This document shows, piece after piece, positions 1-36,578 of a stretch of DNA of 36,578 nt (within the stretch, counting starts at the first letter, position 1; each line of letters starts with the position of its first letter). The stretch is from Candidatus Woesearchaeota archaeon (GTDB lineage: Archaea; Nanobdellota; Nanobdellia; Woesearchaeales; JAGLGH01). Both the position numbers and the translations under genes were made by a program. Under the pieces are notes generated by a model. It had not been told where the DNA came from and did no database searches. It saw only the letters and a program-made list of their open reading frames with translations. The stretch covers positions 1-36,578 of the forward strand of contig DAOVBM010000008.1 in assembly GCA_030670545.1 (NCBI GenBank). Direction: 5' to 3'.

Positions 1-273
1 GATTTTAGCCTTAGCAACAGTAATTCGCCTTCCCTTTTATTGGATAAGATTTCCAGCTACCCTGATGAATCCATTGATACTGCAATCAGAAAGTATATAG
101 TGGATGATAGAGAGGAGACGCTCCTGATCTATCATAATACAACAAAATATCCTTTTTATGAGACCCTGTTACCTATTGTAAAACGTAAATATGAAAAGCT
201 GCTGTATGAACAGAATCCCGATTCTGGAATAGTCCCCAAATGGAAATCTGTCACAGCAATAAAAGAGGATTAG
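1..273 (+). CDS. 3' end of an unknown gene (partial)
   Basis: The reading frame is open from the first base of the window to a TAG at 271-273, so this is the C-terminal 90 residues of a longer protein. A TTG at 40 could serve as a start, but nothing marks it as one and the frame continues upstream. The fragment is charged and hydrophilic, with no signal peptide, membrane segment or cysteine motif. It ends about 70 bases before radC, which has its own TATA box, so the two are probably separate transcripts. I do not recognise the family. Confidence 0.5.
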   Translation, partial: DFSLSNSNSPSLLLDKISSYPDESIDTAIRKYIVDDREETLLIYHNTTKYPFYETLLPIVKRKYEKLLYEQNPDSGIVPKWKSVTAIKED

Positions 274-311
274 AGTTCTTCCCGGATATTTTCCGAAAAT
301 TCTTATGTAAT

Positions 312-321
312 CCATATAAAT
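312..321 (+). promoter_or_regulatory. TATA box for the RadC-family gene
   Basis: CCATATAAAT lies about 26 bases before the ATG at 343. That is the usual archaeal distance from TATA box to transcription start, so the mRNA is probably leaderless or nearly so. No Shine-Dalgarno sequence is seen before this ATG. Confidence 0.5.
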
Positions 322-342
322 CATAGTATATTCTCTCTATTT

Positions 343-1020
343 ATGCAGCTTCGAATTAAAGACATGGAAGTATCAGAACGGCCCAGGGAAAGAATGATTA
401 AATATGGGGCAGAATCACTGGGCAATGCTGAGCTTCTTGCTATTTTGTTGAGAACTGGAACAAGGAAGGAGAACGCGCTGAGTCTTGCGAACAGGCTGCT
501 GAAAGACTACCCTCTTAAGAATCTTGCTGCAAATAGGATAAGTCAATTAGTCAGGGTCAACGGAATAGGCATGGCAAAAGCATGCCAGCTTGTCGCATGC
601 TTTGAGTTAGGGAGAAGATACGCATCATTGACTGTTCACCAGAAGCAGGCTATAAACTCATCAAAAGATGCAATACACTTGCTTGCTCCTGATATGGAGA
701 ACCTTGACAAGGAACATTTTATTGTGCTTCTGCTTGACACAAGGCATAACCTGATAAAAAAAGAGAGGATATTCATAGGAACGCTCGATAACAGCATGAT
801 ACATCCAAGGGAGATATTCAAGCCTGCCATAATAGAATCAGCTGCTGCAATAATCATCGCGCATAATCATCCTTCTGGTGACCCAAGCCCCAGCAATGAT
901 GACATTGAGGTAACGAAAAAGCTGAAACAGGCTGGAACCCTGCTTGGAATAGAGGTACTGGACCATATTATAATAGGCAATAAAAGCTCTTACAGTTTTA
1001 TTGATTCAGGTACTATCTAG
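343..1020 (+). CDS. radC: RadC family JAB/MPN-domain protein
   Basis: The protein has 225 residues, the usual RadC length. A helix-hairpin-helix stretch sits near residues 71-83 (RVNGIGMAKACQL). The C-terminal half is a JAB/MPN domain with a full JAMM zinc signature, H174-x-H176-x7-S184-x2-D187, within HNHPSGDPSPSNDD. The family is widespread in bacteria, where its original link to DNA repair is disputed; homologues often accompany mobile elements and competence genes. It is less common in archaea, so horizontal acquisition is plausible. The start ATG follows a TATA box at leaderless distance. MutS lies about 2.5 kb downstream, but nothing shows that they act together. Family assignment is firm; the function is not. 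Confidence 0.93.
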   Translation: MQLRIKDMEVSERPRERMIKYGAESLGNAELLAILLRTGTRKENALSLANRLLKDYPLKNLAANRISQLVRVNGIGMAKACQLVACFELGRRYASLTVHQKQAINSSKDAIHLLAPDMENLDKEHFIVLLLDTRHNLIKKERIFIGTLDNSMIHPREIFKPAIIESAAAIIIAHNHPSGDPSPSNDDIEVTKKLKQAGTLLGIEVLDHIIIGNKSSYSFIDSGTI

Positions 1021-1029
1021 GGCCTGGAT

Positions 1030-1205
1030 GTATGTAATAAGTCTGCTGTTGAAGAAACAGTAGCATCTTCAAAACTCAGGAAGTATTTTTAGAAGGCTCT
1101 GCGTTCCCGGATGGAGCAACCCCTCGCTACGAGCAGGAATTCAAAAATGGAAGGAGTTTTGACCTGATGATGCTACTGCTTCAGGATATCTGACATATTA
1201 CATAC
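1030..1205 (+). ncRNA. Structured RNA element A, copy 1 (unassigned)
   Basis: This gap between radC and the next gene folds extensively. An outer stem pairs 1030-1039 with 1196-1205 (10 bp, perfect). CAGTAGCA at 1058-1065 pairs with 1171-1178, and TCTTC at 1066-1070 pairs with 1150-1154. This leaves a 16-base 3' bulge at 1155-1170 (AGTTTTGACCTGATGA) that is identical in copy 2. The centre has a GCTC/GAGC stem (1096-1099 with 1131-1134) enclosing a small hairpin with a CGGAT loop at 1106-1110 or so. Sequence and pairing recur at 2621-2852. A competing hairpin pairs 1049-1055 with 1066-1072. Plus strand is preferred because a G-U pair in the core would become A-C on the other strand. I cannot match it to a known RNA class. 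Confidence 0.6.
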
Positions 1206-1215
1206 GAGGGGATTA

Positions 1216-1407
1216 TCAATTGAATCTTTTCCTTAAATATATGCCATGTTTCTCAAGATCTTTTTCCCATCCCTTCTCTCCTTTATGGCAGTCATGTATA
1301 TGCTCGCCTAGGTTCCTGAATATGGTATGGCAGTAGGGGCACCTGCCTTCTGCATATTTCTGTGTCTCCTTCCTAGGGTTATGCCACCCCCTTTTTGCAG
1401 TGACCAT
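1216..1407 (-). CDS. Small zinc-finger-like protein
   Basis: The protein has 63 residues. C23-x2-C26 is followed by H36 and C40 or H41 (CPYCHTIFRNLGEHIHDC), which fits a single C2H2/C2HC zinc finger. Basic residues flank the finger (MVTAKRGWHNPRK at the start, YLRKRF near the end), consistent with nucleic-acid binding, which is inference. It reads toward the RNA element at 1030-1205, its stop lying 10 bases from the outer stem. Such single-finger miniproteins are common in archaea and rarely have assigned functions. Confidence 0.65.
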   Translation of the reverse strand: MVTAKRGWHNPRKETQKYAEGRCPYCHTIFRNLGEHIHDCHKGEKGWEKDLEKHGIYLRKRFN

Positions 1408-1479
1408 CCTTATCTGAATGAAGAATTGAATATATAATTATGAGGTTTAATAATTCAACGCAGGAACTATTCAATATTA

Positions 1480-2208
1480 TTATGCTGTTTCTTCTTCATT
1501 TGTTTCAGGCTCTTTGCTTTCTGCTTTTTCTTCACTTTCTTTTTTGGCTGCTTTCTTTGCGCGGGTCTTTGGCAGGATTACAACTTCTCCTCCTGTCGAC
1601 CACCTGAGAAATATCCTTTCCACAAGCTTTATCATCTGTATGGCTCCAAGAAATAAGAAGAAGAGAACAAGCGCAGCAATAAGGGTAGTCCTATCGAATT
1701 TCACATCAGTATATATGATTGTCATTGCGACATATGCTGTCAGATTTATGGGAAGAGATGATGACATAAAAAAAGACAATTTTTTAGGGATTGCATGGAG
1801 AAAGTTGACTAAAAGCAGCATAATGCCCAGAAATCCTACTGCAAGCGATATAGCAGTCTTCAGGGCATTGACTTCAAAATTTAGTATGGCGGGGTTTAAT
1901 ATGCCTCCAACTTCTCCATTGTAAATCTGCCTTAAAAGGTCTATTGAGATAAAGAAAAGCACAAGGCTGTTTCCTACTGCTGTATTCCAGCCAAGCTCTT
2001 CTGTCTCATACCTGCCGAAATAGAATGTCATGAGAAGAAGTGTGACAACCAACGGCACAACCATCCATATCATGTCAGGATTATTCTTTGGAGCGCTAAT
2101 CAGCTCCATTACCCTATCTATAATCCTTGGGAGAAGATCATTCATGAGGTAACCCTGCCTTGAGATATTTTCTGTAAAGACAGTTGCCTGCAACAGCGTG
2201 AATATCAT
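1480..2208 (-). CDS. Multi-pass membrane protein, unknown
   Basis: The 242-residue protein has about five hydrophobic segments, near residues 46-64, 76-94, 115-137, 148-166 and 175-193. A cytosolic-type tail from residue 215 is rich in lysine, alanine and glutamate (KTRAKKAAKKESEEKAESK). No catalytic or transport motif is recognised. The ATG at 2206-2208 is the furthest upstream; a later methionine at residue 22 is an alternative that would still keep all membrane segments. A TATA-like stretch at 2231-2240 lies just upstream on this strand. The lysine/glutamate tail resembles the tail of eS1 in this window in composition only. Confidence 0.7.
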   Translation of the reverse strand: MIFTLLQATVFTENISRQGYLMNDLLPRIIDRVMELISAPKNNPDMIWMVVPLVVTLLLMTFYFGRYETEELGWNTAVGNSLVLFFISIDLLRQIYNGEVGGILNPAILNFEVNALKTAISLAVGFLGIMLLLVNFLHAIPKKLSFFMSSSLPINLTAYVAMTIIYTDVKFDRTTLIAALVLFFLFLGAIQMIKLVERIFLRWSTGGEVVILPKTRAKKAAKKESEEKAESKEPETNEEETA

Positions 2209-2284
2209 GTCCCACGTATCGCCTGGAGGATATTTAAGTATATGGTTGAATAGCTAAACAAGAATTCTCTATGGAAATTTTGGT

Positions 2285-2524
2285 CTAATTATCAAGAAGA
2301 CAGCGCATACTGATAAGATCCATCTTGTTTTCATCACACCATCGCCTCTTGAAATCCTTGAATTCCTTACCTCTGCCGTATTTCCTAAGCAGCCTTATAT
2401 ATGCATGCTGTTCTCCATAAAGAAAATCCCTGACTTCCTTTATTTCTGCCTTCTTTATCTGCTCTTCAATTTCCTGCAGCCATCTTATGATGTCTGGCAC
2501 AGGCACATCCATTGTTTCTGCCAT
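2285..2524 (-). CDS. Small helical hypothetical protein
   Basis: The 79-residue charged protein is predicted by eye to be mostly helical, with no cysteine motif except isolated cysteines near the end and no membrane segment. It begins MAETMDVPVPDIIRWLQEIE and carries a basic stretch (RLLRKYGRGKEFKDFKRRW). An AT-rich promoter-like stretch (TTTAAAATATTAAGG on the plus strand, 2550-2564) lies upstream of its start. The gene stands alone between a membrane-protein gene and RNA element A copy 2. I do not recognise the family. Confidence 0.6.
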   Translation of the reverse strand: MAETMDVPVPDIIRWLQEIEEQIKKAEIKEVRDFLYGEQHAYIRLLRKYGRGKEFKDFKRRWCDENKMDLISMRCLLDN

Positions 2525-2620
2525 GATTCCTTTTGAGAAATGCTTGATTTAAAATATTAAGGTTTAGGAAGTAAACCTTCTCAAAATTTTCCTAAAAAAA
2601 CAAATATTTAGTCGTTTGTA

Positions 2621-2852
2621 TATAGAGTATAGCACCTTCAAATCTTGATGAGCATAGCTCATTAAGTCTTGAGGAGTAAAACTCCTTAAGAACTTAGAAA
2701 GCTATGCTTTCCAAGTAAGTTAGAGAGCTTTGCTCTCCAACTACTCTTTATGTATCTCTAGAAAGCTCTGTGTCCCCGGATGGGGCGTCCCCCCACAACG
2801 AGCAAGATATAATTCTTGAAGGAGTTTTGACCTGATGATGCTATACTCTATA
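2621..2852 (+). ncRNA. Structured RNA element A, copy 2 (unassigned)
   Basis: A perfect 14-bp stem closes the element (2621-2634 with 2839-2852). Next comes CCTTC at 2635-2639 paired with GAAGG at 2818-2822, then the invariant 16-base 3' bulge AGTTTTGACCTGATGA at 2823-2838, as in copy 1. The core (2761-2805) matches copy 1 closely: GCTC/GAGC stem at 2765-2768 and 2800-2803, and an inner hairpin with a CGGAT loop whose closing pair is C-G here and T-A in copy 1. The main difference is a four-hairpin insertion at 2643-2742. A TATA-like AAATATTTAG near 2602-2611 sits about 25 bases before the stem, consistent with its own plus-strand transcript. No coding frame explains the conservation. RNA class unknown. 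Confidence 0.65.
2643..2742 (+). repeat. Array of four 25-nt hairpins with triloops
   Basis: Four consecutive hairpins of the same design occupy 2643-2667, 2667-2691, 2692-2716 and 2718-2742. Each has ten or eleven paired positions around a 3-base loop (ATA, AAA, TAT, TTT). Sequences differ between units while pairing is kept: the second position is C-G in three units and G-C in the fourth, and inner positions switch between A-T, G-C and T-A. One position (5 with 21) is a wobble-like pair in every unit, G-U in the first two and A-C in the last two. The array is inside RNA element A copy 2 and absent from copy 1. Confidence 0.75.
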
Positions 2853-2900
2853 ATATAGTTAACTAAATACTCACAATAAACAAAATATTTTTAAAGTATA

Positions 2901-3443
2901 ATGTCCAGAGCATACTATATGGGATGGAAGCACTGGATTGAGATAACAGGAATGGCCACAGCTCTTGCTGCGCTGTTTGGAGTGTTTGGCATACTCCTTA
3001 ATGTATTTATCCACGGCCAGTTCTATACACCGACTGCAGATATATTCATAAACGAGCCGCAGGTGTATGTGCTGATAATAGAGATCCTTCTTGTTGTGTT
3101 CAGCATACCTGTCATGATCTATATAGGCATCAAGGATATAAAGGGGCTGTCCAAGCTGGAAGAGAAAGCAAATAAAATAGAGATAATTGAAAGAAAAGCA
3201 AGCAGTATATTTCTGAGGGCGATATTCATAGGCCTTACAATGACACTTATAGTAGGGCTTATAGTCTATATAGATGACATGCATTACAGGAATGAGAACC
3301 TAAAATACAATATCAAAAAGATGAACAGCACAATCACAGAGCTGGATATAACAGTTGAATTCCTGCAGGAAGAGCTGGTTGATTATTCTGAAAAGATTGA
3401 GAACCTGACTTTGGAGAATGATATGCTGAGGAATGTTAGCTGA
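2901..3443 (+). CDS. Membrane protein with C-terminal coiled coil
   Basis: The 180-residue protein has three hydrophobic segments near residues 15-37, 55-77 and 103-124, then a heptad-like charged stretch at about 128-178 that should form a coiled coil. Such a layout suggests a membrane-anchored scaffold or partner protein, but no family is recognised. An AT-rich TATA-like stretch (AATATTTTTAAAG, about 2884-2896) lies just before the ATG. It follows RNA element A copy 2 by about 50 bases, so a regulatory link is possible but unproven. MutS starts 75 bases after its stop with its own promoter. Confidence 0.7.
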   Translation: MSRAYYMGWKHWIEITGMATALAALFGVFGILLNVFIHGQFYTPTADIFINEPQVYVLIIEILLVVFSIPVMIYIGIKDIKGLSKLEEKANKIEIIERKASSIFLRAIFIGLTMTLIVGLIVYIDDMHYRNENLKYNIKKMNSTITELDITVEFLQEELVDYSEKIENLTLENDMLRNVS

Positions 3444-3477
3444 TTCTGTTTTGATTTTCCTAAAATCAAACCCCAAC

Positions 3478-3515
3478 ATATTTAAATAATCCCTATATTC
3501 ACCATAACTGGGGGG
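3478..3515 (+). promoter_or_regulatory. TATA box and ribosome binding site of mutS
   Basis: ATATTTAAAT at 3478-3487 is a good archaeal TATA box. The expected transcript start about 25 bases downstream falls just before a run of six G at 3510-3515, which lies three bases before the ATG at 3519. The G-run could act as a purine-rich ribosome binding site on a very short leader. Confidence 0.5.
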
Positions 3516-3518
3516 AAC

Positions 3519-6026
3519 ATGAAGCTTACACCAGGTATGAAACAGTATATGGAAATCAAGAATAAGAATCCTGATGCTATATGCCTGTTCAGGATGGGAG
3601 ATTTCTATGAGACATTCTATGAGGATGCAAAGACAGTCGCAAGAGAGCTTAATATAGTGCTTACATCAAGAGGAAAAGGAGAAACAAAGGCTCCGCTTGC
3701 AGGACTGCCATATCATGCCCTGGATAAGTATCTTGCAAAGCTTATAAAAAAGGGATACAAGGTGGCTATTGTAGAGCAGCTTGAAGACCCAAAGAAAGCA
3801 AAAGGCCTTGTGAAAAGAGGGCTTGTAAGGATAGTCACTCCAGGCACAGTGATTGAAGATTCTATACTTGATGAAAAAAGCAATAATTACCTATTCTCTG
3901 TGGTAAAAGATAAAGACAGCTTTGGCATAGCAATAGCTGACATATCAACTGGTGAGTTTCTTACATCAAGAGCAGAAGGCATGAACAAGCTTTTATCTGA
4001 GATAACAAGGTTCAGCCCAAAAGAGTGCATCATCCCTTTATCACAGGAAGATACTGACTGGGCAAAGGACATAAAAGAGACAGGCGCGATAATATACAGC
4101 TATGATGACAGGCATTTCTGGGATGAGAAGAGCAGAGAGATGCTGAAAGAGCATTTCAATGTAATCAATCTGGAGGGATTCGGCATAGAGAAAGAAGAGC
4201 TTATGATCCGCGCGTCAGGAGCTCTTGTAAGCTATCTCAGGGAGACGCAGATGACATCTTTGCAGCACATAAACAGCATAAAGAGATTCAATGATTCTGA
4301 ATACATGATAATTGATGCAAGCACTCAGCGCAACCTTGAGTTGATAAACAATATCAGGGATGGAAGCCAAAGAGGAACGCTGATAAGCGCAATTGACAAG
4401 ACAAGGACTCCAATGGGCTCAAGGCTTTTGAAGAAATGGCTTCTCAGGCCGCTTCTGGATATAAAAGAGATAAGTAAGAGGCAGGATGCCGTCGAAGAGA
4501 TGTTGGATGATACAATAAAAAGGCAGTCAATAAGGGATAGCCTGAAACATATTCTTGATATGGAAAGACTCATAAGCAGGATAAGCTATGGCGCAGCAAA
4601 TGCGCGTGACCTTAATGCACTCAAAAGATCGCTGTCATTTATTCCAGATATAAGAGATACGCTGTCAGATTCTGATTCTCTGATGCTCAGGGATATCTCA
4701 AATATGGACAGCTTAGAGAGCATCCATGAACTAATAGATAAAGCTATTGAAGAAGACCCTCCTGTGTCACTGCGTGAAGGAAACCTGATAAGAGCTGATT
4801 ATGATGAAGAGCTGAAACAGCTGAAGCAAATAACAAGAGGGGGGAAAAGCTACATTGCAGGGCTTGAAGAAAAAGAGAAGCAGAGGACAGGGATAAAATC
4901 ACTTAAGATAAAATACAATAGGGTGTTTGGCTATTTCATAGAAGTCACAAAATCAAACCTTAATCTTGTCCCAAAAGAATACATCAGAAAGCAGACACAG
5001 TTAAACTGCGAAAGATTTATCACAGAAGAGCTGAAGCAGCAGGAAGAGATTATTCTTGGCGCAGATGAAAAGATGCGGGAGCTTGAATACCAAATCTTTC
5101 AGGATATCATAAAGGAGATAGTTGAGCAGACACAACATATACAGAAGACTGCTGATTCCATAGCAATGCTTGATGTGATTGCATCCTTTGCAAATATCGC
5201 TGCTGACAAGAGCTATGCAAGGCCTCTTATCAATAGTGAAGAAAACATCCACATTATAGATTGCAGGCATCCTGTGCTTGAGACACTTGAGGATATATAC
5301 ATACCAAATGACATATCAATAGACAAGGATAACCTTATCCAGATAATCACAGGGCCGAACATGGCTGGTAAATCATCTTATATGAGGCAGGCTGCGCTTA
5401 ATGTTATTCTCGCGCAGATAGGATCATTTATACCTGCTGCAAAAGCATCAATATGCTTAGTTGACAGGATATTCACAAGAGTGGGAGCATATGATGACCT
5501 TACAATGGGCCAGTCAACATTCATGGTTGAAATGAATGAGACAGCCAATATCCTGAATAATGCGACATCTAAATCATTCATTATACTTGACGAGATAGGA
5601 AGAGGGACATCAACATATGATGGAGTATCATTAGCATGGGCTATTGCAGAATACATACATGACAAGATAAAAGCAAAGACATTATTTGCAACACATTACC
5701 ATCAGATGAACAAGCTTGAGGAAAAATTTCCAGGAATCAGGAACTATAATATCGCTGTCAAGGAAAAGGATGACAAGATAATATTCTTAAGAAAGATTAT
5801 GGAAGGAGGCACTGACAAGAGCTATGGAATACAGGTGGCAAAGCTTGCAGGAGTCCCACAGGGAGTCATTGCCAGGAGTAAGATCATCATGACAAGGCTT
5901 GAAATGGAAGATGAGATAGGAGAAAGGATACATGCTGATCTAAAGCCTAAGAAAAAGGATAAGGTTGAAGAAAAAGAAGTGAAAGTTAATGATAATTCTA
6001 CACAGAAGAGTCTGCTGGATGTTTGA
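3519..6026 (+). CDS. mutS: DNA mismatch repair protein MutS
   Basis: At 835 residues this is a complete MutS1. The N-terminal mismatch-recognition domain keeps the F-x-E motif (F29-Y30-E31 in RMGDFYETF). The C-terminal ABC-type ATPase has Walker A GPNMAGKSS at 612-620 and Walker B with the signature following (ILDEIGRGTSTYDG, D691-E692). MutS dimers bind mismatches and small loops and use ATP to recruit MutL. No mutL is present in this window. MutS1 is scattered in archaea and is usually explained by transfer from bacteria; that explanation is inference here. The C-terminal 30 residues are lysine-rich. The start follows a TATA box and a G-run. Confidence 0.97.
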   Translation: MKLTPGMKQYMEIKNKNPDAICLFRMGDFYETFYEDAKTVARELNIVLTSRGKGETKAPLAGLPYHALDKYLAKLIKKGYKVAIVEQLEDPKKAKGLVKRGLVRIVTPGTVIEDSILDEKSNNYLFSVVKDKDSFGIAIADISTGEFLTSRAEGMNKLLSEITRFSPKECIIPLSQEDTDWAKDIKETGAIIYSYDDRHFWDEKSREMLKEHFNVINLEGFGIEKEELMIRASGALVSYLRETQMTSLQHINSIKRFNDSEYMIIDASTQRNLELINNIRDGSQRGTLISAIDKTRTPMGSRLLKKWLLRPLLDIKEISKRQDAVEEMLDDTIKRQSIRDSLKHILDMERLISRISYGAANARDLNALKRSLSFIPDIRDTLSDSDSLMLRDISNMDSLESIHELIDKAIEEDPPVSLREGNLIRADYDEELKQLKQITRGGKSYIAGLEEKEKQRTGIKSLKIKYNRVFGYFIEVTKSNLNLVPKEYIRKQTQLNCERFITEELKQQEEIILGADEKMRELEYQIFQDIIKEIVEQTQHIQKTADSIAMLDVIASFANIAADKSYARPLINSEENIHIIDCRHPVLETLEDIYIPNDISIDKDNLIQIITGPNMAGKSSYMRQAALNVILAQIGSFIPAAKASICLVDRIFTRVGAYDDLTMGQSTFMVEMNETANILNNATSKSFIILDEIGRGTSTYDGVSLAWAIAEYIHDKIKAKTLFATHYHQMNKLEEKFPGIRNYNIAVKEKDDKIIFLRKIMEGGTDKSYGIQVAKLAGVPQGVIARSKIIMTRLEMEDEIGERIHADLKPKKKDKVEEKEVKVNDNSTQKSLLDV

Positions 6027-6089
6027 GTTAAATTTAAATATAAGTTATGTTAAGTAAGTGTTATTATACTTTATGTGGTGGGATAAAAC

Positions 6090-6917
6090 ATGAAAAGATT
6101 ACTTATATTGACAATATTTTTACTTTTAATTTCTCTAGTTTCAGCATCATCATTCCAGACAACAGTTGAGCTTAAGATATCTTCTTTAACTGGTGTTTCA
6201 GAACTTGACAATTCAGATGGAACTTCTTTGTTAATAACTATAATCAATTCAACAGGTGTTGTTGTTTCAAGGAATGCTGCTGCTGGGGTGTATAAAGCTG
6301 GCAGTATAATCCCTATTACAGGAGAGAAGTTCAATTTAGATTATGCAACAGATTACACTTATAATTTATCAACAGATTATGGAGATTTTTTGTATTATTT
6401 TAGTACTCCTGCTGAGCCTGCAGTTGGTGGCGGAGCGGTAATTAAAAGTATACAACAGGTTACTATTCAAGCACCTGGAGGACAAATCACAATTAATGAA
6501 GTAAATCCAGACAAGACAATGTTAATTTGTAGTTTTTCACTGCTTAGTCCAAGCAACCCCCAATCAACTTACTTTACAGTTGAATTGACTAATTCTACTA
6601 CTCTTTCCGCTAGTAGTTTTTCTAATGTGATTGGTAAAATAATGGTTGTAGAATATGAATCGGGAGTAAAAAGTGTTCAACGTGGCATACTAACATTACC
6701 AAGATACCAAGATACCCCTGCAGAATACGTAATAAATCCTGTTAATGTAAATAAATCTTTAGTTTTCCAATGTGGTGTTAGGGTATATAGTTCTTTCCCT
6801 GATCAACGAACAGTAACTCTTCATTTAAAAGATTCCACCCATATTGAAGCTAATAGAGGCGATTACCAGGGTAGTTCTAATTCGTACCTTTCTTGGGAAG
6901 TAATAGAATTTGAATAA
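6090..6917 (+). CDS. Secreted protein, paralogue 1 of a duplicated pair
   Basis: The 275-residue protein opens with a clear signal peptide (MKRLLILTIFLLLISLVSA). Residues of about 20-110 are nearly identical in protein and DNA to the next gene, including SSFQT, TGVSELDNSDGTSLLITI and SRNAAAGVYKAGSIIPI. The C-terminal half is different, beta-rich, with two cysteines and many serine and threonine residues. No C-terminal membrane anchor is seen, so it is probably released or held by other proteins. A TATA-like AATTTAAATATAAG lies at about 6030-6043 and a GGTGGGA purine stretch precedes the ATG. The next gene starts 12 bases after its stop, so the pair is likely co-transcribed. Confidence 0.75.
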   Translation: MKRLLILTIFLLLISLVSASSFQTTVELKISSLTGVSELDNSDGTSLLITIINSTGVVVSRNAAAGVYKAGSIIPITGEKFNLDYATDYTYNLSTDYGDFLYYFSTPAEPAVGGGAVIKSIQQVTIQAPGGQITINEVNPDKTMLICSFSLLSPSNPQSTYFTVELTNSTTLSASSFSNVIGKIMVVEYESGVKSVQRGILTLPRYQDTPAEYVINPVNVNKSLVFQCGVRVYSSFPDQRTVTLHLKDSTHIEANRGDYQGSSNSYLSWEVIEFE

Positions 6918-6929
6918 AAGAAAAACAAA

Positions 6930-7874
6930 ATGAAAACAACAACCCTAACAATCGCATTTTTGCTTTTAATTTCTCTAGTTTCAGCATCATCATTCCAAAC
7001 AAAGGTTCAATTAGAAATTGATAGTATTACTGGTGTTTCAGAACTTGACAATTCAGATGGGACATCTTTGTTAATAACTATAACTAATTCAACAGGTGTT
7101 GTTGTTTCAAGGAATGCAGCTGCTGGAGTGTATAAAGCTGGAAGTATAATCCCTATTATTGGAGAAAAGTTCAGCCTTGATTATGCAACAGATTATACTT
7201 ATAATTTATCGACATCTTATGGAGATTTTTTGTATAGTTTTAGTACTCCTGCTGTTAGAGGAGGAATTGAGTATAGGCATTGTTATGATGAAGGGAATTG
7301 TGATGGAACAAACGCTTGCCAGAGTAGAATGACTATTGATGATTATTGGTATAATAATACTAATTGGACAAATGGGAGAGAAGGGGAGAATTGTGGAAAT
7401 AATGAGTGGATATGTGAAGCAGGAGTGTGTGGTGGAATTATTGGTGCAAGTTGTTCAGTTGATGATGATTGTCTTGGTGAATGTTCGTATTGTAATGATT
7501 CTAATGTTTGCGAACCTAAACCTACTGGCAAATATGATTTATCTGTCTGTCAATGGTGTAATGGTATGAGTAGAGATATAGAATCCATTCCTAATGAACA
7601 AGATCCATATAATGAATGCTCTGTGACATCATGTGATAGGGGTAGTTGTAATGGTGCTGGAGCTTGTTGGCGATGCCACTGGGTTTGGTCAGGTTACTCC
7701 TTTAGTAATTATCAATTAGGAGGTACACCACGACAATGTAATGAAGAAACAGTAGGATATGGTTACACTATCACAACAATAGAAGAAGGTGGATATGGTT
7801 GTACTACATCACTCTATGGCCAGATAGCTGGAGGATCAACAACAACCCGCCGTTACATATGTGTATGTGGATGA
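6930..7874 (+). CDS. Secreted cysteine-rich protein, paralogue 2
   Basis: The 314-residue protein has a signal peptide and the same N-terminal domain as the gene before it (to about residue 105), then a wholly different cysteine-rich region from about residue 112 to the end. That region contains repeated short spacings such as CDEGNCDGTNAC, CSVDDDCLGECSYC and CDRGSCNGAGACWRC, typical of disulphide-knotted extracellular modules. Cysteine-rich exported proteins of this type are frequent in DPANN genomes. No anchor is visible. The mosaic of a shared front and an exchanged back points to duplication followed by domain replacement. The role is unknown; surface attachment or interaction with other cells is a guess. 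Confidence 0.75.
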   Translation: MKTTTLTIAFLLLISLVSASSFQTKVQLEIDSITGVSELDNSDGTSLLITITNSTGVVVSRNAAAGVYKAGSIIPIIGEKFSLDYATDYTYNLSTSYGDFLYSFSTPAVRGGIEYRHCYDEGNCDGTNACQSRMTIDDYWYNNTNWTNGREGENCGNNEWICEAGVCGGIIGASCSVDDDCLGECSYCNDSNVCEPKPTGKYDLSVCQWCNGMSRDIESIPNEQDPYNECSVTSCDRGSCNGAGACWRCHWVWSGYSFSNYQLGGTPRQCNEETVGYGYTITTIEEGGYGCTTSLYGQIAGGSTTTRRYICVCG

Positions 7875-7931
7875 TTGTCTCAATAATATATTTAATGAAA
7901 AAGATAAATACAAAATAACTAAAAATAAAAA

Positions 7932-8921
7932 ATGAAACAAACAACAACAATCATCATCGCACTTCTGCTGTGTATAACCACAGCATCAGCCACAGACATA
8001 ACTCTATCTGGCACAATCATAGGGTTTGAGCCTGATACAACGTCAACAAGCAGTGCAACAGCAGACGGCAACACTCTTGAGGGATTAGCTGAGCTTACAG
8101 CAGAGTATTCAGCTGTGCAATCTTCTAATGTGACAGTAACAACAGAATATTCTAGTTTCACAAGCTCAGATACTACTGATTTAGATAATGTTGCAGACAT
8201 AACAGATGTTACAAACTTAACTCTTGCAGTAACAGACAAAGGAAAAATCAAATTTCCACCAACACACAGCATTAATGCAATGAATCAGGATTTTGATGCA
8301 AATATTATAATTGAAGATTCATTTATCTTTGTAAATACTACTGCTCTTGATGAAAGCTTTAATGAATCTGCAACATTGACATTTGAAAATATTAACTGTA
8401 GTTTTCCTTATGTTTATTATTCAGATACCGCAGGAACAAGTTATGATTTACTTGCAGAAGATAATCAATGTCTAGCTCCAAGATGTACAAATATACAATG
8501 TATAGGCACAACATTAACAGTAGATGTTGCGCATTTTAGCGGATATTCAGCAAATGGTACTACTAATCTTTCTATTGATGCAGATGATCCAAAGTTTGTT
8601 CTTGAAGATGTCACATTCACTGCAATCTATATGAATGATCCAGACGGATTCCTAGATGGAGCAACATGTAATATCAGTTTTGCTGATGGAAGCTATATAA
8701 TGGACGAGCAGGCAAACCATTACAATTATACAAAATCATTTGCAACATCACAAACAGTAGAATACAATATAACCTGTAATAAAATAGGATATAACACAGT
8801 ATTTGCAAATGACACAGCTTTGATAGTTACACCAGATATACCTGAGTTCTCAATAATTACATTGGGACTAGGGTTAATCACTATATTAGCAGGATTATTC
8901 ATAATCAGAAGAAAGAAGTAA
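7932..8921 (+). CDS. Surface protein with PEF-type C-terminal anchor
   Basis: The 329-residue protein has an N-terminal signal peptide ending at ATASA and a C-terminal tripartite anchor: PEF motif at residues 304-306, hydrophobic helix (LGLGLITILAGLFII) and a basic end RRKK. This matches the layout of archaeal PEF-CTERM proteins, which are thought to be processed by an archaeosortase; none is seen here. The middle has a cysteine-containing beta domain (AEDNQCLAPRCTNIQC, then HFSGYSA) and a following domain (DADDPKFV, ITCNKIGYNT) that both recur in the gene at the right end of the window. Many N-x-S/T sites suggest glycosylation. A TATA-like TAATATATTTAAT lies near 7883-7895. Confidence 0.8.
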   Translation: MKQTTTIIIALLLCITTASATDITLSGTIIGFEPDTTSTSSATADGNTLEGLAELTAEYSAVQSSNVTVTTEYSSFTSSDTTDLDNVADITDVTNLTLAVTDKGKIKFPPTHSINAMNQDFDANIIIEDSFIFVNTTALDESFNESATLTFENINCSFPYVYYSDTAGTSYDLLAEDNQCLAPRCTNIQCIGTTLTVDVAHFSGYSANGTTNLSIDADDPKFVLEDVTFTAIYMNDPDGFLDGATCNISFADGSYIMDEQANHYNYTKSFATSQTVEYNITCNKIGYNTVFANDTALIVTPDIPEFSIITLGLGLITILAGLFIIRRKK

Positions 8922-8930
8922 TTACTTTCC
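8911..8930. terminator. Inverted repeat between converging stops
   Basis: The palindrome AAGTAATTACTT at about 8917-8928 spans the two adjacent stop codons of the converging genes (TAA at 8919-8921, and TTA at 8922-8924). It is the only signal between them and may help end both transcripts. It is short and AT-rich, so this is a weak call. Confidence 0.25.
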
Positions 8931-10253
8931 TTTAATAGCGTCTCTAACAGCTGATTCAGAACACACATCTTTTAAATCAAAGCAAAACACTTTTTTATCA
9001 TTAAACTTTTTTATTTTTTCCTTAAATGATTTGGCAAAAATTATATAACTTATTTTTCTGGTTCCAGGCAGTCTAACCATATTTTCTTTATTAGAAAGTA
9101 TCTTTAAGATTCTCTTTGGATTAATATTCTCTTTAAATTTGCACTCGCAAAATAATGCCCTGCTGCTATCTAATGCTATTATATCAATTTCATTATCTTT
9201 ATACCACCATCTCCCAACTTGCGCAAATTTGCATTTGACAAGTAATTCCCGACAGATATCTTCAAATAGAGTTCCTTGAAACGAATTAAAATTTTCTTTA
9301 AAATTAACTATTGCATTGTTTGAGATTCTTGATTCTATTTCTTCAAAAAATGGAGATATAAACCTAAACCAAAAGGACATATAGTTATCTGTTATCTTAT
9401 ATACCCCTCTTTTTTTCTCAAAAATCGGTTTTTCATGCTTGATAAACATGAGATTTTTAAGCACATTTAGATAATATGGCAGTTGATTCACAGGGATTCC
9501 TGTAAAATTTGAAATTTCAGAGACTGTAGTCTTTCCAAAAGCAAGTGATTCTAAGATAATAAAATATCTTTTGGGTTCAGGGAGTTCTTCCTCAAGCAAC
9601 AATTTCGTGTCCCTGAATAACAACAGATCAGGATTAAACATATGATTCTTAATTTCTTGAGTAATATCTTTTCCCTGAAAAAATTCCAGATATCTTGGTA
9701 TGGCATTTGTAGCAGCATAAAGCTTTATTGCATCTTCAGGCTTGATATGAGGAAACCACTCAAACAAGTGATTAAAACTTAAGGGGTGAATCCTTTTTAT
9801 TAATTCAATCCTTCCATACATAGGGCTTTTATATCCTATTAGCCTGGATTCTAATAATGAAATTGACGAGCCGCTGAGAATGAGTTTTTTTGTCAGGATT
9901 TGATCCACTATTCTCTGAAACTCACCAATCACGCCTCCTTTTATTAAATAACCAAATTCATCTACAGCTATAATCTCTACATCCATCTTTTCAAAAAATT
10001 CAAACATCTCTTCAAAATCATTGAATCTTAAGCCGGGAATATTAAATTGTTTGGATATCTCACTGGAAAATTTTCTTAAGTTATATTCTACGCCTTTATC
10101 AGCAGCAAGCAAATACACTGCTTTCTTTTTTTTAAGAAATTCCAGAATAAGCCTTGATTTGCCGATCCTTCTTCTGCCGGTAATTAAGGCTACTTTACCC
10201 TTCCATTTTTCAAGAGTGTTTAATTCCTCCACCCTGTTAATAAATATAGTCAT
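8922..10253 (-). CDS. Archaeal-type ATPase with C-terminal nuclease-like domain (DUF234 type)
   Basis: The 443-residue protein fits the archaeal AAA-like ATPase family (Pfam ATPase_2 plus DUF234). Walker A is G26-RRRIGKS-33, Walker B is IIAVDEFGYL with D98-E99, and a sensor-like LILSGSS follows. A winged-helix-like region lies in the middle. The C-terminal part carries a PD-(D/E)xK-like signature: E355-I-D357, then E370-C-K372 (ALFCECKFKE). The family is abundant in archaea, often in mobile or accessory regions; its role is unsettled, and nuclease or defence-related activity is inference. A TATA box is at 10271-10284. The stop directly abuts that of the surface-protein gene. Confidence 0.85.
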   Translation of the reverse strand: MTIFINRVEELNTLEKWKGKVALITGRRRIGKSRLILEFLKKKKAVYLLAADKGVEYNLRKFSSEISKQFNIPGLRFNDFEEMFEFFEKMDVEIIAVDEFGYLIKGGVIGEFQRIVDQILTKKLILSGSSISLLESRLIGYKSPMYGRIELIKRIHPLSFNHLFEWFPHIKPEDAIKLYAATNAIPRYLEFFQGKDITQEIKNHMFNPDLLLFRDTKLLLEEELPEPKRYFIILESLAFGKTTVSEISNFTGIPVNQLPYYLNVLKNLMFIKHEKPIFEKKRGVYKITDNYMSFWFRFISPFFEEIESRISNNAIVNFKENFNSFQGTLFEDICRELLVKCKFAQVGRWWYKDNEIDIIALDSSRALFCECKFKENINPKRILKILSNKENMVRLPGTRKISYIIFAKSFKEKIKKFNDKKVFCFDLKDVCSESAVRDAIKGK

Positions 10254-10270
10254 GCCTATTATAGTTCTGC

Positions 10271-10284
10271 CTATATATTTAAAT
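10271..10284 (-). promoter_or_regulatory. TATA box of the ATPase gene
   Basis: On the minus strand ATTTAAATATATAG lies about 20-30 bases before the ATG at 10251-10253, giving a leaderless or very short-leader mRNA. Confidence 0.5.
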
Positions 10285-10375
10285 CTTTCTATTTTGAAAG
10301 AGAATGAGCATCAAACCTTGAGTTATATCTATCAGAATTTTGAACAAATTGATGGTTTATTCAAAACTCTCTATC

Positions 10376-11344
10376 TCATTTCTTCACAACCCTGTGGAAC
10401 CCATACTTATCTCCCCAGCCAAAAGGGTCTTTTACCCAGTCATCAAGAAGAATCTCATCATCCTTTGTTATTAATTCTTTTTCTTTTGCTATTTTAATAA
10501 GGCTGTCATAAGAGTAAACAGAATCAAGGCTTATGCCACTTTCTTTAAATAAAGAAATAGCTTCCTTAAATTTATATAAATAAAGAGCAAGGCAGTGTTT
10601 TATTATTGTTCCTGCATTCCTGTATTCATCTATCTCTTTAACACAGCTTCCTCCTGTGCTGACAACATCCTCTACCTGTACAATTCTCTTTCCTACAGCA
10701 TCAATCTGCTTTATCAGGTATGAGATATTTTCACTTACATAACCTTTTACTATACCTCTTTCCTGATGTATTACCTTTCCTGCTTCATCAATATAGCTGT
10801 TGCCTAAATGATAGTCCACTAGAAAAACTTCATTTCCTCTTGGAGATATCCCTTCTATCTGCTTTTTCATGCCGTGGCCCTTTTTCTTCTGCCTTACATA
10901 GATGAATGGCAGCTCAAGCTCATTTGCAATCATGATTCCAGGGATTATTGCATAAGGTGAAGTGCTGGCAATAATATCATAATCTTGCTTAAACATTTTG
11001 CTTATACTTGCAAGCGATTCAATTGTAGGCTGGTCAAGGCATACAACATTGCCCTTGTCAAGAATCGTAACTGGGCATTGCAGCAAAGAAGCAAGGCTTG
11101 CAGCAGGAGCAATGCCTGCAGTTGATGTTCCTGCAATCATATCATATTCAATTCCTTTCTTTTCTATAATTTGCTTAAACCCTTCTGCAGCAAGTTTCCT
11201 GTGTTCATAGCTTCCGAGAAGAAGGCGGTTGTCATTGTATAAAGGCATCCTATATCCTGAAGCCCATTGGAAAGGATTCTTAGGATCAATCTTATTTGCC
11301 CCAATATCTAAAGCTGCCCTTGACAATTCTTTTGCATAATCCAT
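10376..11344 (-). CDS. pyrE: Orotate phosphoribosyltransferase, enlarged form
   Basis: OPRT joins orotate and PRPP to give OMP in pyrimidine synthesis. The PRPP signature is at residues 222-233 (VQVEDVVSTGGS) and the mobile-loop motif KKKGHG at 153-158. The protein has 322 residues, against about 170-220 for typical OPRT. The extra length looks like an internal repeat: residues 68-96 (YDMIAGTSTAGIAPAASLAS and on) and 123-151 (YDIIASTSPYAIIPGIMIAN and on) both resemble the one strand-helix unit that normally leads into the mobile loop. Another insert lies at about 170-215. No pyrF is nearby. Family assignment is good; whether the enlarged enzyme still uses orotate is not shown. Confidence 0.85.
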   Translation of the reverse strand: MDYAKELSRAALDIGANKIDPKNPFQWASGYRMPLYNDNRLLLGSYEHRKLAAEGFKQIIEKKGIEYDMIAGTSTAGIAPAASLASLLQCPVTILDKGNVVCLDQPTIESLASISKMFKQDYDIIASTSPYAIIPGIMIANELELPFIYVRQKKKGHGMKKQIEGISPRGNEVFLVDYHLGNSYIDEAGKVIHQERGIVKGYVSENISYLIKQIDAVGKRIVQVEDVVSTGGSCVKEIDEYRNAGTIIKHCLALYLYKFKEAISLFKESGISLDSVYSYDSLIKIAKEKELITKDDEILLDDWVKDPFGWGDKYGFHRVVKK

Positions 11345-11406
11345 ATTACCACCAATTATTTTGATTGAGATAGTTGTTTATTAAGTTTGCGGAATTGGTT
11401 ATGGGC

Positions 11407-11664
11407 CTAATATACTCCATGTGCAATACGCCCTATGAGATTCTCGACTTCAGAAATATCTCCTTTTTTGCAATAATCGTAAGGTCTTTTTCCACCTAAA
11501 CTTTTTAAAGATGAATAAAACCAATCTCTCGCACTATCTTCAGTCTCCAGTAAATCAATCATCTTTTTAACCAAACCATCCCCTGCATAATGATACATTT
11601 CCTGAGTTAAAAACAAATCTAACTCCTTAAATCTTTCTTGTTTCAGTATATCATTAATGTTCAT
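11407..11664 (-). CDS. Small protein resembling the MbcA/ParS/Xre antitoxin C-terminal domain
   Basis: The 85-residue protein ends LGGKRPYDYCKKGD followed by a helix and GRIAHGVY. That matches the pattern of the MbcA/ParS/Xre antitoxin C-terminal domain (DUF2384), where a conserved LGG-x-RP motif is followed by a helix ending in a G-R-I-x-x-G-V-Y-like tail. In known systems the domain binds a RES-domain toxin next door. No RES gene is seen here, and the N-terminal Xre-type DNA-binding helix-turn-helix is missing or much reduced. It may be an orphan antitoxin or an independent adaptor. It sits 60 bases before pyrE on the same strand. Confidence 0.6.
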   Translation of the reverse strand: MNINDILKQERFKELDLFLTQEMYHYAGDGLVKKMIDLLETEDSARDWFYSSLKSLGGKRPYDYCKKGDISEVENLIGRIAHGVY

Positions 11665-11719
11665 CTGATTATTCAGATTGTATAGATACTATTTAAATTT
11701 AATGAGACATAATATCATG

Positions 11720-11887
11720 AAAATCCGCCGCAAGTGTCCTACTCCACACTAAAGTGTGGAGTTTGACAGGACACTTGCTTTGGCAGGCAGATTTTTAGGA
11801 CACAAAGAAACCCAAAGGGTTTCTGGTGTGCCAAAAGACGAGGCTGTATCCAACACATAAAGGTGCTAGTTTTAGCCTCGTCTTTTT
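11720..11887 (+). ncRNA. Structured RNA element B, copy 1 (unassigned)
   Basis: This gene-free stretch is nearly all hairpins. AAAATC (11720-11725) pairs with GATTTT (11790-11795), enclosing a long hairpin: 11731-11740 with 11768-11777 (10 bp) and 11741-11749 with 11754-11762 (9 bp, TAAA loop). Then comes TAGGACACAAA (11796-11806), also found in copy 2. A second hairpin pairs 11807-11813 with 11817-11823 (AAA loop) inside GGACAC/GTGTGCC. A final 13-bp stem (11833-11845 with 11874-11886) ends in a T-run, like a terminator. The strand is inferred from that T-run. The RNA class is unknown; H/ACA was considered because ACA follows the first hairpin, but the fit is incomplete. Confidence 0.55.
11833..11887 (+). 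terminator. Hairpin with T-run ending RNA element B copy 1
   Basis: A 13-bp perfect stem, AAAAGACGAGGCT with AGCCTCGTCTTTT, finishes in five T bases. An equivalent hairpin and T-run end copy 2 at 28859. It could end the RNA. The convergent orientation of neighbouring genes does not demand a terminator here. Confidence 0.4.
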
Positions 11888-11978
11888 AGCATAAAAATCA
11901 GGTTTTGACTTTGTCAAAACTCCCTACTCATAGAATGAATAAACGGTTTCCTCAGTTGATTTCACTAGCTCATCACCC

Positions 11979-12848
11979 TCACACTTTATCAGAAGGACCA
12001 CAACTTGCATTAATAAAACCATCTCGTTTGTAAGCATACATAAAACCCTTACATAACTTTTCAGTTGCTTGTTCAGGATTAGGGTTCCCCTGAAGCTTTA
12101 AACAAGTAAGATATAATGTTTTAAATAGGATTCCATTTATTTTTGCCTGTCTTTGAAAATACCCTGCTAATTCCTTAGTTTCTGTTCTTGAAAGTCTTTC
12201 TTCTTGCCAATTAGCTGTTCGCCATGACCAATCATTGTCTTCAAATCCTCTTTTCAATTGATCCAAACGTTCATCATGATAATGTTTAAGGATAGTATCT
12301 CTTGCCTCAGCCAACCGAAGAAGATTTCCTTTTCGATTCATATAATCGCAACACTTTTCGAACATTTTATTCAAATATTTTGATCTTAAATCCATTTGTA
12401 TCTCTGAATCTGCAGCAACAAACATATGGTCAATAGTTTTTTTATCAAAATATCCATGTTCTATATTCCCTGTTTGCTTAAATCGTTCATAATGCCATGC
12501 ATATTCCTGAACTCTGGCATCCAGTGGGTTTGCAGAGGTGAATTTTCTTTGTAACCAACTTCTGGAATCCTGATATGTTCCAACAAGATAAGCTATCGCC
12601 TGAACATCTGCAAAATCCAATGCAATTGGCTTCTGTCTTTGTTCTTGCAGTTTTTTAATATTTTGAGCCAATCTTTCCTTCTTTTTTCTTTGAAAAGTAT
12701 AATTAGCTTGATTAGCATGATCCATATATGTTATTATTCTCTCTGTCAAGTCTCTAATTGGTCTTTCTGCTTTGAGACCCTGAACTAATTCATCTGCTCT
12801 TAAGTCTGTATAAAATAAGAGTTTTGCATTATTAAATGTAATTTCCAC
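11979..12848 (-). CDS. Unknown helical protein, 289 residues
   Basis: The protein starts at a GTG (12846-12848); an in-frame stop lies two codons upstream, so no longer start is possible, and the first internal ATG would remove 41 residues. It is rich in charged and aromatic residues, with no signal peptide or membrane segment. A basic segment (QRKKKERLAQNIKKLQEQRQ) lies at about 53-72, and the C-terminal third contains several tryptophans and a few cysteines. A good TATA-like sequence (CAAGTTTATATATTG, minus strand, about 12866-12880) lies 20-30 bases upstream. It is transcribed divergently from the unknown gene at 13023. I do not recognise the family. Confidence 0.65.
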   Translation of the reverse strand: MEITFNNAKLLFYTDLRADELVQGLKAERPIRDLTERIITYMDHANQANYTFQRKKKERLAQNIKKLQEQRQKPIALDFADVQAIAYLVGTYQDSRSWLQRKFTSANPLDARVQEYAWHYERFKQTGNIEHGYFDKKTIDHMFVAADSEIQMDLRSKYLNKMFEKCCDYMNRKGNLLRLAEARDTILKHYHDERLDQLKRGFEDNDWSWRTANWQEERLSRTETKELAGYFQRQAKINGILFKTLYLTCLKLQGNPNPEQATEKLCKGFMYAYKRDGFINASCGPSDKV

Positions 12849-13022
12849 ATTCTAAAGAGAAAAAGGCGCAATATATAAACTTGCCTATAGTTATACTCCC
12901 TTAGAGTAGCAATTGATTCTCACTACTATCTCTCATTACCATTTTAAAGACTAGATAACATTAAATATTTAAATCATTGAAATAATCAAAATCTGATAGA
13001 GATTATATGGAGGGGTAAGATA
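12849..13022. promoter_or_regulatory. Divergent promoter region
   Basis: This 174-base gap holds promoters for both neighbours. On the minus strand a TATATA stretch at about 12868-12878 precedes the GTG at 12848. On the plus strand ATTAAATATTTAAATC at about 12960-12975 is a TATA box, followed by a GGAGGGG ribosome binding site ten bases before the ATG at 13023. Nothing else stands out. Confidence 0.5.
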
Positions 13023-13649
13023 ATGCAAATAATGGAAGATTTAACTGTTGATAAGTTGACTGTAGGATTATATAAATTTTTGAATCAAATACAAGAAGAC
13101 GATATTAAACCTAATGTTCAAATGTATCTATGTGGAATGATAGACAAAGTATTTCATCCAGAGAATTGTCGAATAAATCCCACAGCCTGGACTGTTAAAG
13201 AAAAAGATTTTGATGAAAGTTTAAACCTAATCAAAAGAGAGATAGAAGCTACACCAAGAGATCAAATAGGGATACCATTAGCTAAAGCTTATTACATCTG
13301 CAAATTCACTGGAGAATTCAATGTTGTAACTCCAGTATTCAACAGCAAAATGCCTGATAATATATATTTCCCTCAAAGATGCTTCGGCGAGGGTATGCCT
13401 TATGCTAAATTAGCAAGCAATGACGAGGAGCATACAATCTTTGGATTATTTGCAATGGATCTTGAAAGATATGTAAAAATCCTTCTGGGGTATGTTAATA
13501 TGATTAATTCTGGAAAACTTGAATTGACAAAAAAAGATTACAAAAAATTCAAGGAATATGTAATACAGGACAATACAAAAGACCAGAAAGGAATTATATC
13601 TGGAACACCCACAATCCAAGAAGAGAAGATTGATGACTTACTGATATAA
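13023..13649 (+). CDS. Unknown cytosolic protein, 208 residues
   Basis: The ATG at 13023 follows a TATA box and the strong ribosome binding site GGAGGGG; a second ATG three codons later is less well spaced. The protein is mixed helix and strand by eye, with scattered cysteines but no CxxC pair, no signal peptide and no membrane segment. The C-terminal quarter is lysine-rich and hydrophilic. It is divergent from the unknown gene at 11979 and followed by the long promoter and leader of the large gene at 13851. The three do not form an operon. I do not recognise the family. Confidence 0.65.
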   Translation: MQIMEDLTVDKLTVGLYKFLNQIQEDDIKPNVQMYLCGMIDKVFHPENCRINPTAWTVKEKDFDESLNLIKREIEATPRDQIGIPLAKAYYICKFTGEFNVVTPVFNSKMPDNIYFPQRCFGEGMPYAKLASNDEEHTIFGLFAMDLERYVKILLGYVNMINSGKLELTKKDYKKFKEYVIQDNTKDQKGIISGTPTIQEEKIDDLLI

Positions 13650-13732
13650 CAACAGTTCTCTGTGCCATAAGATACCCTTAATAATTCTAAATGCCTTAGA
13701 AGTATATAAAAATATATATTCAAAAACATAAA

Positions 13733-13850
13733 AATATATAAAGTCTAAATTTTAAAATAGTAATAAGGTGTTACTCTCCGTGAGAGATTACAAATTAGTC
13801 CTAAGGAGGTAATTAATTTTACATTTTTTGGTAAAGTGGGGGAAAATTAA
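13733..13850 (+). promoter_or_regulatory. Promoter and structured leader of the 989-residue gene
   Basis: AATATATAAAG at 13733-13743 is a TATA box. The expected start near 13768 leaves a leader of about 80 bases. It contains a small hairpin (CTCTC 13774-13778 with GAGAG 13782-13786) and a near-palindrome at 13793-13814 (AATTA-G-TCCT-A-AGGA-GG-TAATT) in which an AAGGAGGT ribosome-binding-like sequence is paired. That site is about 40 bases from the ATG, too far to serve it. A second purine run (GTGGGGG, 13835-13841) lies 9 bases from the ATG and is the likely functional site. Confidence 0.45.
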
Positions 13851-16820
13851 ATGAAGCAGACACAAGAGACAAAGGTTCATCAGATTCTTATTCAAAGCAA
13901 AGGTGGCGCGACTTTGGATGAGATTATAGAGAAAGCAGGATTGGCAAGCAGACAATCAGCAATATCAATCATATCAAGATTGCAGAAAAAGCTTGGCGGT
14001 GAAATAAATAAGAAATGTGATAATCTGGACGGTAAGACTGTCAAGTCTTATTCTATTGATACGTCCCAAAAGCCTACTAATGGAGTCCATACTGACATAA
14101 TCTACACTCCCTCAACACTTGCAAAAGAGATAGAACATCCACTTACAGGAAACGAGAAAAAGATAATGTCCCTTCTTGAAGACGGGTCCAGGCTTACAGT
14201 TTATAATCTTGCTGAGGAAACAGGCATCTTCAGGCAGAACGTGTTAAGGAGCATAAACAGCCTTAGGTCAAAAGGAGCGCATATAGAGATGGATGAGACT
14301 GGCGAGTTCGCAAAAAAAGTCTATTATATCCCGTCTCTTACGCTTGACAATATGGTTGAAAAGGTTTGGGCTGATCTTCCTAAGACATCTTTAGATAACC
14401 CTTATGAGATAGAAGTAAGCGATCATGAGCATCCGAAAATAATGGCTATTAATACACCTTATATAGGAGCTATCTCAACAGACAATCCATTCAGGCATCC
14501 TGTGAAGAATGCGCTGAGGCATGCAGAAGCAGATAAAACTGATGCTATTATCCTTACAGGCAATTCGATATTCATAGACCTAATGAGATATTCAAGCCTC
14601 AAGCCGTACCGTTCTAGTGTATCAGGAATAAAGACCGACTCAAAATTTGTGCAGTATCCTGATGCAGTTGTTGAATCAGGCAGGTCTCCTGAAGGACAGC
14701 TGCAAAATAACAAGCCTGTATATGTGACATTCAAGGAAAGGCTTGATCATGTAGTTGAGATGGCAAAATATATATTCAATGATGAAAAAGGGAATCCATT
14801 ATACAACGGACCTATATATCTGAGATTCGGGAATAAAGAAGAAGCCCTAAGTGTTCAGCAGACAAATGAGATTGTAAGAATCAATAAGGATTTGGAGCAG
14901 GAGTACATTAAGGAACAGCTGAATTCACTGGCAAATTACAGGAAGAACATCAATAACCTAATTAACCAGAGGGTGAAACAATTTACCAGCAAGCATAATA
15001 TAAATCATAAGCATACCTCCAAAAGAGGGCTTGAGAACATAATGCTTGATAACCTTAATGGGAATGAGAAAAATCACTGGATAGATATTATAGCCGACAG
15101 GGACAGGAAAGATGAAGAGATAAAGGAATGGGTAACCTATAGAAGCAGGGTTATCATGTCAAATACCAACGATGAGTTCATAAACCTCTGCTCAAAGACT
15201 ATGCAGGCATACATAATAAAAGAGCTTTCTGGCGCTATCCCTAATTCAAAGTTCCTATCAGTCGGCAATGCTCATGTCAGGCTGGGCGAGCATACAATAA
15301 AAGTAGTATATGACAGAAAGACAGAGTCAATACAGGATAATCTCATAGGAAGATTGAGAATGGAAACGCAGACCGATATAAAAAATGGAAAGAAACAGCC
15401 AGATCTTATCATAGCAGGGGGACTGAATCCTACATATACAAGGCTGATGATATCTTATGATGCTGCAGATCGCCATAAGTCTGTTACCCTAACACAGCTG
15501 CCTACATGTCTTGACAGGAATATTCTTGAGGAAATTGCACGCAATAAGGTAAAAGACAAGGAAGAGCTTACAAAGATGGCATCGCAGGAAGATTACAGCA
15601 CTGGGGTTGTTGTCTTTGAGTGGGTTTGCGGCATGCCAAAAAGAAAGATACTTACTAATGACTATCTTACAAATGACAGTCTGTTTTCAAAGCCTAAAAG
15701 GCTGAAGAATGTTGTTGACGGCAGCAATAGGTTCTATCTCGAACTGGAATCAGACAACCACAGGGGCAGCAGGTTCACAGCGCATTTTACAACAAAGGAG
15801 GAGGTCCTTTATTTTGATCAGGTTGCGCACATGTTCCTCAAGGAACTTGGGGCTCCTATTGTCAAATATTCAAACCTGGGAGATGAGACACAGGCGCACA
15901 ATTACCCTACTGAACAGGAGACCAATAGGCGTTGGAAAAATGATTTTGAGCTTGATGAGAAGATAGCCCGAATCATAACCGAATCCAGATCAAGAGAAGA
16001 AAGCGAGATGAGGCTGAAGAAACTGATAAAAAAACAGTTTATCAATTCAGGCATCCTTCTCCAGAAGGATCAGGTCAAGTCATACATTAAATCGCTGGAT
16101 ATTGATTACTTTACACAGATACTTAAAAGAGCAGAACAGGCAGGGCTTTATACCTCAAGCAGGGTGGGAGTGATAGACCATGTGCGGGGAAACCATGACG
16201 AGCATACATCACATGGAGAATATAGCGATGTTGAGATAATTGCAAGCGAGTTAGGATTAAGAATAGAACTATATGATCCAAGCCTTGTAGGAAAAGCAAG
16301 AAAAATGGTCAAGGCTCCAATGGATGGCCAGCTTGGCCTTATCGAAGGGCTGATAGGGATTGTGAATAAAGATTCTGTGAATATGAAAGATTATGATGCA
16401 TTGAGATACAAGGAGTCTTATCTATACGCAATAAAGGGGAAGCACAAACAAGGCACTGCAAAGAACACTGACAGCATGCGGCCTACACAAAAGATGTATG
16501 ACCATCAAGGAAGCACGCAGGCATACCAGATTGGAAGATTCGGAATCAATCTTTCTGGAGATGACCATTTTGGAGGGGAGAAGCTTGCGAGAAATACATG
16601 GCATATAAAATCTGGATGTCAGATGTACAAAAGCCCTTATGGCGAACAATGGGGATTCACTCTCCCTAATCTTATAATGAATGTCATAGGGCTGCCTAAA
16701 GATGGGCCTGCTGAAGGTCCGCTTGAGATAATAGACATAAGATATGAAGACCTTAAAAAATATGCAAAGACAGGGCAGCTTCCAAACAAGCATAAGCTGT
16801 TCAGTAATTCAGTAATTTAG
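13851..16820 (+). CDS. Double metallophosphoesterase protein with two N-terminal winged helices
   Basis: The 989-residue protein has several modules. Two winged-helix-like units lie at about residues 1-65 and 95-155 (TLDEIIEKAGLASRQSAISI; TVYNLAEETGIFRQNVLRSI). A calcineurin-like metallophosphoesterase module at about 195-560 has decayed metal motifs: N201-T-P-Y where D-x-H is expected, T236-G-N238 for G-D, G472-NAH for GNHD, and AGGLNP at 522-527 for G-H-x-H. A second module at about 625-989 keeps them: D635-N-H637-R-G, L676-G-D678, G780-N-H-D783, and G903-D-D-H906 at the last position. The likely activity is a phosphodiesterase or nuclease joined to DNA binding, with the first module structural. 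It resembles no single family I know in this layout. deoC follows after 7 bases. Confidence 0.65.
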   Translation: MKQTQETKVHQILIQSKGGATLDEIIEKAGLASRQSAISIISRLQKKLGGEINKKCDNLDGKTVKSYSIDTSQKPTNGVHTDIIYTPSTLAKEIEHPLTGNEKKIMSLLEDGSRLTVYNLAEETGIFRQNVLRSINSLRSKGAHIEMDETGEFAKKVYYIPSLTLDNMVEKVWADLPKTSLDNPYEIEVSDHEHPKIMAINTPYIGAISTDNPFRHPVKNALRHAEADKTDAIILTGNSIFIDLMRYSSLKPYRSSVSGIKTDSKFVQYPDAVVESGRSPEGQLQNNKPVYVTFKERLDHVVEMAKYIFNDEKGNPLYNGPIYLRFGNKEEALSVQQTNEIVRINKDLEQEYIKEQLNSLANYRKNINNLINQRVKQFTSKHNINHKHTSKRGLENIMLDNLNGNEKNHWIDIIADRDRKDEEIKEWVTYRSRVIMSNTNDEFINLCSKTMQAYIIKELSGAIPNSKFLSVGNAHVRLGEHTIKVVYDRKTESIQDNLIGRLRMETQTDIKNGKKQPDLIIAGGLNPTYTRLMISYDAADRHKSVTLTQLPTCLDRNILEEIARNKVKDKEELTKMASQEDYSTGVVVFEWVCGMPKRKILTNDYLTNDSLFSKPKRLKNVVDGSNRFYLELESDNHRGSRFTAHFTTKEEVLYFDQVAHMFLKELGAPIVKYSNLGDETQAHNYPTEQETNRRWKNDFELDEKIARIITESRSREESEMRLKKLIKKQFINSGILLQKDQVKSYIKSLDIDYFTQILKRAEQAGLYTSSRVGVIDHVRGNHDEHTSHGEYSDVEIIASELGLRIELYDPSLVGKARKMVKAPMDGQLGLIEGLIGIVNKDSVNMKDYDALRYKESYLYAIKGKHKQGTAKNTDSMRPTQKMYDHQGSTQAYQIGRFGINLSGDDHFGGEKLARNTWHIKSGCQMYKSPYGEQWGFTLPNLIMNVIGLPKDGPAEGPLEIIDIRYEDLKKYAKTGQLPNKHKLFSNSVI

Positions 16821-16827
16821 TGAGAAT

Positions 16828-17703
16828 ATGGAAATTAGCAATGATTTACTTATCGGGATGATAAAAGATAAGAACATTGACAAAGCAGCATTTGCAAAAT
16901 ACTTTGACAATACTCTCCTTGATAATGCAGTGCCGCTCTTCAGCAAAAAGATAAAAACGCTTATGGAAGAGTCTGCCAGATATGGTAAGGAAGTAAAAAC
17001 AGTGTGTGTATATCCTCAACATATTCCTCAGATTACCAAATTTCTGGCTTATTTTGATATAAAGCCATGCACTGTTATTGATTTTCCTTATGGTTTATCA
17101 ACTATTGTCTATAAAGTAAATGAAACCATCACTTCAGAAATAAAAGGGGCAAAAGAATTTGACTATGTTCTTAATATTGAGAAGATTTTAGAGAATGATT
17201 TTGGATATATAGAGAAAGAAATAACTGCATGCATAATGGCTGTTATGCCGCGCCCTGAAAACTTCCTTGACAATCTTAATCTTAAGCAATTTGCGATATT
17301 CAGCAAGTATCTTGGTCATTTAAGGTTTGATGAAACAGATGAATTACATGAGAATTTTACAGCAAAGTTCATAATTGAGACTGGAAGACTCAATAATGCG
17401 CAGAAAAAGATGGTATGTGGATATATAAAAGAAGCAGGATTTTCTCTTGGAGTAGGCTATGATAATCTCTTTGTAAAAACATCAACAGGAAAATATAAAG
17501 AAAATGGCGAAATCAAAGGGGCAACAATAGAAGATGTCATGCTCCTGAAAGAATGCATCCAGCCATACAAGGTAAAGGCAGCAGGAGAGATCAATGACAT
17601 AAAGTCTGCGCTTTCAATGATATATGCTGGCGCTGACAGGATAGGCTTAAGCAACAGCTACAAGATAATAAATGATTTTGACAGGTTTATGAAGAAATAT
17701 TAG
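16828..17703 (+). CDS. deoC: Deoxyribose-phosphate aldolase
   Basis: DeoC splits deoxyribose 5-phosphate into glyceraldehyde 3-phosphate and acetaldehyde, through a Schiff base. The Schiff-base lysine is K217 in FVKTSTG; the second lysine is K250 in VKAAGEI; the catalytic aspartate is D112 in EFDYVLNI. DNTLLDNA at 27-34 and VIDFPYGLST at 83-92 are also family landmarks. The protein has 291 residues, somewhat longer than the usual 220-260; the extra part is probably around 140-185. The ATG is 7 bases after the stop of the preceding large gene, so the two are co-transcribed. A role in reclaiming nucleosides fits a DPANN salvage lifestyle, which is inference. Confidence 0.9.
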   Translation: MEISNDLLIGMIKDKNIDKAAFAKYFDNTLLDNAVPLFSKKIKTLMEESARYGKEVKTVCVYPQHIPQITKFLAYFDIKPCTVIDFPYGLSTIVYKVNETITSEIKGAKEFDYVLNIEKILENDFGYIEKEITACIMAVMPRPENFLDNLNLKQFAIFSKYLGHLRFDETDELHENFTAKFIIETGRLNNAQKKMVCGYIKEAGFSLGVGYDNLFVKTSTGKYKENGEIKGATIEDVMLLKECIQPYKVKAAGEINDIKSALSMIYAGADRIGLSNSYKIINDFDRFMKKY

Positions 17704-17707
17704 TGAA

Positions 17708-17956
17708 TTATAGTTTCTTTTCCAATGCGTTTTTAGGCTTTTTATCTTCAGGTTTTTTCTGATATCCATCCCTATACCATCCGCTGCCTTTAAGGATAAA
17801 TCCCAAGCCGCCTGTAATCTCTTTTTTTATAGGACCTTCGCACTCTGGACATATCACAAGTTCCTTGTCAGACATCTTCTGAGAATAATCAAATCCATTT
17901 CTGCAGTAATCGCATTCTGATTCTTTGTCTTTTGATATGTAATGATATGTAGGCAT
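17708..17956 (-). CDS. FmdB-type zinc-ribbon protein
   Basis: The 82-residue protein begins MPTYHYI and has two cysteine pairs, C15-x2-C18 and C36-x2-C39, followed by FILKGSGWYRDGY. This order is the FmdB-family regulatory zinc ribbon. The motif FxGSGWYxxDY is a family mark. The family is named after a formamidase-operon regulator, but most members have no known role. It ends four bases from deoC, converging with it, and the next gene upstream on the same strand is the ferredoxin. Confidence 0.85.
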   Translation of the reverse strand: MPTYHYISKDKESECDYCRNGFDYSQKMSDKELVICPECEGPIKKEITGGLGFILKGSGWYRDGYQKKPEDKKPKNALEKKL

Positions 17957-18009
17957 AAAAAGTGGAAGAATTCTGTCTTTTTAAATCTTCTGTTAAAGAA
18001 AAATTCTGA

Positions 18010-18198
18010 TTAATCCTCAATCCTGATAGTTTCAGCAGGACACTGCACTTCACATGCTCTGCAGCCTATGCATTCATCAGGTTTCTTTAGAATGGATTTG
18101 CCTTCCTTGATCTCAAAGACATCCATAGGACAGATGCCTACGCATGAGCCACACCCAGTGCATTTTTCCTTATCGATTATAGGCTTGGGCATTTTCAC
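18010..18198 (-). CDS. Two-[4Fe-4S] ferredoxin
   Basis: The 62-residue protein carries two complete CxxCxxCxxxCP motifs, C13-C16-C19-C23 and C43-C46-C49-C53, the signature of a bacterial-type 2[4Fe-4S] ferredoxin used as an electron carrier. Its ATG overlaps the stop codon of the eS1 gene by 4 bases (ATGA-type overlap at 18195-18198), so it is translated from the same mRNA. A ribosomal protein and a ferredoxin in one operon is unusual but not unknown in compact archaeal genomes. The partner enzyme is not identifiable here, although a radical SAM protein lies at 27655. Confidence 0.93.
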   Translation of the reverse strand: MKMPKPIIDKEKCTGCGSCVGICPMDVFEIKEGKSILKKPDECIGCRACEVQCPAETIRIED

Positions 18199-19043
18199 TC
18201 TTCTGCTTTCTGTTCTTCACTCTCAGCAGCCTTCACATCTTCTTTGTCAGTTTCTGTCTTCTCTTTAGGTTCTGTCTTCTCTTCAGCTTTCTCTTCTTTT
18301 GCTTCTGGCTTTTTCTCTTCTTTCTTAGGCTCTTCTTTTATCTCTTCTTTAGTTTCTTCTTTAGTTTCTTCTTTTGTCTTCTCTTTAGACTCTTTCTTTG
18401 TCTTCTCTTTTCCAGACTCAGGCTCTGCAACAGGTTCGATAGACACCTTTTCTTGCGCTTTCAGACTCTCGCCTGCCTCTTCTTTTATGACTCTTATATC
18501 AAATGACTTTAGAGGATATATTTTCTTAAGGCCCTCTTTTATCTGCCTCTGTATCTTATATGCAAGAAGGTCATTTATAAGATCTTCAAATTTATACTTT
18601 GCAAAGATTCTTGTTATTGATTCAAAAGCTGATTCTCTAAGACTTGTAAGCACAGAATTATGTGTAAGCGATCTTGTAAGGATTACTGGCTTGACCCTTA
18701 TCCGCTTGTCTTTTGTCATGCAAGTGAATGACATGTCAACCCTGTTTTTTCCTCTTCTGATAATCCTTTTTAGGAATGCAGGAGATATCTCAAATCCTTT
18801 TATTTCAGCAAGCCCTTTGTCACCATCAATGCTCTTCACTTCAAATAACACATTAACATGCTGTTGTTTTGGATCCCTTGTAAGAGTCATCATGTTTACT
18901 TTAATACTCTTACCTAGAATCTGCTTTGCATCATATACATAGCTTTCTCCCAACACTGTATTATTGAATAATCTGGGAGCGATGATTTTAAGCCATTTCT
19001 TTTTCTTTCCTTTAGATATTGATTTTTTTTGAACTTTAGCCAT
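18195..19043 (-). CDS. rps3ae: Small-subunit ribosomal protein eS1 (S3Ae)
   Basis: The core (residues 1-205) matches eS1/S3Ae: basic start MAKVQKKSISKGKKKKWLKI, then APRLFNNTVLGE, GKSI, LTRDPKQQHVN and RRGKNRVDMSF. eS1 lies near the mRNA exit of the archaeal and eukaryotic 30S/40S subunit. The protein has 282 residues, against about 200 for typical archaeal forms; residues 206-282 are an added low-complexity tail dominated by lysine and glutamate with repeats of KEETKEETKEE. The DNA of that tail is correspondingly repetitive. It is first in an operon with the ferredoxin. The start ATG is preceded by a purine-rich GAGGGG sequence. Confidence 0.93.
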   Translation of the reverse strand: MAKVQKKSISKGKKKKWLKIIAPRLFNNTVLGESYVYDAKQILGKSIKVNMMTLTRDPKQQHVNVLFEVKSIDGDKGLAEIKGFEISPAFLKRIIRRGKNRVDMSFTCMTKDKRIRVKPVILTRSLTHNSVLTSLRESAFESITRIFAKYKFEDLINDLLAYKIQRQIKEGLKKIYPLKSFDIRVIKEEAGESLKAQEKVSIEPVAEPESGKEKTKKESKEKTKEETKEETKEEIKEEPKKEEKKPEAKEEKAEEKTEPKEKTETDKEDVKAAESEEQKAEE

Positions 19044-19338
19044 ATGAAATTCCCCTCTGTTATTTATGATTCATTTAGATACCCGAGTATTTGCATAGAA
19101 TTGAGGGGTGTTTATAAATATTATGGTTTAATGGATTTGTTAAAACTATTACTATTAAATATTGACTCTTAAAGAAAAAGTAGAGAAAATCTAAAAAAGT
19201 TGTAAAAATATAGAAAAATATATAAATAACTTCCATTTACTTAGGTAAATCGGGGTGGGGTGGTAAGGTAATTAGACTTCACCTCTTGGTGATTTCTGAT
19301 TAACATCTGATCCATTAAAATAGAAGAGGTAAATCAAA
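19044..19338 (+). promoter_or_regulatory. Promoters, palindrome and G-rich leader
   Basis: This gap serves eS1 on the minus strand and the gene at 19339 on the plus strand. For the latter, TATATAAAT at 19219-19227 is a TATA box, and a palindrome ATTTAC-TTAG-GTAAAT at 19235-19250 sits where transcription should begin. A G-rich run at 19252-19267 (GGGGTGGGGTGGTAAGG) follows, then a small hairpin TCACC/GGTGA (19279-19283 with 19288-19292), and a GAGGT ribosome binding site about 10 bases before the ATG. The palindrome half-site recurs at 20641-20660. Confidence 0.5.
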
Positions 19339-20256
19339 ATGCAAAAAAAAGAATATACTACAACAAAAAAACAATATGTTATGCCAACACATAAAGACCT
19401 TCTTGATGGGAAAAAATATAAGTTGCCAATCTTAAGATTTAGCCCATATGCTGTCTATGTCAAGAAAGTGAGTTCTAAACAAAAAGATATGATAATGCAC
19501 AAAGACCAAATAAAAGTGGAACAAGAGAACCTGAAAAAACTATCACAAGAATTTGAAAGATATGATTTTCTGGTAGATTTTCAACTAAAAAATGGTTTAG
19601 CTTTGACTGATAGCGATCTTGATTTTATAGAAAAAATTCAAAGTATATCAGAACTTAAACATATGTGTATGCTTGAAAGGTCACCAAAGCAGTCAGCACA
19701 AATCTTAGAACAACAGATAAAAGAATGGAAAAACAGAAACCCAGGCAAAGAAATTATTGTTGTATCAGAGATTTACACATCTGATATGTTAAACAAAATT
19801 ATAACAGCAAAAAAACTTGGCATTAACAAGTATGCTATAAAGTTCAGAAGTTTCAAAAAATATGAAGTTGAACTAAGCAAATTTTTGCAAACATTAAAAA
19901 GTCTCGATATGTTTAGTATAGTTTTTGGGATAATGCCTAGAAGATGGAAACCGTCAAATGCAACTATGTTATTACCATCATTACATTATCAGGCTGATGC
20001 TGTATCAAGGTGGATAGCATGGAGTGGTAGAAAAACACCTTTAACTTTGTTATGTGAAGACTGGACTTATAAAGATGTCCCTCAAGCATCACAAGGGCCT
20101 ATAGATTATAATGGCAAAAATAGGCTTCAAATAGTAACAAAAAATACAAGTCTAAACATAGTATTTGATAGGATAGATACCCTAAACCAAGTAAACTTCA
20201 TGATACAGAACTTAAAGCCATTAAGTAAAATTCAGTTTAAAACATTGTTCAATTAA
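19339..20256 (+). CDS. Unknown protein in AT-rich island, 305 residues
   Basis: The protein is lysine-rich and starts after a clear GAGGT ribosome binding site. Alternating strands and helices in the middle (KEIIVVSEIYTSDMLNKII, then LGINKYAIKFRSF) suggest an alpha/beta, perhaps barrel-like, fold. The C-terminal third has conserved-looking aromatic motifs (RWIAWSGRKTPLTLL). No known catalytic motif is recognised. Codon use is more AT-rich than in neighbouring core genes, and the promoter carries a palindrome shared with the opposing genes, which suggests a small mobile or acquired unit. Its 3' end overlaps the 3' end of the opposing gene by 36 bases. Confidence 0.6.
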   Translation: MQKKEYTTTKKQYVMPTHKDLLDGKKYKLPILRFSPYAVYVKKVSSKQKDMIMHKDQIKVEQENLKKLSQEFERYDFLVDFQLKNGLALTDSDLDFIEKIQSISELKHMCMLERSPKQSAQILEQQIKEWKNRNPGKEIIVVSEIYTSDMLNKIITAKKLGINKYAIKFRSFKKYEVELSKFLQTLKSLDMFSIVFGIMPRRWKPSNATMLLPSLHYQADAVSRWIAWSGRKTPLTLLCEDWTYKDVPQASQGPIDYNGKNRLQIVTKNTSLNIVFDRIDTLNQVNFMIQNLKPLSKIQFKTLFN

Positions 20257-20439
20257 TGGATTTTTATCAGGGTAGAAATCCCAGTTTTTAATCCAAAGTT
20301 GATCAATAATTTTTTTAATTTTTTTCCTTTCTCTTGAACTTATTTTACCCTCTTTAGAATATTTTTCAAGTTTATACTCTGCTTCATGTAGAGATATAAC
20401 TTTTCTCTTCCATTCTATCATTTCAAGGTCTATTATCAT
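20221..20439 (-). CDS. Small unknown protein, second gene of island pair
   Basis: The 72-residue charged protein is helical by eye (KVISLHEAEYKLEKYSKEG, then RERKKIKKIIDQLWIKNWDF). Its ATG overlaps the stop codon of the 67-residue gene by four bases (ATGA), so translation is coupled. It converges with the 305-residue gene and overlaps its tail. A gene pair of this size, with a DNA-binding-like first partner, is reminiscent of toxin-antitoxin or transposon-linked small genes, but no family is recognised. Confidence 0.5.
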   Translation of the reverse strand: MIIDLEMIEWKRKVISLHEAEYKLEKYSKEGKISSRERKKIKKIIDQLWIKNWDFYPDKNPLIEQCFKLNFT

Positions 20440-20639
20440 TTTACTTTATTTTCCATAACAATTACAAATGCTTCATGTTTACTATAATTTTGAGAGATTG
20501 GTATATAAGCACCAGATTTTTGAAATTGCCTTATTTTTGTTTTTAAAATTTGTTTTATGTTGTTATCTGCTAATTTAAGTTGTTCTTTTCCCACTTTAAT
20601 TGTTATTGTAGATGGTCTTCCTCGTTTTTTATTTGCCAT
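20436..20639 (-). CDS. Small basic protein, possibly a DUF2080-like/AbrB-like DNA binder
   Basis: The 67-residue protein opens MANKKRGRPSTITIKVG, an AT-hook-like KRGRP stretch, and ends with a beta-type pattern (FQKSGAYIPISQNYSKHEAF) that recalls the small archaeal DUF2080 (transposon-associated) or AbrB/SpoVT-type proteins. The resemblance is weak. A perfect 8-bp palindrome lies directly before its start codon, consistent with self-repression. It leads a two-gene unit with the 72-residue protein. The same half-site is at the promoter of the 305-residue gene, so this protein could control all three genes; that is inference. Confidence 0.5.
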   Translation of the reverse strand: MANKKRGRPSTITIKVGKEQLKLADNNIKQILKTKIRQFQKSGAYIPISQNYSKHEAFVIVMENKVK

Positions 20640-20640
20640 T

Positions 20641-20660
20641 TACCTATGTAAGCATAGGTA
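20641..20660 (-). promoter_or_regulatory. Palindromic operator-like site
   Basis: TACCTATG-TAAG-CATAGGTA is a perfect 8-bp inverted repeat that begins one base before the start codon of the 67-residue gene. Its half-site TAGGTAAWT is shared with the palindrome at 19235-19250. Further upstream, CTTTCG and CGAAAAG (20671-20692) flank a TATA-like GTATAAAAAT as a second inverted repeat. Confidence 0.5.
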
Positions 20661-20723
20661 ATTAATAAACCTTTCGGTATAAAAATCGAAAAGTTTGTAT
20701 TATTTTCAGAATTACTGTAATAT

Positions 20724-20952
20724 ATGGTGGTAAATGAAAAAGATGTAGTAACATTTAGGCAAAGAGATAAAGTCATGAGGGCATTTTAAAAGATGAAACA
20801 CCAAAAAATATTTTGAGAATTTTAGGATATACTACAATTCGATACGAAAACCTCAAGCACTTAAAGTATTAACTCCTGCACAAACAACTGGAATTAATGA
20901 AAATGTAGAATGGAAAGAAATGTTAATTAAAAGTATATCAGTCGATAATTAA
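20724..20952 (+). pseudogene. Frameshifted remnant of a small gene
   Basis: Three consecutive frames make one plausible protein of about 75 residues. ATG at 20724 opens MVVNEKDVVTFRQRDKVMRAF; the frame breaks at the T-run near 20784, continues as KDETPKNILRILGYTTIRYE, breaks again at an A-run near 20845, and ends as ALKVLTPAQTTGINENVEWK and a few more residues at TAA 20950-20952. Both breaks fall in homopolymer runs, so decay or sequencing error are both possible. The parent family is not recognised. The rest of the 338-base gap holds only the operator described separately and AT-rich DNA. Confidence 0.5.
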
Positions 20953-20977
20953 CATACTTTTTTTAACAAAACACACT

Positions 20978-23161
20978 TTAAGCGACTTTAGTCAGTATAG
21001 TGCTTGCAATCATATTGAAGAGCAGCATTATCACCAATGATACACCTACATATGTGATTGTGCCTTTTATAAGATTCACTCCAAGGTTATATTTTTCTGC
21101 AAGCTTGTCTGCGCCGTTCTCGATGCCGTTGCTCATCACAGTAAGGATATAGATAATCTCAACAACATATAAGCCGACAACAATCTGGAAGAAATAGGTT
21201 GGAATTCCATCCCCGAACATGCTCATCAGGCCTGCGCCTCCCACCCCTGCTGCTCCTCCTTCGCTTCCAGACTCCTGTACAGAACTGAGAAGTGTACCCA
21301 AATTTATTAGGATGGTAGTAATCATTGATGTGATTCCAATAACAATACCTGATATTACAGGAGCCATGAAACTAATCTGGGATTTCATAGAGCTGACAAT
21401 ATCAGCAAGCAGATCTTTCAGCCTTTCATTGACCTTATGGATCTCCTTGATATACTGGGAGATATTGAGAAGAGCGTTTGATGCTATCTTTGGACCTTTC
21501 TTTGCACTCTGGATAAGAACCTTCATGCTGCTCTCTATTATATTTGAAGGAAATGAATTAAGTGCTCCTACTTTCTCATCAAATATTGCCTGCTGGACAC
21601 CCATTCCAAGCCTTCTTATGTTGTTTGATGCAAGGCTGAAGAAATTTCCTGAGACTGTGCCTGCCATGTTCTCTGCCACCCTGCCGAATGCAAGCTCAAT
21701 AGGCATCCCATCCCCAAGCCTGTTGCCGAGCTGGAAAAGTGCAGATCCGAATTCCTGCTCAAGCTTTTTTGACTGATCTCTTATCTTTATGACATTCTTT
21801 GATGTAATCTTATAGTACAATCCTATTCCAATCCCTAATCCCAATACAATCAGAAGGCTGAACAATGAAGCTCCCAGGCCATAAGGGCCCATCACCTTGC
21901 CTGTATTTGGACCAGTTTCAGAGCTGCTCATCTTGTAGCCAAGGAACTTATGATTTCCTATTGCTAGATCCCATGTCCAGTCATCCTCAGTGTGCATTAT
22001 GCTATGCAGGATCAGCGGAGATATGCCCATGAGGAAGAATATTGCAATTACAATTATTGATATGTATATTGGGTTGATAAATAAAGGCTTTTTTCCAATA
22101 TTAAGCTTTATCTTTCTGTATTTCTTCAGTTCAGGATTGATCTCTGATACATCAGTATCGCCATACCCTGTAGGCCTTTTGGAAAGTATAGACTTTCCCA
22201 ACAGAAAGACTAAAGCAGGCAGGAGTATAACATAGAAAGTGAAAAGGTGCACCCAGCTTACTCCTTCCATGAAACTCACTACAAGCGGAAGTATGACAAG
22301 GCCCAGTATAGGCAGTATTACTCCAAGCATATGGAGCATTGTTATAGGAGACTTGAGAGCATGCGCAAAATGCAGCATCTTCTCATAAGTTTCTGATAGT
22401 ATCACTTCAAGCGACTTGTCAAGCAGCTGAAGCCTTCTCTCATCAGATGGCTCATACAAAGATGATTCTATCAGGTGCATAGCTTCTATATACTCATCAT
22501 TATATCCTTTCCAGCTCTGCAGATATACATCAAGTGAGTCTTTTACAGATTCAAACTTGCCGGTCTCTACATCCCAAAATACTTTTTTAAGGTCGAGGGA
22601 TAATGGAGGTGAAAGGTGGTCTGCTGCAAAATTCACCCCTAGCTCAATGTTTGAGGTGTGCCTCATATAGGTAACAATATAGAATATGGAGAGCACCATC
22701 TGGTTCGATGCTTTCATCCTCCACTGGTTGGCAAAATATGATGGAATCTTTCCAAGCGGCACTATCATCACAGCGCCCACCATGAGGCTGATAATGACAA
22801 AGAACATCCCTCCTCCAGTCAAAGCATATCCCAGAAAAGAGCCTAATATCATGAACATCATCGGAAAAAGGAAGGAGAGAGATATGACCCCCTGAGGAGT
22901 TGTATTGAGATGGCAGGCATCTATATCTGCCTGTATACTTAAGGCCTTATTGGGATCAGGCTTCATCTTAAGGATATTCCCGCTCCAGTTGCATAACCTC
23001 TCATACCAGGAAAAGTGAGGTGGAAGAGCCTCTTTCTTGAATTCAACATATTCCTTTGAGAATACAGGCTTAACTTCAGCAGCCTCTTTGTCTCCCAGCT
23101 CTACCTGTATTTTCTCCTCATACTTATTGAGCAGGTCTTTCCATTCTTCTTGATTAGCCAT
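20978..23161 (-). CDS. Type IV pilus/archaellum-type membrane platform protein (FlaJ/TadC-like)
   Basis: The 727-residue protein has about nine membrane segments (near 92-113, 118-136, 272-296, 303-323, 364-386, 431-452, and three after 610) and two cytosolic T2SSF-like domains at about 150-270 and 465-600. This double-domain layout is that of FlaJ/TadC platform proteins, which anchor the pilus or archaellum motor in the membrane. A glycine-rich loop (SEGGAAGVGGAGLMSMFGDG) lies near residues 645-665. The matching FlaI-type ATPase is directly upstream, 40 bases away on the same strand. No pilin or prepilin peptidase gene is seen in the window, so whether the product is a pilus, archaellum or secretion machine is open. 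Confidence 0.88.
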   Translation of the reverse strand: MANQEEWKDLLNKYEEKIQVELGDKEAAEVKPVFSKEYVEFKKEALPPHFSWYERLCNWSGNILKMKPDPNKALSIQADIDACHLNTTPQGVISLSFLFPMMFMILGSFLGYALTGGGMFFVIISLMVGAVMIVPLGKIPSYFANQWRMKASNQMVLSIFYIVTYMRHTSNIELGVNFAADHLSPPLSLDLKKVFWDVETGKFESVKDSLDVYLQSWKGYNDEYIEAMHLIESSLYEPSDERRLQLLDKSLEVILSETYEKMLHFAHALKSPITMLHMLGVILPILGLVILPLVVSFMEGVSWVHLFTFYVILLPALVFLLGKSILSKRPTGYGDTDVSEINPELKKYRKIKLNIGKKPLFINPIYISIIVIAIFFLMGISPLILHSIMHTEDDWTWDLAIGNHKFLGYKMSSSETGPNTGKVMGPYGLGASLFSLLIVLGLGIGIGLYYKITSKNVIKIRDQSKKLEQEFGSALFQLGNRLGDGMPIELAFGRVAENMAGTVSGNFFSLASNNIRRLGMGVQQAIFDEKVGALNSFPSNIIESSMKVLIQSAKKGPKIASNALLNISQYIKEIHKVNERLKDLLADIVSSMKSQISFMAPVISGIVIGITSMITTILINLGTLLSSVQESGSEGGAAGVGGAGLMSMFGDGIPTYFFQIVVGLYVVEIIYILTVMSNGIENGADKLAEKYNLGVNLIKGTITYVGVSLVIMLLFNMIASTILTKVA

Positions 23162-23201
23162 CCTCTTTTTCCCGATTTTTGAGTAATGTTATGTCTTATA
23201 A

Positions 23202-25463
23202 TCAGCTATGCCTTTTCAGCTCCCTTAAAAGCCAGCTGTTCCATTTTGAATATATCATCTTGCTGTCAAGCGCTCCTACCTCTTCCCTGACACTTTCTGA
23301 TACCCTGTGAAACTCATCATTGCATTTTATTGAGAAAGGGGCTTCAAGCAAATCCATGTTCCCTTTATCCTCTGCTGCCTTTACAATCCTTTCTTTTATC
23401 TTAGCTCTCAGCAGCACATTGTCCCATACTGCATCCCAGTTGCCAGCCCATTCCTTCACATTTCCTGCAATTGATTTTATTATGTCTGATTCACCGTTTA
23501 TTAGGTCATCTGAAGGCTGCAGCTCGTCAGTAGCAGAATCATATTTCATAAGGTCAACAAAACCACCTTCCTTCAGGGGGTCATCCTCCCAGAACTTCCT
23601 TACCTCTGTAATCTGAGTGACTCTTCTCCACCTGTGCAGGCCATCAGGACTTTTGATAGGATTTGCGACCACTATTATGTCAGTTGCCTTGAAGCTAGTC
23701 TTAGGGACTCCAAGGTCATTAACTACCCTGTCATATACGCCGTAAGGGGAATCTCCGTGTATTGTTCCTGCAACAACATTTGCCAGTGCGCCTACCCTCA
23801 TAGCTTCATATAATGCTTTAGCTTCCGTAGACCTCACTTCACCCACAATCAGGCATGAATCGCCAAGCCTTAATGTTGTCCTTATACCCTCGTCAGCAGA
23901 TACCTCAGAAGTACCTCTTGTCAATGCGCTAGCTACTTTCATCTGCTGGATATTATAGCCCAGCTTTCTTAATGCAGGAGAAGGAAGCTCAAGAGTGTCC
24001 TCTATTGTAAGTATCCTGTATTTCCTTAATATTTCTGTCAGCACAGAACCAAGCAGTGAAGTTTTTCCTGCGCTTCTTGTCCCTGCCACAAGTATTGTCC
24101 TTGAGCCGTCGATGATAAAGCTCATAAGGCCTGCTGCAAGAGGATTTATCATCCTGGCCTTTATAAAAAGAGGAAGTGTCCACGGCTTGTCCCTATGCCT
24201 CCTGAAAGCATAGGCAAGCCCTGATGGATTAAGCGGTGGAGCAATCACTGCAACCCTTGATGAAGCTCCAGGAATTGTTATCTCTGTGTCAAGTATAGGG
24301 TTGGCTTCATCAAGAGGCCTTCCTGAGATCATCCTCAGCTTTGACGCCCATGATTCAGCTTCAGGAACAGTAGGGATTATGTTTGTCCTGCAATCAGTAT
24401 AATCAGCATGCACAATGAACATGGGAATCTGGCCCATAGGAGAGTTTATTGTGATGTCCTGCACTTTCTTGTCCTGGAGAAGCACTTCAATAAGTCCGAA
24501 TCCCACAGTGTATCTTACAAGTATTTTTGTGAGCTCATCAAATTCCTTTGCTCTTAGTTTTATGCCTTTGTTTACAGCCAGCTCTTCCATAAGGTCACGG
24601 CCTACATTATAAAAAACTTCCCGCATCCTCTGCGGATCTATAAACTCTGATTTCTTGGGCTTATGTTGCGCCATGATGTTCCTTGCTATATCAAGAAGCT
24701 CGTACTTTTCTTCTGTAAGCTTGAATTCAGGAGGCATTATATGATAAAGATATTGGATTGTATCTGGAGTAGAGAATATTGTCACTTCAGTATCATCAAT
24801 GTTATAGCTATCAAGCTCTTCACCCTCAGAAGGATAATTTGCCATAAGCTTTGTAAACATGAAATCCGGTTTTGTCGTAGGCCTAAAAATCCTCTTGTAT
24901 ATCGACCTGTCTCCTACCTTATATCCCTCAAGATAAGGCCTTGATATGGCTATTATCCTTGTCTTTTCAAGAACCTTGGCCAGATAATTCAGAAGAGCAA
25001 GATACCTTTTTTCACATCTTATATGCGCAGCATCTTTAAGCTTGTCTATCTTTATCCTCTCATCCCTTGCAAGCCTTTTTATATGCACATAAGTGCCTAC
25101 TGGATCGCTCTTTAGAGTGCTGTATACAAGATTCTGCATGTCTGCAAAATACGCTGAAGTGAACATTATGCACTTCTCATCTGATCTTAGATAATATGCA
25201 ACAACTCTCTGCTTCACAAGCTGGTTGAAAAGCTGCGCAAACTCGATGAGCATCTGTGTCTGCGCATAATCATACTCATAATCCCTCTTCTGCGCAAACA
25301 CTATCTTCGTTACCCTGCCTGCCTCCATAAGCACATCAAAAAACCTTGACATTACTGAAGAGTCATCTTCTATAGATGGGAAGAAAGGGCATGACTCGCA
25401 GTCTATCCTCACTATGACTTCTTCGCCTTCTCTGATTATCTCATAGCTGAAACATTCTGCCAT
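23202..25463 (-). CDS. Type II/IV secretion ATPase (FlaI/VirB11-like)
   Basis: The 753-residue protein has the full set of motifs of the secretion ATPase superfamily: Walker A GTRSAGKTS at 461-469, Asp box TIEDTLELP around E488-D489, Walker B SCLIVGEVR at 536-544, and His box VVAGTIHGD at 563-571. It powers assembly through the FlaJ-like partner just downstream. The N-terminal 300 residues are long for FlaI and include a C22-x2-C25-P motif that could bind metal. About 150 residues follow the ATPase core. The start ATG at 25463 shares a base with the stop of a short RHH gene (TAATG), which sets the start by coupling. Confidence 0.92.
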   Translation of the reverse strand: MAECFSYEIIREGEEVIVRIDCESCPFFPSIEDDSSVMSRFFDVLMEAGRVTKIVFAQKRDYEYDYAQTQMLIEFAQLFNQLVKQRVVAYYLRSDEKCIMFTSAYFADMQNLVYSTLKSDPVGTYVHIKRLARDERIKIDKLKDAAHIRCEKRYLALLNYLAKVLEKTRIIAISRPYLEGYKVGDRSIYKRIFRPTTKPDFMFTKLMANYPSEGEELDSYNIDDTEVTIFSTPDTIQYLYHIMPPEFKLTEEKYELLDIARNIMAQHKPKKSEFIDPQRMREVFYNVGRDLMEELAVNKGIKLRAKEFDELTKILVRYTVGFGLIEVLLQDKKVQDITINSPMGQIPMFIVHADYTDCRTNIIPTVPEAESWASKLRMISGRPLDEANPILDTEITIPGASSRVAVIAPPLNPSGLAYAFRRHRDKPWTLPLFIKARMINPLAAGLMSFIIDGSRTILVAGTRSAGKTSLLGSVLTEILRKYRILTIEDTLELPSPALRKLGYNIQQMKVASALTRGTSEVSADEGIRTTLRLGDSCLIVGEVRSTEAKALYEAMRVGALANVVAGTIHGDSPYGVYDRVVNDLGVPKTSFKATDIIVVANPIKSPDGLHRWRRVTQITEVRKFWEDDPLKEGGFVDLMKYDSATDELQPSDDLINGESDIIKSIAGNVKEWAGNWDAVWDNVLLRAKIKERIVKAAEDKGNMDLLEAPFSIKCNDEFHRVSESVREEVGALDSKMIYSKWNSWLLRELKRHS

Positions 25464-25609
25464 TATTTATCTTCCACCTCTTTTTTTAGATTAGTGAGAG
25501 CAGTCTCAATCAAGTGAGACTTGTTCCTGAACCTAACTGAGTCTTTTACCTGCTTCTCTATCCACTTGATCAATGTTTCATCTATTGTAGCTGATATAGG
25601 TTTTTTCAT
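25463..25609 (-). CDS. Very short ribbon-helix-helix protein (48 residues)
   Basis: Reading ATG at 25607-25609 to TAA at 25463-25465 gives 48 residues: a short strand (KKPISATIDE), a helix (TLIKWIEKQV), a turn (RFRNKS) and a second helix (HLIETALTNLKKEVEDK). This is the CopG/Arc-type ribbon-helix-helix pattern, which binds DNA as a dimer. The stop overlaps the ATPase start as TAATG, so the two are translationally coupled, and this gene heads the FlaI/FlaJ operon. It may regulate the operon's own promoter, which is inference. It is short enough to be missed by a size cutoff. Confidence 0.75.
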   Translation of the reverse strand: MKKPISATIDETLIKWIEKQVKDSVRFRNKSHLIETALTNLKKEVEDK

Positions 25610-25777
25610 TGCTGTTTCAGGTATTGGATGTTGTTATTTATATAGTTTTGGGTTATATTAGGAAATAAGAGATTATATTATTAAATATATTTTATATTAT
25701 TTTATAATATATTGGATTCCTACCTATTTGGTATGTTAATAGAAAAGATTAAATATTCCAAATAAAGGATTCATCAA
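25610..25777. promoter_or_regulatory. AT-rich divergent promoter region
   Basis: The stretch is over 80 percent A and T by eye in its middle (TTATATTATTTTATAATATAT around 25690-25712). For the HIT gene, TTAAATATTCC at 25748-25758 is a TATA box about 25 bases before the ATG. For the minus-strand RHH operon, a TATATA-type stretch (TATATAGTTTTGG, plus strand, 25638-25650) lies about 30-40 bases upstream of the start. Confidence 0.4.
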
Positions 25778-26161
25778 ATGAAGAGCAAACTCCCCAAACC
25801 ATACAAGGATGCAATGATCTATGAAGACAGAAAACTATATGCTTGTCTGGCGAACTATCCAATAGTCAAAGGCCACACTGTTGTTGTCTGGAAAAAATCT
25901 GTTTCTGACCTCCACCTGCTTTCGAAGAAGGATTATGAATATATGATGGAGAAAGTGGATGAGGTAAGGAACGCATTGCTTAAGACGCTAAAAGTCAAGA
26001 AAGTATATCTGATTTACATGGATGAAGCAAACCAGGTCCATTGGCATCTTATCCCAAGATACAATGAAAAAGGATATGATGTGCTCAGGCATAAACCAAT
26101 TAAGCTGAAAGATGTTTCTTTGGCTGGTGATATCAAAAAGAGTCTTGTGCTTAGGATATGA
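25778..26161 (+). CDS. HIT-family protein
   Basis: The 127-residue protein has the C-terminal histidine-triad motif in the form Q86-V-H88-W-H90-L-I-P-R. The middle His, the nucleophile in HIT nucleotide hydrolases and transferases, is kept (H88); the first position is Gln. FANYPIVKGHTVVV-type sequence (NYPIVKGHTVVVW at 27-39) precedes it as in HIT proteins. These enzymes act on nucleoside phosphoramidates, dinucleoside polyphosphates or similar compounds; the substrate cannot be told from sequence. The gene stands alone with its own TATA box. Next on the plus strand is a gap with a partial tRNA-like repeat. Confidence 0.85.
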   Translation: MKSKLPKPYKDAMIYEDRKLYACLANYPIVKGHTVVVWKKSVSDLHLLSKKDYEYMMEKVDEVRNALLKTLKVKKVYLIYMDEANQVHWHLIPRYNEKGYDVLRHKPIKLKDVSLAGDIKKSLVLRI

Positions 26162-26427
26162 GTACAAGATGCAGCGATTTCAAATCAATTTCTAATACAT
26201 TCTTTTCATTTGTGAATACTAATGGTCGCAGTAATTCCAAATGTAGAATTACAAGACAAAGAAGATTTTAGTATGGATTTGAAACACTGTAAAATATTGA
26301 AAAACATTAACTAACTCAATGCCAATAATAAATGGGGCTACGAGGATTGTCACCTAAGGCGTTGCCGCCTCAGCCACCCACTATACAGTTACTCACTATG
26401 TTCGCAACTGCACTCATAAAACAAGTA
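26162..26427. other. Gene-free stretch with tRNA 3'-end remnant
   Basis: This 266-base gap holds no convincing gene. A 30-codon frame at 26221-26313 is too short to support. A copy of the tRNA-Pro 3' end lies at 26332-26349. On the minus strand it follows a hairpin TGAGGCG-GCAA-CGCCTTA (26355-26372 or so) and, further upstream, a CAGTT/AACTG stem. The pieces do not make a complete tRNA. They might be a decayed tRNA or a small RNA. Confidence 0.4.
26332..26349 (-). repeat. Partial copy of the tRNA-Pro 3' end
   Basis: ATGGGGCTACGAGGATT here matches ATGGGGCTGCGAGGATT at 26427-26443 with one difference. It covers the acceptor 3' strand and part of the T arm. The two copies are 95 bases apart, in direct orientation. 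Such a tRNA-end duplication is the usual footprint of an integrated element or of local tandem duplication. Confidence 0.6.
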
Positions 26428-26501
26428 TGGGGCTGCGAGGATTTGAACCCCGATTAAGAGACCCCCAGCCTCCAGTGATAACCAAATTACACTACAGCCC
26501 C
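26428..26501 (-). tRNA. tRNA-Pro (anticodon GGG)
   Basis: On the minus strand a full cloverleaf forms: acceptor GGGGCTG with CAGCCCC and discriminator A; D arm closed by GTG/CAC; anticodon stem GGAGG with TCTCT (two G-U pairs) around the loop CTGGGGG, giving anticodon GGG; short variable loop TAAT; T arm CGGGG-TTCAAAT-CCTCG. It is 74 bases with no intron. CCA is not encoded, as is common in archaea. The small gene at 26549 lies upstream on the same strand. Confidence 0.93.
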
Positions 26502-26548
26502 CTGTACTGTAGCCTAAAATAAGAACTATTTTTTAATATTTTGTTTTT

Positions 26549-26713
26549 TTACAATGCAGCAATCTTCTTCACAACACCCTCTAACTTGTCCCTCATCTGC
26601 TGGACAGCCTCTTCTGGGATATTATACTCTTTCTCAAACACCTTAATCAGGTTTATTACATCCCTTATATCATCTGTTATCTTATCCATATTTTCTTCAT
26701 CAACTTCCATCAT
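26549..26713 (-). CDS. Small acidic helical protein
   Basis: The preferred start is the ATG at 26711-26713, preceded by GGTGAT as ribosome binding site, giving 54 residues (MMEVDEENMDKITDDIRDVI and on). An earlier in-frame ATG at 26749 would lie at or before the transcription start expected from the TATA box near 26757-26769 (TTATTTAAATATT on the minus strand), so it is unlikely. The protein is amphipathic and helical, possibly dimeric. No family is recognised. The tRNA-Pro gene follows on the same strand. Confidence 0.6.
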   Translation of the reverse strand: MMEVDEENMDKITDDIRDVINLIKVFEKEYNIPEEAVQQMRDKLEGVVKKIAAL

Positions 26714-26876
26714 AATTATCACCTTTTGGTTTGATAAAGATTGAATCATAAAAACCTTATTTAAATATTGGGTTGAAGAAATAACCTATTAGCTGGCTAA
26801 ACCAGTGACATCAAATCAATATCATTTATATATCAAATAGAAATCATTAAATATTAGGATCAAATTACATCTTATT

Positions 26877-27182
26877 ATGGCAAATAAACTGGTAAGCCTA
26901 AGGCTTACAGGCAAGCTTATATCTGAAGCGCAGAAAGTAACCAGAGCAGAAGGATTTTCAAGTTTTCAGGAATTCATCAAAGACGCGATAAGAACAGCTG
27001 TAAGAGAGTACCAAAGAAGAAAGGATCTTGCCATTTTGAGGTCATTGCAGGGTTCTGCAATAGATAGAGGTATAAAACTTGCATCAAAAAAGAGATTAGA
27101 AAGAACTGCTAAGGAACTGACTGATAAAGAACAGGAAAGACTAATTAAGGAATTTGGGCTTGATGATGTAACAATCCGTTAA
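26877..27182 (+). CDS. Ribbon-helix-helix protein, probable antitoxin
   Basis: The 101-residue protein begins with an RHH pattern: strand ANKLVSLRLTG, helix KLISEAQKVTRAEGFSS, helix FQEFIKDAIRTAVREYQRRK. The basic and acidic C-terminal half (residues 50-101) could be a toxin-binding arm. Its stop codon overlaps that of a PIN-domain gene on the other strand by four bases, so the two converge. In known RHH/PIN (VapBC-like) systems the genes are normally in tandem. The pair could still be a toxin and antitoxin, each with its own promoter, or simply neighbours. The ATG is near a TATA-like ATTAAATATTAGG at 26846-26858, so the mRNA may be leaderless. Confidence 0.75.
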   Translation: MANKLVSLRLTGKLISEAQKVTRAEGFSSFQEFIKDAIRTAVREYQRRKDLAILRSLQGSAIDRGIKLASKKRLERTAKELTDKEQERLIKEFGLDDVTIR

Positions 27183-27589
27183 AGCTCTTCAGGGTATTTT
27201 AGGTCTACAATATCTTTGAGTCTTACGAAGTCTTTCATATTTCTTGTAACAAAATGGCTTGCTCCTGATTTTTTGCATAGAACTGCATGCAGAGTATCGT
27301 TATAAGGAGTGTCTCTTTCTTTTATTAACTTTTCAACCTCTCTCCTGTCCTCAGGGTTAGTAAAAATATTTATTAATTTGTTCTGTCTTGTTAACTGCAT
27401 AAGCAGTGCTTTTAGGTCATCACCACATTGATTTATCTTTGTTTCATTTAATACTATGTTAGAAATAACAATCTTGTATTTGCAGGAGAGTGCCTTTAAC
27501 AACAAAAGCATTGCAGGATTACTTTTATCCCTGTTCAAAAAGAAGTCCATATATATATTTGTGTCAAGATAAAGCGGTATGTTTCCCAT
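27179..27589 (-). CDS. PIN-domain ribonuclease (VapC-like)
   Basis: The 136-residue protein carries the acidic residues of a PIN nuclease: D9 in YLDTNIYMDF, E49 in NIVLNETK, D98 in YNDTLHA, and a late acidic/asparagine position in VTRNMKDF (N117, D120). PIN toxins of VapBC systems cut tRNA or rRNA; other PIN proteins serve in RNA processing. It converges with an RHH gene, overlapping it by four bases at the stops. About 65 bases separate its start from the radical SAM gene upstream on the same strand, so it may belong to that transcription unit instead. Confidence 0.85.
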   Translation of the reverse strand: MGNIPLYLDTNIYMDFFLNRDKSNPAMLLLLKALSCKYKIVISNIVLNETKINQCGDDLKALLMQLTRQNKLINIFTNPEDRREVEKLIKERDTPYNDTLHAVLCKKSGASHFVTRNMKDFVRLKDIVDLKYPEEL

Positions 27590-27654
27590 GAAACAAAGAG
27601 AAACAGAACTTATTTATTAATCAAGACTAGAAAAAACCGGAAATATTTCGGATA

Positions 27655-28647
27655 TTACTTCATCTTCCTCAAATACATCTCAAGCTTCTGTCTGATCTCT
27701 TCCTTTAATCCATCATCAAACTCAAGCTCATCAATCTTCTGATTCCAATCAATATCAGGTAAGTGGTTCAATACACTTATAAATTTCCTGCCAGAATCAT
27801 TCACCATTTTCTCAATAAGCTGTGTTTCGGGAGAATTAAATTTCTTGAGCACAGGAAACTTTGTTATTGCATTTGCTCCTGCTTCAAGGATGAGTCTTGT
27901 ATAGTCTGGCTGCTTTGGTGTAAGGCCTGCTATTATCTCCAGCTTTGGAAACCTTATCCTGGTCTTTGCTATCCACCATGCATAATACTCTGGTTCAGGG
28001 CTTTTTGTATAAGGCGTTCCTTTTACTGGCTTTAGGGCATAGAATGTTATCCTCTCAAGCTTGTGCTTTTCTATGAAATCAAACAAATAATCTATATCTT
28101 CTTTCTTCTCTCCTAATCCTATGACAACAGTCATGCTCTTTTTGAAACCCATCTCTCCTGCCAGCTTTAGCATATCTGAATATGGCTGGATTGGCTTGTC
28201 AGGGCATATAGAATCATGAAGCTCAGGCTCAACAGTCTCTATTGATGCGCAAACACCTTCAACATAGGGCTTTATGAGTTCGAGTTGCTCTTTGTCTAAT
28301 GTTCCAAGGTTTATCCATATCTTTTCTCCAAAAACATGGGAAACTTTCCTGATTATGTCAAGCATCTCATCAAATGTGAATATCCTGTATCCGCCTGTAA
28401 GAAACTCTATTCTCCAGCCCAGATTCCTGCCTATAAGCGCATCTGTCAACAGGGATGATATACTTCTTTTTGCAGACTTCGCATGCCTTATCTTGTGCTT
28501 TATTGTTGATCTGAAGCAGAACTTGCATGTGCCAAGGTCGCAGTACCAGCTGAGGAAAATGCATCTTCCAAACCATGCTGTATTATCGAAATTCGCATTA
28601 TAGACATTTTTCGCTTCCCTAATCAGTTGATTGAAATTTTCTTCCAT
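27655..28647 (-). CDS. Radical SAM protein with a CX4CX2C cluster motif
   Basis: The 330-residue protein resembles the BioB/HydE-like radical SAM group, with TIM-barrel landmarks after the cluster (IEFLTGGYRIF, WINLGTLD, VCASIETVEP, MTVVIGLGEKKEDI, ITFYALKPVKGTPYT). The cluster motif is C36-DLGT-C41-KF-C44, four residues between the first two cysteines rather than the standard three; C29 is a further nearby cysteine. Such enzymes start radical chemistry with SAM and a [4Fe-4S] cluster. The reaction is unknown. HmdB is a precedent for a variant spacing in this group. The ATG is at 28645-28647, and RNA element B copy 2 lies upstream. Confidence 0.85.
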   Translation of the reverse strand: MEENFNQLIREAKNVYNANFDNTAWFGRCIFLSWYCDLGTCKFCFRSTIKHKIRHAKSAKRSISSLLTDALIGRNLGWRIEFLTGGYRIFTFDEMLDIIRKVSHVFGEKIWINLGTLDKEQLELIKPYVEGVCASIETVEPELHDSICPDKPIQPYSDMLKLAGEMGFKKSMTVVIGLGEKKEDIDYLFDFIEKHKLERITFYALKPVKGTPYTKSPEPEYYAWWIAKTRIRFPKLEIIAGLTPKQPDYTRLILEAGANAITKFPVLKKFNSPETQLIEKMVNDSGRKFISVLNHLPDIDWNQKIDELEFDDGLKEEIRQKLEMYLRKMK

Positions 28648-28710
28648 ATAAGGCAGGGAATAGAGAAGTATTTATAAAAATGACTGCATATTAGGAAAAC
28701 TAAAGTCATA

Positions 28711-28859
28711 GAAATCCTAAAATCCGACTTATCCAGCCCTAAAGGACTGGGCTTGCTCCGGATTTTCGAGACGGATTTCTAGGACACAAATAAAAGCAGC
28801 AAGCAAAAATGCAATAGCATTCATCCTCGCCCTAAAGGGCAAGGCTTTCTGCTTTTTTT
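28711..28859 (+). ncRNA. Structured RNA element B, copy 2 (unassigned)
   Basis: The gap between two divergent genes folds like 11720-11887. GAAATCC (28711-28717) pairs with GGATTTC (28773-28779), and AAAATCCG (28719-28726) with CGGATTTT (28759-28766), enclosing a hairpin with a TAAA loop. TAGGACACAAA follows at 28780-28790, identical to copy 1. Then an AATGC-AATA-GCATT hairpin and a GCCC-TAAA-GGGC hairpin lie inside an AAAAGCAG/CTGCTTTT stem (28792-28799 with 28849-28856), ending in a run of seven T. Shared order, shared linker and shared T-run support a real family; the sequences otherwise differ. RNA class unknown. Confidence 0.55.
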
Positions 28860-28915
28860 CGTGTAAAATACATCTTTGATTTCCCAATCAGTAAGATAAA
28901 CAAATTATAGAAACC

Positions 28916-28925
28916 TTTATATATC
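28916..28925 (+). promoter_or_regulatory. TATA box of the RNA-processing operon
   Basis: TTTATATATC gives an expected transcript start near 28945. This leaves a 44-base leader for the ATG at 28990. A GTG at 28945 would be at the very start of the mRNA, so a leaderless start there cannot be fully excluded. Confidence 0.5.
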
Positions 28926-28989
28926 CTATGCAACTCTCTCATAGGTGACGAGAAGAAAACGAGACATATTTTCTCAGGTTAATATTAGA

Positions 28990-29361
28990 ATGGCAAAAGA
29001 AAAACTTAAACCATTATTACCAAGCTTAAGGGAAAGGAAGAGATATCTTGCTTATGAAATAATATCAAGAGACAGTCTTGACATTTTTGCTGATATAGAC
29101 GATGTCTCAGAATCCCTATTGGACGCTTCTTTTGATTATATGGGCGAGCTTGGCATGGCAGAGGCAGCTATCATGATCCTAAAGGATAAATATGACCCAA
29201 AAAGGCAGAAAGGCCTGATAAGGGTAGCGCACAAGTCAGTCGATAACCTGAAGGCATCGCTTGCTTTTATAACATCTATAAGAGAAAGGGAAGTTATAGT
29301 TCGTTCAATCGGCGTGAGTGGAATAATGAAGAAGGCTTATGATAACTATATAGGAGGATAA
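28990..29361 (+). CDS. rnp2: RNase P protein component 2 (Pop5-like)
   Basis: Archaeal Pop5 homologues bind RNase P RNA with Rpp30 and help cut tRNA 5' leaders. The N-terminal pattern LKPLLPSLRERKRYLAYEI is the family mark, and a late basic segment (RQKGLIRVAHKSVDNLKASL) matches the second conserved block. The start is taken at ATG 28990, giving 123 residues; the frame stays open back to GTG 28945, but family members begin close to the chosen start. It leads the operon and ends 15 bases before psmA, the common archaeal order. Confidence 0.88.
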   Translation: MAKEKLKPLLPSLRERKRYLAYEIISRDSLDIFADIDDVSESLLDASFDYMGELGMAEAAIMILKDKYDPKRQKGLIRVAHKSVDNLKASLAFITSIREREVIVRSIGVSGIMKKAYDNYIGG

Positions 29362-29375
29362 AGGAGGTAATTATC

Positions 29376-30110
29376 ATGCAACCAATGCAACATCAGATGA
29401 TGGGATATGACAGGGCAATAACTATGTTCAGCCCTGACGGAAGGCTATTGCAGGTCGAATATGCAAAGAAGACAGTAAAGCAGGGATCCACAGCTATAGG
29501 GATTATCTGTAAGGACGGTGTGCTTTTTGTCACAGACAAGAGGATAGTTGACAAGCTTATAGTCGCAGAAGCAGTAGAGAAGATCTTCCAGATAGATGAT
29601 AACATTGGAGCGACTGCATCAGGAATACTCTCGGATGCAAGAGTGCTTATAGAGAGAGCACAGCTTGCTGCGCAGCAGCACAGGATAACATATGACACTA
29701 CTATTGATGTATCAACAATTGTTAAGGATATTTGCAGCCTAAAGCAAATATGCACACAGTCAGGAGGATTAAGGCCTTTTGGAGTGAGCATAATTGTAGG
29801 AGGTATAGATCCTGACGGCAAGCCTGCACTTTTTGAGACTGATCCTACAGGCATATATTTCCAGTATTATGCAAGCGTGATGGGGGAGTACGAGACAGAG
29901 GTTGAAGAGATACTGCTGAAAAAGTACAAGCCAGACATCCTTATTGAGGACTGGCTGAAATCATGCGTTAGCATACTGAACAAAGTGATAGGAAAAGAGT
30001 TCAATATAAACCGTATCGATGCAGCTTACATCACTATCAAAGATAGGAAATTCACAAAAGTCAATAAAGCCAAGCTTGAAAAGCTGCTGAAAGAAGCTAA
30101 GAAAAAATGA
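29376..30110 (+). CDS. psmA: Proteasome subunit alpha
   Basis: The 244-residue protein is a canonical archaeal 20S alpha subunit. YDRAITMFSPDGRLLQVEYA at 10-29 is the alpha signature; GSTAIGI and DKRIVDKL follow as expected. Alpha subunits form the outer rings and gate entry to the proteolytic chamber. The N-terminal extension (MQPMQHQMM) is typical of alpha gates. The strong ribosome binding site AAGGAGGT lies 7 to 14 bases before the ATG. No beta subunit gene is in the window. Linkage with exosome genes is the classical archaeal superoperon. Confidence 0.97.
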   Translation: MQPMQHQMMGYDRAITMFSPDGRLLQVEYAKKTVKQGSTAIGIICKDGVLFVTDKRIVDKLIVAEAVEKIFQIDDNIGATASGILSDARVLIERAQLAAQQHRITYDTTIDVSTIVKDICSLKQICTQSGGLRPFGVSIIVGGIDPDGKPALFETDPTGIYFQYYASVMGEYETEVEEILLKKYKPDILIEDWLKSCVSILNKVIGKEFNINRIDAAYITIKDRKFTKVNKAKLEKLLKEAKKK

Positions 30111-30151
30111 TCACTTGGTTCATTATTAAAAAAAGAGGGGGGTAATACATA

Positions 30152-30862
30152 ATGGTAAGCAATGTAAAAGTTGAAGATGCTGTTATTGCACGGCTGAAGA
30201 CACACGGCAAGTCATTTGAAGTGCTGGTTGACTGTGATAGTGCGCTTCTCCTTAAAGGGGGCAAGGATGTTGATATGAGGGATGTGCTTGCTTCAGAAAC
30301 CATATTTTCAGATTCAAAAAAAGGCGATCAGGCTCCGGATAATGCTCTTAAACAGATATTTGAAACAGATGACCATATTGAGATTGCAAAAAAAATCATA
30401 ACAAAAGGAGAGATACAGCTTACTGCAGAGCACAGGAAAAGTGCGCTTGAGCAGAAGAGGAAACAGATCCTCAATATGATTCATAGGAATGGCGTTGATC
30501 CAAGGACACATCTTCCGCATCCGATTACGAGGATAGAGAATGCGTTTGAGCAGGCAAAGATAAGGATTGATGAATACAAGGACATAAAGCTGCAGGTACA
30601 GGAGATAATCAAGCAGTTAAGGCCAATACTTCCTATCAAATTTGAGATAAAAGAGATTCAGCTGACAATTCCTTCAGAATTTGCCTCAAAATCGCATCAT
30701 GTCATCCGTTCTTTTGGAAGGATGATAAAGGAGCAGTGGCAGAATGACGGAAGCCTTGTGGTTGTGTTGGAGATTCCGGGCGGGCTTGAAGAAGATCTTT
30801 ATGAGAAGATAAATGCAGTCTGCCATGGCAGTGTTGAAGCAAAGGTTCTGGCTGTCAGATGA
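30152..30862 (+). CDS. sdo1: Ribosome maturation protein SBDS
   Basis: The 236-residue protein matches the SBDS/Sdo1 family over three domains: the N-terminal FYSH domain (KTHGKSFEVLVDCDSALLLK at about 15-34), a helical middle (QLTAEHRKSALEQKRKQIL, then NGVDPRTHLPHPITRIENA), and a C-terminal ferredoxin-like domain. SBDS works with EF-2-like GTPases to free anti-association factor 6 from the large subunit. A GAGGGGGG ribosome binding site precedes the ATG. The gene lies between psmA and rrp4, the usual archaeal place. Confidence 0.96.
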   Translation: MVSNVKVEDAVIARLKTHGKSFEVLVDCDSALLLKGGKDVDMRDVLASETIFSDSKKGDQAPDNALKQIFETDDHIEIAKKIITKGEIQLTAEHRKSALEQKRKQILNMIHRNGVDPRTHLPHPITRIENAFEQAKIRIDEYKDIKLQVQEIIKQLRPILPIKFEIKEIQLTIPSEFASKSHHVIRSFGRMIKEQWQNDGSLVVVLEIPGGLEEDLYEKINAVCHGSVEAKVLAVR

Positions 30863-30920
30863 AAGATTATGTTAAATCTTGATAAAAAATAAAACTAAAA
30901 AATTAACGGGTTGATAGAAA

Positions 30921-31640
30921 ATGAGCGAATTATTAACAAAGGACAAGGACATAGTAGTACCTGGAGAGATTCTTGCAGTAGGAATGGATTTTCTACCTTC
31001 ATATGGAACATACAGGGAAGGAGATAGAATCATAGCGAATAAGCTTGGTCTTGTGCGCATAGATGGAAAAGTAGTGAAGCTTATCTCACTTTCAGGGAGA
31101 TATAATCCAAAGAGAGGAGATACAATAATAGGCAATGTAATTGATCTTGCAATATCAGGTTGGAGAATTGATACTAACAGCGCATACAGCGCAATGCTTA
31201 GCATCAAGGATGCTTCAAGTGAATATATAGCAAGAGGCGCTGACCTTACTCAGTATTATGATATTGGAGACTTAGTAGTTGCTAAGATTGTCAATGTGAC
31301 AAGCCAGAAACTTGTGGATCTTACAATGAGGGGACCTGGACTTCGCAAACTGGATGGAGGAAGGGTTGTCAATGTAAATACAAACAAAGTTCCAAGAGTA
31401 ATAGGCAAAGCAGGCTCAATGGTGACCATGATAAAGAGGGCTACAGGATGCAATATAGTCGTAGGCCAAAATGGAATAGTATGGGTACAGGGAGAGCCAG
31501 AGATGGAAATCTGCGCTGTAGATGCAATAAAGATGATTGAGAAAGACTCGCATATCAACGGCCTGACAAACAGGATCAAGGCTTACCTTGAAAAAACTAC
31601 TGGCAAGAAGATAGATACTGTCGAAGTTAGTTCCCAATAG
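30921..31640 (+). CDS. rrp4: Exosome RNA-binding subunit Rrp4
   Basis: The 239-residue protein has the three domains of Rrp4: an N-terminal strand domain, an S1 domain at about 65-145 and a KH domain at about 150-225, whose loop GKAGSM fits the GxxG-type motif. Rrp4 caps the archaeal exosome ring and guides RNA into it. It is followed by rrp41 and rrp42, which form the ring, so one mRNA can supply most of the complex (Csl4 and DnaG are not here). The gap of 58 bases before it has no strong ribosome binding site. Confidence 0.96.
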   Translation: MSELLTKDKDIVVPGEILAVGMDFLPSYGTYREGDRIIANKLGLVRIDGKVVKLISLSGRYNPKRGDTIIGNVIDLAISGWRIDTNSAYSAMLSIKDASSEYIARGADLTQYYDIGDLVVAKIVNVTSQKLVDLTMRGPGLRKLDGGRVVNVNTNKVPRVIGKAGSMVTMIKRATGCNIVVGQNGIVWVQGEPEMEICAVDAIKMIEKDSHINGLTNRIKAYLEKTTGKKIDTVEVSSQ

Positions 31641-31685
31641 TATTGCAATAAAACATGAAAATTAAAAGTATAATAAGGTGATTAT

Positions 31686-32477
31686 ATGACATACAAACGA
31701 GAAGGAAGAAAAAATGACGAACCAAGGAAGATTATCGCAAAAGCAGGCGTGATTCCAAGAGCAGACGGTTCAGGATATTTCAAGATAGGAAATACAGAAG
31801 CTTATGCTGCTGTATACGGACCAAGGAATCTTTTTCCAAAGTTCAAGCAGGATCCTAAAAAAGGCATATTGAGATGTAATTATAATATGATGCCTTTCAG
31901 CGGCATGGGAAACCGAGTACGCCCTGGAGCAAATAGACGGTCTAAAGAGATCTCTATGGTAACTGAAAAGGCTCTGGCACCTGTGCTTGACCTAGGGGAT
32001 TATCCAAATTCAGTAGTGGATGTATTTATCGAGCTTCCGCAAACAGATGCTGGAAGCAGATGTGCAGGAATCTGCGCAGCTTCAATAGCTCTTGCAGATG
32101 CAGGGCTTACCATGAAAGATCTTGTATGCTCTATCGCTATAGGCAGTATCAATGATACACTGCTGGTTGATCTGGACTATGATGAAGAAGCTTATGAAGG
32201 TTCTGTAGCAGACATACCTCTAGCGGTTATTCCCAGGACAGGAGAATTAACTCTTCTGCAAATGGATGGGGTAGTTGATAAAGATAACCTCTTTAAGGCA
32301 TTTGAACTGGGCAAAAAGGCGATTAAGATAATATATGAAGTACAGAAGAATGCATTGAAGGACAAATATAAGCAGGAAGCCTCTATAAAAACAGGTAAGG
32401 CTGAAGATAAGAGCAGCGCTGTAAAAAAGGAAGAAAGCGATGAAAGCAAAACAGCATCAAAGGAGGGTCAAAAATGA
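31686..32477 (+). CDS. rrp41: Exosome catalytic subunit Rrp41 (RNase PH fold)
   Basis: Rrp41 carries the phosphorolytic active site of the archaeal exosome hexamer. The sequence has the family landmarks FIELPQTDAGSRCAGICAAS and the acidic active-site segment LVDLDYDEEAYEGS. At 263 residues it has an added tail (about 235-263) rich in lysine, serine and glutamate. The last four bases overlap the rrp42 start (ATGA), so the two partners are made in step. An AAGGTG ribosome binding site precedes the ATG. Confidence 0.97.
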   Translation: MTYKREGRKNDEPRKIIAKAGVIPRADGSGYFKIGNTEAYAAVYGPRNLFPKFKQDPKKGILRCNYNMMPFSGMGNRVRPGANRRSKEISMVTEKALAPVLDLGDYPNSVVDVFIELPQTDAGSRCAGICAASIALADAGLTMKDLVCSIAIGSINDTLLVDLDYDEEAYEGSVADIPLAVIPRTGELTLLQMDGVVDKDNLFKAFELGKKAIKIIYEVQKNALKDKYKQEASIKTGKAEDKSSAVKKEESDESKTASKEGQK

Positions 32478-33253
32478 ACAAAGACCTTAGATTAAACTTA
32501 ATAAAAGCTTTTGAAAAAGGCCTGCGCTATGATGGCAGGAAGCTTGATCAGTTCAGGGAGATATCAGTAGAGACAGGAGTGATAAAGACAGCGGAAGGAT
32601 CTGCTCGCGTAAAGATTGGAGAGACAGAAGTAATAGTAGGAATCAAAACAGAAGTAAGCAAGCCTTACCCTGACGCACCTGATAAAGGCACAATAATGGT
32701 CGGGGCAGAGTTGTATCCTTTATCCAGCCCGGATTTTGATCCTGGACCTCCTTCAATAGAATCAATCGAGCTTGCTCGTGTTATTGACAGGGGAATAAGG
32801 GAAAGCCATGCTCTTGACTTCAAGAAGCTATGCATAGAGAAAGGAGAACAGTCATGGATAATATGCATAGACATATGCCCTATAAATAACAATGGAAACC
32901 TTTTTGATGCAGCATCTTTAGGAGCAATAGCTGCACTGAAAAATGCAAGGTTTCCTGAATTTGACGGCACAAATATTGATTATAAAAAGCTAACAGATGT
33001 TCCATTCCCTCTCTCAAGAGAGCCTATTGAGGTCACTGTGCTAAAGATAGGAAAATTCCTTATTGTTGACCCGCTACCTGAAGAAGAAGCTTCTGCTGAT
33101 GCAAGGCTTACAGTAGCTACAACAGAAGATGGAAAGCTGTGCGCAATGCAGAAAGGGGGAGACAGTCCACTAGCTGTAGAAGACATAAAGACTATGGTTG
33201 AGCTGGCTATGGACAAAACAAAAGAACTAAGATCTTTTTTAGGAGGTAATTAA
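32474..33253 (+). CDS. rrp42: Exosome non-catalytic subunit Rrp42
   Basis: Rrp42 is the inactive RNase PH paralogue that alternates with Rrp41 and completes its active site. The N-terminal [19 protein letters not shown] and the middle [20 protein letters not shown] are family marks. The protein has 259 residues, the normal size. Its start overlaps the rrp41 stop by four bases. Its last codons contain the AGGAGGT ribosome binding site of rpoK. In many archaea ribosomal protein L37Ae follows rrp42; here rpoK does instead. Confidence 0.97.
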
Positions 33254-33254
33254 A

Positions 33255-33506
33255 ATGGTCAAGAATCTTCCTGATACTGATGAGCCTATCACAGATTACA
33301 CAAAGTATGAAAGGGCAAGAATGATCGGTTCCAGAGCGCTTCAGATATCTATGGGCGCGCCTTTTCTTATAAAGCTGTCTGAAGATAAGCTTGAAAAGCT
33401 TGGTTATAATCCTGTCAAGATAGCAAAACATGAGTTTGAAAATGGCGTGCTGCCAATAACTGTAAAAAGGCCCATGCCAAGACTCAATAAAAGCGCAAAA
33501 AAATAA
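33255..33506 (+). CDS. rpoK: DNA-directed RNA polymerase subunit K (Rpb6-like)
   Basis: The 83-residue protein carries the Rpb6/RpoK core: [20 protein letters not shown] followed by PFLIKL and [19 protein letters not shown]. Rpb6 stabilises the assembly of the large polymerase subunits. The ribosome binding site AGGAGGT lies at 33241-33247, inside the end of rrp42, one base gap between the stop and the ATG. The start begins [18 protein letters not shown], a slightly longer N-terminus than the core needs. It ends the operon and converges with aIF1A, whose stop is 10 bases away. Confidence 0.95.
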
Positions 33507-33516
33507 TTTTTTTGTT

Positions 33517-33885
33517 TTAGAATTCTTCTATATCTTCCAACTGTTTTAACATACCCCTTTTTTTGAGGGCAATTGTTTGTGTCCTTGTGTATTTATATAC
33601 TATATCTCCCTTCTTATCTCCTAAGAATTCCCATGGCTCAACTATTACGATATCGCCTTCCCTAACCCATAATGACCTCTTCATCCTGCCAGGTATCCTG
33701 CAGATTCTTGTTTTTCCGTCAAGACACCGTATTTTCTGCCTGCTGCCTCCAAGCCTCTGTTCAAGTATACCTAATGTCTCTCTTCCCCTTGGCATCCTCA
33801 GCCTTATTACAGCTTCTGGCTGTTCTCCTGGCTTTAATGCCTTTTTCTTCTTTTTGAACTTAGGTCTATGGGTAGGTTTTTTCAT
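33517..33885 (-). CDS. eif1a: Translation initiation factor aIF1A
   Basis: The 122-residue protein has the OB-fold of IF1A: RLRMPRGRETLGILEQRLGG, then LDGKTRICRIPGRMKRSLWV and GDIVIVEPWEFLGDKKGDIV. IF1A binds the A site of the small subunit during start-codon selection. The N-terminal 20 residues are strongly basic (KKPTHRPKFKKKKKALKPG), as in archaeal and eukaryotic forms. It converges with rpoK. Upstream on its strand an AT-rich stretch (TTATAAATAACT on the minus strand, about 33905-33916) is a TATA box. Confidence 0.96.
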   Translation of the reverse strand: MKKPTHRPKFKKKKKALKPGEQPEAVIRLRMPRGRETLGILEQRLGGSRQKIRCLDGKTRICRIPGRMKRSLWVREGDIVIVEPWEFLGDKKGDIVYKYTRTQTIALKKRGMLKQLEDIEEF

Positions 33886-33963
33886 CTGTTATATATGAAT
33901 AAGTAGTTATTTATAAGTGTTTGCGTTTAGAAAACTAAAAATACAATTAAAGAAAGGGAATAT

Positions 33964-34026
33964 TTAGTGTTGAGAATCCTGTTTTGCTGCATAACCAGAG
34001 AAAGAGCTGACTGTTACAGTAATCTC
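33964..34026 (-). pseudogene. Fragment of a PEF-anchored surface-protein gene
   Basis: Read on the minus strand, the frame gives EITVTVSSFSGYAAKQDSQH and a stop at 33964-33966. The part TVTVSSFSGYAA is nearly the same as TLTVTVSSFSGYAAE in the protein encoded at 35397 and as the HFSGYSA part in that at 7932; the DNA around 33984-34018 is also very similar to 35778-35812. The fragment sits directly after the stop of the HEPN-like gene, in the same frame. It is a relic of a third family copy or of a recombination event. Confidence 0.65.
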
Positions 34027-34029
34027 AAA

Positions 34030-34656
34030 TCATGACTTTTCGTATCCTTCTTCAATTAATTTAATTATCTCATTGATAAAGTTATTGGCATCTTCAAGTG
34101 TATCCTGAGCTTCAACTGATCCGATATTTTCAGTAACATTGTATCTGGCAATTTCTCTTTTCTCTTGCGCTTCTTCAAGATTTTTAATCAGTTCCCTTCG
34201 GAGCAATACTCTATCGTAAATCTTAAATAATTTAGTTCTGTCCTTTCCTTTGATGCAATACAGATATTCTAGTGTTAAACGGGTTGTATAATGCGTACTT
34301 GATTTGAATCCTTCTTTGGCTATAGCCGCTGTTGCAATATCGTACATTGCATAGTAAGAAATTTCAATAACCCAATCATAAAAAGAGCTATCCGGATCTA
34401 ACAATATCTTAAGTTTGAAATGTTTTATAAGGTCAAGGATTTCTGATTCGAATTCTCCTTCTGATGTTGTTTCTTTGATTGAGGACAGAAGCATGACCCC
34501 TTTGGCAAGATTAAGTGAATTAAGGCCTTTTTCTTTGTAGGCTTCTACAAGTCTTTTTTGGGAAGCATCTAATTTGATTGTATTAAGCAGTTTTGCATTA
34601 CTATTTTCCACGATTTTTTCAAACCTCTCAATTACATTGTCTTCTGGATCCATCAC
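34030..34656 (-). CDS. HEPN-like protein, partner of the MNT protein
   Basis: The 208-residue all-helical protein has features of the HEPN fold: a helix DWVIEISYYAMYDIATAAIA (94-113), a second helix TRLTLEYLYCIKG (125-137), and a late segment KREIARYNVTENIGS (166-180). The place where active HEPN ribonucleases have R-x4-6-H has R167 but no histidine, so the nuclease motif is missing or altered. Its ATG overlaps the stop of the upstream nucleotidyltransferase gene by four bases. In known MNT/HEPN systems the MNT partner adds nucleotides to the HEPN toxin to silence it. The downstream end abuts a surface-protein gene fragment. Confidence 0.72.
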   Translation of the reverse strand: MMDPEDNVIERFEKIVENSNAKLLNTIKLDASQKRLVEAYKEKGLNSLNLAKGVMLLSSIKETTSEGEFESEILDLIKHFKLKILLDPDSSFYDWVIEISYYAMYDIATAAIAKEGFKSSTHYTTRLTLEYLYCIKGKDRTKLFKIYDRVLLRRELIKNLEEAQEKREIARYNVTENIGSVEAQDTLEDANNFINEIIKLIEEGYEKS

Positions 34657-35336
34657 CTTTTTTCCTCCAAATATCTTTTGATTTCATGCCAATACGCTAT
34701 ATCACCCTTTAATAATATATGGTCATGGAATGATTGCTTACCTACATTTTCTTTTTTGTCAAGCAGCATACCTCTGTAATCATTTACATTCATTATAAGA
34801 GTATTTATAGTTAGAGGCTCACCATATAATTTGTTTACTTTCTGAATACTAGCTCTTACCCTGTCGCGTAAATCCTTATCAAATTGTTTTTTATTTCCAC
34901 TTATTACTGGAAAATCATTAAGCAAAATAAGTAAATCAAGATCGCTCTCTGGATGCTGTTTTTCTTTCGCATAACTGCCAAAAATAATTGCTGAGTGCAC
35001 TTCATGATGTTCTGATAGTTCGCTCTCTAGCTTATTCAGAAGTTCCTGAGTTAGTTTAGGCAGCTTTGAGATTATATTATTCTTTTTTATAGCTTCCAAC
35101 AACGCAATCATTGCAAATACCTCTGAATTGCCAAGGTTAATTCTTATTTGATTATAATACCCTTTTTTATTCAACAAGAGAATATTTTCTTTGACAAGAC
35201 CCTTAATGTGCCTGTGAACTGTCATGCGACTTATTTTTAATTTAAGCTGTTTGACTATATCCTCCACTGTGAATTCTGCTTCAGGTCTCTTCATGAATAA
35301 TCTGATAATTTCTGAATCAGTTTGGTTTAATATCAT
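34653..35336 (-). CDS. Winged-helix plus minimal nucleotidyltransferase (MNT antitoxin-like)
   Basis: The 227-residue protein has an N-terminal winged helix (about 1-68: EFTVEDIVKQLKLKISRMTV, then HRHIKGLVKENILLL) and a minimal nucleotidyltransferase domain with the signature G120-S121 and D132-x-D134 (FGSYAKEKQHPESDLDLL). MNT proteins of this kind neutralise HEPN toxins. Fusion to a DNA-binding domain lets one protein both regulate and neutralise, which is inference. The HEPN-like gene follows with a four-base overlap. A perfect palindrome lies six bases before the ATG at 35336. Confidence 0.85.
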   Translation of the reverse strand: MILNQTDSEIIRLFMKRPEAEFTVEDIVKQLKLKISRMTVHRHIKGLVKENILLLNKKGYYNQIRINLGNSEVFAMIALLEAIKKNNIISKLPKLTQELLNKLESELSEHHEVHSAIIFGSYAKEKQHPESDLDLLILLNDFPVISGNKKQFDKDLRDRVRASIQKVNKLYGEPLTINTLIMNVNDYRGMLLDKKENVGKQSFHDHILLKGDIAYWHEIKRYLEEKR

Positions 35337-35341
35337 TTTTT

Positions 35342-35355
35342 GTTAATTAATTAAC
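35342..35355 (-). promoter_or_regulatory. Palindrome at the MNT/HEPN promoter
   Basis: GTTAATTAATTAAC is a perfect 14-base palindrome just before the start codon. On the minus strand a TATA-like TTTTTATAG at about 35370-35378 lies some 25 bases upstream of it, so the palindrome covers the expected transcription start. This suits autoregulation by the winged helix of the MNT protein. Confidence 0.5.
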
Positions 35356-35396
35356 TAATTTTGATAGAACTATAAAAATCTTCTGCTTTTTTCTCA

Positions 35397-36578
35397 TCAC
35401 AATCGGTTCTTTCTGATTATGAATAATCCTGCTAGAACAACTATCAACCCTAATCCTAAAGTCAATACACTAAACTCAGGAATCTCAGCACTCACAATAG
35501 TAGCATTGTCAAAAACAGTCAATGTGCTAAATCCTGTCTTGCTGCATGTGACATTGTATTCTTTTATACCTTCTGTCACAAATGTACGATTGTAGGTATA
35601 TATTGCTCCTTCAGCCATTGGATAGTTTCCGTCAGTGAAATAAATTGTGCATATTGCTCCTGATATCGGCAAGCCGTCTGTCACATTCCTGTAATCTGCT
35701 GTGAAATGCACTTCCTGGCCAACAAGCTTAGGATCATCAGCATCAATAGTAAGGCTTACATCTGCTTCTGCTGCATAACCGCTGAAAGAGCTTACTGTTA
35801 CTGTTAATGTATTTCCTGTGCACTGGATGTTTGTGCATCTTGGAGCAAGGCACTGGTTGTCTTCTGCAAATATTGTATCTCTTGTTGATTCTGTCTCTGA
35901 ATAGAACACATAAGGCGATGTGCAGTCCACGTTATAGAATGTAAGGGTTGCTGAATTGTTAAGTTCGCTGTATGCAGATGAATTAAGATAAGCTGACCTG
36001 TCGCCTATAGTCAGGGCTGAATCGAGATTTATTTCTCTGGTATGCAGGTCAAGCGTTGATTCTGACCAATCGATTTTTGTTTCAGAACTGTTTACAACAA
36101 GGTCTTTTACAGTGTAATTGCTGATAGCGTTTGTGAGCACAGTGTATATAGTTGGGATGAATGATGGGGCTGTGCCATCCAACATATCAAAATCACGATG
36201 GATGTTGTAGTCCAACAGCTCGTTCATATCCCCATATATCCAGATATCATATCTTACATCAGGCACACTATTGTCAAAATGCTCTGAATCAAAATATCCT
36301 TTGTAAACTCCTACTGAAACATGAGTCATATCTGATTTTGTATGTGAGTCATAAAGAGTAGCGTAATGATTTGTAAGATTAAGTTCAATTTCTGTTGGAT
36401 TATAAAGAACTCCGTCTCTTCTTATTGTAACCTGATACCAAACATCATCTCCACAGTAATAAGTGGATGTTCCTGAAGGGTACAAAAACTCTGTCTCAAT
36501 ACTAAAATTATAGTCTGCATCTGCTCCTGAACAATCCTCATCAATTTCATTTCCAACAATATCATAAGCCTCAGGATT
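35397..36578 (-). CDS. PEF-anchored surface protein (5' end outside window)
   Basis: The frame is open to the last base of the window, so the N-terminus lies beyond it; a TTG at 36483-36485 is not needed as a start. The outermost visible part has VGNEIDEDCSGADADYN, a calcium-site-like aspartate-rich module seen in many exported DPANN proteins. The middle and C-terminal parts parallel the protein at 7932: AEDNQCLAPRCTNIQC, SSFSGYAA, DADDPKLVGQEVHF, and the end PEFSVLTLGLGLIVVLAG with a basic tail RKNRL. This is a PEF-CTERM anchor. At least 394 residues are visible. A fragment of the same family lies at 33964. Confidence 0.8.
   Translation of the reverse strand, partial: NPEAYDIVGNEIDEDCSGADADYNFSIETEFLYPSGTSTYYCGDDVWYQVTIRRDGVLYNPTEIELNLTNHYATLYDSHTKSDMTHVSVGVYKGYFDSEHFDNSVPDVRYDIWIYGDMNELLDYNIHRDFDMLDGTAPSFIPTIYTVLTNAISNYTVKDLVVNSSETKIDWSESTLDLHTREINLDSALTIGDRSAYLNSSAYSELNNSATLTFYNVDCTSPYVFYSETESTRDTIFAEDNQCLAPRCTNIQCTGNTLTVTVSSFSGYAAEADVSLTIDADDPKLVGQEVHFTADYRNVTDGLPISGAICTIYFTDGNYPMAEGAIYTYNRTFVTEGIKEYNVTCSKTGFSTLTVFDNATIVSAEIPEFSVLTLGLGLIVVLAGLFIIRKNRL

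Follow-up and report, generated by a model that had tools for sequence, protein, structure and literature searches.

Two intergenic stretches of the 36,578-nucleotide Woesearchaeales contig analyzed here (the window) each hold one copy of a non-autonomous DNA transposon (MITE) that reaches high copy number in this order. Our best explanation, to which we assign a probability of roughly 0.72, is an IS66-moved MITE carrying a structured RNA core that would serve the element when transcribed. The analysis established a mobility signature and a core whose helices covary, and it found this core in another type of element as well.

Two copies of one element in the window

The preliminary description of this DNA reported two related structured RNAs sharing an identical 16-base bulge. 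The shared core is real, with a similarity far above chance, and the 16-mer AGTTTTGACCTGATGA is indeed identical at 1155-1170 and 2823-2838. Both stretches are gene-free as claimed (intergenic at 1021-1215 and 2525-2900), and both carry the GCTC/GAGC stem around a CGGAT-loop hairpin, with the T-A to C-G change between TTCC[CGGAT]GGAG and TCCC[CGGAT]GGGG. Two other features had to be redrawn. Most of the 16 bases are not bulged, since GAGUUUUGA is paired to UCAAAACUC; the unpaired part is only CCUGAU, which faces a single U. The YCTTC/GAAGG stem was abandoned, as its two sides do not covary: CTTC hardly changes, whereas its partner GAAGG is freely replaced (by GAGAG, GATTA or CAATA). The compensated outer stem (CAG/CTG versus GTA/TAC flanking TAGCA/TGCTA) can be seen, but it says little about RNA because it lies in or beside the terminal inverted repeats of a transposon. 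The idea of a conserved structured RNA of no known class holds in that the inner helices covary, homologues were found and no Rfam family matches, but it had missed the mobility of the sequence.

The features of both copies are collected in Table 1. The sequences flanking copy 1, GCCTGGAT and GAGGGGAT, agree at 5 of 8 positions only, a degraded target duplication; a clear target duplication is absent at copy 2 (2600..2874), whose degenerate ends can be compared with GTAAGTATTTAGTC and GACTAAATACTTAC of another copy (L016). Given the degraded flanks of the one and the degenerate ends of the other, both are older insertions. The extra hairpin module of copy 2 recurs in four other copies (L005, L011, L019, L036). 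Judged from their translations, RadC-like (343-1020) and MutS-like (3519-6026) genes flank the window copies, and a tRNA-Pro(GGG) lies on the minus strand of the window at 26428-26501.

Table 1. Positions of the element copies and their parts in the window, and loci of composite elements and IS66 ends.
Feature	Position or locus	Strand	Remark
Copy 1, whole MITE-like element	1030..1205	+	176 bp; terminal inverted repeats at both ends; organised like the ~95 genome copies
Copy 1, left terminal inverted repeat GTATGTAATAAGTC	1030..1043	+	resembles IS66 end GTAAGTAATAAGT of L230
Copy 1, right terminal inverted repeat GACATATTACATAC	1192..1205	-
Copy 1, P1 5' strand AGCATC	1062..1067	+	partner 1169-1174
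Copy 1, P2 5' strand UCAAAACUC	1069..1077	+	partner 1154-1162
Copy 1, central arm	1096..1134	+	P3, P4, P5, bulge and third strand
Copy 1, P3 GCUC/GAGC	1096-1099, 1131-1134	+
Copy 1, P4 UGCG/CGCU	1100-1103, 1125-1128	+
Copy 1, P5 hairpin UUCC[CGGAU]GGAG	1104-1116	+
Copy 1, putative third strand CCU	1122-1124	+
Copy 1, 2-nt bulge AC	1129-1130	+
Copy 1, P2 3' strand GAGUUUUGA	1154..1162	+
Copy 1, unpaired bulge CCUGAU	1163..1168	+	family form CCUKAU; opposite single U1068
Copy 1, P1 3' strand GAUGCU	1169..1174	+
Copy 2, whole element	2600..2874	+	~275 bp; degenerate terminal repeats ACAAATATTTAGTC / AACTAAATACTCAC
Copy 2, extra hairpin module	2646..2747	+	lies within the 5' P2-P3 junction as an insertion
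Copy 2, central arm	2765..2803	+	P3 GCUC/GAGC, P4 UGUG/CACA, P5 UCCC[CGGAU]GGGG
Copy 2, GAGUUUUGA (P2), CCUGAU bulge, GAUGCU (P1)	2822..2842	+
Composite elements	L177 1365-1652 (= L080); also L178, L189
IS66 end GTATGTGCATAGC	L204, L205		L205 duplication GAGGGTGG
IS66 end GTATTTGTTTAGC	L215, L217, L218		compare RNA elements L184, L084
IS66 end GTATGTGATTAGC	L207		compare RNA element L193
IS66 end GTATCTGCTAACG	L206		compare L038, L048 in the window's genome
IS66 end GTAAGTAATAAGT	L230		compare window-type ends

Copy number, ends and target duplications

The window's genome (G000; 1.48 Mb in 88 contigs) contains 51 matches to the 16-mer when 2 mismatches are allowed (39 are exact), and 50 further matches to a variant one C shorter, GTTTTGACTGATGATGCT; reversed controls gave 0 for each. 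As a few of these matches are chance hits or half copies, we estimate about 95 copies, which are dispersed and occupy roughly 1.4% of the genome. A second genome (G048) holds about 50. The copies measure about 135-300 bp, carry no transposase gene and are bounded by the inverted repeats GTATGTAATAAGTC or GTAAGTAAAAAGTC. Among 92 elements with both ends, drawn from several genomes, 48 are flanked by perfect 8-bp target duplications and 14 more by duplications agreeing at 7 of 8 positions (shuffled control, 0.5), while duplications of other lengths (4-7 and 9-11 bp) gave 0-2 perfect matches. The family therefore unites what defines a MITE: terminal inverted repeats, a target duplication of fixed length, short size, no genes and many copies.

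Several variants were seen among the copies. At three loci (L017, L040, L102), 3' half-copies adjoin the ends of unrelated ORFs, that of L102 being MscL-like by eye. We rejected the view that these are gene cassettes carried by the element, since the ORFs stand beside half-copies and the cargo is inconsistent; deletion scars or captured genes are possible origins. A separate hairpin module of about 190 nt, GGAAATCC...TTTCGTGT, is nested at differing unpaired junctions of the element (L031, L037, L020, L149 and L159 in the window's genome), and other modules (GATGAGC..GCTCATT and CAACTGG..CCAGTTG) recur too, always in loops. A search of viral contigs for the core returned two chance matches inside other sequence.

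IS66 elements with matching ends

In G048, an IS66-family transposase gene (PF03050) adjoins a DUF2080 ORF, and both lie behind GTATGTGCATAGC, which is exactly (13/13 bp) the sequence ending the RNA elements of that genome. Complete IS66 elements with 13-bp inverted ends matching those of RNA elements were also found in other genomes of the order (Table 1), and six IS66 elements with matching 12-bp ends have perfect 8-bp duplications (L205, L207, L215, L218, L224, L228). Neither an IS66 nor a DDE_Tnp_1 gene was found in the window's genome, which is 93% complete with its 88 contigs breaking at repeats, and the IS66 partner there is therefore deduced from another genome (G249), where the nearest end, GTAAGTAATAAGT, is similar, not identical, to the window genome's type. 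Judging from these end sequences, the window copies were most likely moved in trans by IS66-type transposases. Co-occurrence of IS66 with the RNA is modest, the latter being present in 13 of 27 IS66 genomes (Fisher p 0.03).

The autonomous IS66 elements lack the core, and covariance-model matches at IS66 loci fall outside the IS66 ends, which speaks against the core being needed for the chemistry of transposition. A search through solitary ends in the window's genome for an autonomous element returned further short copies and solitary remnants only, and DDE_Tnp_1 was discarded as a partner for want of matching ends. The archaeal IS66 elements (L170, 1503-2826; L217, 1366-2840) consist of a small DUF2080 ORF and a single IS66-type transposase gene, with no recognised tnpA or tnpB. 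At one locus (L229), an IS66 transposase gene (1369-2388) is followed, about 45 bp downstream and on the same strand, by an RNA element of the GGCT type (1202-1324).

The same core on unrelated ends

The core was also found in elements of about 165 bp with GGCTCTGT-like ends in seven genomes (G092, G005, G076, G240, G271, G219, G467); examples of these ends are GGCTCTGTAGAAAAT, GGCTCTGTCCGGAAT, GGCTGCGTTGAAAAT and AGCTCCATCCAAAAA. Here the target duplications are 9 bp long, with 12 of 15 agreeing at 8 or more of the 9 positions (control mean, 0.7), and P1 takes other forms, among them AGCAGC/GCTGCT, ATTGGC/GCCAAT and TTGGCC/GGCCAA. We take these ends to resemble IS903-type IS5 ends; a search for an autonomous partner or transposase with ends of the GGCTCTGT group found none. 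Hence one RNA core is shared by at least two types of mobile DNA that are unrelated to each other.

Some genomes hold composites, in which one pair of GTAATACTTCA-type ends encloses two cores in opposite orientation; transcription from either side would then give one sense core. In elements of the GGCT type (L240, L245-L255), the 5' side has an additional conserved linker, CTCGCTTCGCTCGG-like, that faces a short 3' side resembling TACA.

Covariation and a putative base triple in the core

The predicted fold begins with P1 (AGCAUC/GAUGCU), an internal loop of U versus CCUKAU, and P2 (UCAAAACUC/GAGUUUUGA), followed by variable junctions, P3, the AC bulge, P4, and P5 with a CGNAN loop. In an alignment of 50 diverse core sequences (A3), 96.7% of the cells pair, against 83.9 in shuffled alignments and 34-47% in slid versions, and the covariation score is 0.409 (0.167 in shuffles). 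Changes on both sides compensate each other in 20 of the 27 pairs, a count that includes related sequences. P3 occurs in at least eight complementary forms (GCUC/GAGC, GAGC/GCUC, GUGC/GCAC, GUCC/GGAC, AUGC/GCAU, GGGC/GCCC, GCCC/GGGC, GCGC/GCGC), and P2 covaries as AAAACT/AGTTTT, AAAATT/AATTTT and GAAATC/GATTTC. Because in the IS66 group P1 abuts the transposon ends, the case for RNA rests on P2-P5, which lie outside the terminal repeats and covary more than either the shuffled or the slid controls, as expected of a new structured RNA. On the plus strand there are 64 GU cells against 11 AC cells, 51 of the 64 coming from two columns, which points to the plus strand as the folded one. From these comparisons we infer that the core folds as RNA.

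After P5, the sequence reads CNN, then two C, then three pyrimidines. Of these pyrimidines, the last covaries with P5 as C-G·C or U-A·U in 74 of 79 distinct arms (40.7 expected), and the middle one is consistent in all 79, including the two A/U cases (L084, L197). The third-strand letter thus tracks the purine strand, C accompanying G and U accompanying A. An antiparallel third strand was rejected, as it would place A opposite C (A55/C62) in 30 arms, and parallel order is consequently preferred. This pattern suggests that a parallel pyrimidine third strand probably lies in the major groove of the P5 hairpin.

A gathering scan of the window with Rfam 15 returned the tRNA-Pro only, and permissive Rfam 15 scans gave chance-level matches only. 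A C/D-type reading of the letters CUGAUGA was discarded, with CUUAUGA in relatives and the partner motif absent. In the literature we found no description of a Woesearchaeota MITE or structured RNA.

Distribution in the order

A covariance-model search, which the preliminary description had proposed, found the core in 102 of 353 genomes and 75 of 220 genera of the order (E<=1e-3), all compared as MAG assemblies; the model was trained on sequences from only a few of these genomes and scores partly on sequence rather than structure alone, and its E-values are rough. Copy numbers from this search are lower bounds, with nine candidates scored per genome. In a phylum-wide draw, the single further match outside the order came from one genome of the same class. 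Named records with the core include Woesearchaeota JACRPH010000083 and archaeon DeMMO3_35.

A model for the core and its alternatives

We propose that IS66-family transposases recognise the 13-14 bp ends in trans and leave 8-bp target duplications. Between these ends, the structured core of about 110 nt, read on the plus strand, would form two stacked outer helices split by the conserved CCUKAU/U internal loop, and then an arm with the 2-nt AC bulge and a hairpin holding a parallel pyrimidine third strand in its major groove. Once transcribed, the core may bind a cellular protein or help in some other way the element to spread or to be tolerated. We favour such a module, acting at the RNA level for the element, over a regulator of host genes.

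An alternative, which we consider unlikely, is that the structure works as single-stranded DNA, either joining the ends or serving as a binding site for the machinery of transposition or replication. In its favour, the whole element amounts essentially to a single long hairpin with its ends at the base, and the core always lies inside transposons, in either orientation to genes. Nevertheless, autonomous IS66 elements share the ends and do without the core, the same core is found with 8-bp and with 9-bp duplications, and a base triple and tolerance of G-T/G-U at two positions would be less natural in DNA than in RNA.

Less probable again is a catalytic RNA, self-cleaving or other, acting in the processing of the element's transcripts. 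The compact and strongly conserved internal loops (CUUC / GACCUKA, the AC bulge, the CGNAN loop and the third strand) recall small ribozymes, yet no Rfam ribozyme matches and no cleavage site can be named. We specifically rejected a hammerhead: copies in the window's genome share its CUGAUGA letters, but many relatives read CUUAUGA, the GAAA strand is absent (A1, A3) and the helix plan is different.

We give still poorer odds to a host-useful cis-regulatory or UTR element merely spread by transposition. The examined copies are intergenic and often near gene ends, but their neighbours differ, they are mobile and mostly keep intact duplications, and they lie at near-random orientation to neighbouring genes (31/26/20/14 across the four classes), an argument against host regulation. 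The left neighbour is antisense in 57 of 91 cases (p 0.02) and the right in 46 of 91, too weak a bias for a rule, and no rule of orientation or distance relative to host genes pointed to a function. Finally, an ordinary MITE whose inverted repeats yield covariation without RNA function is highly improbable: terminal repeats that stay complementary for transposase binding can mimic compensatory change, but P2-P5 lie far inside the ends as separate helices with asymmetric loops, covary above the shuffled and slid controls, and are conserved while the ends differ.

Relation to known systems

Like IS66-family MITEs, these elements are short, gene-free and high in copy number, with 13-14 bp ends like those of IS66 relatives and 8-bp duplications; unlike them, they contain a covarying RNA core that autonomous IS66 elements lack, and this one core is combined with several IS66-type ends and with unrelated ends. 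The BOX, ERIC and REP repeats of bacteria are likewise dispersed, modular, hairpin-forming and intergenic. In contrast to those repeats, the present core spans about 110 nt, has internal loops and a probable base triple, and recurs in conserved form in about 100 genomes within one archaeal order. Transposon guide RNAs (omega RNA of IS200/IS605; bridge or seek RNA of IS110, PMC11187229) are also structured non-coding RNAs in mobile elements, whereas here the element has no ORF, makes 8- or 9-bp duplications, has inverted ends and no recognised variable guide segment, and shares its ends with an IS66 (DDE) transposase.

These results also expose a pitfall: in repeats of this kind, covariation of the outer stem is a product of the transposon ends, and only inner helices count as evidence for RNA. 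The interior of a MITE is usually regarded as dispensable filler between its end sequences; in this family it is the interior that is conserved. The finding adds a new high-copy structured-RNA family, present in about 100 genomes and on at least two transposon types, in an archaeal order with almost no genetics. Tentatively, and as a possibility rather than an expectation, we suggest that it represents a new class of selfish RNA module, in which one folded domain, unlike known RNAs, would persist across the order on unrelated transposons (IS66-type and GGCTCTGT/9-bp) by swapping ends, its core and pyrimidine triple being kept by an RNA-level use to the element. The family also gives an opportunity to test whether an RNA can contribute to the success of a DNA transposon.
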